64,000 nt of DNA from an uncultured Desulfatiglans sp. (GTDB lineage: Bacteria; Desulfobacterota; DSM-4660; Desulfatiglandales; Desulfatiglandaceae). Made by a program: the position numbers and the translations under genes. The stretch spans positions 3,899,215 to 3,963,214 of the forward strand of contig LR026961.1 in the NCBI GenBank assembly GCA_900498135.1, in the 5' to 3' direction. Numbering within the stretch: the stretch's first letter is position 1; each line of letters opens with the position of its first letter. The notes under the pieces are model-generated. The model did no database searches, had not been told where the DNA came from, and saw nothing but the letters and a program-made list of their open reading frames with translations. Positions 1 to 64,000 of this stretch are shown piece after piece.

Positions 1-19
1 GGAAGCTACAAAATGGCGT

Positions 20-155
20 CTATCCGGAAATGAGGATTTTTTGCCAATATCAAGGAAATCAAGCGTTTGTGCGGAGGCGACCTGCAGGTCGCCGCACAAA
101 CAAACGTGCAGATTGACGCCGAGATTGGCAAAAAAGACCATTTCCGGCTGGAAGC
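20..155 (+). repeat. Palindromic MITE-like element, copy a (left arm short)
   Basis: This copy has the family core: a GGCCAAT-like motif, the CGTTTG/CAAACG arms and the perfect palindrome GGCGACCTGCAGGTCGCC, closing with a TTTCCGG-CTGGAAGC end. The outer left arm found in 175-bp copies is missing. Its last base is part of the stop codon of the kinase gene that follows on the minus strand. The first bases of the window (GGAAGCTAC) resemble the right end of another copy, so a tandem neighbour may lie outside. Confidence 0.85.
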
Positions 156-1150
156 TAGAGGTAGCTGCCAGCCAGTTCAAAATAAGCGCGTGCGCTCCGG
201 ACAGCTTTCTCCTTTTCGAACGCCTCGATTCCGGGATCGTCCAACTGGAAGCTGATGACCTTGCCTCTCACAAAGGCCCTGTAAACCTTATAAAAGGTGA
301 GCAGTTCCTCGCCTTCCCCTTCCTCCGCGAATCTCCGGTAGGCTTCCCAGAACAGGTTGGAGAAGGCCGCGCCTCCGTGATAGTCGAGGTCCATCATCAG
401 GAAGGCGACGTCGGCGAGTGTATCCCCGTAGCGAAAACGATCGTTGAACTCGATGCAGTCGAAGATGGGAATCCCGTCGCTCAGGCAGATGTGCTCCATG
501 TGGAGATCCCCATGGCAGTCGCGGACCCTGCCGGCCGCAATCCGTTCTTCGAAGAGCGCCGCATGGTCGCGGTAAAAAGCGACGGTCCATTGCCGCAGCG
601 CCTCGAAAAGGGGCTGGTCGATGCTGGTCCCGCAGTATTTTTCGACCTGGGCGAAGTTCTCATCGGTGTTGACGCGGAAGGCCTCTGCGCGTCCGAAGGC
701 GTCGATTTCGGGAGAGCGTTGGGCGGTCCGGTGGAAATCGGCCAGCACCCGTGCGACACGCTCGACATCCTCCCCGTTCAACTCCCCGCGCGCGAAGACC
801 GCCTTCATCAGGCGTTCCTCCGGGATTCGGCGCATCTTCACCGCATGGTCCACCACCGCTCCGTGCCCGGCGCCTACGCGGTGTCTGAAGCCGTCGAAGA
901 CGACCGGGAGCACCCCTTCATAGATCTCGGGGGCCAAGCGACGGTTGAGGAGGACTTCCTGACGGCACGCATGCGCCCGATTTTCTAAGCTCGTAAAATC
1001 CAGAAAGCCGAAGTTGACGGGTTTCTTCACCTTGTAAACAAAGGCATCCGCTATAAAAACGAGCGAAATGTGGGTCTGGACGAGGCTTACACTGCGGGTC
1101 TCATCCGGAAAGGCAGCGGGCTCCAGGAGATCCTCCATCATGGCGCTCAT
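155..1150 (-). CDS. COG2187-type aminoglycoside-phosphotransferase-fold kinase
   Basis: The 331-aa protein resembles the N-terminal kinase half of the COG2187 family (predicted small-molecule kinases with the aminoglycoside phosphotransferase fold). A lysine-containing N-lobe (AFVYKVKKPVNFGFLDF) and the catalytic Brenner-type motif CHGDLHMEHI followed by FDCIEFND are visible. Many family members are about 500 aa, with a C-terminal P-loop domain; that domain is absent here. The start at 1150 gives an ATGA overlap with the upstream PHP gene; a longer reading to 1240 would overlap it by about 90 bp. The stop codon TAG straddles the edge of repeat copy a, so the C-terminus may have been reset by the insertion. 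The substrate is unknown. Confidence 0.8.
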   Translation of the reverse strand: MSAMMEDLLEPAAFPDETRSVSLVQTHISLVFIADAFVYKVKKPVNFGFLDFTSLENRAHACRQEVLLNRRLAPEIYEGVLPVVFDGFRHRVGAGHGAVVDHAVKMRRIPEERLMKAVFARGELNGEDVERVARVLADFHRTAQRSPEIDAFGRAEAFRVNTDENFAQVEKYCGTSIDQPLFEALRQWTVAFYRDHAALFEERIAAGRVRDCHGDLHMEHICLSDGIPIFDCIEFNDRFRYGDTLADVAFLMMDLDYHGGAAFSNLFWEAYRRFAEEGEGEELLTFYKVYRAFVRGKVISFQLDDPGIEAFEKEKAVRSARAYFELAGSYL

Positions 1151-2040
1151 GCCACCCCCCTTTCGAAGTGCACCCCAAACTGCTCGGCAACATAGAGCGG
1201 CACCGGGATGTTCCCCATGATCACCGGGTCCTGGTGGCAATCCGAGCCGCCGGTTACCATCAAGCCCTCATCCCTGGCAAACGCGAGATAGGCGGCGGTG
1301 GTCATCGGATCATGCCGGGAGTGCCAGCACTCCACCCCATCCAGGAAGGGCAGAAGCTTCCGGCGGATGATTTCATGTTGCTCCCTCACGTCCTTCGTCA
1401 GAGCGGAAAGAGAGGTCCCGTTGGGGTCGTTCGGGTGCGCCAGCACGAGCCGGCCGCCCGCTCCATGCACGAGTTCAGCCGCCTCTTCGAGTAAAAGCGG
1501 CAGTTTAGGGACATCACACCGCACCAGATAGCGGTCGAAGGCCTCCTGCCGGTTCCGTACAATCCCCTTTCGGACCATGTAATTGGCGATGTGAGGTCTA
1601 CCGAAGCTGCCGTCGACTGTTTCCTCGATGGCTTCCATGTCCGCGGCGGTGAAGGGTGCCCTGCCCTCCCTGGTAAACTCCGCATTGATCCGTTCGAGAA
1701 TCTTCTCCGCACGGCTGCGCCGAAAGGCCTTCAGCTGGAGCGTCTTGTCGAGGAGCCGCTGATCGCCCGCGTCATAGCCGTATCCGAGAACATCCAGCGA
1801 AACCGCCTTCCCCCCGCGGTAGTCCCGGTGCGAGAAGCTGATGTTCAACTCCACCCCTGTCAGATACACTATGCCCATCCGTCCGGCGACCGCTTCGATG
1901 CTTTCCTGGCACTCGACCGAGTCGTGGTCCGTGATGGAGAGCATCGTAATTCCACGGCGTCGGGCCTCGCGCAGGATCTCGCCTGCCTCCATTTTGCCGT
2001 CGGAACAAGTGCGCGAGTGGATGTGGAGATCAATTTTCAT
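1147..2040 (-). CDS. PHP-domain phosphoesterase
   Basis: The 297-aa PHP-domain metal-dependent phosphoesterase belongs to the COG0613 group, which includes 5'-3' exoribonuclease/nucleoside 3',5'-bisphosphate phosphatases. The metal motifs are present: DLHIHSRTCSDG at the N-terminus, TDHDSV near residue 40, an internal GVELN, LAHPND, and a C-terminal GGSDCH. It overlaps iorB by 11 bp and the kinase by 4 bp, so the three are probably co-translated. The family supports hydrolysis of small phosphoesters or short RNA; the exact substrate cannot be read from the sequence. Confidence 0.85.
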   Translation of the reverse strand: MKIDLHIHSRTCSDGKMEAGEILREARRRGITMLSITDHDSVECQESIEAVAGRMGIVYLTGVELNISFSHRDYRGGKAVSLDVLGYGYDAGDQRLLDKTLQLKAFRRSRAEKILERINAEFTREGRAPFTAADMEAIEETVDGSFGRPHIANYMVRKGIVRNRQEAFDRYLVRCDVPKLPLLLEEAAELVHGAGGRLVLAHPNDPNGTSLSALTKDVREQHEIIRRKLLPFLDGVECWHSRHDPMTTAAYLAFARDEGLMVTGGSDCHQDPVIMGNIPVPLYVAEQFGVHFERGVA

Positions 2041-2635
2041 AGGAGAGGACCATCTCCCGGCCTGTCTGAAGCGCCCGGCGGTTTGGCTCGAGTTTGGACA
2101 CGGGGAAAAGCTCCCCGATGACCGCCTCGACGTCCGGCTGCAGGATCGGCATCTCCTCCAAAGCGCAGAGGGCGCCCAGCATCACCATATTGAGCATGAT
2201 CGGACCGCCGAGTTCGATCGCCTGCTGTGTGCCTTCCAGCCAGTAAAGCCTTCGGGCGCAGGCTTCGATCGTAGCACGCATCCAATCCGGATCCGGATAA
2301 GCGACATCCCCTGCGATCACGTTCAGCGGATAGATCGGGCGCGAGTTGACGATGAAGGTGCAACCGTCGTTTCCGAATTCCGACAGGATTCGGACGGTCT
2401 CGAGCGGTTCGAGACCCACCACCACGTCCGCGCAGTTGGGGGGAATGATCGGGCTCAAAAGCCGCTCGTCCGAGACCCGGACGTGGCTCATCACAGGCCC
2501 TCCGCGCTGAGAAAGGCCGAAGGTCTCGCCAATGGTCACCTGCAGTCCCTTCTTGACCGCGGCCCGGCCGAGGATCTGCGAGGCCAGGACATTCCCCTGA
2601 CCGCCCACCCCTGTAATAATCAAATTCAACAGCAT
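2030..2635 (-). CDS. iorB: Indolepyruvate ferredoxin oxidoreductase, beta subunit
   Basis: The 201-aa gamma-type subunit of the 2-oxoacid:ferredoxin oxidoreductase superfamily starts MLLNLIITGVGGQGNVLASQ, with the GVGGQG nucleotide/CoA-binding-like loop, and continues with SQRGGPVMSHVR and the PNCADVVVGLEP segment typical of IorB. With IorA it oxidatively decarboxylates aryl pyruvates from aromatic amino-acid degradation to aryl-acetyl-CoA, or runs in reverse for synthesis, with ferredoxin as carrier. The start at 2635 is chosen because GAGGAAA lies 5-6 bases upstream and the conserved fold begins there. The gap to iorA is 52 bp. Confidence 0.93.
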   Translation of the reverse strand: MLLNLIITGVGGQGNVLASQILGRAAVKKGLQVTIGETFGLSQRGGPVMSHVRVSDERLLSPIIPPNCADVVVGLEPLETVRILSEFGNDGCTFIVNSRPIYPLNVIAGDVAYPDPDWMRATIEACARRLYWLEGTQQAIELGGPIMLNMVMLGALCALEEMPILQPDVEAVIGELFPVSKLEPNRRALQTGREMVLSYEN

Positions 2636-2687
2636 GATTTCCTCGGTTTTCCTGAGCGCAGCGAAATGCGCCGTTTGCCGGATCGTC

Positions 2688-4589
2688 TTATTTCCGTTCA
2701 CGAATGATGGCGCCCTGCGGGCAGATGTCGGCGCAGATGCCGCAACCCACGCAGATCACCTCATCGATGATCGACTTCTGCGCCTTCTCATCCCAAACGA
2801 GGCCCGGGCAGCGAAAGACTCGCGTGCAATAGCGGTTGCAGCCGCAGGCCTCCCCCAGGCACTTCTCCTGATCGACACGCATACGGAAAGGGAACCCCCC
2901 CTCCCTTCCCTGAACCAGGGCGCATTTCCGCCTCAGAATCAGAACGCGCGGTCCTTCCTGCTGTATCAACCCGTACAACGTTTGGGCAGTCTCTTCCATC
3001 CTGTAGGGGTCGGAGACGGCAACCGTAACCCCGAGCGAACGGCACAGGGCCTCGACGTCAACCGGCTCGGTGGAGTTCCCCATGGCCGTCTTTCCAGTGC
3101 CTGGGTGGGGTTGAAAACCCGTCATGGCGGTGGCGCTGTTGTCCAAAATGAGCAGCAGGATGTCGGCCTGGTTGAATTTTGCGTTGACAAGTCCGGGCAG
3201 CCCCGCGTGAAAAAAGGTGGAATCACCACAGACGGTCACCACAGGCTGATCGAATCCAAGGCTGGTGAGTTTCCCGTAGCCGCAGGCCAAACCGATCCCG
3301 GAGCCCATGGCGTGAACGGATTTGACCTGGTTGAAACCCGTAGGCCAGATCCCCATCGTGTAACAACCGATGTCCCCCGATACGAAACCGTTCCGGCCAT
3401 CCCAGGCAAGGGCCTTTTTGACGGCGTAATAAGACCCTCGATGAGGACAGCCGGGGCAGAATCCGAACTCGCGAAGCGGAAGCGAATCGCCGATCAGCGC
3501 TGCCACCTTATGCCGATAGGTTTCATCGAGCCAGTCGATCTCGAAAAAGGAGCCCATCACGTCCATGAGGTGCGCCGGGGTGAGTTCTCCGCACGCCGGG
3601 ATATGCCCAGAGGTCTTGCCGAAAAACTCCCGCACGCCGATCCGCGTCCCCAAGTCTGCCGCAAGCGCCTTTACCGAGTCCTCCACGAACGGGTCGACGT
3701 CTTCGGCAAAAAGGATGCGCCTCGAGCGTTCGAGCTGACGCGCGACGAACTCGGCGGGGAGCGGCCATGTCGTCCCCAGTTTGAGGATTGCAACCCTTTC
3801 CCCCAAACCGAGCAGGTCCCGCGCCTCCGAGGCGTAGCTCCAGGCGCAGCCTGAAGCGATCACCAGGAGTTCGGGCTTTTCGGGGCCCACATAGGAATTG
3901 AAAGGGGAACTTTCGAAAAGCCGCGCCGCCTCCTCCAGTTTCCGGTGGCGCCCCGCGTGCTTGGCAACCACCGGGAAGGTGTGGAATGCCCGCCTGGGGT
4001 CGAACCAGGGGCGCGTGTCGAGAGAAGGAAGCGCCCCTACCTGAACACACGAACGTGTGTGGGAGAGCCTCGAGACACTCCGGAGCATGACCACGTTCGA
4101 AATCTTCTCCGAGAGTTCGAAGGCCCAGCGGGTCATCTCCAGGGCCTCCTGCGGTGTTGTAGGCTCGAGGAGAGGAATGTCGGTCATGCGGGCGAACAGG
4201 CGTGCATCCTCCTCGTTCGTGCTGGAGATACCGGAAGGGTCGTCGCAGGAAATCAAAACGATGCCCGCTTTGGTGCCGGACAGCGTCAGGTTGGTCAGGA
4301 AGTCGGAGGCGACGTTCACGCCGTTCTGCTTCATGCTGACCATGGCGCGGCATCCCGCGAAAGACGCGGCGGTAGCTGCTTCGAGGGCCACCTTCTCATT
4401 GGTCGACCACTCGACGTACATCGGCAGATCCTTGCTGCACTCGGCAAGGGTTTCGAGGATCTCCGAAGAAGGGTTTCCGGGGTAAGCCGCGCAGAAGACC
4501 GCACCTCCCTCCAACACCCCTCGGGCAATCGCCTCGTTTCCCTGAAGGAGGGCCGTTTCACCGGGTTGAAAGGCTGCAATGCGGTTCAT
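2688..4589 (-). CDS. iorA: Indolepyruvate ferredoxin oxidoreductase, alpha subunit
   Basis: The 633-aa TPP-dependent subunit of indolepyruvate:ferredoxin oxidoreductase begins MNRIAAFQPGETALLQGNEA. It has the pyrimidine-binding N-domain, a TPP site around residues 370-440 (CPGCPHRGSYY, GDIGCYTMG, CGDSTFFHAG) and a C-terminal dicluster ferredoxin domain (CLGEACGCNRYC and CVGCGICADICPQGA). The cytosolic enzyme funnels electrons from aryl-pyruvate oxidation to ferredoxin. Its start overlaps the stop of the upstream FrhB-like gene as ATGA, so translation is coupled. Length is normal for IorA. Confidence 0.95.
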   Translation of the reverse strand: MNRIAAFQPGETALLQGNEAIARGVLEGGAVFCAAYPGNPSSEILETLAECSKDLPMYVEWSTNEKVALEAATAASFAGCRAMVSMKQNGVNVASDFLTNLTLSGTKAGIVLISCDDPSGISSTNEEDARLFARMTDIPLLEPTTPQEALEMTRWAFELSEKISNVVMLRSVSRLSHTRSCVQVGALPSLDTRPWFDPRRAFHTFPVVAKHAGRHRKLEEAARLFESSPFNSYVGPEKPELLVIASGCAWSYASEARDLLGLGERVAILKLGTTWPLPAEFVARQLERSRRILFAEDVDPFVEDSVKALAADLGTRIGVREFFGKTSGHIPACGELTPAHLMDVMGSFFEIDWLDETYRHKVAALIGDSLPLREFGFCPGCPHRGSYYAVKKALAWDGRNGFVSGDIGCYTMGIWPTGFNQVKSVHAMGSGIGLACGYGKLTSLGFDQPVVTVCGDSTFFHAGLPGLVNAKFNQADILLLILDNSATAMTGFQPHPGTGKTAMGNSTEPVDVEALCRSLGVTVAVSDPYRMEETAQTLYGLIQQEGPRVLILRRKCALVQGREGGFPFRMRVDQEKCLGEACGCNRYCTRVFRCPGLVWDEKAQKSIIDEVICVGCGICADICPQGAIIRERK

Positions 4590-5647
4590 GATTGACCTCC
4601 CCGGATCTCGGAAAGGGCCTCTTCCCCTCTCCGGCGCTTGTTTCGGGCCGCTTCTGCAAGGTGCTCGAGGTTGGCTTCCGGTAAAGGACGAACCTCCACG
4701 AGGCCGGCCGCACACGAATCCGCGAAAAGCCTTCGCCCGGTTTCCGTCCGGACCAGGACCGTGTTCCAGCCCGGGTATCCCTCGGCTGCGCCTATCGAGA
4801 TATCCGCGTATTCTGCGGTCATATCCCGGCAGATCCGGCATCCCTTCTGGATGGCAGGCCTAATTTCGTCCAAAGGAAAATGTCTCATCCCCTGCGAGGT
4901 GTCGACGTCGAAGCGAGCGGCCGGCGGTGGCGGAATATCGTATTTGCGGGCGGGAGCATCGATTCCCTCGCTCTTCAGAAAATCGCGGAGGACGCGATAA
5001 TCTAGCGCCCATGTGCAGAAAAGCCCCAGTTTGAGTTCAACCGCACCGCTCCTTTCCGAGCCGTCAGGCTGAAGCTTTGCCAACCGCTCGAGGGCGATCA
5101 TCTGGCAGGGAAGCCCGACCACGGCCATCCGGGTGGCGCCATTCCCGTAGGCACGGTTCATGGCCGCGAGTCCTCCTGCTGCATTGTAACGGGAACCCGC
5201 ACACGCAAGGATCTCTTCGCGGCTCCGGGCGAGGGTCCCGGCAGGCGCCTCGCCCCCCCCCTTCGTGGTGAGGACGACGTTGTCCACGACTCCGCTTTCC
5301 AGAGAGCGGACGAGGAGCGAGGAGACCATGCCGCCATACTGGCTTCCGGCGGTGATCTCGTCGTCCGTACCCCTGGCCATGTGGATCTCCAGGCAAGTCC
5401 CGATTCCATCAGGGACGGAGAGCGCCCCTTCGATGCCCCCAGGCTTTTGAGGTCCCCCGGCGCACTGTGGGCAGATCTGATAACACCGGCTGTTCTCGGC
5501 GTGGCAACGGTCGATGACTACGATCCGTCCGTCCTTGTATTCCTGATATGGGCAAAGGCCGACGCAGGCTCCGCAGCCGACGCAAAGCCCCGGACCGATC
5601 ACCTGTTCGATCAGGCCGGTCTGCCCTCCATTAAGGCTGGGTTGCAT
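4586..5647 (-). CDS. Coenzyme F420 hydrogenase/dehydrogenase beta-subunit family protein
   Basis: The 353-aa iron-sulfur flavoprotein of the FrhB/FdhB family has an N-terminal four-cysteine motif CVGCGACVGLCPY near residues 22-34, further cysteines (CHAENSRCYQICPQC) and the SQYGGMVSSLL plus GLPCQMIAL segments usual for this family. Members reduce F420 or exchange electrons between ferredoxin and flavin. Position as first gene of the iorAB operon suggests it links indolepyruvate oxidation to another carrier; the partner is inferred. The start at 5647 has GGGGAT upstream and lies about 28 bp behind a strong promoter (5682-5709). Confidence 0.88.
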   Translation of the reverse strand: MQPSLNGGQTGLIEQVIGPGLCVGCGACVGLCPYQEYKDGRIVVIDRCHAENSRCYQICPQCAGGPQKPGGIEGALSVPDGIGTCLEIHMARGTDDEITAGSQYGGMVSSLLVRSLESGVVDNVVLTTKGGGEAPAGTLARSREEILACAGSRYNAAGGLAAMNRAYGNGATRMAVVGLPCQMIALERLAKLQPDGSERSGAVELKLGLFCTWALDYRVLRDFLKSEGIDAPARKYDIPPPPAARFDVDTSQGMRHFPLDEIRPAIQKGCRICRDMTAEYADISIGAAEGYPGWNTVLVRTETGRRLFADSCAAGLVEVRPLPEANLEHLAEAARNKRRRGEEALSEIRGGQS

Positions 5648-5681
5648 GGAAGATCCCCTTGTCAATGAGTTTTGGTGCAGT

Positions 5682-5709
5682 TTTATATGAGCCAAGGCAC
5701 GATGGTCAA
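5682..5709 (-). promoter_or_regulatory. Sigma70 promoter of the iorAB operon
   Basis: Minus strand: -35 TTGACC (5704-5709), 16-bp spacer, -10 TATAAA (5682-5687). The predicted start near 5675 leaves a leader of about 28 nt before the FrhB-like gene. Confidence 0.75.
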
Positions 5710-5750
5710 GCTAGAAATACCGAACTGAGGCGAGGACCACACCCGCATAC

Positions 5751-5770
5751 AAAAAAAGGACCCCCGGTCC
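5751..5770 (-). terminator. Rho-independent terminator behind the lytic transglycosylase
   Basis: On the minus strand GGACC-GGG-GGTCC forms a short GC-rich stem followed directly by seven T residues. It lies about 150 bp after the transglycosylase stop and just upstream of the iorAB promoter. I recognise no riboswitch or RNA gene in 5771-5917; it is read as the 3' untranslated region. Confidence 0.65.
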
Positions 5771-5917
5771 GGTCAGTTTTGCAAACACCGGCTTGGGGGG
5801 CGAATAAATCATAAGGGAAAAGCCTTCTCGTCAGCGCAAAGGAAAACCCGGCTGGGTACACCCTCCCCGGACAGGCCCGGCAGCCTCAACCCTTAGTGGA
5901 CTCACACCCGGCTTGCT

Positions 5918-6640
5918 TCAAGCGTTCTCGGAATCCCAGCCAACCTCCACTTGTTCGAGATGGCGTTGGCGGTAATACTGATAATACCCGAATACCTTCT
6001 CCACATAAGCCCGAGTGGCCTTGAAAGGCGGGACCCCTCGATGTTCCAGCACGGCGCCCAGGCCCGCGTTGTAAGCGGCCAGCGCAAGCGTTACATTGCC
6101 TTTGAACCGGTCGAGGAGTTTTTTCAGATACCGAACGCCGCCATCGATGTTGTGGGCCGGATTGTAGACATCCTTTACGCCCAACGATTCAGCGGTCTCA
6201 GGCATCAACTGCATCAAACCCACGGCTCCTCTTGGGGAAACTGCCTTTGGGTTGTACCCCGATTCGGCCATGATGACGGCCTTGATAAGCACGGGATCGA
6301 CCTCGTAGCGCTCCGCTGCCGAGCGAATCAGCGGCTTGAGGTGTGGACCGACCGGTTTGCCCTTCGCATAGGCGATCTGTTCCGTCTTTGCTTTCACGCC
6401 CCCCTTCCGCACCTCGGCCTCCTTCTGGACCTCGGCCTCCTCTTGATCCGCCGCCTCTTCTCTGAAGAACGCATCGGGCGTAAAGGCCAGACACCAAAGA
6501 TCGATCTGTTTGGAAGAATGGGGTGTGCTCTGGGGAGCAGGCTGAAAGAAGACCGGGATGAAAGCCAGAAGCAGAAAGCATATCCCGATCCCTCGGCTAA
6601 ACTCACTCAGCCGGAAAGGCCTCAGGATTTCCGTAGCCAT
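5918..6640 (-). CDS. Lytic murein transglycosylase, SLT family
   Basis: The 240-aa secreted peptidoglycan lytic transglycosylase has an N-terminal signal or anchor segment (GIGICFLLLAFIPVFF), a charged E/K-rich linker and a C-terminal SLT domain. The catalytic glutamate is in IMAESGYNPKAVSPRGAVGL, followed by MQLMPETAESLGV and the AAYNAG motif, so the active site looks complete. It would cleave glycan strands in the periplasm. The start at 6640 is preceded by GGAGG at 8-bp spacing; an upstream TTG at 6655 would overlap that site. It has its own promoter at 6674-6702. Confidence 0.92.
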   Translation of the reverse strand: MATEILRPFRLSEFSRGIGICFLLLAFIPVFFQPAPQSTPHSSKQIDLWCLAFTPDAFFREEAADQEEAEVQKEAEVRKGGVKAKTEQIAYAKGKPVGPHLKPLIRSAAERYEVDPVLIKAVIMAESGYNPKAVSPRGAVGLMQLMPETAESLGVKDVYNPAHNIDGGVRYLKKLLDRFKGNVTLALAAYNAGLGAVLEHRGVPPFKATRAYVEKVFGYYQYYRQRHLEQVEVGWDSENA

Positions 6641-6673
6641 AGAAATAACCTCCAAAATTGGGGATAACTCTGA

Positions 6674-6702
6674 ATTTTATTGGCGGACTTCCAGGATGTC
6701 AA
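6674..6702 (-). promoter_or_regulatory. Sigma70 promoter of the lytic transglycosylase
   Basis: Minus strand: perfect -35 TTGACA (6697-6702), 17-bp spacer, -10 TAAAAT (6674-6679), about 35 bp before the start codon. Confidence 0.8.
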
Positions 6703-6792
6703 CCCGTTTTGGCACACCCCGCCCATGGCCGCCCCAACACGAAGGGAGAGAAATCGAAGGATTTTACCGCAGAAGCCGCTTCTACTATAATG

Positions 6793-6967
6793 TGTCCATC
6801 CGGAAATGATTTCGCGGTAGGACTAAGTTTCCAATCCGGAAATGAGGATTTTTGGCCAATATCAAGGAAATCAAGCGTTTGCGCGGAGGCGACCTGCAGG
6901 TCGCCGCACAAGCAAACGTGCAGATTGACGCCGAGATTGGCCAAAAAGACCATTTCCGGATGGAAAC
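6793..6967 (+). repeat. Palindromic MITE-like element, copy b (intact, 175 bp)
   Basis: This reference copy of the short form begins TGTCCATCCGGAAATG and ends with its inverted counterpart CATTTCCGGATGGAAAC. Nested inside are a second inverted pair (TTGGCCAAT/ATTGGCCAA), the CGTTTG/CAAACG pair and the central 18-bp palindrome GGCGACCTGCAGGTCGCC. The flanks TATAATG (6786-6792) and TAGAATG (6968-6974) match at 6 of 7 positions, consistent with a target duplication that has mutated. Confidence 0.9.
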
Positions 6968-7049
6968 TAGAATGATGCCTCTGAAAGTGCTATATTAAAA
7001 GATTTATATTTGTACCATAAATAGTGCTTTTTTCGCACAGTGTGTAAAG

Positions 7050-7222
7050 AAAAATCCTCATTTCCGGATTGGAAGCCGGATTCTACCGCGAAATCATTTC
7101 CGGATGACCGCTAGCAAGGAAATCAAGCCTCCATACGGAGGCGACCTGTACAGCCCGCAGCACGAGCATGCGTAGAGGTTAACTCCCAGATTGTGAAAAA
7201 AGACCGGTTTCGAATGAAAACT
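7050..7222 (+). repeat. Palindromic element, copy c (degenerate, rearranged)
   Basis: The left 60 bp is an element arm in inverted orientation (CCTCATTTCCGGATTGGAA and ATCATTTCCGGATGACC). It is joined to a decayed core in direct orientation (AAGGAAATCAAG, GGAGGCGACCTG) that lacks its own left arm. This looks like a recombinant or deletion product of two copies. The rest of 6641-7262 holds only copy b, the transglycosylase promoter and the start-proximal sequence of the next gene. Confidence 0.7.
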
Positions 7223-7262
7223 CGGTTTACCCTTGTATCTCACCTGCAAAAGGAGGCCCCGG

Positions 7263-8090
7263 ATGCAGAAGAAGTTAGAATCGGCGAAACGTTTTCTCGC
7301 GCCAGAGATAGGACGGACGCCCCGCATTGCGATGATCACGGGAACGGGGCTCGATGCAGTAACGGAAGCCCTGGAGGTGGACACCCGCATTCCTTATGCG
7401 GAAATCCCCCATTTTCCGGTCTCGACCACCGAAGGCCACCGCGGAACGCTGGCCGTCGGAACATTCGCCGGCAAACGGCTGATCGCCCTCGAAGGCCGCT
7501 TTCATCTCTACGAAGGTTACTCGGCTGCAGAAATTGCTCTCCCGATCCGCGTCATGCGGCTGCTGGGCGTAACGCACCTTTTCATATCGAGCGCCGCCGG
7601 AGGCCTCAACCCCCGCTTCAACCCCGGCGATCTCATGCTGATCATTGACCACATCAATTTGACGGGAAAGTCTCCTCTCACGGGGTCCAACCTCGAATCG
7701 CTCGGTCCCAGGTTTCCGGACTTGACGAGGGCTTACGCCCCGAATCTCCAGCGGCTCGCTTCGGCAGCCGCCCTCCAGGAGCGGATGGAACTTCAAAAAG
7801 GCGTATATGCGGCCGTCCACGGTCCGCATCTCGAGACGCCCTCCGAAACCCGCTTTTTGAGACTCATTGGAGGCGACGCCGTCGGGATGTCCACAGTAAT
7901 GGAAACCATCGCTGCGGTGCATTGTGGACTGAAAGTCCTTGCGATCGCTGTCATAGCCAATGTCAACCGGCCTGACCTCATGGAGGAAATCAGCCTCGAC
8001 GACGTCATCGCCCGCGCGAATCAGGCCAGCCCGAAGCTGGCGCGTCTCTGGGGGCGGATCATGAGCTTGATGGAGGAGGATTCTTTCTGA
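7263..8090 (+). CDS. Purine nucleoside phosphorylase / MTA-MTI phosphorylase family
   Basis: The 275-aa trimeric-type nucleoside phosphorylase (PNP/MTAP family) shows the phosphate loop ITGTGLDAV, EGRFHLYEGY, SSAAGGLNPRFNPGDLM, HGPHLETPSE and GDAVGMSTVMETIAA, in the usual order and spacing. It catalyses phosphorolysis of purine nucleosides or 5'-methylthio derivatives to base and sugar-1-phosphate in the cytosol. Because the next gene is an MTA/SAH deaminase, inosine-type or methylthioinosine substrates are likely (inference). The start at 7263 has AAGGAGG at ideal distance; an earlier ATG at 7233 lacks one. Confidence 0.9.
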   Translation: MQKKLESAKRFLAPEIGRTPRIAMITGTGLDAVTEALEVDTRIPYAEIPHFPVSTTEGHRGTLAVGTFAGKRLIALEGRFHLYEGYSAAEIALPIRVMRLLGVTHLFISSAAGGLNPRFNPGDLMLIIDHINLTGKSPLTGSNLESLGPRFPDLTRAYAPNLQRLASAAALQERMELQKGVYAAVHGPHLETPSETRFLRLIGGDAVGMSTVMETIAAVHCGLKVLAIAVIANVNRPDLMEEISLDDVIARANQASPKLARLWGRIMSLMEEDSF

Positions 8091-9412
8091 TGCCTTTTGA
8101 TATCCTGATCGAAAACGCGGTCATTCTCACCTGTAATACGCACAAGAGCCTGATTCCGCATGGGTGGCTGGGAATCAGCGGAGACAGCATCACCTACCTG
8201 GGTGAGAGTGCTCCCGAAGACGCGACCGCTGTGAAAACGATCGACGGAAGTGGCCTTCTGGTTCTTCCGGGTCTCGTGAACGGACATACCCATGCCGCGA
8301 TGACACTTTTCCGGGGGCTGGCCGACGATCTCCCTTTGATGGAATGGCTCGAAAATTACATCTTTCCCGTCGAGCGCCGGATGGATGCCGAGTTTGTCCA
8401 CACGGGCGCCCTTCTGGCCTGCGCAGAGATGATCAGATCTGGTACGACGACCTTTTCCGACATGTATCTCTTCGAGGACGCCGTCGCGGAAGCGGCTAAA
8501 ACCGCGGGCATGCGCTGCCTCGTCGGAGAAGTGCTCTATGATTTTCATTCTCCCAGCTACGGTTCGGTGGAAAATGCCCTTGGCTACACGGAAGAATTCA
8601 TTGAGCGCTGGCGCGGGGACCCGCTGATCCATGTTGCCGTCGAACCGCACTCACTGTATACGTGCAGTGCTGATTTGCTGAAAAAGGCGAACGAACTGGC
8701 CCTTCGCCATGGGATCCCCCTGGTCACCCACCTTGCGGAAACGCTGGGCGAATGCGCGGAGATCGAGCGACGATCCGGATTGAGCCCGGTCCGCTACCTC
8801 GAGTCCCTGGGTCTGTTGGGCGCACATCTCATCGCCGCCCATGCGGTTCACGTCGGTGAGGCGGATCTGGGAGCGATGGCTAGAGCGGGAGTAAGCATCG
8901 TTCACAACCCCGAGAGCAACATGAAACTCGCGTCGGGAATCGCACCGGTGCCGCGCATGCTGGAGATGGGCCTGACGGTTGGACTCGGCACCGACGGGTG
9001 CGCCTCGAACAATGATCTCGATATGATCCAGGAAATGGATACAGCAGCCAAGCTCCACAAGGTTATTCACCAGGATCCGACGGTCATGGATGCCGAGACC
9101 GTTCTGCGCATGGCCACGATCCAGGGAGCTGCTGCACTCGGTCTGGACCGACAGATCGGCTCCCTCGAACCAGGAAAAAAGGCGGACATCATCCTGATCG
9201 ATACCCGCCAGCCCCATTTGACACCCATGTACAACCCGTGTTCGCATCTAGTCTACGCCGCCCGGGGGCAGGATGTCCGCCATGTCATCATCGACGGGCG
9301 AATGGTCATGGAAGACCGCCGCCTTCTGACGATGGACCTCCCGGATATACTGGCGTGCGCAGACGAAATGGGCCGGCGTGTTGCCGGTTGGGTGAAAGGC
9401 TCCCCCAGATGA
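8090..9412 (+). CDS. mtaD: Amidohydrolase, 5'-methylthioadenosine/S-adenosylhomocysteine deaminase type
   Basis: The 440-aa amidohydrolase of the MTA/SAH deaminase (ATZ/TRZ) family has metal ligands in NGHTHAA (HxH), the histidine of THLAETLGE, the histidine of HAVHVGE, and the aspartate of LGTDGCASNNDLDM. It hydrolyses the 6-amino group of MTA, SAH or adenosine-like nucleosides, yielding inosine-type products that the phosphorylase encoded upstream could cleave. The genes overlap by one base (TGATG), indicating coupled translation. The gene symbol follows family usage; substrate preference is not proven. Confidence 0.88.
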   Translation: MPFDILIENAVILTCNTHKSLIPHGWLGISGDSITYLGESAPEDATAVKTIDGSGLLVLPGLVNGHTHAAMTLFRGLADDLPLMEWLENYIFPVERRMDAEFVHTGALLACAEMIRSGTTTFSDMYLFEDAVAEAAKTAGMRCLVGEVLYDFHSPSYGSVENALGYTEEFIERWRGDPLIHVAVEPHSLYTCSADLLKKANELALRHGIPLVTHLAETLGECAEIERRSGLSPVRYLESLGLLGAHLIAAHAVHVGEADLGAMARAGVSIVHNPESNMKLASGIAPVPRMLEMGLTVGLGTDGCASNNDLDMIQEMDTAAKLHKVIHQDPTVMDAETVLRMATIQGAAALGLDRQIGSLEPGKKADIILIDTRQPHLTPMYNPCSHLVYAARGQDVRHVIIDGRMVMEDRRLLTMDLPDILACADEMGRRVAGWVKGSPR

Positions 9413-10224
9413 GAACTGGAGACCGGCCCCACATCGCGATCGGCAGCCGCCTCAAAGGGGTCGAAGGCGTACGCACCTTGGGCCTCAAGCCTAATTTTGA
9501 CGATTACACCCGCGAAGAGCGGCGGCTCATCCGCGAGGCATCCATCATTTTGTACCCCACGCAGAACTACGCCGAATTCTTTTCAACCATGGGCAAACGC
9601 ATCTTCCCGAGCCTGGAGACGCATCTCTATGCAGACGAGAAGATTAAACAGACCACCCTTTTCAATCTCTTCGACCTTCCCCACCCGAGGACACGTTTTT
9701 ACTACCATCTCCATCACCCTCTGATCGCACATGATTTCGAGTATCCCTTTATCGGCAAGATCCCGCGCCGTTCCGCCCGCGGAAGGGGCGTTTTTTTCAT
9801 CGCCGACTCCGCAGCGCTCGATGCCTACCTCGCGCGGACGTCAATCGCTTACATCCAGGAGTACCTCCCACACACCCGTGATCTTCGCGTAGTGCTGATC
9901 AATTACGAACCTGTGCTCGCCTACTGGCGCGTCAAAGGATCCGGCAATTTCCGCGCGAATCTGGCTCAGGGCGGAACCATCGTCTTTGATGACGTGCCGG
10001 AGGAGGCGGTGCGGATCGCACGCGACGCCGCCATCAAATGCCGCTTCGACGATGTCGGCCTCGACCTCATCCACTACGAAGGAACCTGGCACGTGATCGA
10101 GGCCAACATGAAATACGGCCGTAAGGCCCTCCAACTCAAGGGAATCGATCCGCTGCGGATCATCCGCCGCCTGCTCGATCAGGATCGGCTCGGGCGACAG
10201 GCCGCTTTTTCTTGCATATTTTGA
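9409..10224 (+). CDS. RimK-like ATP-grasp ligase family protein
   Basis: The 271-aa ATP-grasp protein resembles the RimK group, which forms amide bonds between a carboxylate and an amine. Recognisable parts are the adenine/lysine region FIGKIPRRSARGRGVFF, the hinge YIQEYLPHTRDLRVVLINYE, and the metal/phosphate end VGLDLIHYEGTWHVIEAN. It starts with an ATGA overlap on the deaminase stop, so it is the third gene of the salvage operon. A longer in-frame reading to 9238 lies inside the deaminase gene and is rejected. The ligation target is unknown. Confidence 0.82.
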   Translation: MRTGDRPHIAIGSRLKGVEGVRTLGLKPNFDDYTREERRLIREASIILYPTQNYAEFFSTMGKRIFPSLETHLYADEKIKQTTLFNLFDLPHPRTRFYYHLHHPLIAHDFEYPFIGKIPRRSARGRGVFFIADSAALDAYLARTSIAYIQEYLPHTRDLRVVLINYEPVLAYWRVKGSGNFRANLAQGGTIVFDDVPEEAVRIARDAAIKCRFDDVGLDLIHYEGTWHVIEANMKYGRKALQLKGIDPLRIIRRLLDQDRLGRQAAFSCIF

Positions 10225-10341
10225 AATCATGCGTATTGTTTCAAAGGCTCCAATCCGTCAGAAAAACAGGATAGGCCTGTAACCTTTTTCCAAGATCCGG
10301 CTCTTTTGTTTTATAAAGAAGGCAATCAGGAGGATTTAAAC

Positions 10342-10560
10342 ATGCCCATCTATGAATTCAAGTGTAAAGCGTGTAACACTGTTTTTGAACGGCTCTGCCT
10401 GAAAGGCGATGAAACCCAAAAAACGCCCTGCCCTAAATGCGGCCACCCGGATTCCGAGCGCCTGATGTCGTCTTTTTCCAGCTTCTCGACCGGCAACGGG
10501 TTCGCATCGGGCGATACCGGCTCCATTCAGAGCGGATGCAGCTCCCATGGTTTCTCTTGA
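10342..10560 (+). CDS. FmdB-family zinc ribbon protein
   Basis: This 72-aa small zinc ribbon begins MPIYEFKCKACNTVFE, with a second pair CPKCGHPDSERLMSSF; the two CxxC knuckles would bind one zinc. The Ser/Gly-rich tail ends in a single-cysteine motif (SGCSSHGFS). FmdB proteins were first noted near formamidase genes and are assumed to be regulatory or zinc-dependent adaptor proteins; no reaction is known. The start at 10342 has an AGGAGG site 8 bp upstream, which rules out the ATG at 10306. Confidence 0.88.
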   Translation: MPIYEFKCKACNTVFERLCLKGDETQKTPCPKCGHPDSERLMSSFSSFSTGNGFASGDTGSIQSGCSSHGFS

Positions 10561-10766
10561 GCGTCTTGATCGCCGATCGCCGTGTGCGATCCAGACCTGG
10601 CTCCTTTCCACGGGAGAACGTCCCATGCGACAATCTTACCGTTTAAATCTCAAGCCGATCCCGGGCGAAGGGCATTTCCACAGGCCAGTCACGTTAGGCC
10701 AGGATGCTGTTTCGGTCTTTTTGAAAACGCGCTTACTGAAACGATGATGTCCTGAGGAAGGCGCCC

Positions 10767-10886
10767 TTGAAGAAACTGTCTCAAAAAGGGGAAAAATCGA
10801 TGAGTCTTTGGCTGCTGCTGGCTGTCATAGCGGTCTGGGTCTTGCTTCAGGCCGTCATTTTACCCAGATTCGGTATATCGACCTGA
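10767..10886 (+). CDS. Possible small membrane protein (39 aa)
   Basis: A TTG start behind GAGGAAGG would give MKKLSQKGEKSMSLWLLLAV and a single transmembrane helix ending ILPRFGIST. The N-terminus is basic and the hydrophobic stretch is about 19 residues, as in real single-pass small proteins. An alternative ATG at 10800 behind AAGGGG gives 28 aa. I do not recognise a family. Of the rest of 10561-11088, the part before the gene holds nothing clear; the part after it holds the 11015-11052 terminator. Confidence 0.45.
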   Translation: MKKLSQKGEKSMSLWLLLAVIAVWVLLQAVILPRFGIST

Positions 10887-11014
10887 ATGCGTAACGCCTG
10901 TCAGGTGGACAGGGCGGATCTAAAAACCTCTCAACCCGGGGAACTCCCGGCCGGCGACCTGAGCCGCCTGGAGAAACCCCCGAGGCAGTAAGTAAATGAC
11001 ACAAAAGCCTTCTT

Positions 11015-11052
11015 AACGAGAAAAGGCGCCCACCTGGGCGCCTTTTCTCGTT
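11015..11052. terminator. Bidirectional terminator after the Fo operon
   Basis: A perfect 16-bp stem, AACGAGAAAAGGCGCC with its complement, encloses the loop CACCTG. Runs of A and T lie within the stem on both sides, so it can stop transcription from either strand. It sits 37 bp past the stop of atpF, showing that the operon ends there without F1 genes. Confidence 0.85.
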
Positions 11053-11088
11053 CCTGGGAAAACCCGGACAGCTCACGCTTTTCCGGAA

Positions 11089-11688
11089 TCAAATGAGCGC
11101 GCGGACGTACTTCCTCTGCCCTTTGAGCCCTTGCACAAAATCCTCGACCAACCGCTCCTGGTCCTCGCTTGAAAACGCCTTTATGATGCGCTCTTGGACC
11201 AGTTCGACCGCCATCTCGGCAAGCTCCGCATTCAACTGCTTCTTTGCAGCCGCAACGATAGCCTTCGACTCGAGTTCGGCCTTATCCAGCATCCTTTTGG
11301 CTTGATCCTTCGCCTGCTGGATCACCTCCTCCTTCTCACGCTGCCCGATTTCCATCAGCCGCTGCCGGATCTCCTCGATCCGGGAATCGATGTCCGCAAG
11401 TTTGGCGGCCTCCGCCTCCATGGCTGCCCGTTTTTCGCTGAGCTTTCCTTCCAGTTCCTGCAGGTTCACCTCGATCTTGTCCTTCTGACCGCGCAGGAAA
11501 TCCATCAGCGGCTTTTTGGCGAATTTGATGAACAGAAAGACCAGGATGCCGAAATTGACCCACAGCATGACATTGTCCCAGAGCTTCCGGCCGCTGGTGA
11601 GCTCGGCGGCCTCCGCCAGGGAAACGCTCAACAAGACACCTGCGCCGAGGCAGATGGAAAAGATCGATCTCCTGCTGAACACGTTCAA
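11089..11688 (-). CDS. atpF: ATP synthase Fo subunit b
   Basis: The 199-aa membrane-anchored b subunit has a signal-like N-terminus (SIFSICLGAGVLLSVSLAEA), a transmembrane segment around residues 38-56 (NVMLWVNFGILVFLFIKF), then a long alpha-helical, charged coiled coil that dimerises with b' to form the peripheral stalk. It starts by ATGA overlap on the b' gene. It is the last gene of the operon: delta, alpha, gamma, beta and epsilon do not follow, so the F1 sector must be encoded elsewhere. Confidence 0.9.
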   Translation of the reverse strand: MNVFSRRSIFSICLGAGVLLSVSLAEAAELTSGRKLWDNVMLWVNFGILVFLFIKFAKKPLMDFLRGQKDKIEVNLQELEGKLSEKRAAMEAEAAKLADIDSRIEEIRQRLMEIGQREKEEVIQQAKDQAKRMLDKAELESKAIVAAAKKQLNAELAEMAVELVQERIIKAFSSEDQERLVEDFVQGLKGQRKYVRALI

Positions 11689-12116
11689 GCTTCTATCCTC
11701 CTGCCGAGCACCTTCGGAATGATCTCATCGACGAGCGCAACGGCGTGATCCCTGAGCGACGGCCTGGCCTCAGCCAACTCGCGCTCCACCTCGCCGGTGA
11801 CCTTCGCCCGGATGGACGACACCGTTGCCTGCGCCTGATCATACTCGGCCATGGCCTCGCTGATGGCCTCTTCCCTGAGCTTGTTTCGCTCTTTGCTGGC
11901 GGCGCGGATGGCTTTTTCCTCTTCCCGCATGTACCGCTCCGCCAGTTCGATGGCCTTCTGCTCGGCTTCCAATATATCGTTTTGGGCCTTCTCCATGTGC
12001 TCCTGCCTTGCCTTGATCAGATTCCAGATCGGCAGGATCATCAGGTGCTTCAGGATGTACATCAGCACCAGGAAATGAACCACTTGGGCGATCAGGGTCG
12101 CATTGATACTAATCAT
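11685..12116 (-). CDS. ATP synthase Fo subunit b'
   Basis: The 143-aa second b-type stalk subunit has no signal peptide, one transmembrane helix (LIAQVVHFLVLMYILKHLMI) at the N-terminus, and a coiled coil rich in Glu, Ala and Lys. Paired b and b' genes are normal in Desulfobacterota and photosynthetic bacteria, where they form a heterodimeric stator. It lies between subunit c and subunit b, with 24 bp to c and a 4-bp overlap with b. Confidence 0.88.
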   Translation of the reverse strand: MISINATLIAQVVHFLVLMYILKHLMILPIWNLIKARQEHMEKAQNDILEAEQKAIELAERYMREEEKAIRAASKERNKLREEAISEAMAEYDQAQATVSSIRAKVTGEVERELAEARPSLRDHAVALVDEIIPKVLGRRIEA

Positions 12117-12140
12117 CGCACATCTCCTCCGTAGGAGATC

Positions 12141-12425
<285 letters not shown>

Positions 12426-12434
12426 CTAAAACCC

Positions 12435-13415
12435 TTAAACGACGAAAATGAGAACCAGACTGACAACCATCGCATAGATGGCCGTAGATTGCGAAACCGC
12501 CTGACCGACCAGCATCGTCCTGGTCAGATCGCCGGCCGACTCGATGTTCCTTGCGACCCAGGCCACAGCACCCTCCGCCGTCATCCCGTTGCCGATTCCA
12601 GGGCCGATCCCGCCAAACCCCATCGAGATGCCCGCTCCCAAAAGCGCCATCGCCGGCGCGAGAGCGGCCGTCTCGGGCAGGGCCCGGAACATGAGAATGA
12701 AGCTGACCAGCAATCCAAAGATTGCGGGCGTCTGCGAAACCGCCTGCCCCACCAGCATGGTGGTGGTTACCTGGCCCAGGGTCTCCGGATTGCGCGCAAT
12801 GCCCTGGCAGCTCGCACCGGCTGCCATCCCGCCGCCGATCCCCGATCCGATGGACGCGAGCCCGGTGCTGAGCCCCGCGCCCAGGTATGCGGCCCACATC
12901 GGCATGACGGGGAGGCTTCCCGGATTCATGAACATCAACATCAGCGCGACTACCATGGAGAAGATCGCAGGCGTCTGGGACACCGCTGAACCGATGAGCA
13001 TATTGGTGGTCAGCCGGCTCGTGAAGGCGGGCTGCCGCGCCATGCCCTTGCAGGCCTCTCCTGCGGGGAAGCCTGCGCCGATCCCCGACCCGATGGCCCC
13101 GAACCCCATGCAGACCCCGGCACCGAGAAGCGCCGCCGCGCGCAGAAGGTTGTCGCTGCCGGAGGCAGTGAAAAGCAGCAGGATCGCGATGACCAGCGCG
13201 AAAATAGCCGCTGATTCGGCGATTGCCTGGCCGACCAGCATGTTCTTCAAGATGTCGCCCGACTTGTTGGGTCGATAGGAAAGTCCTTCGTTTGCAAGTC
13301 CGGCCGTGTATCCTTCACCGAGCGCGGCCCCGATGGCGCCAAGGCCGATACACATTCCGGCGCCGACAAAGGATGCCAGCCTGATGAGCGTTGCTGTGTC
13401 CATGTCCATAAACAT
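12435..13415 (-). CDS. Four-hairpin c-type rotor subunit with carboxylates only in hairpin 1
   Basis: The 326-aa protein is four tandem copies of an ATP-synthase c hairpin, about 81 residues each (eight transmembrane helices). Ligand positions: hairpin 1 has Glu34 and Glu67 (GEGY, IAESAA); hairpin 2 Ala114 and Gln147 (VSQTPA); hairpin 3 Gly195 and Gln228 (VSQTPA); hairpin 4 Asn276 and Gln309 (VSQSTA). Only hairpin 1 can bind an ion. This recalls the two-hairpin, one-site c1 of Acetobacterium woodii and archaeal/V-type proteolipids, but with four hairpins. The start at 13415 (alternatives 13409, 13403) lies just after the atpB stop; the 456-aa frame beyond is a shadow of atpB. A ring containing this subunit would carry fewer ions per turn. 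Confidence 0.92.
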   Translation of the reverse strand: MFMDMDTATLIRLASFVGAGMCIGLGAIGAALGEGYTAGLANEGLSYRPNKSGDILKNMLVGQAIAESAAIFALVIAILLLFTASGSDNLLRAAALLGAGVCMGFGAIGSGIGAGFPAGEACKGMARQPAFTSRLTTNMLIGSAVSQTPAIFSMVVALMLMFMNPGSLPVMPMWAAYLGAGLSTGLASIGSGIGGGMAAGASCQGIARNPETLGQVTTTMLVGQAVSQTPAIFGLLVSFILMFRALPETAALAPAMALLGAGISMGFGGIGPGIGNGMTAEGAVAWVARNIESAGDLTRTMLVGQAVSQSTAIYAMVVSLVLIFVV

Positions 13416-13417
13416 AG

Positions 13418-14092
13418 CTATTTTACCTGTACCGAGATGTAAACAAGGGTTAGCATGGTGAACACAAAGGCCTGAATGGTCCCCACGAAGAGGCTGAAGA
13501 AGCAGATCAGCAGCGGGGGCAGCAGAATGCTGTAAATCAGGTGGGAAACGACGAGGATGATGATCGCTCCTCCGAGGATATTCCCATAAAGACGAAAGGA
13601 GATGGAGACGACCTTCGCGATTTCCCCGATGATGTTGAGCGGGGCCATGAAAAACATAGGCTCGCAGTATTCTTTGGCGTATTTCTTGAAGCCTTTGGCC
13701 TTGATTCCCGAGTAGTGCGCGATCACGAAGCCCAAAATCCCGAGGCTGAGAGGGGTATTCAGATCTTTGGTAGGCTCGGAGAGCTTGGGAAAGACACCCA
13801 GCCAATTAGAGAGGATCAAGAACATGAAAAGGCTGCAGATCAGAGGGAAGTATTTCTTGGCCATTTTTTCGTCGAGGGCATCGCGGGTCAAGTCATGGAA
13901 GCCGCCGACGAAAAGCTCGGCCACGACCTGAAAGGGATTGGGGAGGATGCCCTTTTTGCGTGTCGCGAGAAAACCGAAGACGATCAAAATCGCCATGACG
14001 ATCCAGGTCATGATCAGCGTGTCCCGGTTGAACACGAGGTTCATGCCGAACAGCTGAAGGGTCCACTGCGGGATACTGGTCAGGTCTTCCAT
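13418..14092 (-). CDS. atpB: ATP synthase Fo subunit a
   Basis: The 224-aa integral membrane stator channel of Fo has five to six predicted transmembrane helices. The essential arginine is in the motif VSISFRLYGNILGG around residue 165, and the last helix has TIQAFVFTMLTLVYI. It forms the two ion half-channels facing the c ring. The start has the usual MEDLTSIPQW-type N-terminus. It is immediately followed by the four-hairpin c gene (2 bp between stop and start). Confidence 0.93.
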   Translation of the reverse strand: MEDLTSIPQWTLQLFGMNLVFNRDTLIMTWIVMAILIVFGFLATRKKGILPNPFQVVAELFVGGFHDLTRDALDEKMAKKYFPLICSLFMFLILSNWLGVFPKLSEPTKDLNTPLSLGILGFVIAHYSGIKAKGFKKYAKEYCEPMFFMAPLNIIGEIAKVVSISFRLYGNILGGAIIILVVSHLIYSILLPPLLICFFSLFVGTIQAFVFTMLTLVYISVQVK

Positions 14093-14134
14093 AATGTGTC
14101 AATTCCTCAAAGCTCTTCAGTCAATAAGATGATT

Positions 14135-14536
14135 CTACTGCGATGTCCCTCCCCCGGTAAGAGGACGAATGACCAAATGATCGGCAAGCATGACAATCTG
14201 GACCGCAAACAAACCCACCGCCACCCCGGGAAAGTTGAATGAGGGGGACTTAGCCGCCAGGATCAAGGGCACAGCAAGAACGATATACCTCGTTGCGATC
14301 GAGGCCAAGCCGGTCATTCTGGCGCGGGCCTGGCTTCGGCCAAGAAGGAGCGGCCCCCAGATGCCCATCAGCAGAAAATTGACGACGCTGAAGGCGGCAC
14401 CGAGGAGCAGGCCTTTTCCCAGGGGGCGCTCCCCAAGCAGGATAAAAACCACCGCCCCCGCGATGAAAACCAGCAGGGCCTTTGCGGCGATTTTTGCTTG
14501 AAAGCGGCTAACCTCGGCGAACGACGTATCACGCAT
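14135..14536 (-). CDS. atpI: ATP synthase subunit I (AtpI family)
   Basis: The 133-aa protein has four hydrophobic segments (LLVFIAGAVVFILL, LLLGAAFSVVNFLLMGI, YIVLAVPLILAA, VAVGLFAVQIVMLA), as in ATP-synt_I proteins. AtpI assists c-ring assembly and possibly ion supply in other bacteria. It lies upstream of atpB and overlaps the previous gene by 8 bp. Sequence conservation is weak in this family, so the call rests on topology and position. Confidence 0.8.
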   Translation of the reverse strand: MRDTSFAEVSRFQAKIAAKALLVFIAGAVVFILLGERPLGKGLLLGAAFSVVNFLLMGIWGPLLLGRSQARARMTGLASIATRYIVLAVPLILAAKSPSFNFPGVAVGLFAVQIVMLADHLVIRPLTGGGTSQ

Positions 14537-14819
14537 CTTTGTTCTGCTTGTCCGTATCTCGAGTCACTTCCATGATCTGCCGATAGGCGGTGTATCCCCC
14601 ACCCGCGATGCCCAGAAGGATGAATATGGTGATGAACAGGCCCTTCGTGTGCAGCCACTTGTCAAGATAGTATCCTATAGCGAAGCAGAACAGGATAGAA
14701 CCAGCGATGGTCAATCCGACCTGGCTGACAAGAGCGACGTCATCAACCCATTTGCCGTGCTTCTTTATATTGAAGATAGGCCTCTCTCCGAGCTTCGGCG
14801 CGGCACGCAGCCAAGGCAC
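14529..14819 (-). CDS. atpZ: AtpZ-like small membrane protein, first gene of Fo operon
   Basis: A short two-helix protein (VALVSQVGLTIAGSILFCFA; LFITIFILLGIAGGGYTAY) of the ATP-synthase gene 1/AtpZ family is typically found before atpI. The start is uncertain. The longest frame begins at 14906, upstream of the operon promoter (14847-14875), so it cannot be the start of that transcript. A GTG at 14819 lies about 20 nt behind the predicted transcript start and gives 96 aa; a non-standard start nearer the conserved GKWVDDVALVS cannot be excluded. Confidence 0.72.
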   Translation of the reverse strand: MPWLRAAPKLGERPIFNIKKHGKWVDDVALVSQVGLTIAGSILFCFAIGYYLDKWLHTKGLFITIFILLGIAGGGYTAYRQIMEVTRDTDKQNKDA

Positions 14820-14846
14820 TCCGATGCACGCGCGGATTGGGGCACA

Positions 14847-14875
14847 TCTATAGAATGAATGACACCGTCTGTCAA
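14847..14875 (-). promoter_or_regulatory. Sigma70 promoter of the Fo operon
   Basis: Minus strand: perfect -35 TTGACA (14870-14875), 17-bp spacer, -10 TATAGA (14847-14852). Predicted transcription start is near 14840. Confidence 0.82.
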
Positions 14876-15033
14876 GGGCAAAAATGAGAAGAAATACTCT
14901 GCACACGCAATGCCAGGAACCCGCCGCGGAGTAAGACAGGGGACTGCCAGACCCCTCGCTGTTTCAATCTGTTCCGGCTTCTCCCTCGCTCGCCGCTCCC
15001 CCCACCTCCAAGCAAGAAGAAACAGGGGCGTCT

Positions 15034-15151
15034 GTTTGGCCAATGTCAAGGAAATCCAGCGTTTGTGCGGAGGCGACCTGCAGGTCGCCGCACAAGCAAA
15101 CGTGCAGATGGACGCCGAGATGGGCCAAAAAGACCATTTCCGGATGGAATC
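15034..15151 (+). repeat. Palindromic element, copy d (left arm missing)
   Basis: Direct orientation; the core and right arm are nearly perfect, including the central 18-bp palindrome and the CATTTCCGGATGGAATC end. The left arm ends at TTTGGCCAATG and is replaced by unrelated sequence. It ends 3 bp before the candidate -35 box of the padR promoter, so it now forms the upstream edge of that promoter. The remainder of 14876-15033 shows nothing I can identify. Confidence 0.85.
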
Positions 15152-15154
15152 TTG

Positions 15155-15206
15155 TTGACCGGTTAATTCATTGTGTATATGGATAGTATTATAATCTGTA
15201 ATATTC
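15155..15206 (+). promoter_or_regulatory. Promoter and possible operator upstream of padR
   Basis: Two overlapping options exist: TTGACC (15155-15160) with 17 bp to TATGGA, or a perfect -10 TATAAT (15190-15195) with a weak -35 17 bp before. An inverted repeat TATTA-N7-TAATA (15187-15203) overlaps the perfect -10 box. It is a plausible self-operator for the PadR protein, as such regulators usually bind A/T-rich dyads near their own promoters. Confidence 0.5.
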
Positions 15207-15232
15207 CGATTAAAACTGAGATCTGGTTGGGG

Positions 15233-15778
15233 ATGAAAGCACGGGAATCGGTGGATTATCTGCTCCTTGGCTCTTTGGCCGCTGGACCGAAGCACGGCTA
15301 TGAGATTCTGCAGTTCCTCGAGCAGCATTTCGGCCCGGCCTGGTATGTCGGCAACAGCCAGCTTTATACCGTTCTGAAGAGACTCGAGAGGAAACGGCTC
15401 GTTTCTTCGGAGGTGAGATCTCAGGAGAACCGCCCGGCTAAACGGGTGTTTTCGCTCACGGCCGCGGGCCGATCGGCCTTCCAGGCGTGGCTCGGGAAAC
15501 CTGTAAAACACATCAGGGATATGCGGGTCGAGTTCATTGCCAAGCTTTTCTTCGCTGGGCATATGGAAACGCCGGTGCTGCGCCGACTCATCGCAGCCCA
15601 GCAGGACATCCTGAATAAGACCTCCGAGCGCATTCGCTCCCGTCTCCAAAAGGAACAGGACGGTTTCTCGCGGCTTATTCTTTCGTCCAAGCTCGCTATG
15701 GCCCGATCCTGGACGGCATGGCTCCACGAGAGCGTGGAGCCTTACATCGAAACATTTGGAGGAACCGCGCATGGATGA
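15233..15778 (+). CDS. PadR-family transcriptional regulator
   Basis: The 181-aa PadR-type winged-helix regulator has an N-terminal DNA-binding domain (DYLLLGSLAAGPKHGYEILQ, then the wing around LYTVLKRLERKRLV and KRVFSLTAAGR) and a C-terminal helical dimerisation domain ending SVEPYIETFGG. Such proteins repress phenolic-stress or efflux genes in other bacteria; the ligand here is unknown. The start at 15233 has GGTTGGGG just upstream. It overlaps the next gene by 8 bp, so both are co-expressed and the regulator may control the downstream sufCB genes. Confidence 0.88.
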   Translation: MKARESVDYLLLGSLAAGPKHGYEILQFLEQHFGPAWYVGNSQLYTVLKRLERKRLVSSEVRSQENRPAKRVFSLTAAGRSAFQAWLGKPVKHIRDMRVEFIAKLFFAGHMETPVLRRLIAAQQDILNKTSERIRSRLQKEQDGFSRLILSSKLAMARSWTAWLHESVEPYIETFGGTAHG

Positions 15779-16496
15779 TATTTTTCAGGAATTGAAACGC
15801 CGCTTACTGCAAATAGATGCGGTCCACGGACTTTTGTCCGAATCCTTCAGGGTGACCGCCAGGCCTTTGTCCGTGGAAGAGGCCGTGGGCCATCCGGAGG
15901 AGCAGGATTTTCCTCTCCAAAAAGGAAAAGAATCCCTGATGCAGGCGGAATTCAAAGGCGCTCTCGGGCAGGCTTTCACCGATCAATACGGCGATTTTCA
16001 GGCAAGGCTCGAAGAGATCCTCGAGATGCCGCTCAACAACAATTTCAGGCGTGCGGTTTTCACCGCCTCGTTGAACGCCTTGATGCGCCATCTTTCCGCG
16101 GCCGAAAAAACCATCCATTGCCGGGATCAGGAGCCAAGGCGCTGCGCGGACGAACTCCTGCGCTTCTTCGAAACCGCCTACCCCGGCGCAAAGATTCTGC
16201 AGGTCGGTTTTCAGCCGAGGATGATCGAATCCCTCGGCAAACGCTTCCCCATGCGGGTCCTGGATCTCGACCCCGACAATATCGGGACTGTCCGTTTCGG
16301 TGTGCCGATCGAGGGCCCCGAAGCCCAGGCGGAAGCCAGGCAGTGGGCTGAGGTTCTGCTCGTAACCGGCACCACCCTCGTCAATGATACCATCGGCGGG
16401 TTTCTCGCTGAAAAGCCGGTCGTTTTTTACGGTACGACGATTGCCGGGGGGGCCGCGCTCATGGGATGGAGGCGCTTCTGCGCCGAGGGCCATTAG
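15771..16496 (+). CDS. DUF364-type putative heavy-metal chelation protein
   Basis: The 241-aa protein has a C-terminal Rossmann-like half resembling the DUF364 (putative heavy-metal chelation) domain: GAKILQVGFQPRMIESLG, RVLDLDPDNIG, LLVTGTTLVNDTIGGFL and VVFYGTTIAGGAALMGWRRF. The N-terminal half (residues 1-110) is helical, with a DQYGDFQARLEEIL segment. In other organisms such domains accompany metal or metallocofactor genes. Here it lies between a PadR regulator and sufCB. GGAGGA at 7-bp spacing supports the ATG at 15771. Function is not established. Confidence 0.72.
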   Translation: MDDIFQELKRRLLQIDAVHGLLSESFRVTARPLSVEEAVGHPEEQDFPLQKGKESLMQAEFKGALGQAFTDQYGDFQARLEEILEMPLNNNFRRAVFTASLNALMRHLSAAEKTIHCRDQEPRRCADELLRFFETAYPGAKILQVGFQPRMIESLGKRFPMRVLDLDPDNIGTVRFGVPIEGPEAQAEARQWAEVLLVTGTTLVNDTIGGFLAEKPVVFYGTTIAGGAALMGWRRFCAEGH

Positions 16497-16522
16497 CCTC
16501 TTGCCAAATAGGCTTTTCCCCT

Positions 16523-16540
16523 GTAGACTTCAAGGTCTAC
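16523..16540 (+). promoter_or_regulatory. Inverted repeat upstream of sufC
   Basis: GTAGAC-TTCAAG-GTCTAC is a perfect 6-bp dyad with a 6-base centre, 56 bp before the sufC start codon. It could be an operator or a small RNA hairpin. There is no T-run, so it is not a terminator. Confidence 0.35.
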
Positions 16541-16595
16541 TCTTTATTGCGTTTTCCTGGACACTCCCCCAAGAAAAATCAAGGAGGTTCGACTC

Positions 16596-17375
16596 ATGCT
16601 GCACATCGAGGATCTGCAGGTGGAGCTTGCCGGAAAGTTGATTCTCAAACACATCGACCTGGATATACAACCCGGTGAAACCCACATCCTTTTCGGCCCG
16701 AATGGTTCCGGTAAGACGTCGCTGCTCATGACGATCATGGGTTATCCTCAGTATCGGGTGGTGCACGGAAAGATCTTCTTCAAGGGCGAAGACATCACCC
16801 ATTTGCCGATCAACGAAAGGGCCGCGCTCGGCATCGGGATGTCCTACCAGCGCCCGCCCACCATCCATGGTCTCAAGACCCGCCAGATGGTGGAGATCTG
16901 CGCCCGGAGCCGGGCAGGCTTGACTGTGGAGGGGCTTGCGGCCCATCTCGCCTTCACCGATTTTCTCGAGCGCGATGTCAACGCGGGCTTTTCCGGCGGC
17001 GAGATCAAGCGTTCCGAACTCCTCCAGCTTCTGGCGCAGGACCCGGACCTGATGCTGTTCGACGAACCTGAATCGGGCGTCGACCTGGAAAACATCGCCC
17101 TGGTTGGAAAAACCATCGCGACGTTGCTCCAAAAGGACGAAGAGTCCCTCGCCAATGCGCACAAATCCAAGATGCAGCGGAAGATGGAACGGACGAAGAT
17201 GGGGCTGATCATCACCCACACCGGCTATATCCTCGATTATGTAAGCGCCGACAAGGGGCAGGTCCTTTTCGACGGGATGCTCAGCTGCGTCAGCAACCCC
17301 CGTGAAATTCTCAATTGCGTCGGCAAAACAGGCTACGAGGAGTGTGTCAGATGCATCATGCAGCAGAAGAACTGA
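16596..17375 (+). CDS. sufC: Fe-S assembly ATPase SufC
   Basis: The 259-aa ABC-type ATPase of the SUF/SMS system has Walker A GPNGSGKTS, Q-loop SYQRPPT, signature FSGGEIKRSELLQLL, Walker B LMLFDEPESGVD and the switch histidine in LIITHTGYI. An insertion between Walker B and the switch region (about residues 175-205, charged) and a C-terminal cysteine pair (ECVRCIM) are notable. With SufB it forms the cytosolic scaffold complex that builds Fe-S clusters. GGAGG lies 8 bp before the start. The next gene begins 25 bp before the stop of this one. Confidence 0.93.
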   Translation: MLHIEDLQVELAGKLILKHIDLDIQPGETHILFGPNGSGKTSLLMTIMGYPQYRVVHGKIFFKGEDITHLPINERAALGIGMSYQRPPTIHGLKTRQMVEICARSRAGLTVEGLAAHLAFTDFLERDVNAGFSGGEIKRSELLQLLAQDPDLMLFDEPESGVDLENIALVGKTIATLLQKDEESLANAHKSKMQRKMERTKMGLIITHTGYILDYVSADKGQVLFDGMLSCVSNPREILNCVGKTGYEECVRCIMQQKN

Positions 17376-18580
17376 AGGAGAAGGCCTCCAAGGCCAAGGA
17401 AAAACGGGCCCTTCTGGGGCCGGATATCGATCTCGCCCAATTTGTGACGGCGGCGGAACCCGGTGGGAGGCTTGGGCCGGACGGGCTCTTATCGCTCCCC
17501 GAAAACGAACGGCGCACGCTTGTCATGGCGGGCCTCGACCCGGAAGAAGGCAGCCGGGGAGGAACCTTCTTTCAAAAGGACGCATCCGTTCTTCACTGCC
17601 GCAGCAAGCAACCCGGGATCGAGGTCATGCCTATTACGGAGGCCCTCGAAAAACACGCCTGGATCGAAGAGTATTACTGGAAACTCGTCTCCGTCGATGC
17701 CGACAAGTACACCGCGGCGGCCGAAATCGGCCTTCACAACGGGTACGTCATCCGTGCGCTGCCGGGCGTCAAGTCCATCTATCCCATCCAGGCCTGCTTG
17801 TACATCGGCAAGGAAGGCCTGCAGCAGAACGTGCACAACATCATCATCGCGGAAGAGGATTCCGAGCTTCACATCATCACCGGTTGTGCGACCTCTCCGC
17901 ACCTCAAGCGCGGGGCGCACGTCGGGATATCCGAGTTTTTCATCAAAAAGAACGCGAAGCTCAGCTTCACCATGATCCACAACTGGGCTGAGGATATGGT
18001 GGTGCGCCCACGCTCGGCGGCCCGGGTGGAGGCCGGCGGCCTTTTCCTGAACAACTACATCTGTATGAAGCCCGTAAAATCGCTGCAGATGTATCCGGTC
18101 ACCCATCTGGAGGGTGAAGACGCGGTAGCGAGGTTTTACAGCATCATCGTTGGAAGCCCCGGCTCGGAATATGACCTCGGCGGCCGTGTGTTCCTCAAAC
18201 ACCCGGGAAACCGGGCCGAGATCATCGCCCGCACGATCAGCAACGGCGCAAAGATCATCGCGCGGGGTCATCTGATCGGGGAGGTCCCCGATATCAAGGC
18301 CCATCTGGAATGCCGGGGGCTCATTCTCAAAGGCGGCGTCATTCACGCGGTGCCCGAACTGGAAGGTCATGCGGACGGCGTCGAGATGTCCCATGAGGCG
18401 GCGGTCGGGAAGATCGCCCAGGAAGAGATCAGCTATCTCATGTCGCGCGGACTGAGTGAAGACGAAGCGACCTCGACGATCGTCAGGGGATTTTTGAGCG
18501 TCGACATTCCGGGGCTGCCGGCGGAGCTAAAGGCCGAAATCGACCGCGCCATCGAGGAAAGCGACAAAGACATGATGTAG
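17351..18580 (+). CDS. sufB: Fe-S assembly scaffold SufB/SufD family
   Basis: The 409-aa SufB/D family protein consists mostly of right-handed beta helix (residues 150-340), with the C-terminal HADGVEMSHEAAVGKIAQEE motif typical of the family and the helical tail RGLSEDEATSTIVRGFL. Only one SufB/D-type gene follows sufC, giving the minimal two-gene arrangement of archaea and anaerobic bacteria (SmsCB). No sufD, sufS or sufE is nearby. The start at 17351 avoids a large overlap with sufC and gives MHHAAEELKEKAS; an upstream ATG at 17315 is also in frame. Confidence 0.9.
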   Translation: MHHAAEELKEKASKAKEKRALLGPDIDLAQFVTAAEPGGRLGPDGLLSLPENERRTLVMAGLDPEEGSRGGTFFQKDASVLHCRSKQPGIEVMPITEALEKHAWIEEYYWKLVSVDADKYTAAAEIGLHNGYVIRALPGVKSIYPIQACLYIGKEGLQQNVHNIIIAEEDSELHIITGCATSPHLKRGAHVGISEFFIKKNAKLSFTMIHNWAEDMVVRPRSAARVEAGGLFLNNYICMKPVKSLQMYPVTHLEGEDAVARFYSIIVGSPGSEYDLGGRVFLKHPGNRAEIIARTISNGAKIIARGHLIGEVPDIKAHLECRGLILKGGVIHAVPELEGHADGVEMSHEAAVGKIAQEEISYLMSRGLSEDEATSTIVRGFLSVDIPGLPAELKAEIDRAIEESDKDMM

Positions 18581-18603
18581 GAAAGGAAGCGGTCCGCGTC
18601 CGG

Positions 18604-19245
18604 CTAAAGGATTCCGATCAGCCGGAAGAAACCGTCGCCCGCGAAAAGATGCGCCAGATGGAACATCGGCTTAAGCAGGATGAAGCTGATGATCCCCGTG
18701 TGGGCGAAGTTGTCGAGGAGGATGATCCCGATCAGCAGCAGCGGACCGTACCGCCGCAGGCTTTGATAACCTATGGCTGCGCGGCGCGGCAGCAGGTTCT
18801 CGAGAATGTGCGATCCGTCGAGCGGCGGTATGGGGATCAGGTTGAAAAGACCTAGCCCGATATTCATCAGAAGCAGGTAGAGCAGCACCTGCCGGTAGAG
18901 GTCCCAGGGCATGAGCGTATAGCGCACCAGCAGGCCCGCTGCGAGCGCCGCACACAGATTGGCCAGCGGGCCCGCAACAGACACATAGATGGTTGCACGC
19001 CGGTAGTCTTTGAAGTAGCGTGGATCGATGGGCACGGGCCGGGCCCACCCAAAATTGAAGAGAAAGAGGCAGATCGCCCCGAAAGGGTCGATATGGCGTA
19101 TAGGGTTCATGGTAAGACGGCCCGCACGCAGGGCCGTCGGATCCCCCATGGCGAGCGCTACGCGCCCGTGCGCGTACTCGTGGATGGTCAAGGCGAAAAG
19201 CAGAACGGGGATCTTGATGATCAGGGTCGTGATGTCGAAAGACAT
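18604..19245 (-). CDS. Site-2 protease family (M50) membrane metalloprotease
   Basis: The 213-aa small M50/site-2 protease has the zinc motif HEYAH at residues 22-26 inside the first transmembrane helix and the second motif NLIPIPPLDGSHIL with the aspartate ligand. About five to six transmembrane helices are expected. Such stand-alone bacterial S2P homologues cleave within membranes, but substrates are mostly unknown. It converges on sufB, with 23 bp between stops. No partner anti-sigma factor or other likely substrate gene is adjacent. Confidence 0.88.
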   Translation of the reverse strand: MSFDITTLIIKIPVLLFALTIHEYAHGRVALAMGDPTALRAGRLTMNPIRHIDPFGAICLFLFNFGWARPVPIDPRYFKDYRRATIYVSVAGPLANLCAALAAGLLVRYTLMPWDLYRQVLLYLLLMNIGLGLFNLIPIPPLDGSHILENLLPRRAAIGYQSLRRYGPLLLIGIILLDNFAHTGIISFILLKPMFHLAHLFAGDGFFRLIGIL

Positions 19246-19451
19246 GAAGCGGCCTCAAACGAAAAAATGAATAAACGGCCCTTTGCCGCCGCCGGGCCTT
19301 GTGGCGGGTTTTCACCGGGTCCCCAGCGCCCGCAGGATGACTGAGCGCTTCAGGGATCCGCGACTGAACTGCAAAATCTAGCACCTTTGCACCCGCCGTG
19401 CAACCCGCAAACTGCCGGGCGGCGTCAGGGACCTTGAAAGGAGGGGAACCT

Positions 19452-20312
19452 ATGCCTATCCGCACCGCTGATTTCGCAGGCACATGGTACCCGGGAACCG
19501 AGCGGGAGTGCCTTGCCGCCATTCGAAGCTTCACGGACCCTGCCCTCTCTTGCCCAGCCGGGGCGCAAAGGGTGGTCGGGGGGATTGTCCCTCATGCGGG
19601 TTGGGCCTTTTCGGGGAAGATCGCCTGCAATGTCATCCGGTGTCTTTCACAGAACGGTGAAAAGGCCGATACCGTCCTGATCTTCGGACACCACATGCAC
19701 GCCCGAAGCCCGAACCTCATCATGAGAGAAGGTTTCTGGGAAACGCCCTTCGGTGAACTGGAAATCGATTCGGAGATCACCGACCTGCTGATCCAGGAGT
19801 TCGATTTCGAGGTGGAAACAGCGACGCGCCACGTCCAGGACAACACCATTGAATTGCAGCTGCCTTTCGTGCGCCATTTTCTCCCGGGTGCCCGCATCGT
19901 CCCGATCGGTTCGCCTCCCCGGGAAGACGCCCTGGCCATCGCGGGCCGCGCAGCAGAACACTGTCTTCGCCTCGGCAGGAAGGCGAAGGTCATCGGATCG
20001 ACGGATCTGACCCACTATGGGCCGAGCTATGGGTTCTTGCCCAAAGGCGATGGGACCCAGGCCCTCCAATGGGTGAAAACGGTTCAGGATCGTGCCGTCA
20101 TAGAACAGATGCTCCGGATGGACTCACGAGAAGTGATACGGGAAGCGCTTCAGAGCCAAAACGCATGCTGTTCCGGGGCGGCGGCCGCCGCCATCGCGGC
20201 CTCCGAAGCCCTCGGCGCCGCCCATGCGAACGAGATCGCTTACATGACCAGCTACGACGTGCGCCCCGACAGGAATTTCGTCGGATATGTGGGCATCGTC
20301 TACTACACCTGA
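19452..20312 (+). CDS. amrB: AmmeMemoRadiSam system protein B (Memo family)
   Basis: The 286-aa Memo-family protein begins MPIRTADFAGTWYPGT, with histidines in VPHAGWAFSGK and IFGHHMHARSP, plus QLPFVRHFL, GSTDLTHYGPSYGF and the SGAAAAAIAA end region. Memo has the fold of extradiol dioxygenases and LigB and binds iron or copper. In prokaryotes it is linked with AMMECR1 and a radical SAM enzyme, though neither is adjacent here. AAGGAGG precedes the start at 19452. The stop TGA straddles the start of repeat copy e, so the last residues may come from element insertion. Confidence 0.9.
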   Translation: MPIRTADFAGTWYPGTERECLAAIRSFTDPALSCPAGAQRVVGGIVPHAGWAFSGKIACNVIRCLSQNGEKADTVLIFGHHMHARSPNLIMREGFWETPFGELEIDSEITDLLIQEFDFEVETATRHVQDNTIELQLPFVRHFLPGARIVPIGSPPREDALAIAGRAAEHCLRLGRKAKVIGSTDLTHYGPSYGFLPKGDGTQALQWVKTVQDRAVIEQMLRMDSREVIREALQSQNACCSGAAAAAIAASEALGAAHANEIAYMTSYDVRPDRNFVGYVGIVYYT

Positions 20313-20540
20313 TTTCCATCCGGAAATGGTCTTTTTGGCCCATCTCGGCGTCAATCTGCAAGTTTGCTTGTGCGGCGATCTGCAGGTCTAAACCGTGCGA
20401 AGCCTTGATTTCCTTGATGTTGCAAAAAGCGGAACCCACCCCGAAGAGGCGAGACGGAGCATGCGCAGGGTGTGAGGAAAAAACCCCCCGCCTTTCCGGA
20501 TGAGAACCGGCTTGTAGCGGCAAATGGCCTTTTTGCCGGT
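20311..20540 (-). repeat. Palindromic element, copy e (long form, decayed)
   Basis: Inverted orientation. The right arm TTTCCATCCGGAAATGGTC and core are clear, but the central palindrome has lost one side. The left arm contains the extra module of the long form (a GCATGCGCAGGGTGTG-type hairpin and CACCCCGAAGAGG), then TTTCCGGATGAGAACCGG. It directly abuts the Memo stop codon. 20541-20673 holds no other feature I can support. Confidence 0.75.
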
Positions 20541-20673
20541 TTGAACGCCCGCAACGGCTCCAACTGCCGGCACCCCGGGGAGGCGGAGAACAGGCACCGA
20601 TTCGGGCGCAGCCCTTTAGAAAATTGTATGACAGGAGGTTTATGGAGATTTGATTTTTTCTAAGGGACTTGAT

Positions 20674-21582
20674 ATGATTCGGGCGACATTGGGCCGAAGG
20701 GACGTCAGGGCGAAGGCGCCGATCGCGGCGGAGAGACAATCGCCTACGGGGAACGATGCAATGAAAAACGAGACTGAGCAGAAAACCTCGGATAACCGGC
20801 AACGTATCAAGATTGATCTGCTGGTGCATGATTTGAAGGTACCGTTGGCTGTTATCGAGGCGGGCATAAGCTCTTTGCTGACCCGTCCTGAAAAGTACGG
20901 GCCCGTGACGGAAAAGCAGCAGAAGGTGCTGGCCCGGGTTCTCAGAAACACCAAAATCACACAGGCCTTGGTCAACGATACCTTGGAGCTGGGTCGGTCG
21001 AGGGAGGGGTTGATGAACTATGCCACTATGCCCCTCTCGGAACTGCTCGAACAGGCGATCGGCGAGATCTTCGATCTGGTCGATTCCGATATGGCGGATT
21101 CCATCAAGAGCTGCGCCTCTCTTGAGGTGCTGAAGCGCACCTTAGAAGAAAAAGGGCTTCATCTGAAGCTCGATGATGCCCTTTGGTGTCGTGAGGTTTG
21201 TCTCGACGGAAGCAAAACGACGCAAATCCTCCGGAACCTCCTGACCAACGCCCTGAAGTACCGGAAAAACCTCGTAGAGTTGTCTGTAAATCTCGAGAAA
21301 GAAGGAGACGCCATCCAATTCACAGTCAAAGACGATGGAGAAGGCATACCTGCCGTCTACCACAAAAAAATCTTCGACTGCTACTTCCAGATGGATGCAA
21401 CGGATGTCTGCAGCGTCCGGGGTCACGGACTCGGACTCGCTGGAGTCATGGTGCTGATCGAAGATATGGGTGGGCGCCTGTGGCTTGAAAGCGACGAGGG
21501 GAAAGGCGCGACCTTCCGCGTGAGACTCCCTCTCAAAACCGAAGGGAAGGAGTCTCCACCGCCCGCGCCGACTGCTACATGA
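20674..21582 (+). CDS. Sensor histidine kinase without membrane segments
   Basis: The 302-aa soluble histidine kinase has an H-box at LLVHDLKVPLAVIEAG (phospho-accepting His in VHDLK), a dimerisation helix, then the ATPase domain: N-box ILRNLLTNALKYRK, G1 DDGEGIPAVYHKKIF, G2 RGHGLGLAGVMVLIE. There is no input domain beyond about 50 N-terminal residues and no transmembrane segment, so it may sense through a partner. The start at 20674 follows AAGGGA; ATG 20761, behind GGGGAA, is a shorter alternative. Its 3' end overlaps that of the convergent response-regulator gene by 8 bp. Confidence 0.88.
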   Translation: MIRATLGRRDVRAKAPIAAERQSPTGNDAMKNETEQKTSDNRQRIKIDLLVHDLKVPLAVIEAGISSLLTRPEKYGPVTEKQQKVLARVLRNTKITQALVNDTLELGRSREGLMNYATMPLSELLEQAIGEIFDLVDSDMADSIKSCASLEVLKRTLEEKGLHLKLDDALWCREVCLDGSKTTQILRNLLTNALKYRKNLVELSVNLEKEGDAIQFTVKDDGEGIPAVYHKKIFDCYFQMDATDVCSVRGHGLGLAGVMVLIEDMGGRLWLESDEGKGATFRVRLPLKTEGKESPPPAPTAT

Positions 21583-22093
21583 TGTCTTCCAGTTCCTTCT
21601 TCGAGACGCGATAGGTCTCGTCGAATTCGTCCCAGAAATCCCTGTGTTTATCACGCCAGTGCGGACCGAACTTCTTGTCGAAAAAGGGTTTGAGCCTGGT
21701 GAACCAGGTGCCCTCCCGAATTTCACCGCTTTCAGCCGCCTGTAACATCTCCGCCAGATAATGAGGCACATCGGACAGCTTGTCCTTTGGGATATAGGAC
21801 CGCGCACCTTTCTTGATCGACTTGACGAGATTATCCGGATTCAGGGCATGAGCGGTCAGCATCAGCGTCGGGATGCCCTTCTTTCGGGTCAGATCGAGCA
21901 GGTCGTAGCCCCTGACCCCCATGATATCCAGGATGGCTGCATCGTAACTCTCTTTCACAATGAACTTCTCGGCAGTCTCGTAGTTGGGCGCCGTGTCGAT
22001 GAGGCACATATCCAGAATTTCCTCCAAGGTTTCAAGGATATCAGGCTCATCGTCAACGATCAGGATCCTCTTCCCTTTCAAGGTCTCTCTCAT
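21575..22093 (-). CDS. Response regulator with uncharacterised C-terminal region
   Basis: The 172-aa protein has an N-terminal receiver domain: acidic pocket VDDEPD, phospho-Asp in AAILDIMGVRGYD, the Thr switch in LMLTAHA and the Lys in YIPKDKL. The C-terminal 55 residues (FTRLKPFFDKKFGPHWRDKH and on) form a charged helical tail without a recognisable DNA-binding domain, so output is probably protein-protein interaction. Convergent overlap with the histidine-kinase gene suggests a pair. GGAGG precedes ATG 22093. Confidence 0.88.
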   Translation of the reverse strand: MRETLKGKRILIVDDEPDILETLEEILDMCLIDTAPNYETAEKFIVKESYDAAILDIMGVRGYDLLDLTRKKGIPTLMLTAHALNPDNLVKSIKKGARSYIPKDKLSDVPHYLAEMLQAAESGEIREGTWFTRLKPFFDKKFGPHWRDKHRDFWDEFDETYRVSKKELEDIM

Positions 22094-22142
22094 GTCCTGC
22101 CTCCGTGCTGGCCTCGCTGTTGGCAACAATACACTCTTATGA

Positions 22143-22171
22143 ATCTTAACCTGCTAAGCATTGCTCGTCAA
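22143..22171 (-). promoter_or_regulatory. Sigma70 promoter of the response-regulator gene
   Basis: Minus strand: -35 TTGACG (22166-22171), 17-bp spacer, -10 TAAGAT (22143-22148), about 50 bp before the start codon. Confidence 0.65.
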
Positions 22172-22218
22172 TTTTTTTTCTAAAATTGGGCTAGAGTTAA
22201 TCATTGAAGACTTTTTTA

Positions 22219-22392
22219 GTTTCCATCCGGACACGATTTTGCCGCAGAATCGACTTCTATACGAAGATAAGCAGTTTTATCTAAAATTAAGGAAATCAAG
22301 CGCTTGCGCTCAGGCGACCTGCAGGTCGCCGCATCGGCAAACGGGCGGATTGACGCCCAGATCAGGGAAAAGGGCCTTTCCGGACGATAAGT
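22219..22392 (+). repeat. Palindromic element, copy f (full length, diverged)
   Basis: 174 bp, starting GTTTCCATCCGG and ending CTTTCCGGACGATAA. The core keeps GGCGACCTGCAGGTCGCC but the flanking arms are diverged (GCGCTTGCGCTCA; CATCGGCAAACGGGCGG). Between this copy and copy g (22393-22649) is a weak 44-codon frame at 22407; I see no convincing gene. Confidence 0.82.
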
Positions 22393-22649
22393 GTTAGGAG
22401 CGACCTATGCCCGCCGACATCCACTCTCGCGATCGAACAGGCAAATCCGAAGAACACCCCCTGAACTTCTTGACAATATCCCTTGCCCTCTTTACCCTTA
22501 ACAATAGTGAACATCCGTTGGTGTTCCCTTACAGCCGATAGTCTTGATGCCCAGGCAATGCATCTATAGACTTCGCGGTGCGCCGCGTGGAGTTGACTCG
22601 TGATGGCTCAAACCAGAAGCCATCGCACCTGAATTTTTATCCAGACCAA

Positions 22650-22790
22650 TCCCACCGCTTCGTAGCGGATCCCGGTTTGGGCGATATCAAGGAAATCAAG
22701 CGTTTGCGCGGAGGCGACCTGCAGGTCGCCGCACAAGCGAACGTGCAGATTGACGCCGAGATGGGTCAAAAAGACCATTTCCCCGTAGAA
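22650..22790 (+). repeat. Palindromic element, copy g (long-form left module, tandem with h)
   Basis: This copy has the long-form module CCCACCGCTTCGTAGCGGATC before the core, then an intact core. The right arm is cut at CATTTCCCCGTAGAAA, which merges into the left arm of copy h. The pair therefore looks like a recombinant tandem dimer. Confidence 0.82.
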
Positions 22791-22935
22791 ACTCGTTTCC
22801 AATCCGGAAATGAGGATTTTTGGCCCATATCAAGGAAATCAAGCGTTTGCGCGGAGGCGACCTGCAGGTCGCCGCACAAGCAAACGTGCAGATTGACGCC
22901 GAGATGGGCCAAAAAGACCATTTCCGGATGGAAAC
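22791..22935 (+). repeat. Palindromic element, copy h (tandem with g)
   Basis: Nearly perfect inner unit, from GTTTCCAATCCGGAAATGAGG to CATTTCCGGATGGAAAC, with inner arms TTGGCCCAT and ATGGGCCAA: compensatory changes on both sides keep the pairing. It ends 35 bp before the start codon of the small gene at 22971. Confidence 0.88.
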
Positions 22936-22970
22936 TATTTTAGAATTGAAGCCACCCAAGGAGAACGCCG

Positions 22971-23171
22971 ATGGATGATTTCGACAAGGCCCGGATCAGG
23001 ATGGAACACTGGATCCATCATAATGAACACCACCAGGAAGAATACGAACTGTTTGCGGATCAGCTTGAAGATGCGGGCAAGAAAGAAACCGCCCGTCACA
23101 TCCGCGAAATGATAGAGTACACTGTCAAAACGAACGAGGCGCTCCGCAAGGCGCTCGCGTCTCTCGCTTAA
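22971..23171 (+). CDS. Small His-rich helical protein upstream of cooT
   Basis: The 66-aa soluble, helical protein starts MDDFDKARIRMEHWIHHNEH and continues with a Glu/Lys-rich amphipathic region. The four histidines within residues 13-21 could bind a metal. It lies 24 bp before a CooT-family nickel-protein gene and has a good site (AAGGAGAA) before its ATG, so a role in nickel handling with CooT is plausible but inferred from context alone. I do not recognise a named family with certainty. Confidence 0.75.
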   Translation: MDDFDKARIRMEHWIHHNEHHQEEYELFADQLEDAGKKETARHIREMIEYTVKTNEALRKALASLA

Positions 23172-23195
23172 GGCTTTGAAACAAGGATAAAAACA

Positions 23196-23384
23196 ATGTG
23201 TGAAGCTCATGCCTTTGTCTTAAAGGGCGGGCAGGAAGAAAAACTGCTCGAAAATGTCGATCTGCTCGAGGTCGAAGGAGACAACATCCGCCTAGTCAAC
23301 ATATTCGGAGAACAGAAAAAGCTTAAGGGCGTTTTTCGTTCTTACGACAACACCCAGCGGAAGATCTTGATCGAACCCTCCTGA
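23196..23384 (+). CDS. cooT: CooT-family nickel-binding protein
   Basis: The 62-aa protein begins MCEAHAFVLKGGQEEKLLEN. The Cys at position 2 is the nickel ligand in characterised CooT homodimers, which deliver or store nickel for carbon monoxide dehydrogenase. The rest is a small beta-barrel-like domain (VDLLEVEGDNIRLVNIFGE) of normal length. No CODH gene lies in the window, so its nickel client is elsewhere. It is the second gene of a two-gene unit. Confidence 0.85.
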   Translation: MCEAHAFVLKGGQEEKLLENVDLLEVEGDNIRLVNIFGEQKKLKGVFRSYDNTQRKILIEPS

Positions 23385-23606
23385 CTTTGTCCCCGGCCGA
23401 AAAAGCGGACTGCGGCTACTATGCTTTGAATCGCGCAGGGCCGGGCCTAGCTTTGACATTTGTCCCGGGGACAGCCAAACGCAGAGATCCCCCTTCGAAA
23501 TGCTTCGTGCAAACACGGACCCGCACAAGACCGAACAGGGTGTCGATGCATAGGACGCAGGTTTGGCGGGTTTGGCTTTCGCGGAGAACTGAGGAGCAGA
23601 TTCTTT

Positions 23607-24377
23607 ATGCTCGAAGAACGTCAGATCAGTGAAGCAGCCGAAAAGATCATACGTTCCGGGTTGACGATTGCGCTTACAGGGGCCGGTATTTCGGTACCTT
23701 CCGGGATCCCGGACTTCAGAAGCGCCGAGGGGCTTTGGGCGCGCTTCGATCCAGCGGAGTATGCGACCATCTCCGCCTTTCACTCCAATCCCTTGAAGGT
23801 CTGGGAGATGTTGAGGGAAATGGAGAAACTCCTGAGCTGCGCTCAGCCGAACCTTGCCCATATTGGAATGGGTGAAATGGAAAGGCTCGGCTGCCTCCGC
23901 TGCATCATCACCCAGAACATCGACAACCTTCATCAGGCTGGTGGCTCGCGCGAGGTGATCGAGTATCACGGAAACGCCGCCTCGCTCACCTGCCTCGCCT
24001 GCGGCCGCAGATTCAGCCGCCGAGAAAAGGAAGGCGAGGACACTCCGACGTGCCTCTGCGGAAGCATTCTCAAGCCTGACGTGATCTTTTTCGGTGAAGC
24101 CATCCCGGAAGACGCCTTGAACCGCTCTTTCCATCTGGCTTCATCAGCACAGGCCCTGCTGGTTGTGGGCACCTCAGCCGTCGTTTCTCCTGCCAATACG
24201 ATCCCGTCCATCGCCAAGAGAAACGGCGCCTGCATCATTGAAATCAACCAGGAGCGCACCCATTTGACGGAGGGCATTACGGACATCTTCCTCCAGGGGA
24301 ACGTGGTCGACGTGGTTCCTGTGCTGGTTGATGCCGTTAAAACGGGATTGAATCGGCATGCCGGATCGGGCGATTGA
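23607..24377 (+). CDS. NAD-dependent protein deacylase, sirtuin family
   Basis: The 256-aa Sir2-family enzyme shows the NAD-binding GAGISVPSGIPDFRS, TQNIDNLHQ, the catalytic histidine in IEYHGNA, a zinc ribbon CLACGRRF then CLCGS, and ILKPDVIFFGEAIPE, GTSAVVSPAN. It would remove acyl groups from lysines using NAD+ in the cytosol. The zinc knuckle is compact, 24 residues between the outer cysteines. The frame opens earlier at 23460, but residues before MLEERQISEAAE are unlike the family, and GAGGAG lies upstream of 23607. Confidence 0.92.
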   Translation: MLEERQISEAAEKIIRSGLTIALTGAGISVPSGIPDFRSAEGLWARFDPAEYATISAFHSNPLKVWEMLREMEKLLSCAQPNLAHIGMGEMERLGCLRCIITQNIDNLHQAGGSREVIEYHGNAASLTCLACGRRFSRREKEGEDTPTCLCGSILKPDVIFFGEAIPEDALNRSFHLASSAQALLVVGTSAVVSPANTIPSIAKRNGACIIEINQERTHLTEGITDIFLQGNVVDVVPVLVDAVKTGLNRHAGSGD

Positions 24378-24489
24378 AGCCATCCGCGCACCCTGGCTTT
24401 TTCAAGCCGGGGCTTCAGGCGCAAAATGCCTGATGATGCGCCTCGGATGCGCCCGGCATCGCCTTCTCGGGAGCTCGCGTACTTTCTTA

Positions 24490-24517
24490 TTGACAAATGG
24501 CTGATTATGAATAGATT
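24490..24517 (+). promoter_or_regulatory. Sigma70 promoter of the 448-aa unknown gene
   Basis: Perfect -35 TTGACA (24490-24495), 16-bp spacer, -10 TAGATT (24512-24517), about 80 bp before the TTG start at 24597. Confidence 0.65.
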
Positions 24518-24596
24518 AACCCCCATCTGCTATGAGCCTCCGCGCTCTTGAGCCGGCGGATGCAGAGGATTTCAGTGGTCTCGAAGGACGAACGTT

Positions 24597-25943
24597 TTGA
24601 CCATACGGATCGATCAGGACACCCTTGAGCATGCCTGCAAAAGCATTATCGAGACCATCCTTTTCTGCCTCCCGAATGCTTACAAGGGGACAGTCTACCT
24701 TATCGGCGGCCCCCCCGGCCTGACTGCCACCAGGATTACCTCGGGGGTGATCGACTCGGACCGCCAGAGCATTTCGTGGGGGCTCCCCCAAGCCTCCGAC
24801 TACAACCATCCCGGCAAGACCTGGCTGGAATACCGCGACGAGCCCAACCGTCCGCTCGAGGCGATGGCTTGGTGCGTCGAAAGACAGAAGAGCTGGACGG
24901 CAGAAGATCCGCGGGCCGACTCCCGCAGCGTGCGGCTCCAGGTTGAGGGGGTCTGGGAAGATTTTCATCACATGGAGCCGGTCCTCGTCCGGAAAAAGGA
25001 TCTTTTCATCAATAACAACGGGGTCTACCCAGAGTTCCCGAAAAACAGCTACGGGGAGACCCTCTGGCAGTTCAGCGAGCATGTCGTGGTCGCTGTCATC
25101 AAGATCCATTTCCGGCCCTATACCATCCGCATAGGCAGCCCCGAGACCCGGCTGATCAAGAAACTATCCAGGACGCTCGGCACTGAGCTGCTTTCCTACC
25201 AATTGAAAGAGCAGTCGCTCGAAAGCATGCGGCACCTCGCCGAGGACAAGATCAAGGCATGCAACATCCTCGCCCATTCGATCCGGAACGCGATAACAAA
25301 ATCGGGTCTGATCTTCTCCCTCATCAAATTGGAGCTGAATTTTCTGCGTGAGCAATGGGAAAGAATCATCCTCCAACTCTGCGATCCGACGCTCACCAAG
25401 AAGGGGATCATCGAGGAACTCAACAAGGCGGCCATCGATCTCAAGACCGAAGAGAATCAGGCCGCTATTCTCGACCTTATTGAAGTCCAAACCCGTTTTC
25501 TGGAGCTGTTTCTCTCCCCGGAGACCGGTGAAAACTGGGTGCACCTTCAAATCGAGGAGCGCTGGGACGAGCTGATGCAAAAGGCCAATGCCTCCGACGC
25601 CCAGCGGCAGCTCATCGATGAAAAGATCGAGCGGCTCCGCCGATCCCTCCGTTTAGGCAAGACCGCCGAGCTGTTGACCAAATATGTCGATCTTCCAGCT
25701 GAAGTCAAACAGGATTGGGTCGAACTGCTCTATCAGAACACAGACCAGATTGATCTCCAATATCTCGAACGTCTGATCGGCATTCTCGATGCGCATGATC
25801 TCAAACTCCCCTACCAGGAAAAATCCCGCAAGACAATCCTTCGTTTAAAGGTGCTGATGGAGATCATGGGCGAACTCGAATCCGATACCAACATCGCCCT
25901 CAGAGAAGTCCTGAACGGCAAGTCCAAGGAAAGCCACGAGTAG
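24597..25943 (+). CDS. Uncharacterised protein with histidine-kinase-like H-box
   Basis: The 448-aa soluble protein starts at a TTG behind GAAGGA. I do not recognise a family. Residues 1-205 are mixed alpha/beta, with a GAF/PAS-like feel (IGGPPGLTATRITSGVIDSD; VVVAVIKIHFRPYTIRIG). Residues about 205-260 contain KACNILAHSIRNAITKSGL, which resembles the H-box of histidine-kinase dimerisation domains (His within LAHSIRN). No N-, G1- or G2-box of an ATPase domain follows; the remainder is long charged helices. It may be a kinase-like dimerisation adaptor lacking catalysis. Codon use and GC resemble neighbouring genes. Confidence 0.78.
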   Translation: MTIRIDQDTLEHACKSIIETILFCLPNAYKGTVYLIGGPPGLTATRITSGVIDSDRQSISWGLPQASDYNHPGKTWLEYRDEPNRPLEAMAWCVERQKSWTAEDPRADSRSVRLQVEGVWEDFHHMEPVLVRKKDLFINNNGVYPEFPKNSYGETLWQFSEHVVVAVIKIHFRPYTIRIGSPETRLIKKLSRTLGTELLSYQLKEQSLESMRHLAEDKIKACNILAHSIRNAITKSGLIFSLIKLELNFLREQWERIILQLCDPTLTKKGIIEELNKAAIDLKTEENQAAILDLIEVQTRFLELFLSPETGENWVHLQIEERWDELMQKANASDAQRQLIDEKIERLRRSLRLGKTAELLTKYVDLPAEVKQDWVELLYQNTDQIDLQYLERLIGILDAHDLKLPYQEKSRKTILRLKVLMEIMGELESDTNIALREVLNGKSKESHE

Positions 25944-26057
25944 CCCCGAGGCACGCTTCTCCCCTCCAAAGCTCCTCCGCACCCGCCTCCATGGTTTGCA
26001 GCGGGCAAAAGCCCCCCTCTCCCGCAGCGACGGGTTGGCCGAGCACCCCGCAGTCCG

Positions 26058-26537
26058 CTAAAATCGTCCGATCGTGTGGAGATAATGGTAGGCGACGATC
26101 CCGACAGAGGTCGAAAGGTTCAGGCTGCGGACCTTTCCCCAGATCGGGATGGCGTAGAAGTGGAAAATTGACCGCAACTCGGCGGGAAGTCCTCTGGTCT
26201 CGGGTCCGAAAAGAAGATGATCACCCGGCTGGACGCAGGCTTTTGTGTAGAGCGGTTCGGCATGACGGCTGAATGCGTGAACAGAGTGCGGCGCCATTGA
26301 TTCAGCAATCAGATAGGCGTCGAACGACGGGTGGTGCACGACATCCACCTCCGGCCAATAGTCCAGTCCGGCCCTCTTCAGATGCCGGTCATCGACCTTG
26401 AAGCCCAAGGGATGGATCAGATGCAGGCGGAGCCGGGCGGCCGCGCACAACCTGGCGATGTTGCCGGTATTGGCAGGGATCTCGGGTTCATAGAGAACGA
26501 TATGGAGGGTGGGTTCAGACAGCGGGTGCTCATCCAT
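26058..26537 (-). CDS. trmL: tRNA (cytidine(34)-2'-O)-methyltransferase
   Basis: The 159-aa minimal SPOUT methyltransferase shows motif 1 EPEIPANTGNIARLC, LIHPLGFKVDD, motif 2 HLLFGPETRGLPAE and motif 3 IPIWGKVRSLNLSTSVGIVA, which form the SAM-binding trefoil knot. TrmL methylates the ribose of the wobble base of tRNA-Leu isoacceptors using S-adenosylmethionine. The length equals that of the E. coli enzyme. It stands alone, converging on the 448-aa gene. Confidence 0.93.
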   Translation of the reverse strand: MDEHPLSEPTLHIVLYEPEIPANTGNIARLCAAARLRLHLIHPLGFKVDDRHLKRAGLDYWPEVDVVHHPSFDAYLIAESMAPHSVHAFSRHAEPLYTKACVQPGDHLLFGPETRGLPAELRSIFHFYAIPIWGKVRSLNLSTSVGIVAYHYLHTIGRF

Positions 26538-26585
26538 GTCAGAGGGGGCTTGCTCCTAAAACGCCTTTGAGGCGCAGCCTGGCGT

Positions 26586-26611
26586 CCCATCCGGAAATGA
26601 GGGTTGGAAAC
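26586..26611 (+). repeat. Remnant of the palindromic element, copy i
   Basis: CCCATCCGGAAATGAGGG is joined directly to TTGGAAAC, the two ends of the element without its interior. It is probably an internal-deletion or excision scar. Short direct repeats GAGGCGCAGCCT/GAGGCGCAGCCTT flank it at about 26569 and 26623. Confidence 0.55.
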
Positions 26612-26697
26612 GAGAGTGCCTGAGGCGCAGCCTTCCCGGTCCGCAGGTTTCGGCCGCCTGGGCCGCTCTCAGCGCAGGCCCGGAGATTGATGGTCAT

Positions 26698-27219
26698 TCA
26701 AGAGGGCTCTTTTCTAAGCTCTGAAATCGCAGCACGTTCGATGGCGAGGCAACTCAGCTTCCCGAGGGTGTTCAGCAACTCCATTTCCTCGTGCGTCGGC
26801 GTCTTCTTGGACGGGTAATACACCCGCAGGATGCTGTAAGTGGTCTCGTTGACCGTGAAGGGGATCCCGATGACCGCAGCGATTCCTTCCTGATTCGCGA
26901 CCTCACGGTTGCGGATCCGGGGATCGCCTTCGAAATCGTTGATGATAATGACATCCCCTTCCATGATCTCGGTGATGCTCCTGCCGCAATCGATTGCGCC
27001 CTTCTTCAGATACTCCTGACTGAGACCGTAGCTTGACACCACTTTCAGATCGAAGCTCCCGTGCTCGAGCACACGCAATGTGCTGCCCTTGCCCCCGGTC
27101 AACTCAGCCGCCAGGGAAAGCATGAAATACAGCGTGTCGCCGAGATCTTCATCCTGATAGACGGCATCGACCACGCGCACAAGGGTGTAGAAGAAGGAAT
27201 CCATCGGATTGGTCCGCAT
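26698..27219 (-). CDS. GAF-domain protein
   Basis: The 173-aa protein is essentially a single GAF domain (about residues 20-165): LSLAAELTGGKGSTLRVLEH, then CGRSITEIMEGDVIIINDFE, and GIAAVIGIPFTVNETTYSIL. There is no output domain or membrane segment. GAF domains bind cyclic nucleotides, tetrapyrroles or small molecules. It sits 94 bp upstream (in transcript order) of nothing obviously related, and its partner is unknown. Confidence 0.83.
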   Translation of the reverse strand: MRTNPMDSFFYTLVRVVDAVYQDEDLGDTLYFMLSLAAELTGGKGSTLRVLEHGSFDLKVVSSYGLSQEYLKKGAIDCGRSITEIMEGDVIIINDFEGDPRIRNREVANQEGIAAVIGIPFTVNETTYSILRVYYPSKKTPTHEEMELLNTLGKLSCLAIERAAISELRKEPS

Positions 27220-27312
27220 CGTCGGCTCCTTTCCGGATCCATGAACGCCGGATCTTCGAATGGCAGGTTCAGTGCAAAACAGTCTGGACGGGAAGTGCGC
27301 GAAGACTATCGA

Positions 27313-28812
27313 TCAGAACCTGCGCTCGATCCGCCCTTCTCCTTCAGTGGGGTAGTCAATGGTTCCCAGGTGCCGCGCGTAGCCGATCAACGCTTCGTAA
27401 TCCTTCCAGGGGGTCATCTTCCACACAAGGTTCTCAGGCGGAAGATGTAAATATCTTTGCATATTTTTCGGGTCGGCGCAATAAGCGTTGTGCGTGAGCG
27501 TGTACCATTCTCCAGGGAGGAGCGGTTCGCCGTTGACCGAGACCTCTTCAACTCTTTTACCAGGAGGATTTTTCATGTTTACGGAATACCGGATACCCGA
27601 GATCTGATTCTGAAGGTCCTCGGCCTCTCCTTCCAGGATTTGAAGGAGCTGCGCTCCGGTGAGCTTTCCGGTCACCAGCGCGTTGCGGAACGGGGTGATG
27701 TCTTTCATGTCCCCTTCGCGCAGTTCCAGCGGCTGATCGTAATAGATCGGAAAGTCCAACCGCAGAGAGGACCCGTTGGTCATCGCGATATCCGTCCCGG
27801 TCGCCCAACGGAAGGCGTCCGTGACAAAATTCCCGAGGCTGCTCTCCTGCTCCCTCAGATAGCTCCCTGTGAGCGATCGTTCGAGAAAGGCCACGACCTC
27901 TCCGCGGCTCGCCTCGAACGACTCCTTCACCCGCATCGTGGAATGGGTCAAGAGGTCCGGGCCCCATGGAACGATCCGGCTCTCCAGCCGCTTCACCTCA
28001 CCCGCCGACAGAAGCAGATCGACTCGCCCGTAGAAACGGTTCATGGCCCCCGCCTCGGAGACGGGGATCCCGGCGGCATCCACAGGCTCTTCGAGCACCA
28101 GGTGGTCGTGCCCGGCCAGAATGATGTCGATGCCCCATTCCGGCGGCAGATCACGGGCGAACGCCTTGATCGCATCGAGGTGGTCGTGGATCAACAACAC
28201 CGTCAGATCCAGACGCCCCATTTCCTGGAGGGCCCTCCCGACCGCTTCCCGCATGGGCAGAAAGGTCAGACCCGCTTTTTCCACCTCCTGCAGCACCCGG
28301 CGATTCCTCTCGAGGAGCAGGCCGATCCACCCGACCCGAAGGCCTTCGTCCGTCTCGATGACCTGATATGGCCTGTAAACCGCTCCCTGCTGCGGATGAA
28401 CCAGGTTGGCGCAAAGCGGTGGAAAGGCAAAGGATGACGGGTCAGGGACTCCGTAGTCGAATTCGTGGTTCCCGAGCGACCAGATCACCCGCTCGCCAAA
28501 CCCCTTTTCCGACATGTGCCGCCAAAAGGCATTCCAAAGTTCCGTCTCCATTTTCCCCTTCTGAGCCGCAGGCAGATCCGGCCCTGTGAAAAGATCGCCG
28601 GCCATGGCATAGAAGCTGCTTGGCTCCTCCCGGAAGAGGTCCTCGAGCAGTTTCGCCATCTCACCAAGACCATTGCGGTTCCCCGCAGGAAAGAGCCAGC
28701 CGTGCAGATCGTTCTGATGGATGATGACGGCGCTTTGCTCCTCACTGTGGGAAGCAGGCGGGGAAAGCAAAAGCAGAAAAAGGACGAGAAGGGTCGACAG
28801 GAATGGCTGCAA
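27313..28812 (-). CDS. Secreted 5'-nucleotidase/2',3'-cyclic phosphodiesterase-like metallophosphatase
   Basis: The 499-aa periplasmic enzyme of the UshA/5'-nucleotidase family has a signal peptide (LVLFLLLLSPPASHSEE) and an N-terminal dimetal phosphoesterase domain: NDLHGW (usual form NDxHG), GDLFTG, LGNHEFDYG, LLIHDH and ILAGHDH. The C-terminal 5'-nucleotidase domain has LGNFVTDAFRWATGTDIAMT and TPFRNALVTGKLTG. It would release phosphate from nucleotides outside the cytoplasm. A TTG at 28812, 6 bp behind GGAGG, is preferred because it gives a compact signal peptide; a TTG at 28830 would place the ribosome site inside the gene. Confidence 0.88.
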   Translation of the reverse strand: MQPFLSTLLVLFLLLLSPPASHSEEQSAVIIHQNDLHGWLFPAGNRNGLGEMAKLLEDLFREEPSSFYAMAGDLFTGPDLPAAQKGKMETELWNAFWRHMSEKGFGERVIWSLGNHEFDYGVPDPSSFAFPPLCANLVHPQQGAVYRPYQVIETDEGLRVGWIGLLLERNRRVLQEVEKAGLTFLPMREAVGRALQEMGRLDLTVLLIHDHLDAIKAFARDLPPEWGIDIILAGHDHLVLEEPVDAAGIPVSEAGAMNRFYGRVDLLLSAGEVKRLESRIVPWGPDLLTHSTMRVKESFEASRGEVVAFLERSLTGSYLREQESSLGNFVTDAFRWATGTDIAMTNGSSLRLDFPIYYDQPLELREGDMKDITPFRNALVTGKLTGAQLLQILEGEAEDLQNQISGIRYSVNMKNPPGKRVEEVSVNGEPLLPGEWYTLTHNAYCADPKNMQRYLHLPPENLVWKMTPWKDYEALIGYARHLGTIDYPTEGEGRIERRF

Positions 28813-28857
28813 TTTCCACCTCCAGGTCAAAACCGTATGACTTTGAAGAATAACGCC

Positions 28858-29073
28858 CTAGAAAGGTCTCAGCCGGCCGCAGTCCGGACATTGCCACTGG
28901 ACCCCGCTGCAGGTCAGCCCCCACAGGTTTTCGTCCATGCAGGTGTTGCAGATCTGGAAACCGCACGGGCAGGTCCAGCAGAAGGGCTGCTCCTTGCCGC
29001 AAACGCTGCAGACATAGTGACGCCGTCTGCGCCTTGCGCCCCGTTCGGGGCGGTTTTTGTCGACGGAAGACAT
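28858..29073 (-). CDS. Small cysteine-rich zinc-binding protein
   Basis: The 71-aa protein has a basic N-terminus (RGARRRRRHYVC) and four CxxC-type pairs: CSVCGKEQPFCWTC, CGFQICNTC and CPDCGRLRPF, enough for two zinc sites. No named family is recognised. It lies between dut and the 5'-nucleotidase-like gene, only 11 bp from dut, probably as part of the same transcript. Confidence 0.7.
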   Translation of the reverse strand: MSSVDKNRPERGARRRRRHYVCSVCGKEQPFCWTCPCGFQICNTCMDENLWGLTCSGVQWQCPDCGRLRPF

Positions 29074-29084
29074 GGTTTATCAGG

Positions 29085-29537
29085 TCAATCGATACCGGTG
29101 TGGCCAAATCCCCCGCAACCCCTCGGGGTTTCGTCGAGGCTGACGCTTTCGATCCACTCAGCCCGGTAGACCCGCGCGAGGACTATCTGGGCGATACGGT
29201 CTCCAGGTTCGATCCGAAAGGACTGCTCCCCCCAGTTGATCAGGATGATGCCGATCTCGCCGCGATAATCGGCGTCGATCGTTCCGGGGGCGTTGACCAT
29301 TCCGATTCCGTGCCGGAGGGCCAGACCGCTCCTCGCCCGGATTTGAACCTCGAAACCGGGCGGAACAGCGACACTGAGGCCCGTCGGGATCCGTTTGAAC
29401 TGTCCCGGGGCCAGGGTGACCGGTTCACGAAGCGCCGCCCGGACATCCATCCCCGAGGCGCCCTCGGACGCATAGGCGGGCAACGGCACCGCATTCGCCC
29501 CTTCCAGGCGCTTCACCCGAATGGCAACGGGTTTCAT
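29085..29537 (-). CDS. dut: dUTP diphosphatase
   Basis: The 150-aa trimeric dUTPase has all five motifs: [41 protein letters not shown], and the C-terminal arm [10 protein letters not shown]. It hydrolyses dUTP to dUMP and pyrophosphate, preventing uracil incorporation into DNA. The length matches the family. The gene is 25 bp past the M16 peptidase stop, the usual pnp-M16-dut order in Desulfobacterota. Confidence 0.95.
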
Positions 29538-29562
29538 AAGGCATCTCCGTCCACACCGTGGT

Positions 29563-30819
29563 TCAAAGATGAAGGATATCGGCCGCCACCTCTTCTTCTT
29601 TCATGGGGCCGAGTGTCGCAAGGGCCAGACGCCCGTTTTCGAATATGCTCCGGCTCACCTCGACGACTTCGTCGAGACGCACCCTTTCGATGGATTCGGC
29701 CAACTCGTCATACGAAACGTACCGGCCGAAGAGAAACTCGTTCTTCGCCAGCCGCATCATGCGCCCTTCGGCGCCCTCGGCCCCGAGGTAAAGGCCGCCC
29801 ACAAGATTGTCCTTCGCATGGGTCAATTCCTCCTCACTCACCTCGCCGCGCCGGATTTTTCCGATCTCGCGCTCGATGATCTCGAGCGCCGGGTTGACCT
29901 GCTGCGCCTCGGTCGCCATGTATACACCGAGCAGCGCCGCATCGGCATAGGACGAAAGAAAGGAATAGACGGCATAGGCCAGCCCGCGCTTTTCACGGAT
30001 TTCCTGAAAAAGCCTGGAGCTCATGTTCCCGCCGAGGATGGTGTTGAAAACGGCGGAGGCGAAGCGCTGCGGGTCCCGCTGAGAAGGTGCGGAGGCCCCG
30101 AGGCAGATGTGCACCTGTTCGAGGTCCTTCTCGCGCACGAGGAGTCCGGCGTTCAATTCCGGCATCACCCGTGCCGGCGCATCTTCTCCGGACGGAAGGC
30201 CCTCGAAAAGAGGCCTCAAAAAGGCGACCACCTCTTCGTGTTCGATGTTTCCGGCGGCAGCCACGACAGTCTTTTCGGGCACGTAGCGCCTCCGGATGAA
30301 CTCTGCAAGCGCCGCCTGTTCGATCCCGCCGACGCTCTCCACGGTCCCCTGGATCGGCATCCCCATGGGATGATCTTTCCAGGAAAGTTCGGTGAACAGA
30401 TCGTGGATGTGCTCATCCGGGGTATCCTCCACCATGCAGATCTCCTGCAGGATCACCTGGCGTTCACGCTCGACCTCCTCGGGGGAAAGCGTCGAATTGA
30501 GGACAATGTCCGCAAGGATATCCGCCAGACGCCCGAAATGCTTGTCCAGGACCTTGGCGTAGAAACAGGTGTTCTCCTTGGCGGTAAAGGCGTTCGAAAG
30601 CCCTCCGATCGCGTCAAGTTCCAGCGCGATATCGAGTGCGCTCCGGCGCCTTGTACCCTTGAAGAGCATGTGCTCGATGAAATGACAGGTGCCGCACTCG
30701 GCGGCACTTTCGTCACGGGATCCGATATCGATCCAGATCCCCAGCGATACGGATTTAAGGTACCGAAGCGGCTCCGAAACGATCCGGAGCCCGTTCGGCA
30801 GCACAGTTTTACGAACCAT
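29563..30819 (-). CDS. M16-family zinc peptidase
   Basis: The 418-aa mitochondrial-processing-peptidase-like protein has the inverted zinc motif [11 protein letters not shown] (HxxEH) near residue 50 with the distal glutamate in [14 protein letters not shown], and two M16 halves (residues 1-200 and 210-418). It is a cytosolic or secreted processing peptidase of the PqqL/YmxG group usually found next to pnp. Its ATG overlaps the pnp stop by one base (TGATG), so translation is coupled. The target is unknown. Confidence 0.92.
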
Positions 30820-32909
30820 CAACCCACGCTTTCTCCCAGGGCAGCCTTGCGGGACAACCTGATCTTGCCGTCGTCGCTGATTTCCAGCACCTTCACGAGG
30901 ACCTCGTCCCCCTCTTTCACGATGTCGGATACCCGGTTGACCCGCTCGTGATCCAGTTGGGAGATGTGTATCAGACCGTCGGTCCCGGGAAAGATCTCGA
31001 CAAAGGCGCCGAAGTCCATGATCTTGACCACCTTGCCTTTGTAAATCCTTCCCACTTCGGCCTCCTGGGTAATGCTGCGGATCATCTCGATGGCGATATC
31101 CGCGGACTTTTTGTCCTGGCTCGCGATCGTCACCTTGCCGTCATCCGTCACGTCGATCCTGGCCCCTGAGGTGTGGGTGATCTCCCGGATCATTTTGCCC
31201 CCCGGACCGATGATGTCGCGGATCTTTTCCGGCTTGATCTGGATCACGGAGATGATAGGGGCATACTGAGAGACCTCCGTGCGTGGCTTGGCGATGGCTT
31301 CCTCCATCTTCCCGAGGATATGGATGCGCCCCTCACGTGCCTGTTCGAGCGCGCGGCCCATGATCTCCGGCGTAATTCCCTCCATCTTGATATCCATCTG
31401 AACGGCGGTGATGCCCGTTCGGGTGCCCGTCACCTTGAAATCCATGTCTCCATAGTGGTCCTCGTCGCCGATGATATCGGTGAGCACAGCGACCTTCTCC
31501 CCCTCGCAGACAAGACCCATGGCCACGCCGGCCACCGTGTCCTTGACCGGAACGCCGGCGTCCATCAGAGACAGACATCCCCCACACACACTCGCCATGG
31601 AAGAGGATCCGTTGGATTCGAGGATCTCCGACACGACGCGGACGCAGTACTCGAAGTCGTCGCTCGAGGGCATCACGGCCTCCAGCGCCCGCCTGGCCAG
31701 ATTTCCATGGCCGATCTCGCGGCGACCGGGGCCGCCCAGGCGCTTGGCCTCCCCCACACTGTAGGGAGGAAAATTATAATGCAGGATAAACGATCGCATC
31801 TGATCGCCGTAAATGGATTCGATCTTCTGCTCGTCCTGCTCGGTGCCGAGGGTCGTCAGAACCATGGCCTGGGTCTCCCCCCGCGTGAAAAGCGCCGAAC
31901 CATGCACCCGGGGCAGCAGCCCCACGACGCATTCGATCGGCCTGACCTGATCGAACGGCCGCCCGTCTATCCGTTTCCCGTCGTCCAGGATCATGCGGCG
32001 CACCAGCCGACGCTCGAGCGCATCCATCTGCTCGCGGATGAAGGCGGAGTGATTGGGGTAATCCTCCTTCAGAGACTCGCTGACCGTCTTGAACGCGTCT
32101 GAGCGGCTGAGCTGGCGCTTTTGCTTGTCCGCAATGGATATGGTGGTTTGCAGCAGTGGAGTGGCGAGTTCCTCGATCCGGGCGAGGAGACCGGCATCAT
32201 GCCCTGGAGGGTCGATCACGCGCTTCGGTTTGCCAACCGCGGCCTTGAGCTCCTCCTGCATGTCGAGCATAGGCTGAATCGCCTTGTGCCCATAGAAAAT
32301 GGCGTCGATCATCTCCGACTCGGGAACGAACCGTCCACCCCCCTCCACCATGACCACCGCCGAACGATTCCCCGCTACGATCAGATTGATGTCGCTTTCC
32401 AGGAGTTCGCTTTGCGTGGGGTTGGTGACGAAGCGGCCATCGATCCTCCCGACGCGTACACCTGCGATCGGGCCGGCAAAGGGGATGTCCGAAACCTCCA
32501 GTGCAGCCGATGCCCCCAGGATGGCCAGCACATCGGCGTCGTTCTCACGATCCGTCGAAAGCACGGTGGCGATGACCTGAGTCTCGAAGTGATAACCCTC
32601 CGGGAAAAGGGGTCTCAAAGGTCGGTCGATCAAACGGGCAGTCAATGTTTCCCGCTCGCTCGGCCTGCCCATATCCCTGCGGAAAAAATTCCCTGGAATG
32701 CGCCCTCCCGCGTAGGACATCTCCTGGTATTCAACGGTCAGAGGGAGAAAATCGATCCCCTCGCGGATATCGTCGGTGGACACAGCGGTCACGAGCACCA
32801 CGGTCTCCCCGAATGTCACGACGACCGCCCCGCTGGCCTGCCTGGCAACCCGTCCGCTTTCTACATGCAACGGCCGGCCGTCTATATCGATACTGCAGCT
32901 TTTTATCAT
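30819..32909 (-). CDS. pnp: Polyribonucleotide nucleotidyltransferase
   Basis: The 696-aa PNPase consists of two RNase-PH domains (residues 1-210 and 300-540) separated by a helical linker, followed by a KH domain (IRDIIGPGGKMIREI) and an S1 domain (GKVVKIMDFGAFVEIFPGTD). It performs 3'-5' phosphorolytic RNA decay and shows the RNase-PH motifs RIPGNFFRRD and GGPGRREIGHGNLARRAL. It follows rpsO, the standard order, often subject to autoregulation in the leader in other bacteria. The length is standard. Confidence 0.97.
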   Translation of the reverse strand: MIKSCSIDIDGRPLHVESGRVARQASGAVVVTFGETVVLVTAVSTDDIREGIDFLPLTVEYQEMSYAGGRIPGNFFRRDMGRPSERETLTARLIDRPLRPLFPEGYHFETQVIATVLSTDRENDADVLAILGASAALEVSDIPFAGPIAGVRVGRIDGRFVTNPTQSELLESDINLIVAGNRSAVVMVEGGGRFVPESEMIDAIFYGHKAIQPMLDMQEELKAAVGKPKRVIDPPGHDAGLLARIEELATPLLQTTISIADKQKRQLSRSDAFKTVSESLKEDYPNHSAFIREQMDALERRLVRRMILDDGKRIDGRPFDQVRPIECVVGLLPRVHGSALFTRGETQAMVLTTLGTEQDEQKIESIYGDQMRSFILHYNFPPYSVGEAKRLGGPGRREIGHGNLARRALEAVMPSSDDFEYCVRVVSEILESNGSSSMASVCGGCLSLMDAGVPVKDTVAGVAMGLVCEGEKVAVLTDIIGDEDHYGDMDFKVTGTRTGITAVQMDIKMEGITPEIMGRALEQAREGRIHILGKMEEAIAKPRTEVSQYAPIISVIQIKPEKIRDIIGPGGKMIREITHTSGARIDVTDDGKVTIASQDKKSADIAIEMIRSITQEAEVGRIYKGKVVKIMDFGAFVEIFPGTDGLIHISQLDHERVNRVSDIVKEGDEVLVKVLEISDDGKIRLSRKAALGESVG

Positions 32910-32970
32910 GTTTTTCCCATTCCTTTCAGTTCATATGCAGCGACCACGCGAGCCGGGAAAAGCCCACTGT

Positions 32971-33240
32971 CTACTTCCGGATACCGAGTTCCTTGATCAC
33001 GGTCCTGTATTTTTCTACATCTTTCTTCTTCAGATACTCGAGCAGACGCCTTCTTTGTCCAACGAGCTTCAATAGACCCCGACGCGAATGATGGTCCTTC
33101 TTGTGAGTTCTGAAATGGTCCGTAAGGTACTGAATTCTTCCGCTCAAGAGGGCTATCTGCACCTCGGGCGAACCCGTATCTTTTTCATGGAGTTTGAAAT
33201 CGTCGATAATCTTTTTTTTCATTTCAGGCGTGAGAACCAC
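32971..33240 (-). CDS. rpsO: 30S ribosomal protein S15
   Basis: The 89-aa S15 starts at GTG with GGAGG 8 bp upstream. Conserved blocks [39 protein letters not shown] and [15 protein letters not shown] are present. It binds 16S rRNA helix junctions in the small-subunit platform. It lies 61 bp upstream of pnp in the translation supercluster. Confidence 0.97.
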
Positions 33241-33372
33241 TTTTTGTTACCTCCTGTCTCCCTTGCTTCTTTCTTTGGCTGGCGGGATAGCTCAATCGTC
33301 AGGATGCCGCCTTCCTTTTACGGGTCTGTTTCATTTATCGTATCATGGCCAAGGGCATGGCCGCCTCAAAAA

Positions 33373-34302
33373 TCATGAAAACACTCTGGCGATGCTCAAT
33401 CGTTCATAACCTACCCCCTGATTTCCCTTGATTTCCAAGATGGCCACCAATGCATCCCGCTGGACGAGCTTTGCAAACCCATCGGGAAAAACCGCTGAAA
33501 AACCCTGCTCCAATCCCAGATCCCCCCGCACCGGCTGATAACCCTTGCGCACCTTATCCGCAAGGTGCCGATCGATCTCGATCCCGGGGATCTCCGGAAT
33601 GGAGTCATTCAAAGAAAGCAGCCGCGACCTGATCGAAGCTTCATCCCGCAGCGTGGCAATCTCCACGCAAGGCAGGGCATTTCTCACGTCCAGCCCCCCG
33701 CTTCGCAGCCGCCGCAGCGAAGTCAGATGCGCCCCGGCGCCGAGTTCATCCCCCAGATCGGCAGCAAGGCGTCTGACATACGTCCCAGCCGAGCAGGAGA
33801 CCTCAAAATCGACGAACGGCAGCTGCACACCCAGAATGTCAAAATCTCCCACCTCGATCTGCCGCGCCCTCAACTCCGGCTGGAGCCCCTTTCGGGCGAG
33901 CCTGTAGGATCTTGTCCCATTGCACCGCACTGCGGAGTAGATCGGGGGCACCTGCTGCCGGCACCCGACCTGACGCGCGGCTGCCGCCTCGATCTCCTTA
34001 CGGCTGAATTCATTGACTACGCGGCGGTTGATCACTGCGCCGTCGGGGTCCAGGGTGTCGGTTTCGACCCCCAGTCTCAAGGTCCCTCGATAAAGCTTTT
34101 TTCCGCCCATCAGGAAGGGGGAAAGCTTCGTTCCCTGGCCGAGCAAAAGAATCAAAAGACCCGTCGCGAAAGGATCCAACGTACCGGCATGCCCCGCCTT
34201 GCGAACCCCCATTGCCTTCAGAGCTGTCTTGACCCGGGATACCACAGCGTAGGATGTCTGACCCGGATCCTTGTCCACCAGCAGGATTCCGTCAAGCTGC
34301 AT
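33373..34302 (-). CDS. truB: tRNA pseudouridine(55) synthase
   Basis: The 309-aa TruB begins MQLDGILLVDKDPGQTSYAV. The catalytic aspartate is in GHAGTLDPFATGLL, followed by KKLYRGTLRLGVETDTLDPD and CSAGTYVRRLAADLG. A C-terminal PUA-like region ends the protein. It makes pseudouridine 55 in the T loop of tRNAs. The start at 34302 overlaps the nrnA stop by 11 bp; a longer frame to 34431 lies within nrnA and is rejected. Confidence 0.96.
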   Translation of the reverse strand: MQLDGILLVDKDPGQTSYAVVSRVKTALKAMGVRKAGHAGTLDPFATGLLILLLGQGTKLSPFLMGGKKLYRGTLRLGVETDTLDPDGAVINRRVVNEFSRKEIEAAAARQVGCRQQVPPIYSAVRCNGTRSYRLARKGLQPELRARQIEVGDFDILGVQLPFVDFEVSCSAGTYVRRLAADLGDELGAGAHLTSLRRLRSGGLDVRNALPCVEIATLRDEASIRSRLLSLNDSIPEIPGIEIDRHLADKVRKGYQPVRGDLGLEQGFSAVFPDGFAKLVQRDALVAILEIKGNQGVGYERLSIARVFS

Positions 34303-35263
34303 GGGCCTCCAGCATCTCGGCTGCGGCACCCAGAAAAAGAAGCTTGATGTCCGCCAGCCGCCCCTGTGCATCGAAGCCGGCCGCCCGCTTGTGCCCGCCG
34401 CCTCCGAACTGCTTGGCAAGCGCAGCCACATCAGCGAAATCGTTGGATCTGAGGCTGAATTTGTAGGCGTCTTCAGCCGTCTGCCTCACCAGAACGCCGA
34501 TCTCGACCCCGGAGAGGAACCGTGGATAATCCACGAATGTGTCGCTGTCGGAAGTCGAGGCATGGGCCTCACGGTACATGTCGAGGGACACTGTGACCAT
34601 CGCGATCTTTCCCCTCAGATGCGTCTCGAGCGTGCCGAGAGCCGATCTAAGGAGGTACAGCCGCGCGCACGGGTACTCGTCCAGGATGAGCCGCGCACAC
34701 CTCGACGGCCTCACGCCGTAGGTCCCCACGAGCGCCGCTGCAGTGCTGAAGGCGGCCGCGGTGGCGTTTTCGTAACGGAAGGAGCCTGTGTCGCTCTGGA
34801 TGGCAATGAAGAGATTCTCGGCGATCTCGCGGTCTATCGGGAATCCGGCGTGCTGCAGAAGCCTGTAAATCAACTCCCCGGTGGAAGAGCATTCGGGCTC
34901 AACCCAGTTGTAGCGCCCGAAAAAGGTGTTGGTAAAGTGGTGGTCGATGTTGACCACCTCCGCGTCGCCCTTGAAGCTCTCGACAACCTTTCCGGGCCGG
35001 TCGAAATCGGCGCAGTCGAGCAAGATCAGGGTCACGGGTTCCCCGTTCGGCGTGTAGTTCTGCAGGACAGTCTCGGCACCTCTCATACGATCGAAAGGCG
35101 GGGTGAGCGGCTCTTCGCTCAAAAGAACGGCCTCCTTCCCGGCGATGCGAAGCGAGCGCCCGAGCGCGAACATGGCCCCCAGCCCATCCCCGTCAGGATG
35201 CTTGTGGGTGGTGATGACGAAGCGCCTCCCCTCTCGCAGGATACGAACCAGTTCATTCAGCAT
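34292..35263 (-). CDS. nrnA: DHH-family oligoribonuclease / pAp phosphatase
   Basis: The 323-aa NrnA-type DHH/DHHA1 phosphoesterase has metal motifs HKHPDGDGLGAMFALG, LLDCADFDRPG, NIDHHFTNT and AIQSDTGSFRY, and the substrate motif GGGGHKRAAGF at the C-terminus. It degrades short RNAs (nanoRNA) and dephosphorylates pAp. The start at 35263 overlaps rbfA by 11 bp, giving MLNELVRILREGRRF. Position between rbfA and truB is classic. Confidence 0.95.
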   Translation of the reverse strand: MLNELVRILREGRRFVITTHKHPDGDGLGAMFALGRSLRIAGKEAVLLSEEPLTPPFDRMRGAETVLQNYTPNGEPVTLILLDCADFDRPGKVVESFKGDAEVVNIDHHFTNTFFGRYNWVEPECSSTGELIYRLLQHAGFPIDREIAENLFIAIQSDTGSFRYENATAAAFSTAAALVGTYGVRPSRCARLILDEYPCARLYLLRSALGTLETHLRGKIAMVTVSLDMYREAHASTSDSDTFVDYPRFLSGVEIGVLVRQTAEDAYKFSLRSNDFADVAALAKQFGGGGHKRAAGFDAQGRLADIKLLFLGAAAEMLEAHAA

Positions 35264-35621
35264 CGTTTTCGGGGGCGTCCTTCCGAATGGATTCAAGGAG
35301 GCGTTCCATCGCACTCCCTCTTTCGAGTGAGGGATCATGTTCGAAGATGATTTCGGGCACATATCGCAGAGACATCTTGAGGCTTATCTGCCGTTTGATG
35401 AATCCTTTCGCGCTGTCGAGCCCGGTCTGCGCCTGTCGAACCTCCTCTGACCCGCCTAGGACACTGTAATAGACACGCGCTCTTTGCAGGTCTTTGCTCA
35501 GTTTGATGCCGGTCAACGTCACATCACGTGTACGGGGGTCTTTAACGCTTTCGAGAAGGATCATCGCCATCTCCTTCAAGATCTCGTCCCCGACTTTTCT
35601 GGATCTCGTTCCTGCAAGCAT
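35253..35621 (-). CDS. rbfA: 30S ribosome-binding factor A
   Basis: The 122-aa KH-like RbfA has KVGDEILKEMAMILLESVKD, DPRTRDVTLTGIKLSKDLQR and a C-terminal LRYVPEIIFEHDPSLERG. It assists maturation of the 16S rRNA 5' end in the small subunit. It follows ylxP by about 90 bp. Length is normal for the family. Confidence 0.95.
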   Translation of the reverse strand: MLAGTRSRKVGDEILKEMAMILLESVKDPRTRDVTLTGIKLSKDLQRARVYYSVLGGSEEVRQAQTGLDSAKGFIKRQISLKMSLRYVPEIIFEHDPSLERGSAMERLLESIRKDAPENDAE

Positions 35622-35711
35622 GATAGGAACCTGTTCCTTACTTCCTTTGCAGTTGAAAAAATGAGCCCGCGCGATCGGCAGCGGACAAAAACATATCGCA
35701 CAAACCGGCGC

Positions 35712-35999
35712 TCACAGGTTGATCACCTCTGTCTCGGCATGAATGAGTTCCGCGAGGTAGAGCGATTCCAGAAAATCGCGGACATGGTTCAGGCACGAGT
35801 CGACATATCGTCGATCGTTCCCGACCACAGCGATACCCAATTCGATCTTTTGCCACTTGTCGTTGGAATCGATTTCTGCGATCGAAACATTGAACTTGGC
35901 CTTGACCTTGTCCACCATGCTGCGGACGACCTTGCGTTTGCCCTTGAGCGAATGGCATTCCGCAAGAAAAAACTCCACTCTGAGCGCACCCAGGACCAT
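35712..35999 (-). CDS. DUF503 / YlxP-type protein
   Basis: The 95-aa DUF503-family protein has conserved HSLKGKRKVVRSMVDKVKAK, FNVSIAEIDSNDKWQKIELG and VVGNDRRYVDS. It is small, ferredoxin-fold-like and routinely found between infB and rbfA, where a ribosome-linked role is suspected. It is 6 bp from infB. The molecular function is unknown. Confidence 0.9.
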   Translation of the reverse strand: MVLGALRVEFFLAECHSLKGKRKVVRSMVDKVKAKFNVSIAEIDSNDKWQKIELGIAVVGNDRRYVDSCLNHVRDFLESLYLAELIHAETEVINL

Positions 36000-36005
36000 T
36001 TTTTC

Positions 36006-38840
36006 TTAAAGCTCCGCGGCGACTTCCTCGACCTGATAGGCCTCGACCACGTCGCCGGTCTTGATGTCCTGAAAATTCTCCAGGCCGATGCCGCACTCGT
36101 AACCGGTCTGCACGTCCTTGACATCTTCTTTGAACCTGCGTAGCGATGCAAGGCGCCCATCGAATATGACCACATCATCCCGCAGCAGCCTGACGCGCGC
36201 ATTCCGCTCGACATGCCCATCGGTCACCTGGCATCCCGCAATCACCCCCACCTTCGGGATCTTGAACGTCTCCCTGATCTCCGCGCGCCCGATCACCTGC
36301 TCCTTGTAAACCGGTTCGAGCAAACCGGCCATCGCCAGGCGGATGTCTTTGATCGCGTTGTAAATGACGTCGTAATAGCGGATGTCGACTTGCTCCTTCT
36401 CGGCGATATCCCTCACCCGCGGGTTCGCCCGCACATTGAAGCCGAGGATGATAGCGCCGGAGGCCGCGGCCAGCATGACGTCGGATTCCGTGATGGCCCC
36501 CGTGGCCGAATGGATGATCTTGAGTTTGACCTCCTCGGTGCTGAGCTTGACGAGAGAGTCCGCAAGGGCCTCGAGCGAGCCCTGCACATCCGTCTTGAGG
36601 ACGATATTCAGTTCCTTGACCTCGCCCTCCTTGATGCGGTCGAAGAGGTCATCGAGACTCACCAGACCCCGTTTGGCCTCCTGGGGCCTTGTACGGCCCT
36701 TCCGATGCTCGATGATCGTCTTCGCGGTCTTCTCGTCGGGAACCACCGCAAACTCGTCGCCGGCCATGGGCACCCCGTTGATGCCGTAGATTTCAACCGG
36801 GACCGACGGCCCGGCCTTGTCCACCTTCGCGCCGCGATGATTGGCCATCGCCCTGACGTGTCCGTAATAATCGCCGATGATGATGTAGTCCCCAGGGCGC
36901 AGCATCCCGTTCTTGTTGAGGACAGTCGCGACAGGTCCTTTCGACTTGTCCAGCTGGGCCTCGATCACGATACCCCGTCCGGCCTTATTGGGATTGCCCC
37001 TGAGTTCCATGATCTCAGCCTGCAGAAGGATCAACCCGAGCAGGTCGTCTACGCCTTCTCCGGTTTTCGCAGATATGTACCCGAAAATCACCTGCCCGCC
37101 CCATTCCTCGGGAACGAGGTCGAGTTCGGCCAACTCACGCTTGACGCGGTCGATGTTGGCCTCCGGCTTATCGATTTTGTTGACCGCTACGACGATCGGG
37201 ATCTGCGCTGCACGCGCATGGTTGATCGCTTCACGCGTCTGGGGCATCACCCCGTCATCGGCCGCCACTACCAACACGATCAGATCCGTAACCTTTGCGC
37301 CGCGTGCCCTCATGGCGGTGAAGGCCTCGTGGCCGGGCGTATCCAGGAAGACGATATCACCCCCATCGGTCCGGACGTAGTAGGCCCCGATGTGCTGGGT
37401 GATACCGCCCGACTCGCCCTCCGTGATCTTGGAATTGCGAATGTAATCCAACAATGAGGTCTTCCCGTGGTCGACATGGCCCATGATGGTCACCACAGGC
37501 GGTCTCGGAACCAAATCCTCCGGCCGGTCCTCCGTCTCTGCCAGGATAGCGGCATCTTCGAAGACCTCTCTTTCCAGTTCATATCCGAAATCATCGGCCA
37601 CCAGGGAAGCTGTCTCATAATCCAGGGACTGATTGATATTCGCCATCAACCCCTGCTCGAGCAGTTTGCGGATGAGATCGGCGGATTTGACCCCCATCGC
37701 CTTGGCCAGCTCGCCGACCGTAGCCGATTCCTGAAACTTGATGCGGCGCTTGATCGCCTTGGGGACGGTGATCTCGGTTTGTCTCGAGCGCTTGGGAGCC
37801 TCCCTGCCGGGCTTTCCACCCTTCTTATCCTTCCGCTTCGCCCGACCCTGATAGAGGTCGGCTCTCTCATAGACTTCCTTCTTGCGCGCCTTCCGCTTCT
37901 CCGCAGCCTCCTCGGCCTCCTCGACTTTCCGATCCTTTCTTTTCCTTGCGGGTTTGCTCTTTTTGGCCTTTTCGGCGACATCGCGGGCGATTTCGGCAGG
38001 GGTCATGGCTCGTGCGGCAGGCGCGGGCGCTTCCTCCCCTTCGGCCTCTTCCGCCGCTTCCTTGGCGATCAGATCACGCAAAGGACCCTCTTCGGCCCGC
38101 TTGATGATCTTCGCCGGCTGATCCATCTTTTTCTTCTTGGACTTCTTGCCTTTGGGCTTCCCCTCGCGCACCGGGGGAACGGTTTCAGCGGCTGGTGCAG
38201 CTTGGACAGGCTCCTCCGCCTCGGCTTCCATGGGTGCCCGCTCAGCCTCTTCGGCCTTACCGGCCGGCTCCGGTTCCTCTACGGCTTGAACAGCCTCAGC
38301 GACCTCCTCCCGCGGGGCGGCAGTCTCTTCAACAGGAAGCGGCTCTTTCGCTTCAATCGCTTCTTCGACCTCAGGAATCTCTTCCGGAACCGAGGGTTCC
38401 TCGACCGCAGCCTCAGCCCGCAGTGCTTCCTCCGCCGGCGGAGGGGCCTCTTCCACCGGAGCTTCCTCCACTGCAGGCGGAGCGCTCGCTTCGACCTGGG
38501 CCTCGGCCTCTGCCTCCATCTGCACGCTGACAGGCGCCTCTTCAGGAGCTTCAACCTCTGGAGGGGCTTCCTCGGCCGGGGGGACAGCCTCGGCGGCGAC
38601 GGACTCCTCGACCTCGACCCGTCTTTTCCGGCGCCGAATGACGGTCGGCTTGACGCGCTTTTCCTCGATGACTTCAGCGACAGGGCTCGAGCCAAGTTTT
38701 CTGGCTTGCGCAACCGCATCATCGTCAAGCGTACTCATGTAATTCTTGACGTCGATGCCGGCAGCATTCAGATCTTCCACCAGCTTCTTGCTGTCTACGT
38801 TGAGCTCTTTTGCAAGTTCATAAACTCTGACTTTCGCCAT
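36006..38840 (-). CDS. infB: Translation initiation factor IF-2
   Basis: The 944-aa IF-2 has an N-terminal IF2N domain ([20 protein letters not shown]) and a roughly 270-residue Glu/Ala/Pro-rich linker, low in complexity as in many GC-rich bacteria. A second IF2N-like region at about 375-425 precedes the G domain with [27 protein letters not shown] and AVNKIDK. The C-terminal domains bind fMet-tRNA. It is a GTPase that loads initiator tRNA on the 30S subunit. Length is at the long end because of the linker. Confidence 0.97.
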
Positions 38841-38901
38841 TTAACCCCCCAGAAATCATACAGATATCTTTGCAGCCGCGCCGCCCGGAAAACAAGCGGC
38901 C

Positions 38902-39132
38902 TCACCCGTTCCAAGGCGGGTCCGCCGGAATACGTCCCTTCACTTCGCGTTTGAAAGCCCTGCGCAGCCGTCCCCCCTCCGAAATCGCTTTCCAGCAATG
39001 CGCATCGCGGCAGACATAGGCCCCACGACCCTCGGATCCACCATACAGAAGCCGTCCCCCCTCCGCATCCAGCGTCAGGCGGATCATCTCTGCCTTCGGA
39101 CGTTTTCTTCTGCAGGCGATGCACGTCCTCAT
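38902..39132 (-). CDS. ylxR: YlxR-family RNA-binding protein
   Basis: The 76-aa YlxR/DUF448 protein begins MRTCIACRRKRPKAEMIRLT, with a C-terminal GRGAYVCRDAHCWKAISEGG. Members lie between nusA and infB and bind RNA; roles in RNase P activation or regulation have been proposed. The start at 39132 gives the usual family N-terminus; the longer frame (to 39249) lies inside nusA. NusA ends 22 bp upstream. Confidence 0.88.
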   Translation of the reverse strand: MRTCIACRRKRPKAEMIRLTLDAEGGRLLYGGSEGRGAYVCRDAHCWKAISEGGRLRRAFKREVKGRIPADPPWNG

Positions 39133-39154
39133 CGGGACGTGCCTGCCGCACTCT

Positions 39155-40459
39155 TTAACCAACGGTTGTATCCCCCGCCTCGGGTGCATCCTCGAACGTC
39201 TCCGCCTCGGGCGCGGCCTCCTCAGGCTTTTCCACTTCCCGCCTTGCACCCTCGATGATCTCGCCAGCCTTTTCTTCGGTCATGTCAGGCAGTGACATCA
39301 GGTCGGCAGTCGAAGCGACAGCCAACTCGCGGGCTGAGCGAAAGCCCTCTTCATAAAGCTCGGTAGCCATCTTTTCGCCGACGCCTTCTATGGCAATCAA
39401 GGATTGGTAACCCTGCTTGAGAGCGGCGTTGTAATTCGTCTCGCTCGTAACCTCGATCGCCCAACCGGTCAGACGGGAAGCGAGCCTGACGTTCTGCCCC
39501 TTCTTCCCAATGGCGAGAGAAAGCTGATCGTCCGGAACCACCACCTCCATGGAATGGCCGCCTTCGTCCACGATCACTCGAATGATCTCGGCCGGCGCCA
39601 GTGCATTGCAGATGAATTTGGCCGGATCCGGGTCCCAGGTAACGATGTCGATCTTCTCTCCACGCAGTTCCTGGACGACTGCCTGCACCCGGGAACCCTT
39701 CATGCCTACACAGGCCCCGACCGGATCCACATCCGGATCCCGCGATGTCACGGCGATCTTCGCGCGGCTGCCCGGTTCCCGGGCCACCTGAACGATCTGA
39801 ACAATCCCTTCGCTGATCTCCGGAACCTCGTTCTCGAAAAGAGCCGCAAGAAAATTCGGGTGAGTCCTCGAAAGGATGATCTGCGGACCCCGGCTGAATT
39901 GCCTTACATCCAGGATATAGGCGCGGATGCGGTCCCCCTGCCGATAGGTCTCCTTGCTGATCTGCTCTTTGAGCGGCAATTCGGCTTCCGTACGGCCCAG
40001 GTTGACGACGATGTTGCCGCGGTCGAAGCGCTGCACAATGCCATTGATGATCTCGCCCCGCCGATCCTTGAAATCATCGTAGACGATATCCCGCTCCGCC
40101 TCTTTGAGCCGCTGCATGATCACCTGTTTGGCCGACTGGGCAGCGATCCTCCCGAATGCCTCCGTATCCATCTTGACGCCCAGATCGTCCCCGAGTTCAC
40201 ACTCCGGATCGATCTCCCTGGCCTTCTTCAAGTCGATTTGCAGGGCCGGGTTCGCAACATCCTCAACCACTTCTTTGAATTCAAAGACCTCTATCTCACC
40301 CAGATCTTCATTGTAGGTGACTTCCAGTTCGTAGTCCGGACCATGCTTCTTGCGGGCAGCCGCTTTGACAGCCTCTTCAAGGGCCTTTATCAGGATATAG
40401 GGGTCGATGCCCTTTTCACGGCTTACCTGCTCGATCATCCGTTTCAAATCCGAAATCAT
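39155..40459 (-). CDS. nusA: Transcription termination/antitermination factor NusA
   Basis: The 434-aa NusA has an N-terminal RNAP-binding domain (MISDLKRMIEQVSREKGID), an S1 domain (GIVQRFDRGNIVVNLGRTEA), two KH domains (CVGMKGSRVQAVVQELRGEK; LAIGKKGQNVRLASRLTGW) and a C-terminal helix-hairpin-helix region with an acidic tail. It modulates pausing, termination and rRNA antitermination. The ATG at 40459 is preferred; a GTG at 40471 abuts the GGAG site. It lies 39 bp after rimP. Confidence 0.96.
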   Translation of the reverse strand: MISDLKRMIEQVSREKGIDPYILIKALEEAVKAAARKKHGPDYELEVTYNEDLGEIEVFEFKEVVEDVANPALQIDLKKAREIDPECELGDDLGVKMDTEAFGRIAAQSAKQVIMQRLKEAERDIVYDDFKDRRGEIINGIVQRFDRGNIVVNLGRTEAELPLKEQISKETYRQGDRIRAYILDVRQFSRGPQIILSRTHPNFLAALFENEVPEISEGIVQIVQVAREPGSRAKIAVTSRDPDVDPVGACVGMKGSRVQAVVQELRGEKIDIVTWDPDPAKFICNALAPAEIIRVIVDEGGHSMEVVVPDDQLSLAIGKKGQNVRLASRLTGWAIEVTSETNYNAALKQGYQSLIAIEGVGEKMATELYEEGFRSARELAVASTADLMSLPDMTEEKAGEIIEGARREVEKPEEAAPEAETFEDAPEAGDTTVG

Positions 40460-40498
40460 CGTTATTTCCACTCCGGAGTTTCAATGTGAAGGTGGGGG

Positions 40499-40966
40499 TC
40501 AATCGTCAAACTCATAAATAAGGTTCGCCTTGCGCACCATGTGCAGGGGGATCTGGAAAGCATGCTTGTCCACCGCCACCTGCAGGATGTCTCCAGTGAA
40601 GGTTTCGAGCACTCCCTGAAAATTCTTCCTTCCCTCGACAGGGCTCCGGGTGGCGATTCTCACCCTCTTGCCGACTGCTCCTTCAAAATGCTCGGCCTTC
40701 CTGAGGGGCCGATCCAGACCCGGCGAGGAGACCTCGAGGACATATTCATGCTCGATGACGTCACGGATATCGAGAAGGTCGCCGATCTCACGGCTCAGCC
40801 TCGCGCAATCCTCCAGGGTGATCCCGCCCGGCAGGTCCACGAATATCCTCAGGATCCAACGACCCCCCTCCTGCAGGTATTCGAGATCCACCAGTTCACA
40901 GCCCTGCTCCTGAAGGACCGGGTCGATCAGTTCCTCCACGGCCTCTAGGACCTTCTCGGTCGACAT
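40499..40966 (-). CDS. rimP: Ribosome maturation factor RimP
   Basis: The 155-aa RimP shows CELVDLEYLQEGGRWILRIF, DLPGGITLEDCARLSREIGD and YVLEVSSPGLDRPLRK. It helps 30S assembly. The start at 40966 has AAGGGA 8 bp upstream; an in-frame ATG at 40999 has none. It is the first protein gene of the translation supercluster and is preceded on the same strand by a tRNA-Gly gene whose promoter may also drive this operon. Confidence 0.94.
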   Translation of the reverse strand: MSTEKVLEAVEELIDPVLQEQGCELVDLEYLQEGGRWILRIFVDLPGGITLEDCARLSREIGDLLDIRDVIEHEYVLEVSSPGLDRPLRKAEHFEGAVGKRVRIATRSPVEGRKNFQGVLETFTGDILQVAVDKHAFQIPLHMVRKANLIYEFDD

Positions 40967-41172
40967 GCGCAGTTCCCTTAAAATAAAAAAAACGGGCACA
41001 CGGGCCCGCTTTAAACGTGCAGACTAGATTGTTCAGCGCTTAATCACATCATCGCGTTCGGAGGTTTAAAGCATGTGATAAAACGTCACTAGGTCCGCAA
41101 TTCAAAGTCGTTCCCCTTCCAACCCGGGCAACCAACCTCAAAAAGGGTTCATGGCCCATACAGGGCTAAGGC

Positions 41173-41248
41173 TGGAGCGGGCAACGGGGGTCGAACCCGC
41201 GACACCAAGCTTGGGAAGCTTGTACTCTACCAACTGAGCTATGCCCGC
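41173..41248 (-). tRNA. tRNA-Gly (anticodon CCC)
   Basis: A 76-nt cloverleaf: acceptor GCGGGCA paired with TGCCCGC, D-arm AGCTCAGTTGGTAGAGT, anticodon stem CAAGC/GCTTG with loop TTCCCAA (anticodon CCC, reading GGG), T-arm CGGGTTCGAACCCCG, discriminator T and an encoded CCA. It lies upstream of rimP on the same strand and has its own sigma70 promoter. Confidence 0.95.
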
Positions 41249-41262
41249 TCATAACCTCAAGC

Positions 41263-41281
41263 AAGGATATCAGATATCCTT
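41263..41281 (-). promoter_or_regulatory. Perfect 8-bp dyad at the tRNA-Gly transcription start
   Basis: AAGGATAT-CAG-ATATCCTT lies just downstream of the predicted transcription start (about 41284) and 15 bp before the tRNA. It could be an operator or a leader hairpin guiding 5' processing. Confidence 0.4.
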
Positions 41282-41290
41282 TGATTCGAA

Positions 41291-41319
41291 AAGATAGATC
41301 ATTTATGAACCTTAGTCAA
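41291..41319 (-). promoter_or_regulatory. Sigma70 promoter of tRNA-Gly
   Basis: Minus strand: -35 TTGACT (41314-41319), 17-bp spacer, -10 TATCTT (41291-41296). It is the only clear promoter upstream of the rimP-nusA-infB supercluster as well. The 206-bp gap between tRNA and rimP holds nothing else I can identify. Confidence 0.7.
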
Positions 41320-41355
41320 GCTATATTTTCACATGTTTGCCCCTGTCCAAAAATC

Positions 41356-41384
41356 TTGACTTCAATCGGAAGCCCAATTAGAAT
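41356..41384 (+). promoter_or_regulatory. Sigma70 promoter of corC-lnt
   Basis: Plus strand: -35 TTGACT (41356-41361), 17-bp spacer, -10 TAGAAT (41379-41384), about 90 bp before the corC start. It is divergent from the tRNA promoter. Confidence 0.75.
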
Positions 41385-41471
41385 GTGAAGATGATTTGAG
41401 CCGGAAATCCCGCATTTTGCGGTCATCCTGGCATCGGTGCCACGTCTTTTTGAGAGGAGCAGAATAGATCC

Positions 41472-42344
41472 TTGGAAGAACCTCCGGGACAAGGTTTCGT
41501 CAGATTTTTCCGCTCATTGTTCCACAAAAAGCATGCCCTCGGGAACCATTCCGACCTTGCAGAAGAAATGCATGGTCTGATGGATGAAGGGCAGGCGAAA
41601 GGTCTCATCAGCGACGAAGAGTCGGATATGGTCTTTGGCGTGCTCGAACTGAGGGAGACCAAGGCCCAGTCCATCATGATCCCGCGCATCGAGATCTCCT
41701 CCGCCTCGATCGAAGCCACCCTCGGTGAAGTCATCGCACTGGTCAACGCCTGCGGGCACACTCGCATCCCTATTCACCGCAACAGCGTAGACGATATCGT
41801 CGGCATCCTGCACGCCAAAGACCTGCTTCGTCTTTGGGGGCATGACCCAGGGATGCCGCTCCCGCTCGACATCCTGCGCAAGCCTTTTTTCGCTCCCCGC
41901 GGACAATTGACGGGAGAGCTGCTGCGCGAACTGCGCGCCCGCAAGACGCACATGGCCATCTTGACCGACGAGTACGGCGGCACGGCCGGCATCATCACCA
42001 TCGAGGACATCGTTGAGGAGATCGTCGGCGATATCATGGACGAACATGACACCGAAGAACCCCTTTTGAGCGTCCAGGATGACGGCTCGATCCTGGTGGA
42101 TGCACGGCTCGAGGCCGACGAGATGGCCGACTATCTGAAGGTCGATCTGCCCGAGGGGGATTTCGAATCCGTCGGCGGCCTCGTCATTCAACTCTTCGGC
42201 GGAATCCCTGAAAAAGGGGCCTGCATTCCTTTTCATGATTTCGACATCACGGTCCAAGAAGCAGACCAGCGTCGGATCGACAAGGTCCTGATCACCCCCA
42301 GAACAACTACGGGGTGCGCTCTGCCGAGCGAGCTCTCCTCGTGA
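41472..42344 (+). CDS. corC: CorC/HlyC-family CBS-domain protein
   Basis: The 290-aa cytosolic CorC-type protein has an N-terminal acidic helix region, two CBS domains (IMIPRIEISSASIEATLGEV; MAILTDEYGGTAGIITIEDI with VEEIVGDIMDEHD) and a C-terminal CorC/HlyC FAD-like domain (GDFESVGGLVIQLFGGIPEK). It lacks the DUF21 membrane domain of CNNM/HlyC proteins. It is usually encoded just before lnt, as here, and is linked to Mg/Co efflux or envelope upkeep. The TTG start at 41472 follows GAGGAG. Confidence 0.9.
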   Translation: MEEPPGQGFVRFFRSLFHKKHALGNHSDLAEEMHGLMDEGQAKGLISDEESDMVFGVLELRETKAQSIMIPRIEISSASIEATLGEVIALVNACGHTRIPIHRNSVDDIVGILHAKDLLRLWGHDPGMPLPLDILRKPFFAPRGQLTGELLRELRARKTHMAILTDEYGGTAGIITIEDIVEEIVGDIMDEHDTEEPLLSVQDDGSILVDARLEADEMADYLKVDLPEGDFESVGGLVIQLFGGIPEKGACIPFHDFDITVQEADQRRIDKVLITPRTTTGCALPSELSS

Positions 42345-43945
42345 CCTCCAGGCATGATTCCTCGAGGGCTGCAAATCAGGCAGCCGGCGCATCCCCGTCT
42401 TCCAAGAGCGGCCTTCCGCGTTTCCTGCGCTTTTCCCTGGCCGCTGCGAGCGGACTGCTGCTCAGTGCAGCCCTGCCGCCTTCGCCCTTTGGGTGGCTCG
42501 CGTGGGCGGCGGTCATCCCCCTTTTTTGGTCCGTAGAAGGGCTGACCCCGGCGGGCGCGTTTCGCATCGGTCTATGCGCCGGCTTCGTCCACTATTTGAC
42601 GCTCCTTTACTGGATCCTTTTCGTGCTCGGCCACTACGGCGGCCTGCCCCCGCTCCTGGCGGTGCCGCCTCTCGTCATGCTGTGCCTGTATCTCGCGCTT
42701 TACCCCGCCCTTTTTTCCGCGGGGTGGCGCCTGGTGGGAGATCTGCCTGCGGCCGCGTTCTGGGGGGCGGGGTTGTGGACGGTACTGGAACTGATCCGCG
42801 GCTGGCTCCTGAGCGGTTTCCCGTGGTGTCCCCTCGGCGTGTCGCAGTCCCAAAACCTTCCCCTTATTCAGATGGCCGACATAGCCGGCACCGGCGGACT
42901 CTCCTTTCTGATCGTGTTCATCAACGTCGCGCTTTACCGTCTGCTCCGTCATCCCCGGGGCGCCCTGGCTCTCCAGGGTGGCGGTGTCTTGCTCATCGGG
43001 GTTTTCTTTCTCGGAGCCGCACTCGCTTATGGATTCGTCCGCGTCGATCGGTACGCCGCCCCCGCCGCGAGGAGCGAACAGGACATCGAGGTCGCCCTCG
43101 TGCAGGCCAACATCGATCAATCCCTCAAATGGGATGCGGCCTATCAGGCCCGTACCCTCGAACTCTACCGCACCCTGACGGAGACCGCCTCGAAAGAGGC
43201 CGCCCGGCTGATCGTCTGGCCTGAGACCGCTGCGCCCTTTTTTTTCGGCCCGGATCAGGAAGACCTTTCAGAACATATTCGCCAGACGGCCCGGGACGCA
43301 GGCGTACCGATCCTCTTCGGAAGCCCGGCCTATGAACGCGACGAGGCTCGGACCCGCTATTTCAACCGCGCCTACCTTCTTTCGGGTGAAGGAAGCGTGG
43401 TCGGATCATACGACAAAGTCCACCTCGTGCCTTTCGGCGAGTATGTGCCTTTGAAACGGCTTCTTTTCTTTATCGATCGGTTGGTGCCTGCGGCCGGAGA
43501 CTTCACCCAGGGCCCGGGTCCGCTTCCGATCCGCCACCGGGACCTCGCTCTAGGCGTTCTGATCTGCTTCGAGGCCGTGTTTCCCAACCTCGCGCGCCAA
43601 CAGGTCCAAGCCGGCGCGAACCTCCTCGTCAACATCACGAACGATGCCTGGTTCGGCCGCTCCAGCGCCCCTTATCAGCACCTCGCCATGTCCGTCTTCC
43701 GCGCCGTTGAAAATCGCACCTCCCTTGTCAGAGCGGCCAATACGGGGATCTCCGCCTTTGTCTCCCCCGCGGGTGAAGTCCTTGAAAGCAGTCCGATCTT
43801 TACGGAAGCAGTGCTGGTCCATCGCGTGCCGCTTGCCGCCGCTCCAGGTGGAACGGTTTACACGCGGTGGGGGGACGGTTGGATCGTAGTGCTGGGGGGG
43901 ATGCTCCTGGTCCGCCTCGCGTTCGCCTGGAGGCGCAGACGCTGA
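42341..43945 (+). CDS. lnt: Apolipoprotein N-acyltransferase
   Basis: The 534-aa inner-membrane enzyme adds the third acyl chain to lipoproteins. Six to eight transmembrane helices fill the first 240 residues. The periplasmic nitrilase domain has the catalytic triad Glu in VWPETAAPFFF, Lys in SYDKVHLVPFGEY and Cys in GVLICFEAVFPN. GTG at 42341 overlaps the corC stop as GTGA; GTG at 42314 is an alternative start nine codons earlier. The order corC-lnt-prfB is conserved in many Gram-negatives, and lnt supports an outer-membrane-bearing organism. Confidence 0.93.
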   Translation: MTSRHDSSRAANQAAGASPSSKSGLPRFLRFSLAAASGLLLSAALPPSPFGWLAWAAVIPLFWSVEGLTPAGAFRIGLCAGFVHYLTLLYWILFVLGHYGGLPPLLAVPPLVMLCLYLALYPALFSAGWRLVGDLPAAAFWGAGLWTVLELIRGWLLSGFPWCPLGVSQSQNLPLIQMADIAGTGGLSFLIVFINVALYRLLRHPRGALALQGGGVLLIGVFFLGAALAYGFVRVDRYAAPAARSEQDIEVALVQANIDQSLKWDAAYQARTLELYRTLTETASKEAARLIVWPETAAPFFFGPDQEDLSEHIRQTARDAGVPILFGSPAYERDEARTRYFNRAYLLSGEGSVVGSYDKVHLVPFGEYVPLKRLLFFIDRLVPAAGDFTQGPGPLPIRHRDLALGVLICFEAVFPNLARQQVQAGANLLVNITNDAWFGRSSAPYQHLAMSVFRAVENRTSLVRAANTGISAFVSPAGEVLESSPIFTEAVLVHRVPLAAAPGGTVYTRWGDGWIVVLGGMLLVRLAFAWRRRR

Positions 43946-44088
43946 ACAGCGTTTCTTGTCGACGACTTCGAAAAGGCTCGCCGGACCACGTCCCCGCCCA
44001 AGGCTTCTTTCAGCGCAGATACCTGATTTCCATTTCGATGAAACCCCGAAATCATTTACTTGCATTCGTTTATTCAAAGGTTAAAATA

Positions 44089-44313
44089 GTTTTCATTCGG
44101 AATCGGTCTTTTTTGCCGATCTCGGCGTGAATCTGCCCGTTTGCTTGTGCGGTCACCACCAGGCCGGATGCAAGCACTTGGTTCCCGTGATACCGGCCAA
44201 ACCGGGACCCGTCGCGAAGCGGTGGGACTGAGCACGTGCAGCGGATGAAGAAAACCCCTCATTTCCGGATTGGAAACTGGATCGGGCCGGAACATCATTC
44301 CCGAATGGATTTT
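44089..44313 (-). repeat. Palindromic element, copy j (long form, degenerate)
   Basis: Inverted orientation. The right arm TTTCATTCGGAATCGGTC and part of the core (GTTTGCTTGTGCGGTC) remain, then the long-form module (CCGGGACCCGTCGCGAAGCGG, GAGCACGTGCAGCGG) and the left arm with CTCATTTCCGGATTGGAAAC. 43946-44088, between lnt and this copy, shows nothing recognisable. Confidence 0.75.
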
Positions 44314-44326
44314 GAATGCTAGGTTG

Positions 44327-44501
44327 TATCCATCCGGAAATGATTTCCCTATAGAACCCAGTTTCCAATCCGGAAATGAGGATTTTTGGCCAATATCAAG
44401 GAAATCAAGCGCTTGCGCGGAGGCAACCTAGTGGTCGCCGCACAAGCAAACGTGCAGATTGACGCCGAGATTGGCCAAAAAGACCATTTCCGGATGGAAA
44501 C
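44327..44501 (+). repeat. Palindromic element, copy k (intact, 175 bp)
   Basis: Same length and boundaries as copy b. The central palindrome is altered to GGCAACCTAGTGGTCGCC. Flanks TAGGTTG (44320-44326) and TAGATTT (44502-44508) share 5 of 7 bases, a possible decayed target duplication. The remaining 160 bp before prfB holds no other clear feature. Confidence 0.88.
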
Positions 44502-44663
44502 TAGATTTAAATTCTGGAATGGCCTCCCCTAATCCCGCCGCAGGATCCGCGCCCGGGAGGCGACAGGTGCCCGACCCGCCCGCAGGAAGGATGGGGGCGC
44601 CTCACGAATCGAGGCGTTCAACGTCTCGGTCTTCAATCCCCATACAGGTTCAAGGAGGTTCAC

Positions 44664-45771
44664 ATGTCTCAGGAATTGCTTGAAAGAATCGATCAGGTGA
44701 CGGACAGCTTATACGCGCTGCGAGGTCATCTTTGACTTGGACGCCCGCTCCGAGGCCCTCGCCAAACTGGAGAAGGTCATGGCTATGCCGGACTTCTGGC
44801 AGAGGGACCAGGATGAAATCTCGAATATGACCCAGGAGCGCGCCGCCCTTTCGGAGGTGATCACCCTCTGGGAGCGGTTTGCACGCGAGGCCGAGGAGGC
44901 CCGGATCATGGCCGAGATGGCTTTGGAGGAAAAGGACGAAAAGACGCTCAAAGAAGTGGAACGGGATCTCGACGACCTCGAAAAGGAGATCCTCACCCTC
45001 GAATTCCAGTCCATCCTCGGCGAACCCGACGACAAACGCAACGCCATCGTGGCGATCAACGCGGGGGCCGGAGGCACGGAGGCCCAGGACTGGGTCGAGA
45101 TGCTCTTCAGGATGTATGCCCGCTGGTCCGAACAGAAGGGGCTGAAGGTGCAGGTGATCGACTACCTGGAGGGGGAGGAAGCGGGGATCAAGAACATCAC
45201 CTTCACCGTGCAAGGCCCCTATGCCTACGGATACCTCAAATCCGAACACGGAATCCACCGCATGGTGCGAATCTCCCCCTTCGATGCCACAGGCAGACGT
45301 CACACCTCCTTCGCATCGGTTTCGGTCCTGCCTGAGGTCGCTGAAGACATCGTCATCGACATAGACGAAAAGGATCTGCGGATCGACACCTTCCGCGCGA
45401 GTGGACCCGGTGGGCAGCACGTCAACAAGACCAGTTCGGCGATCCGGATCACCCATCTGCCTACCGGCATCGTGGTGCAGTGCCAGAACGAGAAGTCGCA
45501 GCACCGGAACAAAGACATGGCGATGAAGGTGCTTCGCTCGAAGCTCTATGAACTCGAGCGCGGGAAGCAGGAACAGAAAAAGCAGGAGATCCACCACGCG
45601 CAGAAGGAGATCGCCTGGGGCAGCCAGATCCGCTCCTACGTCTTCAATCCCTACAGACTGGTCAAAGACCACCGTACAAACGCCGAGATCGGCAACGTCG
45701 AAAGGGTCATGGACGGCGACATCGATCTCTTCATCGATGCCTATCTGAAACAGGGCAGGACAGCCCGCTGA
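44664..45771 (+). CDS. prfB: Peptide chain release factor 2 with programmed +1 frameshift
   Basis: RF2 recognises UGA and UAA stops. The reading begins at ATG 44664 (behind AAGGAGG) as MSQELLERIDQVTDSLYALR, meets CTT-TGA-C at 44730-44736, and resumes in the +1 frame as LDLDARSEALAKLEK. This is the classic autoregulatory frameshift: join 44664-44732 and 44734-45771, about 369 aa. A GAGGT motif 6 bases before CTT can act as the stimulatory ribosome-binding-like element. The GGQ loop is SGPGGQHVNKTSSAIRI. High RF2 favours termination at UGA, low RF2 favours shifting. Confidence 0.96.
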
Positions 45772-45777
45772 ACTTCG

Positions 45778-45814
45778 GCGCCGCCTTCGGGAGCCCAACC
45801 CCGAACGGCGGCGC
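45778..45814. terminator. Strong hairpin between convergent prfB and amidase genes
   Basis: GCGCCGCCTTCGGG pairs with CCCGAACGGCGGCGC (one bulge), loop AGCCCAAC. No T-run follows on either side, so termination efficiency is uncertain, but its position between two convergent stops fits a bidirectional terminator. Confidence 0.55.
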
Positions 45815-45861
45815 ATCCGCCGGAATCCCGGAGCCTTCGCCCCCCTTCAGAGGCCGTTTCC

Positions 45862-47688
45862 TCATCCCCCTTTGTAGGCTGCCGTCATTTCCTTCACATA
45901 GGATTTGATTCCCGCGCTGATGCCCTGTGCCACACGGTTTTGATACGTCGTGGTAGGCAGCCGCTTCCGCTCCGAGCCGTTCGTGATAAAACCGGTCTCA
46001 ACCAGGATGGCGGGCATCTGCGCCCCGATCAGGACATAAAACGGGGCCTGCTTCACTCCGAGATCCCTGACCTCCTTGTAACCCCGCTTGAGCCGCTGCA
46101 CCATCCCGCCCTGCACCTGATAGGCCAGACGGCTCGATTCGTTGATTTTCGTGTTCATCATCAAATCGTTCAGGATGTTCTGCAGGTCGCTGATGCTCTT
46201 TTCGGAGGTCGCATTTTCCCGGGCGGCCACCATCATGGCGTTCTCATCCAGCGCCATGTTGAGGAAATAGGTTTCGAGACCGTGGACGCGGTTGTCACGG
46301 TGGGCGTTGACGTGTAGCGAGATGAACAGGTCCGCCTTCTCCATGTTGGCGATCGCCGTCCGACGCTCGAGCGGCAGATAGACATCCTTCGTCCGTGTGA
46401 GAATCACTTCACACCCCAGTTCTTTCTTGATCTGGGCGGCCAGAACCCTGGCAAGGGAAAGCGTGATGTCCTTCTCTCGCAGGCTCCCATGTCCAATACA
46501 ACCCGGGTCCTTCCCCCCGTGACCGGGGTCGATGACGATCCGGTTGACGCCCAGCCCGAGCTGACGAGCCAGCGAAACGGAATCGCTACCGAGTTTTTCG
46601 GCCTTGCGCACCCCTTTCTGCACGGCCCTTTGCTTGGCGGGGGCCGAAGTCTTCGGAGCGGCGGCAACAGCCTCCTTTTCCTCCATCCTCTGCACATCCA
46701 CAACGATCCTGAAGGGGTCGTAGAGGTGGAACACCTTGTAGCGCCCCACCTTTTTCATATCCAGGACCACCCGTACGGTATCCTTGTCGTACTGCCCGGC
46801 CCGGGCCTTCTGGAGGAGATCGTCCTTGATGGGAATGAGCGGGTTGATTTCAGCCGGTACGACGGCGTCTTCGAGATCGATGTAAAACCGCCGCGGTTTG
46901 TTGGCGTCGGGGTCCGCCTTGAGCAGGTGTTCCTGGTACTTGACGGGCGCACTCAAATCCACGACCACGCGGGTGTAGCTCGGGGTCGACCAGTGGCGGA
47001 TATCGGTTACCCTGGCCTTCCCTGAAGGGGTCCTCGCAGATTTTACATCCCGCCCTCCGCCCGTCGTGACGGCGGCCTCCGCGGCAGCCGCATCCTCCGC
47101 CGGCTCTTTGCCGCCGGATGCAGAGCTTTCCTGCGCGCTGCTCATCGCCTTGCTGACCGCATCGAGCCGCTTCGAAGCGTAGGGACGCATATCACCGTCC
47201 GGGTAGCGGATCGTGACCTTCAGATATTCCAGATACGCCTGAGTGAGATCTTTTCGCTGGTTTTCATAGATATCCGCCATACCGAAAAGCGCATCGTCCG
47301 CAAGACGATGTTCCGGATGTTGATCCAGGAGGCGCTGAAAGAGTTTGAGCGCCTCCTCGATATCGGAAGGCAGGCGTGAAACCTCGAACATGTCACGGTA
47401 GAGCCTCGCCGCATGATACAGGGCCCAGGCCGACTCGTCTTTGTCCGGGTAGAGGGTATAAATCCGGGAATAGGTCCCGATGCACGCCAGCCAGTTCTCA
47501 CGGAACTTCTTCTTTCCGGGGGATTGCAGCAGACTTTTGCGGCAGGCGTCCCCTGATTGAAGCAGGGCCTGCGCCGACGGAAGAGCCGCCCGCGCCGCCC
47601 GCCCGCCTTCGAAGAAGGCCAGGCCAGGCAGGAGGAAGCCCATCAGCAGCATGATCCGGATAAGCCTGATTGTCTTGCCCTTTTTCAC
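45862..47688 (-). CDS. amiC: N-acetylmuramoyl-L-alanine amidase with AMIN domain
   Basis: The 608-aa secreted amidase has a signal peptide (LIRIMLLMGFLLPGLAFF), a TPR-like helical region (residues about 60-190, YHAARLYRDMFEVSRLP; DDALFGMADIYENQRKD), a low-complexity linker, an AMIN domain (DIRHWSTPSYTRVVVDLS) and a C-terminal amidase_3 domain with IVIDPGHGGKDPGCIG, the zinc Glu in LREKDITLSLA and SLHVNAHRD. It cleaves peptide stems from peptidoglycan, probably at septa. The GTG start at 47688 lies 6 bp behind GAGG and gives a proper signal peptide; the longer frame to 47895 runs into mutS. Confidence 0.92.
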   Translation of the reverse strand: MKKGKTIRLIRIMLLMGFLLPGLAFFEGGRAARAALPSAQALLQSGDACRKSLLQSPGKKKFRENWLACIGTYSRIYTLYPDKDESAWALYHAARLYRDMFEVSRLPSDIEEALKLFQRLLDQHPEHRLADDALFGMADIYENQRKDLTQAYLEYLKVTIRYPDGDMRPYASKRLDAVSKAMSSAQESSASGGKEPAEDAAAAEAAVTTGGGRDVKSARTPSGKARVTDIRHWSTPSYTRVVVDLSAPVKYQEHLLKADPDANKPRRFYIDLEDAVVPAEINPLIPIKDDLLQKARAGQYDKDTVRVVLDMKKVGRYKVFHLYDPFRIVVDVQRMEEKEAVAAAPKTSAPAKQRAVQKGVRKAEKLGSDSVSLARQLGLGVNRIVIDPGHGGKDPGCIGHGSLREKDITLSLARVLAAQIKKELGCEVILTRTKDVYLPLERRTAIANMEKADLFISLHVNAHRDNRVHGLETYFLNMALDENAMMVAARENATSEKSISDLQNILNDLMMNTKINESSRLAYQVQGGMVQRLKRGYKEVRDLGVKQAPFYVLIGAQMPAILVETGFITNGSERKRLPTTTYQNRVAQGISAGIKSYVKEMTAAYKGG

Positions 47689-47804
47689 AAAGGACCTCGA
47701 TTCGACGTCGCACCCCGCCTCCGCGGACTTGCCCCTGCGCGCCGAGCATAATCGTTTCGGCTGGAAAACGAGGACGGTCGGGCTCCTCTTTTCCAGACAC
47801 CGCT

Positions 47805-50411
47805 TTATAGTTGATTGATGTATTCCTGCAGTCTGTTCAGTTCCAGCAAAGCCTCGAGAGGGGTCATGGCAGAGAGATCCAGTTTGCGTATCCAATCCTT
47901 CAACTTGGCATCGCCTTGCGCGAACAGATGCAACTGAGCCGCCTTTTCATCCCGGCGCCGGTTTTTAGAGCGAGCGATCCGAGGTCTCCCGATCTCATCG
48001 AGTTCCCTGCCCTCCAGATTTTCCAGGATTTCCTTGGCTCTTTCAAGAACACTTTCAGGCAGTCCGGCGATGCGCGCCACCTGAATGCCGTAGCTGCGGC
48101 TTGCGCCGCCGGGGGCCAGTTTGCGTAAAAAGATGATCCGGTCGTTCCACTCCCTCACCGCGATCGTCAAGTTGCTTGCGCGCGGCTTGGTGGCGCAGAG
48201 ATCGGTCAGTTCGTGATAATGCGTTGCAAACAGGGTTCTCACCCCCTGTCCGGCCCTGTCGTGAAGCGCCTCGGCTACCGCCCAGGCGATGCTCAACCCG
48301 TCGTAGGTACTGGTGCCCCGGCCGATCTCGTCCAAAACCACCAGGCTTCTCGGCGTGGCATGCCGGAGGATATTGGCCGTCTCGGTCATCTCCACCATGA
48401 AGGTGCTCTGCCCCCTCGCCAGATCGTCTGATGCCCCGACCCGCGTAAAGATGCGATCGACAAGACCGATGACCGCCTTTTCGGCGGGCACGAAGCTCCC
48501 CATCTGCGCCATGAGCACGGTAAGCGCCGTTTGGCGGAGAATGGTCGATTTTCCCGCCATATTCGGGCCGGTGATGATCAGGAGCTGCCGGGATTCATCG
48601 TCCATACGGATGTCGTTCGGGACGAAATCCTCTTCCCGAACGGTCTGCTCGATCACGGGGTGGCGGCCTTCCGTAATCTCGATCGATGTTCCCTCGTGTA
48701 TGACCGGGCAGCAGTAATGATACTTTTCGGCGGTTTCGGCCAACCCGGCAAGGGCGTCCAGTTCGGCGATCAGCACGGCCGCGCTCTTGATCCGTTGGTT
48801 GTGGGAGGCGACCCGCCTGCGCACCTCCTCGAAAAGTTCGAACTCGAGGGCTATCCGGCGCTCCTCCGCCCCGAGCACCTGCTCTTCCATCTCCTTCAGT
48901 TCAGGCGTCACATACCGCTCACCGTTGGCGAGCGTCTGCTTGCGGATGTAGTCGTCGGGAACCAGGTGAAGATTGGCCTTCGAGACCTCGATATAGTAAC
49001 CGAAAACCCGGTTGAACCCCACCTTGAGGCTCGCGATGCCGGTGCGCTCCTGTTCGCCCGCTGCAAAACGGGTGATCCAGCCTTTGCCGTCGCGCGCCAG
49101 GGAGATCAGCCGGTCGAGTTCCGCGTGGTACCCCTCCCGGATCAGTCCGCCCTCCTTGAGCCCGGCGGGAGGCTCGTCGTGGATGGCCTCCCCGATGAGC
49201 GCGGCGACATCCTCGAGGGGGTCGAGCCCCTCGGCCATGCGCGCCACCTTCTCGCAAGCAGCGCCTTCCAGACCTGCTTTGAGCCCCGGGAGCAGGTCGA
49301 GCGACTGTCTGAGACTCCAGAGATCCCGGGCATTGGCCCGGCCCATCGCCACGCGCCCGTTCAGGCGCTCCACATCGTACATCCGGCCCAACTGCTCCCT
49401 TACGCCGGCTCGATCGAAGGGCGCTTCCCGGAAAAACGCTACGGCCGACAGACGCTCCCGGATCGGCTCGGGCCGGATGAGAGGATAGGCGATCCAGCGT
49501 CTGAGGAGTCTCGAGCCCATGGGCGTCACGGTACGGTCCAGGATCTGGAAGAGCGAGCCCTTCTCCGATTGCCTCCGCATCGTCTTGAGCAGTTCGAGGT
49601 GGCCGATCGTCGCCTCATCCAGGAACATGTAATCCCCCAGATGATATCGGACAAGCTCCTTGATGTGCTCCGGATGCCCCTTGTGGATCTCCCTCAGATA
49701 ATGAACCAGGGCTCCGGCGGCTGCAATCCCGGCGCTCAGGCCCACGCAGCCGAACCCGTCCAGGGACGAGGCCTCAAATTGAGCCTTCAGGAGCTCTGCA
49801 GCCCTGGACGGGTCGAAGGTCTCGGCCCCCAGCGCTTCGACCCGATAGCGGGAGCTGAACAGCGGATCCGGTTCAGGCGTCCCTTCCGGCATCACCAACT
49901 CGGCCGGGGCGATCCGGGCGATTTCGTCCATCACCTCCCTCGGGGAGGCGGATTCGGTCACCCTGAATTCGCCCGTCGACAGGTCCGTGTAGGCCAGCCC
50001 GTAGACGTCCCCCTCGGCGCTCAAGGCCGCCATGAACAGATTGGCGGATCGCTCCAGTTCCTCCTGTTCCAGGATGGAGCCCGGAGTGACGAGGCGCACG
50101 ACCTCCCGTTTCACGATGCCTTTTGCGAGCCGCGGGTCCTCCATCTGATCGCAAACCGCCACTTTGAAACCGCTTTGGACCAGTTTTGCGATATATCCCC
50201 GCGCCGCATGGTGCGGAACACCGCACATCGGCACCTTCTCTCCCTGGTATGTGCCCCGGTTGGTCAGGGTGATGCCGAGGGCGCGGGAGGCCTTCAGGGC
50301 GTCGTCGAAAAACATCTCGTAAAAATCGCCCATCCGGAAAAACAAAATGGCATCCGGGTATTGGCCCTTGATGCCTGTGTATTGCTGGAGCATCGGCGTC
50401 ATGTGAGACAT
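47805..50411 (-). CDS. mutS: DNA mismatch repair protein MutS
   Basis: The 868-aa MutS1 has the mismatch-reading motif GDFYEMFFDDA (Phe-x-Glu), connector, lever and clamp domains, and the C-terminal ATPase with Walker A GPNMAGKSTILRQTAL, the LARGQSTFMVEMTETANIL segment, Walker B LVVLDEIGRGTSTYDG and the HYHELTDL motif. It binds mispairs and starts repair with MutL (not in window). The length is standard. It begins 7 bp after the lapB stop. Confidence 0.97.
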   Translation of the reverse strand: MSHMTPMLQQYTGIKGQYPDAILFFRMGDFYEMFFDDALKASRALGITLTNRGTYQGEKVPMCGVPHHAARGYIAKLVQSGFKVAVCDQMEDPRLAKGIVKREVVRLVTPGSILEQEELERSANLFMAALSAEGDVYGLAYTDLSTGEFRVTESASPREVMDEIARIAPAELVMPEGTPEPDPLFSSRYRVEALGAETFDPSRAAELLKAQFEASSLDGFGCVGLSAGIAAAGALVHYLREIHKGHPEHIKELVRYHLGDYMFLDEATIGHLELLKTMRRQSEKGSLFQILDRTVTPMGSRLLRRWIAYPLIRPEPIRERLSAVAFFREAPFDRAGVREQLGRMYDVERLNGRVAMGRANARDLWSLRQSLDLLPGLKAGLEGAACEKVARMAEGLDPLEDVAALIGEAIHDEPPAGLKEGGLIREGYHAELDRLISLARDGKGWITRFAAGEQERTGIASLKVGFNRVFGYYIEVSKANLHLVPDDYIRKQTLANGERYVTPELKEMEEQVLGAEERRIALEFELFEEVRRRVASHNQRIKSAAVLIAELDALAGLAETAEKYHYCCPVIHEGTSIEITEGRHPVIEQTVREEDFVPNDIRMDDESRQLLIITGPNMAGKSTILRQTALTVLMAQMGSFVPAEKAVIGLVDRIFTRVGASDDLARGQSTFMVEMTETANILRHATPRSLVVLDEIGRGTSTYDGLSIAWAVAEALHDRAGQGVRTLFATHYHELTDLCATKPRASNLTIAVREWNDRIIFLRKLAPGGASRSYGIQVARIAGLPESVLERAKEILENLEGRELDEIGRPRIARSKNRRRDEKAAQLHLFAQGDAKLKDWIRKLDLSAMTPLEALLELNRLQEYINQL

Positions 50412-50417
50412 CGAGAT

Positions 50418-51662
50418 CTATGGATGAGGATCACCGTTGACAGCCACCGGATCAGGCGCTCCGCTCTGGATGGCGACCGTCGCTTTGCGCCGGTTGTCAA
50501 CGGGCCTGATACTGTCCCAGTGCCTGCATTGCGGGCATTGCCACAGCAGTTCTTTCGGCTCGAACCCGCAGCGCTCGCATTGGAAGGAGAGGAAAGGCAG
50601 GGTCAGAAGATCCAGAAGCCTCTCGTATTCGGCAAGTGCTTCTTCGGTCCGCCCTTCATCCAGAAGAAGCCGTCCTTTGAAACGCCGCGCCTCCCAGAGA
50701 GACGGGTTCAGCTCCAAGGCCTTTTCGGTTTCCGCCAGGGCGGCAGCGCCGTCCTTTTCAGCGTGAAAATACCGCGCCAGGGCCATGTGCCCGAAGGCAT
50801 CGGGCCTTTTCTCGACGCATTCCTTTAAAAAATCCCCGATGGGTTTGAGGTTTTCCATCCTGGAGCAGGCGCGCTCGAGCCGGTTGTAGCACAGAAACAG
50901 GAAATCGGGCGCCACCTCGAAGATCTTCTTCCATATCGCAATCGCCTTCTTGTAGTCCTCACGGTCGAAATAGAGGTCACCCAGGTGAAGATAGGCGTCA
51001 ACGCAGGCCTTGTCAGCGCTCAGGGCCTTGTTGTAAGCGCTCTTGGCGCGCTGATAATCCCCCTGCTCCTGATAGACCTTGCCCGCCTCGACGAGGTGGT
51101 GCGCGAGGATGTGGCCCTGGTCTTCGCGCATCCACTTAGCGATCCTCTGGCGGATGTTGTAGGCCTTTTCCCAGTCGCGCAGCTCTTCGTAGATCCTCTC
51201 GATCTCCTGGAGATTCTCGAGATTGCCGGGGTCTTTGTGCGCAACCTCGAGGAAGGTCTTGAGCGCCCTGTTCAAAAAACCGCCCTTCCGGTAATCCAGC
51301 CCGAGATCGTAGAGCGCGCGCAGTCTGATCGGTTCTTCGACGTTGGGCCTCAACATGATGCTTTGACGGATGCGTATGGCGCGGTCGATGTCTCCCTTCG
51401 AACGGTAGAGATTCCCCAGTGCGACATAGGTCTCTATGGTGTCGGAGTTGACTTTGACGGATTTCGTGAACTCCTCGATGGCATGATCCTGGTCATTGGA
51501 CAGGATGTACTGGATCCCCTTGAAGAAGGCCGGGTCTTCCTTCTCTTTCTTGAGCCGCCTGTCCTTTCTCGATCGCCAGAATCCCATACCCGCAATCACT
51601 CCTCCCACGAAGGCCGTCACAGCAAAGGAAGGGGGCTTCCTTCCGTCAACACCGCCAGCCAA
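50418..51662 (-). CDS. lapB: LapB-type TPR protein with C-terminal rubredoxin-like metal site
   Basis: The 414-aa homologue of LapB/YciM has an N-terminal membrane anchor (AVTAFVGGVIAGMGFW), about eight TPR repeats (residues 45-360, e.g. AIRIRQSIMLRPNVEEPIRL) and a C-terminal rubredoxin-type knuckle CERCGF...CPQCRHWDS. LapB regulates LPS synthesis by directing LpxC to FtsH. lapA lies upstream on the same strand. The start is uncertain: TTG 51662 abuts the GGAGG site, and GTG 51620 would match the E. coli N-terminus better. Confidence 0.87.
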   Translation of the reverse strand: MAGGVDGRKPPSFAVTAFVGGVIAGMGFWRSRKDRRLKKEKEDPAFFKGIQYILSNDQDHAIEEFTKSVKVNSDTIETYVALGNLYRSKGDIDRAIRIRQSIMLRPNVEEPIRLRALYDLGLDYRKGGFLNRALKTFLEVAHKDPGNLENLQEIERIYEELRDWEKAYNIRQRIAKWMREDQGHILAHHLVEAGKVYQEQGDYQRAKSAYNKALSADKACVDAYLHLGDLYFDREDYKKAIAIWKKIFEVAPDFLFLCYNRLERACSRMENLKPIGDFLKECVEKRPDAFGHMALARYFHAEKDGAAALAETEKALELNPSLWEARRFKGRLLLDEGRTEEALAEYERLLDLLTLPFLSFQCERCGFEPKELLWQCPQCRHWDSIRPVDNRRKATVAIQSGAPDPVAVNGDPHP

Positions 51663-52034
51663 CCTCCAAATGCATCAAACAAACCCATCCCTTTTCAAGG
51701 AGATCAGCGTACCCCTCATTGAGCCCGGCACGGTGTCCAAAAACCATTCAGGCCTGCGCCTGACATCCCCAGCCGAAGATCGTGTCATCAGGATGGGAAC
51801 GGTATTCCTGGACCACAGCACCCCTCGTTCAGGCACCGTGATCGACCTCATCGATGTCTAACCTCGGTTCAGAACTACGGCTCGGCGCTCCATTTGGAAA
51901 GCGGTCCTCCCCGAACGCCGCGCACCGTTTCTTACAGATGCGCTCGGGACGATAAACACTCTCACGTCCGGCTCTGCACCTCCGTCCATCGATAGCCTGA
52001 ACACTCACTGCGCAGCAGTCGCCCAGGCGGCATG
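51663..52034. other. Intergenic stretch between lapA and lapB
   Basis: 372 bp without a confident gene. On the plus strand ATG 51670 opens a 63-codon frame ending GTVFLDHSTPRSGTVIDLID, with only a weak start context. No terminator, promoter or repeat is obvious. Confidence 0.4.
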
Positions 52035-52382
52035 TCAGGGAAGTTCCACGCCCTCCTGATTAGGCACCGCCTCGCTGGTTACGGGGAGGTTCCGAAGGGT
52101 GTTCAACTCCTCATCCTTTTGCTTTCCCTGCCGAACCAGTGTCTTGATCTCCCTGCGAAGCCGGAAACGTTCGACCGCACCGTAGAGCCCGGCGATCAGA
52201 ATCCCGATCAGAAAGCTGATGACCGCTACGAAGTAAAGGGAGAGAGGGGCAGTCTGCCCGCTCCAGAATTTGAGATCCAGTTTGAACTGCACCTGCGTCG
52301 ACAGTGCCGGGTGATTCTGCACCGCCACGATGACAACCAGCAACAGAACGAGAATGATGATCAAGGCCCTCAGATGTTTCAT
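52035..52382 (-). CDS. lapA: LapA-domain (DUF1049) membrane protein
   Basis: The 115-aa protein has two transmembrane helices (LIIILVLLLVVIVAVQN; LYFVAVISFLIGILIAGLYG) and a cytosolic coiled coil (LRREIKTLVRQGKQKDEEL). This matches LapA, which works with LapB in lipopolysaccharide assembly control. It overlaps the HIT gene by 4 bp. Pairing with lapB 372 bp away supports the call. Confidence 0.88.
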   Translation of the reverse strand: MKHLRALIIILVLLLVVIVAVQNHPALSTQVQFKLDLKFWSGQTAPLSLYFVAVISFLIGILIAGLYGAVERFRLRREIKTLVRQGKQKDEELNTLRNLPVTSEAVPNQEGVELP

Positions 52383-52888
52383 ACCTCACCTCCTGCGGGG
52401 GTTTTCAAGCGGTTGAAATACGGCAGCAGCTTTTCATAAGTGGCCTGCAGGTGCTCCGGTATTACCCTCACTTCTCCAATCACGGTCATATAGTTGGTGT
52501 CTCCGTTCCATCTTGGCACGATATGGAAATGCATGTGCTCTTCGACACCAGCGCCCGCGACGCGACCCAGGTTGAGCCCGACATTGAATCCGTCGGGGTG
52601 CATCATCGTTCTGAGGATCCCCATCGTCGCGCGCACCATCTCCATAACCGCCAGCATTTCAGCCGGTTCGAGCCCGTCCAGATTCGGCACGTGCCGGACC
52701 GGCGCTACCAGCAAATGGCCGTTTACATACGGGTACTTGTTCATCAAAACGAGGACCGTCTGATCGACGTAGAGAATCAGCCGCTCCGCATCCATCGAAC
52801 GGTCCTCACCCGGGCAGAATATGCACCCCCTGTACTTGTCGTTCCCCAGAATATACGTCATCCGCCATGGCGCCCACAAGACATCCAT
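52379..52888 (-). CDS. HIT-family nucleotide hydrolase
   Basis: The 169-aa histidine-triad protein has catalytic HMHFHIVPRWNGD (HxHxH) and an upstream zinc-type motif CIFCPGEDR. The N-terminus MDVLWAPWRMTYI is typical of bacterial HIT/Ap4A-phosphorylase-like proteins. It would hydrolyse or transfer nucleoside phosphoramidates or dinucleotides in the cytosol. The start at 52888 follows GGGGGC. An upstream in-frame ATG (52930) lies in non-conserved sequence. Confidence 0.92.
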   Translation of the reverse strand: MDVLWAPWRMTYILGNDKYRGCIFCPGEDRSMDAERLILYVDQTVLVLMNKYPYVNGHLLVAPVRHVPNLDGLEPAEMLAVMEMVRATMGILRTMMHPDGFNVGLNLGRVAGAGVEEHMHFHIVPRWNGDTNYMTVIGEVRVIPEHLQATYEKLLPYFNRLKTPAGGEV

Positions 52889-52988
52889 AATGCCCCCTGA
52901 ACATTCGTTTCCCGGACTTTCGCCTCCCACTGCTCCCGCAGCGGAGAACAGAATCCTTCCTCTTCCGATCCAGAATAAGTGAGTGTAG

Positions 52989-53267
52989 TTTTCATCCGGA
53001 AATGATTTCCCGGTAGAACCCAGTTTCCAATCCAGAAATGAGGATTTTTCTTTACACGCTGCGCGTGCTCAGTCTCACCCTTGTGGGGCGGATCCCGGTT
53101 TCTCTACACGCTGCGCGTGCTCAGTACCACCCCTGCGGGGCGGGTCCCCGTTTGGCCAATATCAAGGAAATCAAGCATTTGCGCGGAGGCGTCCTGCAGG
53201 TCGCCGCACAAGCAAACATGCAGATTGACGCCGAGATTAGCCAAAAAGACCATTTACGGATGGAAAC
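52989..53267 (+). repeat. Palindromic element, copy l (long form, with exact 8-bp target duplication)
   Basis: A 279-bp copy flanked on both sides by GAGTGTAG (52981-52988 and 53268-53275), strong evidence of insertion by transposition. The ends are TTTTCATCCGGAAATG and CATTTACGGATGGAAAC. The left arm carries two tandem modules of about 52 bp (ACGCTGCGCGTGCTCAGT followed by a GGGGCGG-rich hairpin side), making this the clearest long form. 53276-53422 holds nothing else recognisable. Confidence 0.9.
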
Positions 53268-53422
53268 GAGTGTAGACCCGGCGCCTCTGTTGGGGCAACC
53301 TGAAGCCCAGGCGAAGCCGTTCCGGATTGTCCTCCGGGTCTGAGATCTCGCAAAGAACCAGGCAAAAGAGTATAACAAGCAAGGGAGAAAAGACAAGGTG
53401 AAATCTGGCGGCATCGAAACGG

Positions 53423-53451
53423 TTGACGTCCACGCCCGCCGTTCATATATT
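53423..53451 (+). promoter_or_regulatory. Sigma70 promoter of the second fmdB-like gene
   Basis: -35 TTGACG (53423-53428), 17-bp spacer, -10 TATATT (53446-53451). The start codon lies at 53645, leaving a leader of about 187 nt. Confidence 0.72.
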
Positions 53452-53644
53452 GAATTCCGACCGGAACAACGCGCCTTTTCCCGGGCTTCCGGCAGCGCGG
53501 CGCCGTAGGCTCCGCCTGTGTTCGACCGCGCGGGAGCCTCGCCGCGGCAGTTCCGGATTGGCCGACGGCTTTCCCGTCTGGAGAAGCCCCGGGCCACCCG
53601 CTTTTTCCCTGATCGCTGCAAACCATTCGAACGGAGGACTATCT

Positions 53645-54133
53645 GTGCCGATCTATGAGTTTTACTGTCCCAAATGCCACATGATCTTCAACTTCTTCTC
53701 GCGAACCGTCGACACGGAGAAGCGCCCCGCCTGCCCCAGGTGCCGGACCCCGAACCTGGACCGGCGGATGTCCGTCTTCGCCTTTTCCCGCAATCGGCCG
53801 GAGGAAGAGGATACCCCCATGCCGGACCTCGATGAGGGCAAAATGGAACAGGCCATGGAAATGCTCGCCCGCGAAGTCGACCATGTGGATGAGGAGGATC
53901 CGCGCCAGGCTGCGGCTTTGATGCGAAAACTGAGCGACTTGACCGGCCTCAACCTCGGGCCGGGGATGGAAGAGGCCATCCGGCGCATGGAGGCGGGCGA
54001 AGACCCCGACCACATCGAGGCGGAGATGGGCGATCTTCTGGAGCAGGAAGACCCCTTTTCCTTCAAGGAAAAGGCCGCCCGGATCGTCCGGTCCCTCCCC
54101 CCCCGCGTGGACGAGACCCTTTACGATCTCTGA
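53645..54133 (+). CDS. FmdB-type zinc ribbon protein with C-terminal extension
   Basis: The 162-aa protein has an N-terminal FmdB zinc ribbon (MPIYEFYCPKCHMIFNFFSR, CPRCRTPNLDRRMSVF) and a roughly 100-residue acidic helical region (MLAREVDHVDEEDPRQAAAL, AEMGDLLEQEDPF) absent in the smaller FmdB at 10342. The GTG start at 53645 has GGAGGA 7 bases upstream. The longer frame back to 53423 would include promoter sequence. Function is unknown; the extension suggests a protein partner. Confidence 0.85.
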   Translation: MPIYEFYCPKCHMIFNFFSRTVDTEKRPACPRCRTPNLDRRMSVFAFSRNRPEEEDTPMPDLDEGKMEQAMEMLAREVDHVDEEDPRQAAALMRKLSDLTGLNLGPGMEEAIRRMEAGEDPDHIEAEMGDLLEQEDPFSFKEKAARIVRSLPPRVDETLYDL

Positions 54134-54241
54134 GCCGCCCGACACAGGAAAACACCGTTGCCCGCGAAGCGCACCCTCACCCGGGAGGAAAACCGCGGGA
54201 GAGGACGGCCAAGACCCCGTCATGCGCTGATGCAAGGCGTT

Positions 54242-54970
54242 CTAGAGGGCCAGGAGTTCGAACTCGCCCCAACTGGCAAGCCGGTCCTTCAGGATCAGTA
54301 CTCCGCCAAGGATGCCGGGCGTGCTGGAGGCCTCGCGCGCAGCGGAGGCCAGATCCGCCGCTTTGAACAGGCGATTTCCGACGGCCGTTGCAACCGCGTC
54401 GGCAAGCGCCGCCGAACGACACACGATGCAGACGGCGTCGCTCTCCCCCAGGCTGAGGGAATGTCCAACGCTGCCCGAAGAGGTGCATACGCCCAGGGGC
54501 ATCCGCTCGGCCGGGACCCTGATGCCCACCCGCCCGCTCAGAGGCGATTTCCCGGCGTAGATGGCGACGGTGGCGTCCCGCTGCGTTGCCAGGAAGATGT
54601 CTCCGCCGTTTTCCACGATCACCTGCGGACTGAACTCGAGGAGTCCTTCGCCCACGTATTGCGCGACCGCCCCTGCCACAGCCGCCATCGGGCCGACCCC
54701 GGCCGCCCTCCCCGCCCTCAGCATGATCTTCACGAGCGGCGGGGCGAACATATCCTCCTTCTGGGGCAACAATGCTTTCAGAAACTCCGGGTGCGCCGCG
54801 ATATAGGACTCGATCTGACGCCGCGCCTCCAGGATGAGGCTGCGCGCCTCCTCCGCGAGCAGGCTCTCCGCCTGCACCCAGAGATCGGTCTGCCTGACCG
54901 CCACACCGAAGGAGGTCAATCCCTTCGCCTGCGCTTTCATCCGGTAGTCTCGCGGCTCGAAAGGGCTCAT
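54242..54970 (-). CDS. UPF0280 family protein
   Basis: The 242-aa protein of the UPF0280/ApbE-like group has LVKIMLRAGRAAGVGPMAAV, AGAVAQYVGEGLL, VIVENGGDIFLATQRD, GVCTSSGSVGHSLSLGESDA and AVGNRLFKAADL, matching the fold related to flavin transferases. Homologues are common in anaerobes and methanogens; no activity is established. It follows recD2 by 3 bp and is probably co-transcribed. Confidence 0.88.
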   Translation of the reverse strand: MSPFEPRDYRMKAQAKGLTSFGVAVRQTDLWVQAESLLAEEARSLILEARRQIESYIAAHPEFLKALLPQKEDMFAPPLVKIMLRAGRAAGVGPMAAVAGAVAQYVGEGLLEFSPQVIVENGGDIFLATQRDATVAIYAGKSPLSGRVGIRVPAERMPLGVCTSSGSVGHSLSLGESDAVCIVCRSAALADAVATAVGNRLFKAADLASAAREASSTPGILGGVLILKDRLASWGEFELLAL

Positions 54971-54973
54971 CGC

Positions 54974-57169
54974 TCACTCCCCCGGCCTCTTCCGGGTCAA
55001 CCGACTGACAAGGTCGCTGTAACGCCTCTGGGTGCGGTCATTCCGGACCGCCATGGCAAGCGCCCTCCGGCTGCCGATCAGAATCGCCAGTTTGCGGCCG
55101 CGCGTCACCCCCGTGTAGATGAGATTGCGCTGAAGCATCATGTAGTGCTGGGTCAGCACCGGAAGGATAACGGCCGCATACTCGGAGCCCTGCGCCTTGT
55201 GGACGGAGACGGCATAGGCCAGCACGACCTCTTCGAGGTCCCTGAAATCGTACGTGACCTTCCGTCCGTCGTAAAGGATCCAGACCTCCTGATTCTCGCG
55301 GTCGATCCGTTCGATGAAGCCGAGGTCACCGTTGTAAACATCCCGGTCGTAGTCGTTCCGGATCTGCATGACTTTGTCCCCCACCCTCAGCGAGCGGCTG
55401 CCCCACACCAAGGTGTCGCCCCTCGGGTTGAGTGCGTTCTGCAGATTCAGGTTCAGATTGGATGCCCCGACAACTCCTTTGTGCATGGGGGTGAGCACCT
55501 GAATATCCTCCCGCCGGTCCAATCCGAAACGCTCCGGGATCCTTTTGCCAACCAGTTCGATGATCAGGCGCAGAACCTCTTCGGGTTCGTCCTGTTCGAT
55601 GAAATAGAAATCCTCGGGCACTCCCCTGCCCAGGTTTCTTACGGGCATCTGACCATCGTGGATCCGGTGGGCATTGACCACGATGAGGCTTCGGCTGGCC
55701 TGGCGGAAGATCTCCTTCAGCGTGATAACCTTGACCACCCCGGACTGGATCATTCCCTGAAGGGGATACCCGGGACCCACAGGCGGCAGTTGGAACATAT
55801 CCCCCACCAGGATGAGAGTGGCAGGAGGCGGAACCGCCTTCAGCAGGTGGTGCATCAGGACCAGGTCGATCATGGAGGCCTCGTCCACGATCAACAGATC
55901 GCAGTCCAGCGGGTTTTCCGCGTTCTTTTGAAACGCTCCCTTCCCCGGCGCAAACGAGAGCAGGCGGTGAATCGTTTTCGCCTCCATTCCCGTTGCCTCG
56001 GCAAGACGCTTCGCCGCCCTGCCCGTCGGCGCCGCCAGAAGGATCCGCGCCCCCTTGCGGGTGAAGATCTTGACGATCGCGTTGATGATGGTGGTCTTTC
56101 CGGTTCCCGGTCCGCCGGTGATAATCAACAAAGGGTTCAGCAGGGCCGCCCGCACTGCTTCCCGCTGCTTTTCGGCCAATGTGATGCCCGCGAGTTTCGC
56201 TTCTACCCACTCGAGGGCCTTGCCCGGATCCACCCCGCGCCAGGGCCTCTCCCCGCAGGTGAATTCCAGGATTCGCCTCGAAACCGCCGTCTCGCAGAAA
56301 TGAAGCGCCGCCGGATAAACCTTGCTATCCGCCTTCTGAAGCCATCCCCCCTCCTCGCTGTCCTCATCGATGACAATCTGTTTTTCGCCGACCGCTCCAA
56401 CCAGCGCCCGGTCGAGAATCTCATCCTGGACCCCCAGGATCTCGCGGCACTTATCCATCAACGCACCCAGCGGATAGTAAACGTGCCCTTCCTCCGAGGC
56501 CTTCTGAAGCACATACACGATCCCCGCCTGCGCCCGCAGCGTGGAATCCCTGCCAAACCCGAGCTTTTCGGCGATCCGGTCGGCCGTGATGAACCCGATT
56601 CCAGTTATGTCCGTCGCAAGCCGATAGGGATTCTCTTCGATCACCTGTACAGCGCGTCCGCCGTAGGCCTTCCAGATCCGGGTGGCATAGGCGCTGCTCA
56701 CCCCATGCTCCTGGAGGAAGATCATGACCTGCCGGATTTCCTTCTGGTCGTTCCAGGCACGCCGGATCATCTCGATCCGCTTCGGGCCGATCCCCGGAAC
56801 CGCAGCTAGCCGCCCGGCATCCTGATCGATCACCTCCAGCGTTTTTTCTCCATGGACGTTTACGATCCGCTTGGCCATAACCGGGCCGATGCCCTTGATC
56901 AGTCCGGACCCCAGGTACCGCTCGATGCCGTAGACCGTCGCCGGCGTATGGGTGCTGTAGTACTCGACCTTGAACTGGCGGCCATAACGCGGGTGATTGC
57001 CCCAAGCCCCCCTCATCTTGAGGATCTCCCCGGGGGTCGGCGCCATCAGATTCCCTACGACGGTCACGAGTTCCCGTTCTCCGCGCACACTCATCTGCAC
57101 GACCGAATACCCGCTCTCCGCGTTCGAATAGGTGACCCGCTCGATCCTGCCCTGAAGTTCACACGCCAT
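54974..57169 (-). CDS. recD2: ATP-dependent 5'-3' DNA helicase RecD2
   Basis: The 731-aa RecD2-type SF1B helicase has an N-terminal OB-like region (MACELQGRIERVTYSNAESG), tandem HhH region (YLGSGLIKGIGPVMAKRIV; LAAVPGIGPKRIEMIR), then helicase motifs I (TGGPGTGKTTIINAI), II (LIVDEASMIDL), III (LILVGDMFQLPP), V/VI (AYAVSVHKAQGSEYAAVILP; YTGVTRGRKLA). It unwinds DNA 5'-3' in repair, independent of RecBC. ATG 57169 has AAGGGGA upstream; the longer frame to 57343 includes a decayed repeat copy and is rejected. Confidence 0.95.
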   Translation of the reverse strand: MACELQGRIERVTYSNAESGYSVVQMSVRGERELVTVVGNLMAPTPGEILKMRGAWGNHPRYGRQFKVEYYSTHTPATVYGIERYLGSGLIKGIGPVMAKRIVNVHGEKTLEVIDQDAGRLAAVPGIGPKRIEMIRRAWNDQKEIRQVMIFLQEHGVSSAYATRIWKAYGGRAVQVIEENPYRLATDITGIGFITADRIAEKLGFGRDSTLRAQAGIVYVLQKASEEGHVYYPLGALMDKCREILGVQDEILDRALVGAVGEKQIVIDEDSEEGGWLQKADSKVYPAALHFCETAVSRRILEFTCGERPWRGVDPGKALEWVEAKLAGITLAEKQREAVRAALLNPLLIITGGPGTGKTTIINAIVKIFTRKGARILLAAPTGRAAKRLAEATGMEAKTIHRLLSFAPGKGAFQKNAENPLDCDLLIVDEASMIDLVLMHHLLKAVPPPATLILVGDMFQLPPVGPGYPLQGMIQSGVVKVITLKEIFRQASRSLIVVNAHRIHDGQMPVRNLGRGVPEDFYFIEQDEPEEVLRLIIELVGKRIPERFGLDRREDIQVLTPMHKGVVGASNLNLNLQNALNPRGDTLVWGSRSLRVGDKVMQIRNDYDRDVYNGDLGFIERIDRENQEVWILYDGRKVTYDFRDLEEVVLAYAVSVHKAQGSEYAAVILPVLTQHYMMLQRNLIYTGVTRGRKLAILIGSRRALAMAVRNDRTQRRYSDLVSRLTRKRPGE

Positions 57170-57257
57170 CCGGGCTCCCCTTCCCGTCCTTCCCATTCCA
57201 ACCGCGCCGGCTGGAGCGCAGCAAACCCCGTCGCGGCCGGCCTCTTTGCTGACTGCC

Positions 57258-57372
57258 TTCCACCCTGAGAGGCTTTTTTCGCCGATTTCGGCGTCCATCT
57301 GCACCGTTGCCCGTGCGGCGGTCTGCAGGGCGCCTCCCAGCAAACGACGGCCGGTTTCTCGATAGCAGCGAA
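57258..57372 (-). repeat. Palindromic element, copy m (degenerate)
   Basis: Inverted orientation with strong decay: CGCCGATTTCGGCGTCCATCTG, TGCCCGTGCGGCGGTCTGCAG and CAGCAAACGACGG still align with the core. It lies just upstream of recD2. The rest of 57170-57614 holds only the HU terminator. Confidence 0.6.
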
Positions 57373-57489
57373 AAAGAGAAGAGCCTTCGCCCGATCATGG
57401 CCGGGCATCGCAAGCCCATCGTCCCGGAATGGAGGTTAAATGATTTATTAAGTTTTTACAAGGTGTTTGAGGATATATGCACCAGCGGA

Positions 57490-57540
57490 GCCAAGCAATA
57501 AAAAAGCCCTATCAGGAGCACCCTCCCAACAAGGCCGGTT
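57490..57540 (-). terminator. Probable terminator behind the HU gene
   Basis: Minus strand: GGGAG-GGTG-CTCCT with an outer GCC/GGGC closure, followed by TTTTTT, about 80-120 bp past the HU stop. The stem is modest. Confidence 0.45.
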
Positions 57541-57614
57541 GAACAGTTCGGTGAATCACAGAATCCGGCTCGCCCTTAATGCCATTCAAAGGCCTAGCCG
57601 ACCCCGGACGGTGA

Positions 57615-57884
57615 TCAGCTCACAGCGTCCTTGAGCGATTTGCCCGGAACAAATTTCGGAACGCTTCTGGCCGGTATGTCGATCGTTGCACCGGTCTGGG
57701 GGTTTCTTCCCTGCCTGGCCGGCCTTTCGTCCACCTTGAAGGTCCCGAAACCGATCAGGGTGACCTTTTCCTTTTGCTGAAGGGCCTCTGTAATCGACCC
57801 GAAAACCGCGTCTACGGCTTTCGTGGCGTCTTTTTTGCTGCCAAGCACCTTCGCCACCTCGTTGACCAAATCACCTTTGTTCAT
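57615..57884 (-). CDS. hup: HU-family DNA-binding protein
   Basis: The 89-aa HU/IHF-family histone-like protein begins MNKGDLVNEVAKVLGSKKDA. It has the beta-arm region VTLIGFGTFKVDERPARQGR and NPQTGATIDIPARSVPKFVP with the DNA-intercalating proline. It bends and compacts DNA as a dimer. GGGAGG precedes the ATG at 57884; the frame extending to 57962 lacks a site. A weak promoter (TTGAAA, 17 bp, TATCAC) lies at 57939-57967. Confidence 0.96.
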   Translation of the reverse strand: MNKGDLVNEVAKVLGSKKDATKAVDAVFGSITEALQQKEKVTLIGFGTFKVDERPARQGRNPQTGATIDIPARSVPKFVPGKSLKDAVS

Positions 57885-58084
57885 CTCTTTCCTCCCTTGT
57901 TGAAGTTGTCGAACTCCGATGAAACCACTCTTTTGCTGGTGATAATCCAATCCGGCCCGCATTTCAACAGAAAAATCTCGTCAGGCGGAGGCTTCAAGCC
58001 CTTTCCAGAAGAATTTCCGGCACACCTTCACCCCTGATAGGCACCTGCTTCACCCTGTAAGGATCCGTCCCGGGTCGGATGCAA

Positions 58085-58813
58085 TCAGGAGGCGGGCGGC
58101 AGGTATTCCGCCCTGACATTGTGAAGCGCATGGAAGATGTTTCCCTTGATCTTCCTGTTCGTGCGCTGCAGGGCCGCCAGGAGCTCCTTGATCTCCCGCC
58201 GCTTCGAGGAGCCGGCGCTCGGACAGGCGAGTTCGACGGGAGGCCAGCCCATCTCACGGGCATAGCGCGACAGATGGGTCTCCGGCACCTCATAGAGCGG
58301 CCGGATTACGGTGATCCGGCCGTCGAAGAATGTCTGGACGGGGAGCATGGTGCTGATGGAGCCCCCGTAAAAGAGATTCAGCAGGAATGTCTCGATCACA
58401 TCGTCTCTGTGATGCCCGAAGGCCAGCAGGTTGCAGCCGAGTTCCCCGGCGGCGTCGAAGAGGATCTTGCGCCGCAGCCGCGCGCAGAGAAAGCACGGAT
58501 TCTCGAGGTTCTGAGGGCTGTGCGCGCGCGGCCCGATGTCCGTCCGGATGATCCGGTGTTCAAAACCATGCTCCACAAAGAAATCCCTCAGCGTGCCGGC
58601 CGAATCCCCGCCGAAGCCCGGGTCGACATGCACCGCGGTCAGGCGGTAGGAAATGGGGACCCGTCTCAGGCGCTCTCTCAGCAGCCACAAAACCGTCATG
58701 CTGTCCTTCCCCCCGGAGACAGCCACCAGAACATGGTCTCCTTCCTTCAGCATCGCTTGCCGATGCACCGCCCGGCCCATCAGCCGCACCACCTCTTTAC
58801 GGGCGTACCCCAC
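58085..58813 (-). CDS. ttcA: TtcA-type tRNA 2-thiolation PP-loop ATPase
   Basis: The 242-aa N-type PP-loop enzyme has LVAVSGGKDSMTVLWLL, the cysteine motif CFLCARLRRK and the Fe-S-supporting LAFGHHRDDVIETFLLNLFY region, as in TtcA, which thiolates cytidine 32 of tRNA using an Fe-S cluster. The two internal cysteines of the CxxC motif are present. It lies 10 bp after the YggS-family gene, likely one transcript. The substrate tRNA is inferred from family. Confidence 0.88.
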   Translation of the reverse strand: MGYARKEVVRLMGRAVHRQAMLKEGDHVLVAVSGGKDSMTVLWLLRERLRRVPISYRLTAVHVDPGFGGDSAGTLRDFFVEHGFEHRIIRTDIGPRAHSPQNLENPCFLCARLRRKILFDAAGELGCNLLAFGHHRDDVIETFLLNLFYGGSISTMLPVQTFFDGRITVIRPLYEVPETHLSRYAREMGWPPVELACPSAGSSKRREIKELLAALQRTNRKIKGNIFHALHNVRAEYLPPAS

Positions 58814-58823
58814 GAAAACCCCT

Positions 58824-59492
58824 CTATGCCTTGTTGCACGAAGACCGCTCCCCGAACAGGGCCGTCCCGATCCTCACCAGATTCGCACCCTCTTCGATCG
58901 CCACCCGGTACGAATCGGACATCCCCATGGAAAGATAGCGCATCTCCACATGGGGAATCGAGAGGGAGCGTATCTGTTCGAAAAGCTCCCGGGTCCGCTT
59001 GAAGTAGGGCCGAAGGGACTCCGGGTCGTCCAGAAGAGGCCCCATGGTCATGAGACCCATCACCCGGATATGCGGAAAATCGGCGAGCCCCCGGATCAAT
59101 TCGAGCGCTTCGCCGGGCAGCACCCCATGCTTCTGGGGCTCTTCCCCGCTGTTGATCTCGATCAGCACCGGCATGACCTTCCCCTCCTTCTCTGCGGCCC
59201 GGTCGACGGCCTGCGCCAGATTCAAGGAATCCAGGGTCTCGATCATGTCGAAAAGCTTTACGGCCTTCTTGGCCTTGTTCGACTGCAGATGACCGATCAG
59301 GTGCCATTTCACCCGGTCGCCGACCGTCTCCCGCGCCCGTTCCGCCTCCTGCACATAGTTCTCGCCCACGATCGCGAGGCCCGCCGAGACCGCATCGAGG
59401 ACCTCCGCGGGGGTCCTCGTCTTGGCAGCACCTACAAGCATGACATCCGGGGGCAGTTCACTCAGGATGCGTTTGACATTCTCCTGGATCAT
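58824..59492 (-). CDS. YggS-family pyridoxal-phosphate homeostasis protein
   Basis: The 222-aa single-domain PLP-binding TIM barrel has its PLP lysine in MLVGAAKTRTPAEVL, then VGENYVQEAERA, KWHLIGHLQSNKAKKAV, INSGEEPQKHGV, LMTMGPL, and the phosphate-binding end LSMGMSDSYRVAIEEGANLV plus VRIGTALFG. It buffers free PLP rather than catalysing. The symbol is not assigned, because yggS/plpBP naming differs. Length is normal. Confidence 0.93.
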   Translation of the reverse strand: MIQENVKRILSELPPDVMLVGAAKTRTPAEVLDAVSAGLAIVGENYVQEAERARETVGDRVKWHLIGHLQSNKAKKAVKLFDMIETLDSLNLAQAVDRAAEKEGKVMPVLIEINSGEEPQKHGVLPGEALELIRGLADFPHIRVMGLMTMGPLLDDPESLRPYFKRTRELFEQIRSLSIPHVEMRYLSMGMSDSYRVAIEEGANLVRIGTALFGERSSCNKA

Positions 59493-59900
59493 CGGCTTAT
59501 TCCTTTCAGGGGCGTCCCTCTCAAAACCCCCCTACACTCGCAAAAAGCGGTTCACATGGCTGCATCGCGCATCGCCGCTGCCTTCCGCCCGGAAAGAGGG
59601 CTCACGCCTGTGCTCAAAAACAGCTACCGGAGAAGAAGGGCTCACGCCTTTCCTGGAAAACGGCCTGAGCGGAAAAAAGCCTCCTGCCTTTTCTCAAGAG
59701 CGGAACGGGAGGGATGAACCCCCCTGCCCCCCGGAAAACCAGGTTTCCGAAACCTCGGTTTATAGGGATACCGCAACTTTCGCCCCCTGTAAAGCCCAGA
59801 ACTTTCCGCACAAACTCCTCCGAAGACGGCCCCCGGAGTCCAGAACGCTGAACATCGTCCTCCTCTTGACAGAGGTACGGTCCTGGGTTATTCCTACACA

Positions 59901-60075
59901 GTTTCCATCCGGAAATGGTCTTTTTGGCCAATCTCGGCGTCAATCTGCACGTTTGTTTGTGCGGCGACCTGCAGGTCGCCTCCGCGCAAACGCTTGATCT
60001 CCTTGATATTGGCCAAAAATCCTCATTTCCGGATGGGAAACTGGATTCTACCGGGAAATCATTTCCGGATGGACA
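59901..60075 (-). repeat. Palindromic element, copy n (intact 175 bp, 7-bp target duplication)
   Basis: Inverted orientation, GTTTCCATCC to GGATGGACA, flanked by CTACACA on both sides (59894-59900 and 60076-60082). The core has a perfect 18-bp palindrome. A weak promoter-like TTGACA (59868 region) precedes it. 59493-59893 is otherwise without a gene I can support. Confidence 0.9.
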
Positions 60076-60085
60076 CTACACATAA

Positions 60086-60262
60086 GTGTCCCTCGCGAAA
60101 TGGTCTTTTTGGCCAATCTCGGCGTCAATCTGCACGTTTGTTTGTGCGGCGACCTGCAGGTCGCCTCCGCGCAAACACCTGCTTGGCTTGAGGTTGGTAA
60201 GAAATGCATCTTTCGGGATTGCAAAAACCGTGTAGTACCGGCAAATCACTACCGGGTGGACA
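60086..60262 (-). repeat. Palindromic element, copy o (177 bp)
   Basis: Inverted orientation, only 10 bp from copy n. The right arm and core are well kept (GTCCCTCGCGAAATGGTC, full palindrome), while the left arm is diverged (CTTTCGGGATTGCAAAAACC; AATCACTACCGGGTGGACA). No flanking duplication is evident. It ends 61 bp before the next start codon. Confidence 0.85.
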
Positions 60263-60322
60263 CCGTTACCGAACGAAAGAAGGTCAATTCCGCTGCAGGT
60301 TTGAAGATCGGAGGGATGGACA

Positions 60323-60757
60323 ATGACCCACGAGATGAAAGGCCATTATGCCAAAAAGCATTCGCCGGAGCGCTCCCCCCGGCCGGAAATCGCCGCCGCC
60401 CTGCGCGAGGTCGCGCAGCCTGAAGGCGTTCCCTGCGCAGTCGCGCACGACATCGCGGCGCGCTTCGAGGTGCCGCCTTTAGAGATCGGGTTCACCCTGG
60501 ATACGCTCGAGATCCCCATCTGTAATTGCCAGATGGGCCTCTTCGGGTATCAGCCCGAAAGACGGATCGTCAAACCGGCCGAGAGCGTGTCCCCCGAGCT
60601 CGAGGCCGAGATCCGCTCGGAACTCCAGAACGGCAAGCTCCACTGCAAGGAGGCATGGGACATCGCGAAGCGGTTGAAAATCCCCAGGATGGCGGTCTCT
60701 GCAGCCTGCGAAAGGCTGGGTGTGAAGATAGCCGGCTGCCAACTCGGGGCATTCTGA
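60323..60757 (+). CDS. Uncharacterised protein with two repeated CQLG-type modules
   Basis: The 144-aa protein is built of two copies of a helical module of about 55 residues, each ending in a cysteine motif: TLEIPICNCQMGLFGY (residues about 59-74) and RLGVKIAGCQLGAF (about 131-144). The modules contain helix-turn-helix-like segments (AHDIAARFEVPPLEIGFTL; AWDIAKRLKIPRMAVSAA), so DNA binding is conceivable. I do not recognise a named family. GGAGGGA precedes the ATG. A group II intron begins 6 bp after its stop, on the other strand. Confidence 0.78.
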   Translation: MTHEMKGHYAKKHSPERSPRPEIAAALREVAQPEGVPCAVAHDIAARFEVPPLEIGFTLDTLEIPICNCQMGLFGYQPERRIVKPAESVSPELEAEIRSELQNGKLHCKEAWDIAKRLKIPRMAVSAACERLGVKIAGCQLGAF

Positions 60758-60762
60758 AACAG

Positions 60763-62645
60763 ATCGGGTAGGAGGCGGGGTTGCCCCCGCCGTCCTCCCA
60801 CACCACCGGGCATACGGTTCCGTACCACGGCGGTTCATGAATTACCTTGAAACTGCTTCACGAGACCGAGCAGCGACACGAGTCCGAGCTTTGTGAAGAA
60901 GCGCGCTGGTAAGGCCTCGTTCATATGAGACGCGCCCGAATTCCACCAGGGACCTCGTCCATTCGTGGCGGATCTCCAGGCTCTTTCCTCACTCAGCCCT
61001 TGGTGCACCAGGTTCTTGGCCCGGGTGAAAGAACGTTTCCATTGACGCCAGAGGATGCATCGGAGTTTCCGCCGAATCCATCCATCGAGGTCCTCGAATA
61101 CGCTCTTGGTCTCCGCCAACCGGAAGTAGTTGGCCCATCCCGACAAAACCGGTTTAAGTTCTCCGATCACGCCTGAGAGCGAGCGGCCTCTTCCCCGCCG
61201 GAGGATCTGCCTGAGTTTTCCCTGCAGACGTTTGACGCTGGCCGCAGCTGCTTTCAGCCGAGGCCGTTGGTGCCACGTCATGCTATAGCCCAGGAATTTC
61301 CGCCGCCAAGGTCGATCTACGGCGCTCTTCTCCTGGTTGACCGAGAGCTTCAGTCGATTTCCCAGAAAACGAGTCAACGAGGCCAGTACCCGCTCGCCCG
61401 CCCGCCTGGACCGAACATAAATGTTACAGTCATCCGCGTACCGGCAGAACTTATGGCCCCTTCGTTCCAGTTCCCTGTCCAGATCATTCAAAAGGATGTT
61501 GGACAGCAGCGGAGACAGCGGACCGCCTTGGGGCGTGCCTTGCACGCGCTGAGAGACAAGACCGCCGGCCATCAGACCCGCCGTAAGATAGCGGCGGATC
61601 AGGACTAATACCCGTTTATCCTTGATCCTCCTAGCCACCCGCGCCATGAGCACGTCATGGTTGACTCGGTCAAAGAACTTCTCCAAATCCATGTCCACCA
61701 CCCACCTTCGCCCTTGAGCCGCGTATTCGCGGGCTTGCCGGACTGCTTGGTGAGCGCTCCGCCCAGGGCGGAATCCATAACTATACTCGGAGAAGTTCGG
61801 ATCAAAGATCGGCTGCAAAACCTGGTTCAGCGCCTGCTGGATCAACCGGTCCGTGACCGTGGGTATGCCCAGTTGCCGCATCCCTTTTCCACCCGGCTTG
61901 GGGATATCAACCCTAAGCACCGGCTGAGGCACGTACCGTCCCTCCAATAGTTGCTTCCGAATACACGGCCATTCAACCGCAAGATGTTCCTTGAGATTTT
62001 CGACCGTCAGGCCGTCCACCCCGGGAGCACCCTTGTTCGCCCTGACTCGGCGATAGGCCGCCAACATGTTCTCGCGTTCGACTACTGCTTCCATCAAATG
62101 AAGAGTCTTCGCCTGGGAGTGCTCCGTCTTTGCCGTGACCTTTGACGCACCAGGCCCATGCTCTGGCGGATTCCGTCCGCTACCCTCCGGGCTGGCGACG
62201 GTCGTTTCAGACCGCCCTTCTGCTTCTCCATTTGTCATCGAAATTCCGGCTCCCATGCCGTAATTCATGTTCGGGCCTTCAGCCAAGTCGAACGGCCTAC
62301 TATGCCCTCGGCTGACTTCCGCCGACCCATCCCGGCACCTCTCGGTGCCGGTAGCACATGGCAGATCGACGGATCTCCCCGGGTAATGCGCACCGACCTT
62401 CACGCTTATGCCCGCCGCATATACGTCCATGCTTTCCGTACAGGTATCGGACTTTGAAGATATTTGCCTCCTCATCCAGCATGACCGCCTCATATGCAGT
62501 TCCTGTTCGTCGGGCCAGCGCTTTGCCTGCGGCTTCCTTCAGATCCCGTCTTACGACGGGCACCCTTGCCGTCCGGCTAACACTTCCCCCCGTCGGGCGT
62601 GCAGAGGACTTTCACCTCCAAGTCAGTGCGCCCTGCCGGGCGCAC
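60763..62645 (-). mobile_element. Group II intron with encoded reverse transcriptase
   Basis: The 5' end on the minus strand is GTGCGCCCGGCAGGGCG (62645 downward), matching the GTGCG consensus. The 3' part has a domain V-like hairpin (GAACCGCCGTGGTACGGAAC, GTATGCCCGGTGGTGTGGG) and domain VI ending CTCCTACCCGAT at 60763. Total about 1,883 nt. The 5' exon is the T-rich tail of the HesB terminator; the 3' exon borders the two-module gene's stop. Ends are set by motif, not by alignment. Confidence 0.85.
60835..62268 (-). CDS. ltrA: Group II intron reverse transcriptase/maturase
   Basis: The 477-aa protein has RT blocks including VRANKGAPGVDGLTVEN, RQLGIPTVTDRLIQQAL, YSYGFRPGRSAHQAVRQA, GTPQGGPLSPLLSNILL and the catalytic YADD in KFCRYADDCNIYV, followed by a maturase (X) domain with VLSGWANYFRLAETKSVFED. 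No HNH endonuclease cysteines are seen at the C-terminus, so retrohoming would not use second-strand cleavage by an En domain. ATG 62268 follows AAGG; ATG 62238 is an alternative. The frame is open throughout, so the intron may be active. Confidence 0.93.
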   Translation of the reverse strand: MNYGMGAGISMTNGEAEGRSETTVASPEGSGRNPPEHGPGASKVTAKTEHSQAKTLHLMEAVVERENMLAAYRRVRANKGAPGVDGLTVENLKEHLAVEWPCIRKQLLEGRYVPQPVLRVDIPKPGGKGMRQLGIPTVTDRLIQQALNQVLQPIFDPNFSEYSYGFRPGRSAHQAVRQAREYAAQGRRWVVDMDLEKFFDRVNHDVLMARVARRIKDKRVLVLIRRYLTAGLMAGGLVSQRVQGTPQGGPLSPLLSNILLNDLDRELERRGHKFCRYADDCNIYVRSRRAGERVLASLTRFLGNRLKLSVNQEKSAVDRPWRRKFLGYSMTWHQRPRLKAAAASVKRLQGKLRQILRRGRGRSLSGVIGELKPVLSGWANYFRLAETKSVFEDLDGWIRRKLRCILWRQWKRSFTRAKNLVHQGLSEERAWRSATNGRGPWWNSGASHMNEALPARFFTKLGLVSLLGLVKQFQGNS

Positions 62646-62655
62646 AAAAAGAAAA

Positions 62656-62690
62656 GCCCGCACCGACCCCTGACAGGAGACGGTGCGGGC
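62656..62690. terminator. Bidirectional terminator of the HesB gene, intron target
   Basis: The perfect stem GCCCGCACCG/CGGTGCGGGC has a 15-base loop, T-runs on both strands, and on the minus strand TTTTCTTTTT ends exactly at the intron's 5' base (62645). Confidence 0.88.
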
Positions 62691-62719
62691 TTTTTTACAT
62701 TCAGGTATGCTCAAGATGT

Positions 62720-63037
62720 TCAACAGCTGCCGCAGGACCCTCCACAGCCAGCGCCCATCGGCATATTCGAAGAAATATTGAAACCCGATCCAAACGCCGA
62801 ATTGACGTAATCCACCTTGATCGGCTTGATCCGCGTGTACAAATCCTTTTCGATGACATAGGTCAGGCCGCGGTCGTCGAAAACCTCGTCGTTCTCTCTT
62901 GACTCATCCAGAGCCATGCCCAGAGAGGGCCCCGCTCAGCCGCCCTGCGACATCATGATCCGGATCGGTGGAATCATATCACGATCCTTCAAAAATTCCT
63001 TAATCATCTCACTTGCTTTTTCGGTGACTTCCAACAT
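62720..63037 (-). CDS. HesB/IscA-like selenoprotein (in-frame TGA = selenocysteine)
   Basis: The 105-aa A-type iron-sulfur carrier-like protein is read through TGA at 62936-62938 (residue 34): [18 protein letters not shown]. In the family this position is the first cluster-binding cysteine. The C-terminus [12 protein letters not shown] supplies the other cysteines. HesB-like selenoproteins with Sec here are a known bacterial group. GGAGGAGG precedes ATG 63037, and both halves are in one frame with no gap. Bases after the TGA (62937-62911) can fold: GAGC and GCCC pair with GGGC and GCTC around loop TCTCT, a possible SECIS. Sec machinery genes are not in the window. Confidence 0.88.
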
Positions 63038-63066
63038 TGCAAAACCTCCTCCAGGGTAATTGGCTT

Positions 63067-63242
63067 GTTTCCATCCAAAGATGCGGCCTTCTGCCAATCT
63101 CGGTTTCAATCTGCACGTTCGGGTGCACGGAGACCACGAGATCACCGGCGCCCAAGCGCTTCATTTTCTGGATATGGGTCCAGAAGCCCTCTTCCCGGAT
63201 TGGAAATTATTTCGTGTTCAAAGCCTGATTTCCGGATAAACA
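63067..63242 (-). repeat. Palindromic element, copy p (full length, diverged)
   Basis: 176 bp, inverted orientation: GTTTCCATCCAAAGATGCGG at one end and TTTCCGGATAAACA at the other; the core palindrome is decayed (GGAGACCACGAGATCACC). It lies between the HesB selenoprotein gene and rdgB; the rest of 63038-63350 shows no other feature. Confidence 0.75.
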
Positions 63243-63350
63243 CTCATTTAGCCCTCGTACAGCTTTGTGGTGCAAGTTTTATGAAAATAGGCACTCCAAA
63301 TGATTTGTCAAATATAGAGGCATATTTCGTGTTTTGGTTACAGATTTTTT

Positions 63351-64000
63351 TCACGGCTCTTCGAGCAGCCGCTGCCGGAGCCAGATCAGGACCTTTCCGA
63401 ATTCACTTTTCAATTCCTGCAAGGCGCGGCCGCGATGGCTCACCCGGTTCTTCTCCTCGCTGTCGATTTCCGCAAACGTTTTTCCGAGCGGCGGATAGAA
63501 AAACACCGGGTCGTAGCCGAACCCGGAAGCCCCAGCCGGTTTCCGGGTGATCTCGCCTTCGCATTTCCCCTCATAGATGAGCGCCGGCCCCCGCGGGACA
63601 GCAATGGCGATGACGCACCAAAACGCGGCCCTTCTGTCCTCGACACCCTCCATCTGCAGCAGGAGCTTCGCGTTGTTCTCCCCATCGCTCGCACCATCCC
63701 CGGCAAAACGCGCGGAACGGACGCCCGGTTCTCCGCCAAGCGCATCGACGACCAGCCCCGAATCGTCGGCCAAGGCCGGAAACCCAAGGACGCGCGCGGT
63801 AAACCGGGCCTTCTTGACCGCATTGTCCTCGAAGGTCTCCCCGTCCTCCTCGATGCTCGGGATCGGTCCGAAATCATCCAAAGTCTTAAGCTCAACATTA
63901 AAATCCTTCAATAATAAATTGAATTCATTTAATTTACCCTTGTTGCGTGTCGCGAGAACCAGGGGGATCCGCTCCGGTAGGATTTTTGTGGGTGCGTGCC
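63351..64000 (-). CDS. rdgB: XTP/dITP pyrophosphatase (5' end outside window)
   Basis: RdgB/HAM1-type NTP pyrophosphatase, partial at the window edge. It hydrolyses dITP, XTP and similar non-standard nucleotides. The family N-terminal motif LVLATRNKGKLNEF is present upstream of the first in-frame ATG (63911), so that ATG is not the start. No ATG, GTG or TTG occurs in frame between there and 64000. Further motifs are DNAVKKARF, LADDSGLVVDALGGEPGVRS, ASGFGYDPVFFY and SHRGRALQEL. The missing start may mean fusion or coupling to an upstream gene such as rph. Confidence 0.9.
   Translation of the reverse strand, partial: HAPTKILPERIPLVLATRNKGKLNEFNLLLKDFNVELKTLDDFGPIPSIEEDGETFEDNAVKKARFTARVLGFPALADDSGLVVDALGGEPGVRSARFAGDGASDGENNAKLLLQMEGVEDRRAAFWCVIAIAVPRGPALIYEGKCEGEITRKPAGASGFGYDPVFFYPPLGKTFAEIDSEEKNRVSHRGRALQELKSEFGKVLIWLRQRLLEEP

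What the first reader, a model, noticed from the sequence alone, without database searches (positions are those of the whole stretch)
12435..13415. Four-hairpin ATP-synthase c subunit with a single ion-binding site
Four clear c-hairpin repeats, about 81 residues apart, are fused. Glutamates occur only in hairpin 1 (Glu34, Glu67); the equivalent helix-2 residues in hairpins 2-4 are Gln147, Gln228 and Gln309, and the helix-1 residues are Ala, Gly and Asn. Known bacterial precedent is the two-hairpin c1 of Acetobacterium woodii; a four-hairpin, one-site form in an F-type operon appears much rarer. A ring containing it would move fewer ions per ATP, favouring ATP-driven pumping over synthesis.
Basis: partly seen in the sequence, partly recalled or inferred. 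Interest (0 to 1): 0.88.

Follow-up and report, generated by a model that had tools for sequence, protein, structure and literature searches.

The report
Fused four-hairpin sodium rotor subunit
A bacterium related to sulfate reducers carries a rotor protein for its ATP-making motor in which four rotor units are fused and three have lost their ion-binding site; the same kind of gene runs through many Desulfobacterota, always in a second, sodium-type membrane motor that seems to share one ATP-making head with a proton-type motor.

Summary
Window 12435-13415 (minus strand) encodes a 326-aa protein with four c hairpins; only hairpin 1 has ion-site glutamates (E34, E67), and hairpins 2-4 have Gln147/228/309. 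It is neither an assembly error nor rare: 43 of 395 sampled Desulfobacterota genomes match, and inspected ones carry fused c subunits of 2-6 hairpins in one conserved operon (Z-I-a-c[n]-c-b'-b), under purifying selection. Across 85 distinct proteins a hairpin has the glutamate almost exactly when the hairpin before it keeps Tyr70 (269/271 junctions, but few independent changes). The two ends of the fusion thus carry complementary halves of a Na+ site, as in Acetobacterium woodii c1. The neighbouring single c has a far stronger ribosome-binding site (82/84 loci), suggesting about one fused subunit per ring of mostly single c. Beyond the finding: all 35 genomes tested have two F-type a/c sets, one Na+-type with the fused c and one H+-type, but only one stand-alone delta and one F-type gamma. 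Most likely one F1 serves two exchangeable Fo motors. Ring composition, Na+ use and F1 sharing are inferred, not measured.

The parts
12435..13415 (-). four-hairpin c subunit (c4), 326 aa
   Evidence: translation; 4 x PF00137; AlphaFold pLDDT 94.9, pTM 0.91, helices consistent with eight TM segments
13170..13394 (-). hairpin 1 (residues 8-82): E34, E67, S68, A69, F72; supplies the carboxylate half of the site
12930..13154 (-). hairpin 2 (residues 88-162): A114, Q147-T148-P149, F152; no ion site
12687..12908 (-). hairpin 3 (about residues 170-243): G195, Q228-T-P, F233; no ion site
12444..12665 (-). hairpin 4 (residues 251-324): N276, Q309 but keeps S310-T311 and Y314, the ligand half of the site
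13314..13316 (-). codon of Glu34 (position 32 of the Ilyobacter/Fusobacterium c numbering)
13215..13217 (-). codon of Glu67 (position 65)
12975..12977 (-). codon of Gln147
12732..12734 (-). codon of Gln228
12489..12491 (-). codon of Gln309
12141..12398 (-). single-hairpin c (85 aa; likely start 12389, 82 aa) with E32, E65, S66, T67, Y70 (two-carboxylate Na+ type); strong Shine-Dalgarno
13418..14092 (-). subunit a (PF00119); contains the SFRLYGN segment with the expected stator Arg
14135..14536 (-). AtpI-like (PF03899), probable c-ring assembly factor
14529..14906 (-). AtpZ / ATPase_gene1-like (PF09527); true start uncertain
11685..12116 (-). subunit b/b' (PF00430)
11089..11688 (-). subunit b (PF00430); last ATPase gene, no F1 gene follows

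Best explanation
c4 is a fused rotor subunit of a second, Na+-type Fo. It is built into a mixed ring with the single-hairpin c encoded next to it, most likely one c4 (an 8-helix sector) plus several single c. Every Na+ site lies between two hairpins: Glu32/Glu65 from one and Ser66/Thr67/Tyr70 from the one before it in chain order. In c4 the first hairpin keeps only the Glu half and the last keeps only the Ser/Thr/Tyr half, so a full site forms where c4 meets a neighbour, and the three interfaces inside c4 are blank, plugged by Gln that mimics a neutral, ion-loaded Glu. Each c4 thus removes three sites from the ring and sets a lower ion/ATP ratio without changing ring size or the F1 it fits. 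This Fo has no F1 of its own and uses the cell's single delta-bearing F1, which also serves a separate H+-type Fo, so the cell can run one F1 on Na+ (probably supplied by Rnf) or on H+. Shown: sequences, operon, residue pattern, gene counts. Inferred: mixed ring, copy number, Na+ specificity, F1 sharing, physiological role.
For: Residue pattern: E65(k) goes with Y70(k-1) at 269 of 271 internal junctions; the first hairpin has F70 in 85/85, the last Y70 in 85/85 and T67 in 84/85; all 243 site-less hairpins have Gln. Eight further variants fit, including a 2-hairpin E..F|Q..Y form and a 2-hairpin form with both sites. The direction matches solved sites: E. hirae K takes Glu from hairpin 2 and Thr64/Tyr68 from hairpin 1 (PMC2359735), and F. 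nucleatum has Glu32/Glu65 with Ser66 from the adjacent subunit (PMC3692424). A. woodii c1 has the same layout (ETSGIF then QTTGIY), sits once in a ring with nine c2 chains in PDB 4BEM (9:1, PMC8904574), and is the top fold match (Z 16.3, 1.4 A over 156 residues). Stoichiometry: Shine-Dalgarno of single c against fused c, -10.9 against -3.8 kcal/mol, 82/84 loci. Selection: 46 synonymous to 1 non-synonymous codon differences; site-less hairpins are as constrained as hairpin 1. One F1, two Fo: in 35 of 35 fused-c genomes two F-type a genes, one stand-alone OSCP/delta, one F-type gamma; the second a always lies beside a single c with aliphatic Leu at 67, the H+ pattern. In several families F1 is attached to the Na+ Fo instead, leaving the H+ Fo an orphan, so the one F1 is linked to either Fo depending on lineage. 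Rnf in 35/36 fused-c genomes against 27/79 sampled others.
Against: No biochemical data. The fused-c tree needs only 2-3 changes at each site, so the Fisher values overstate independent support. One variant breaks the rule with Glu in hairpin 3 after an F70 hairpin (L055), and one has Y70 before a Gln hairpin (L112). A single Glu-to-Gln change in the fused c10 ring of Bacillus PS3 abolished ATP synthesis (PMC8809890), so three Gln in a row could stall a ring. Shine-Dalgarno strength is a weak proxy for copy number. The window genome also has an N-type F1 (L078) that could in principle pair with this Fo, although many fused-c genomes have none.
Confidence: 0.66

Rival explanations
1. The ring is made of c4 alone (for example three c4 = 12 hairpins, three sites), a low-gear Na+ pump moving about one ion per ATP. 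This is the strong form of the first reader's idea.
For: c4-c4 junctions would also complete the site, since hairpin 4 S-T-Y complements hairpin 1 E-E. The site count would suit ATP-driven pumping.
Against: The single c gene follows the fused c in nearly every locus with full sequence with a much stronger ribosome-binding site (82/84), which is pointless if unused. Blank sectors of three hairpins would leave no carboxylate at subunit a for much of each turn. Hairpin number varies from 2 to 6, so fixed rings of fused subunits alone would vary widely in size. A. woodii is mixed 9:1 (PMC8904574).
Confidence: 0.08
2. c4 is not a working rotor part in the energised enzyme but an assembly scaffold or brake: its blank Gln sector stops ion-driven rotation when it faces subunit a, for example to prevent ATP loss or Na+ leak.
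For: One Gln per ring abolished ATP synthesis in PS3 (PMC8809890); the Gln and Pro-Phe of the blank hairpins are strongly conserved rather than drifting.
Against: The A. woodii ring with one Gln hairpin is part of a Na+ F1Fo ATP synthase (PMC8904574). The site-completing residues at both ends of c4 are kept, which a pure brake would not need.
Confidence: 0.14
3. The Na+ Fo pairs with the N-type F1 or with no F1 at all (an orphan Na+ channel or relic), rather than sharing the main F1.
For: In the window genome the operon lies far from both F1 loci, and an N-type F1 is present (L078).
Against: Most of the 35 genomes lack a second (N-type) gamma. In families f22, f33 and f45 the same a-c[n]-c-b'-b set is directly followed by delta-alpha-gamma-beta. 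Purifying selection is strong. The N-type cluster has its own a, c and b.
Confidence: 0.1

Closest known systems
Acetobacterium woodii c1 of the F/V-hybrid Na+ rotor (PDB 4BEM chain J)
   Same: F-type operon; fused hairpins with one ion site; Glu plus Phe70 in the first hairpin and Gln plus Thr67/Tyr70 in the last; accompanied by single-hairpin Na+ c; AtpI present; best sequence (E 1e-24) and fold match.
   Different: Two hairpins instead of four (2-6 in the family); Gln32 instead of Glu32; inner QTP-F blank hairpins absent; A. woodii c1 hairpin 1 groups with its own c2 in the hairpin tree, which suggests a separate origin (few columns); no second Fo reported in what I read.
Fusobacterium nucleatum two-carboxylate Na+ c ring (PDB 3ZK1)
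   Same: The adjacent single c has the same E32, E65, S66, T67, Y70 set; the composite c4 junction restores it.
   Different: Homomeric ring of single hairpins with every site active (PMC3692424).
Multi-hairpin K subunits of archaeal and vacuolar V/A-type ATPases (M. jannaschii 3, M. kandleri 13, E. hirae 2 hairpins)
   Same: Hairpin fusion, sometimes with loss of sites and with site residues contributed by two hairpins (PMC2359735).
   Different: Different operon type (a is PF00119 here); up to five consecutive blank hairpins and a companion single c here.
Standard H+ F-ATP synthase of the same genome (Fo at 563 kb, F1 at 2.42 Mb)
   Same: Very likely the same F1 is used.
   Different: Single-hairpin c with M32/L67; a only 35% identical.

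Membership tests
F-type ATP synthase subunit c (PF00137) | c hairpins above the curated cut-off, in an operon with PF00119 a and PF00430 b | tested here: met
   192.8 bits over four stretches; a, b', b, I and Z neighbours
A. woodii c1-type hybrid rotor subunit | fused hairpins with fewer sites than hairpins, encoded beside single-hairpin Na+ c | tested here: met
A. woodii c1-type hybrid rotor subunit | exactly two hairpins | tested here: not met
   four here; 2-6 in relatives
A. woodii c1-type hybrid rotor subunit | common descent with A. woodii c1 | tested here: inconclusive
   hairpin tree puts A. woodii c1 hairpin 1 with its own c2 (91) and our first hairpins together (92); only 74 columns
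A. woodii c1-type hybrid rotor subunit | about one fused subunit per ring | not testable with these tools
   only indirect: Shine-Dalgarno strengths
Na+-coupled two-carboxylate rotor | E32, E65, S66, T67, Y70 at the site | tested here: met
   single c has all five; the c4 junction restores them from hairpin 1 plus the preceding last hairpin
Na+-coupled two-carboxylate rotor | measured Na+ dependence | not testable with these tools
   needs biochemistry
N-ATPase | single cluster with beta, epsilon, a, c, b, alpha, gamma | tested here: not met
   no F1 genes in this operon; the N-type cluster lies elsewhere at 778-783 kb
V/A-type ATPase subunit K | V/A-type neighbours and K-model score over cut-off | tested here: not met
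   K models below their cut-offs; neighbours are F-type

The most novel reading that the evidence does not exclude
A natural ATP synthase with exchangeable motors: one F1 (one delta, one F-type gamma) alternates between a proton-driven Fo and a sodium-driven Fo, and the gear ratio of the sodium Fo is set in evolution by how many site-less hairpins are fused into one rotor subunit (2 to 6).
Probability: 0.5. Interest if true: 0.9.

Novelty: new variant of a known kind. Interest (0 to 1): 0.76.

Why it matters
Rotor site number sets the ion cost of ATP and is normally changed by changing ring size. Here a bacterial lineage appears to change it by fusing in blank sectors, with a graded natural series of 2, 3, 4, 5 and 6 hairpins. 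That makes an open question directly testable: how does a rotary motor carry several consecutive neutral positions past the stator, when one Glu-to-Gln change in an engineered proton ring abolished ATP synthesis (PMC8809890)? If the one-F1, two-Fo arrangement is real, it would be an energy converter that chooses its coupling ion, in a phylum that includes abundant marine sulfate reducers where Na+-pumping Rnf is formed constitutively (PMC11887813).

Tried and rejected
Sequencing or assembly artefact: rejected by conservation; one relative, L054, is split by an apparent frameshift and was left out of the counts. N-ATPase or V-type filing: rejected. The idea that Glu pairs with the following rather than the preceding hairpin: rejected, E65 correlates with Y70 of hairpin k-1 and runs the opposite way for k+1. 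Statistical independence of the pairing: the sign test on the tree could not reach significance, too few changes. A fused-c 'negative' with two F-type a genes (G067) turned out to carry a 3-hairpin form. Conserved regulator: the divergent PadR-like gene at 15173-15778 is not kept outside the genus. A C-terminal motif shared by b subunits as a mark of F1 binding: too loose to be evidence. In the open-access literature searched I found no description of four-hairpin F-type c or of two Fo with one F1; most subscription papers were not searchable.

Full report
CHECK OF THE OBSERVATION. The stretch 12435-13415 is open on the minus strand and encodes 326 residues with four PF00137 hairpins. Ion-site residues are E34/E67 in hairpin 1 and Q147, Q228, Q309 in hairpins 2-4, with A114, G195 and N276 in helix 1. 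Other glutamates exist (43, 120, 211, 248, 281, 292) but not at the ion-site positions. AlphaFold gives a confident model (pLDDT 94.9, pTM 0.91), with helices consistent with eight membrane segments.

OPERON. On the minus strand the order is Z (PF09527), I (PF03899), a (PF00119), c4, single c, b', b. No F1 gene follows. The same order Z-I-a-c[n]-c-b'-b is found in nearly all related loci; in about a dozen loci delta, alpha, gamma and beta follow directly. In L170 the single c precedes the fused c.

DISTRIBUTION. A scan of 84,980 species genomes returned 59 loci, all carrying Desulfobacterota- or Deltaproteobacteria-type titles where one is given; its peptide patterns reach close relatives only. 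In 395 Desulfobacterota-level genomes ('same phylum' as the window), 35 match at E <= 1e-50 and 43 at E <= 1e-26. Hairpin number runs over 2, 3, 4, 5 and 6. The gene is therefore a conserved family, not a curiosity of one genome. Selection is purifying: 46 synonymous against 1 non-synonymous codon differences within the genus, and site-less hairpins change at second codon positions no faster than hairpin 1.

THE HALF-SITE RULE. In solved Na+ rotors each site is shared: Glu65 and Gln/Glu32 from one hairpin, Ser66, Tyr70 and a backbone carbonyl from its neighbour; in E. hirae K the Glu is in hairpin 2 and the partner residues in hairpin 1 (PMC2359735; PMC3692424). In 85 distinct fused proteins, Glu65 in hairpin k goes with Tyr70 in hairpin k-1 at 269 of 271 internal junctions (27 both, 242 neither, 2 exceptions). 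Eight more proteins from later fetches follow it (the G067 protein is already among the 85), among them a two-hairpin protein with both sites and Tyr70 in both (L170). The first hairpin always has Glu32, Glu65 and Phe70; the last always has Tyr70 and all but once Thr67; all 243 site-less positions are Gln. So one protein carries the two halves of a site at its two ends, and a working site forms only between it and a neighbour. Caution: on the tree the variable sites changed only two or three times each, so the P values are not evidence of that strength; the argument rests on the few co-changes, the fixed ends, and the outside case of A. woodii c1, whose hairpins read AETSGIF and AQTTGIY. In a hairpin tree A. 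woodii c1 hairpin 1 groups with its own c2 rather than with these first hairpins, which hints that the layout arose twice; 74 columns cannot settle it.

WHAT THE RING PROBABLY IS. The best match in sequence and fold is A. woodii c1, which is present once with nine c2 chains in PDB 4BEM and at 9:1 by mass spectrometry (PMC8904574). In 82 of 84 loci the single c has the stronger Shine-Dalgarno sequence, median -10.9 against -3.8 kcal/mol. I therefore infer a mixed ring with about one fused subunit. Arithmetic, assuming an 11-hairpin ring and 50 kJ/mol for ATP: all-single ring 11/3 ions per ATP (about 141 mV needed); one c4 plus seven c, 8/3 (about 194 mV); one c6 plus five c, 6/3 (about 259 mV); three c4 in a 12-hairpin ring, 3/3 (about 518 mV, not usable for synthesis).

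TWO Fo, ONE F1. The window genome (4.8 Mb, one contig) has three a/c sets: this one, one at 563 kb (a, c with Met32/Leu67, the H+ pattern) and an N-type cluster at 778-783 kb. Besides the N-type it has one F-type F1, at 2.42 Mb, with its own b' and b. The other ATP-synt_ab hits, from their neighbours, are flagellar and type III export ATPases plus a weak Rho-like hit. In 35 of 35 fused-c genomes there are two F-type a genes but one stand-alone OSCP/delta and one F-type gamma; extra gamma or a genes are N-type, and the weak second OSCP hits are short matches inside longer frames, consistent with N-type b. The second a always lies next to a single c with Leu at 67, an aliphatic residue that marks H+ c subunits by the rule in PMC2359735. 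In a sample of 88 genomes, those without a fused c have one F-type a; the apparent exceptions proved to have N-type clusters or, in G067, a three-hairpin fused c. Because F1 is attached to the Na+ Fo in some families and stands apart in others, and the H+ Fo carries no F1 in any of the 34 fetched regions, sharing is the simplest reading. It remains an inference. Rnf, a candidate Na+ pump, is present in 35 of 36 fused-c genomes and 27 of 79 sampled genomes without one; relatedness was not corrected for.

COMPARISON WITH THE KNOWN. Fused c/K subunits with missing sites are known from V/A-type enzymes and from A. woodii c1; the ProAD database paper treats multi-hairpin c/K in general terms (PMC11738941). 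I found no report of four- to six-hairpin F-type c, of the half-site rule, or of one F1 with two Fo. That three to five consecutive Gln hairpins are tolerated is surprising, since a single Glu-to-Gln change abolished ATP synthesis in an engineered PS3 ring (PMC8809890). I class it as a new variant of a known kind (A. woodii c1-like rotor subunit); the two-Fo arrangement would be more novel if confirmed.

Noticed in passing
window 22-159, 6834-6971, 15018-15155, 22259-22396, 22659-22796, 22802-22939, 44368-44505, 53134-53271: A 138-nt dispersed repeat family with 8 copies (72-96% identical) and related shorter families; one copy lies just upstream of the Na+ Fo operon. Similar sequence shows up as spurious ORFs elsewhere in the genome.
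   Followed up: partly
window 15173-15778 (+): PadR-like regulator gene divergent from the Na+ Fo operon; present in the same genus but not next to the operon in other lineages.
   Followed up: partly
L170 (G130:C225:8000-15000): Relative with single c first and a two-hairpin c in which both sites are intact (E..Y|E..Y), a possible state before site loss.
   Followed up: partly
L055 4971-5975 and L112 4231-4968: The two exceptions to the half-site rule: Glu in hairpin 3 after an F70 hairpin (L055), and Tyr70 before a Gln hairpin (L112).
   Followed up: no
L054 5001-5979: Fused c split into a 1-hairpin and a 3-hairpin frame by an apparent frameshift in a metagenome-assembled genome.
   Followed up: no
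L081 (own genome 2656000-2665000): A type III export/secretion-like cluster with its own FliI/SctN-type ATPase, separate from the flagellar-type one at 2.477 Mb (L080); named from memory of the sequences only.
   Followed up: no
G000 and families f1/f2: The window's c4 is closer to those of other orders (74% in G129) than to most in its own order (54-60%), and most sampled members of its own family lack it, which suggests horizontal transfer or patchy loss.
   Followed up: no

Follow-up and report, generated by a model that had tools for sequence, protein, structure and literature searches.

Several high-copy MITEs have been described in bacteria. In the accessible part of one report, the Chunjie MITE of Geobacter uraniireducens measures 178-235 bp and is present as 38 conserved and 57 partial copies, and 711 ERIC elements are counted in Photorhabdus (PMC10969869). 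The BrickBuilt MITE of Porphyromonas gingivalis, in the accessible part of its description, occurs in 19 copies and carries a tandem 23-bp repeat inside the element (PMC4596501). In the available excerpts of two further papers, a MITE is ascribed to a transposase of the ISL3 type, not of ISNCY (PMC11448079), and ISDol1 is only named as a subfamily (PMC8147514). In the excerpted open-licence literature we found no MITE whose movement is ascribed to ISNCY.

The element at issue here, copy l, belongs to a family that can be likened to these systems by description. As with Chunjie, its members are short MITEs with many partial copies, here amounting to hundreds of element ends; as with BrickBuilt, there is a tandem repeat within the MITE, here a 52-bp module present 0, 1 or 2 times; and as with ERIC, Correia and similar high-copy bacterial MITEs, there are hundreds of copies. 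The ends and the duplication of ERIC and Correia elements are expected to differ from those of the copy l family. Within the ISNCY family, elements of the ISDol1 group have ends that start with GTT and make a 6-7-bp duplication. As this group is generally described, the likeness to it lies in a transposase that scores over the cut-off, GTT ends and a duplication of 6-7 bp, and the difference is that copy l is a short non-coding derivative and not an IS. The copy l family is a MITE with a probable parent IS, a kind already known; the case is an ordinary one, though its documentation is unusually good. The combination of a high-copy MITE, a candidate parent IS, empty sister sites and a target rule makes a clean natural system, suited to asking how an ISNCY-type transposase picks its targets and how few IS copies sustain hundreds of MITEs.

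Copy l and its empty site in a sister genome

Copy l is a 280-bp non-coding MITE of the two-module class (176 + 2 x 52 bp), located on the plus strand at positions 52988-53267 of the window, by which we mean the whole stretch of 64,000 nucleotides that was analysed. It is flanked by two genes that read away from it, a HIT-domain gene on the minus strand (52379-52888; PF01230, 1e-14) and an FmdB-type zinc-ribbon gene on the plus strand (53645-54133; PF09723, 1.4e-9), both recognised from their domain matches and open reading frames. The left terminal inverted repeat is GTTTTCATCCGGAAATG (52988-53004, plus strand), to be compared with the IS end GTTTCCATCCGGAAA described below, and the right one is CATTTACGGATGGAAAC (53251-53267, minus strand). 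Between them lie an inner left repeat of the TTTCCAATCC type that is complementary to the right end (53024-53049, plus strand), two successive 52-bp modules (53054-53105 and 53106-53157, plus strand), each containing two short hairpins, and a central palindrome (53181-53207). The element as a whole is strongly palindromic, folding with z -1.9 in copy l and z -10.3 in the related copy b.

The source genome (G000) is a single contig of 4.80 Mb, and it was compared with that of a sister species in the same genus (G001). When 7 kb centred on the copy l locus were used as query, G001 aligned in two blocks that overlap by 8 G001 bases exactly at the position of the element, the flanks being 93-94% identical. 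G001 reads ...CCAGGATAAGGGAGTGCAGACCCGGCGCC... where the window reads ...CCAGAATAAGTGAGTGTAG[element]GAGTGTAGACCCGGCGCC.... The first-pass annotation had taken an exact 8-bp repeat bordering copy l as direct evidence of insertion and had predicted a single GAGTGTAG in a relative that lacks the element. The repeat is indeed present at 52981-52988 and at 53268-53275, and in G001 the flanks are contiguous and contain a single GAGTGCAG, which differs by one substitution, while the element is absent; neither of the contrary outcomes that it had named, both repeats without the element or a different spacing, was seen there. The G001 site, free of the element and with one target copy, thus supports the reading of copy l as an insertion. 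Since G001 has the same surrounding DNA without copy l, the element is not required at this place.

We conclude from these sequence comparisons that copy l is very probably a non-autonomous MITE that entered the space between the diverging HIT-domain and FmdB-type genes once the lineage had separated from G001, made a 7-bp duplication and was presumably moved by an ISNCY transposase. The sister site is contiguous and empty, the direct repeats are in place, and the inverted ends are common to hundreds of copies.

Size of the family, duplication length and target

Allowing up to 3 mismatches, the right end GACCATTTCCGGATGGAAAC has 430 matches genome-wide and the left end 473, against 0 and 2 for the respective reversed-pattern controls. 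The copies fall into length classes of 176, 228 and 280 bp that have their inverted ends in common and differ by the number of 52-bp modules. Mean pairwise identity is 92% for the 176-bp class (n=34), 88% for the 228-bp class (n=12) and 85% for the 280-bp class (n=12), so that the short class looks youngest. Being short, non-coding, bounded by terminal inverted repeats and present in many copies, the family has the features of a MITE, and the target duplication expected of one is present as well, both in the flanks of the copies and at empty G001 sites. In the fetched loci, 76 of the 78 module-like matches adjoin element motifs. The module hairpins come in two pairing versions, CACGC-GCGTG and CACCC-GGGTG, and of the 78 matches 37 have GC and 33 have CG as the variable pair; the structure may be conserved, or the versions may simply descend from two old lineages.

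All statistics on the flanks are based on 71 copies, obtained by pairing the outer ends of elements across 247 kb of fetched sequence. The stretches sampled were 60 chosen because their right end matched well (0-1 mismatches) and a further 29 loci similar to copy l; selection by the right end enriches C at the right border, and the left border is unselected. An earlier pairing rule, which gave 96 copies, took the inner repeat as the left end and was replaced by the outer-end rule. For the chance model, left and right flanks of different copies were paired at random. Exact runs of at least 6 bp were found in 22 of the 71 copies versus 3.7% of shuffled pairs, runs of at least 7 bp in 18 versus 0.98%, and runs of at least 8 bp in 13 versus 0.39%, bearing out the first-pass view that a chance match at the element borders is improbable. 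Some runs are lengthened by adjoining element copies (e.g. 898072 and 3073375), and the shuffled pairs hold the same sequences. An exact run of 6 bp is lacking in 49 of the 71 copies, so many are old, rearranged or mis-paired.

Comparison of all left with all right flank positions revealed one raised diagonal of six positions with 51-58% matches, and base composition on both sides gave the palindromic target consensus CTARYTAG. The innermost left-flank base is G in 82% of copies, whereas its counterpart outside the right-hand copy is G in 45%. Since the left G is far more constant, it belongs to the element, as does, by symmetry, the right C. In agreement with this, at empty G001 sites the target continues with A at copy 2359455 and with T at copy k, where the element starts with G. 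Judged from the flanks and the empty sites, the duplication of the family is mostly 6 bp and sometimes 7 bp, and copy l is of the 7-bp kind.

For copy l the left duplication is GAGTGTA at 52981-52987 (a single GAGTGCA in G001), as delimited by the analysis of flank frames, and the right duplication is GAGTGTA at 53268-53274, as delimited by the comparison with G001. A G at 52988 extends the left match and a G at 53275 extends the right one; by the family rule, the former is the first base of the element. Two details of the first-pass annotation had to be revised accordingly: its 8-bp duplication becomes, by family-wide flank alignment, the 7-bp GAGTGTA plus a coincident G, and its 279-bp element becomes one of 280 bp with the outermost G...C inside and the left end one base further out. 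If copy l were considered by itself, an 8-bp duplication around an element shorter by one base would also be a possible reading. A further idea, which we regard as doubtful, is that the family targets itself: the C and G around the favoured CTARYTAG target would come from the element ends, so that insertion would rebuild the target at its borders, and new copies settling next to old ones would give rise to local arrays spaced by 6 bp, and the 52-bp modules would be a structurally maintained passenger and not debris.

A candidate parent insertion sequence

A profile search of the source genome with NCBIfam NF033593 (transpos_ISNCY_1) returned three loci, all above the cut-off. They represent three copies of an IS of 1,693-1,698 bp whose pairwise similarity ends at GTTTCCATCCGGAAA...TTTCCGGATRGAAAC; the left end GTTTCCATCCGGAAA is identical in all three, and the right end differs from it at no more than one position. 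The reading frame is intact in two copies (455 aa) and contains one in-frame TGA in the third. Against NF033593 the 455-aa proteins score 438.9 and 445.8 bits (cut-off 325), and the domains found are DUF772 and DDE_Tnp_1. Searching named genomes with an alignment of the transposase gave only two loci, and those relatives that bear a name are MAGs with the labels Desulfobacterales and Desulfobacteraceae. TAAATA stands on both sides of IS copy L126, and copies L125 and L127 have no matching duplication at their flanks, which weakens the case for this IS as the mover of the MITE. In a relative (G016), an IS of the same family has the ends GTGTCCATCC...GGATGCACAC with TAATTA on both sides, and its sequence is also found in the Desulfobacterales MAG NIOZ-UU19 (L156). 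We take this IS, with its NF033593 transposase, as a putative member of the ISDol1 group of the ISNCY family, and the traits by which this group is usually defined are found here, namely GTTTCC ends, TAAATA at one of the three IS copies and TAATTA in G016.

The resident IS agrees with the MITE in terminal sequence and target type, and one of its copies also agrees in the length of the duplication. This ISNCY-family IS is likely the parent and mover of the MITE, and we propose with fair confidence that copy l arose by MITE insertion, most likely through an ISNCY-type transposase. In such a mechanism, the ISNCY-family DDE transposase would bind MITE ends of the GTTTCCATCCGGAAA type, cut there and join them to a CTARYTAG-like target opened by a cut staggered by 6-7 bp, and gap repair by the host would leave the direct repeats. 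Judged from the ISNCY_1 loci of the genome, it is unlikely that another transposase, for example of the IS5 or IS1182 type, moves the copies and that their ends resemble those of the ISNCY element by coincidence or secondarily. The IS transposase does also match IS5-type (118-124 bits) and IS1182 (85-90 bits) profiles, but far below their cut-offs, whereas the ends of the IS match the GTTTCCATCCGGAAA-type ends of the MITE and are accompanied by the same 6-bp duplication and the same TA-rich target.

Across 61 genomes from the same genus, family and order (the source genome included), 26 have MITE matches but only 4 an ISNCY_1 transposase over the cut-off, and the MITEs of several relatives have the same kind of duplication (TAGATTA, TAACTG, TAGCTC). 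Draft genomes often lack IS copies; no ISNCY_1 transposase over the cut-off was found in the MITE-rich G001, most of the 61 genomes being drafts from which the IS may be missing. A link between MITE and IS is not shown by co-occurrence across these 61 genomes. A plasmid collection searched with the 176-bp element gave no match.

Other insertion sites and the age of the family

Three other window copies, each of 176 bp, had also drawn attention in the first-pass annotation for their borders. The imperfect repeats that it reported at copies b (6792-6967, plus strand) and k (44326-44501, plus strand) are there, TATAATG/TAGAATG at the former and a 6-bp duplication TAGGTT/TAGATT at the latter. G001 lacks the element at both sites, the empty k site reading TCGGTT. 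Copy n (59901-60076, minus strand) has CTACACA on both sides, as described; the duplication proper is TACACA, and the preceding C coincides with the terminal C of the element; the corresponding G001 site holds an unrelated insertion and a contig end. By eye, the reading frame of that insertion (G001:C5 near 230,620, L064) looks like an IS110-type transposase. Several further window copies are common to G001.

Outside the window, 24 copies drawn at random from 43 eligible ones were compared with G001, where 6 sites are empty, 6 are occupied between both flanks and 9 are unassignable. At 3197522 a different short remnant lies between CACCTAG repeats, at 2361211 the insert is larger and contains an oppositely oriented element match, and at 558577 one flank is found together with the element. 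A duplication of 6 or 7 bp fits five of the six empty junctions (TATTCTA, TATCTA, GATTTA, GAATTC and AGTTTA), and at 501438 only a 2-bp overlap fits. The presence of both occupied and empty sites in G001 indicates that the family arose before the split and was active once the two species had separated, unless G001 repeatedly suffered precise loss.

Applied to copy l, such a loss would mean that the element was ancestral at the site and was removed precisely from G001, by excision or by recombination between the direct repeats. Precise loss would leave a single target copy, as G001 has, and the sites occupied in both species (6 of 24) make the family older than the split. We nevertheless consider this history very improbable, since precise loss would be needed at l, b and k and at most of the six further sites, and the two repeats at copy l have not diverged from one another, as is typical of a young insertion. 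A non-transposable palindromic repeat of the REP/BIME kind with a coincident 8-bp match can practically be dismissed, since the strong palindrome and the tandem arrays that would suit it are contradicted by the empty G001 sites and the family-wide duplication signal. Post-split insertion of a MITE is thus retained as the reading of copy l.

The comparison also yielded some minor observations. At G000:C1:3197522 and L163, the two species have different element insertions a few bases apart at one site, which suggests an insertion hot spot. Partial elements repeated in tandem about every 142 bp occur at window positions 22676-22935 and at G000:C1:3015755-3016449, and G001 apparently has a single unit at the position of the former. 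Adjoining elements exactly 6 bp apart, with the duplication as spacer, were seen at G000:C1:898072/898253 (tatctc) and 1302068/1302301 (gaccta), and these pairs look as if one element had inserted at the border of the other. The longest frame of a RecD2-type helicase (54974-57343, minus strand) begins within an element remnant (57256-57343), so its true start may be further in. Finally, domains D1-D4 of a group II intron (Rfam RF02001, RF01998) were recognised on the minus strand at window positions 62274-62560.
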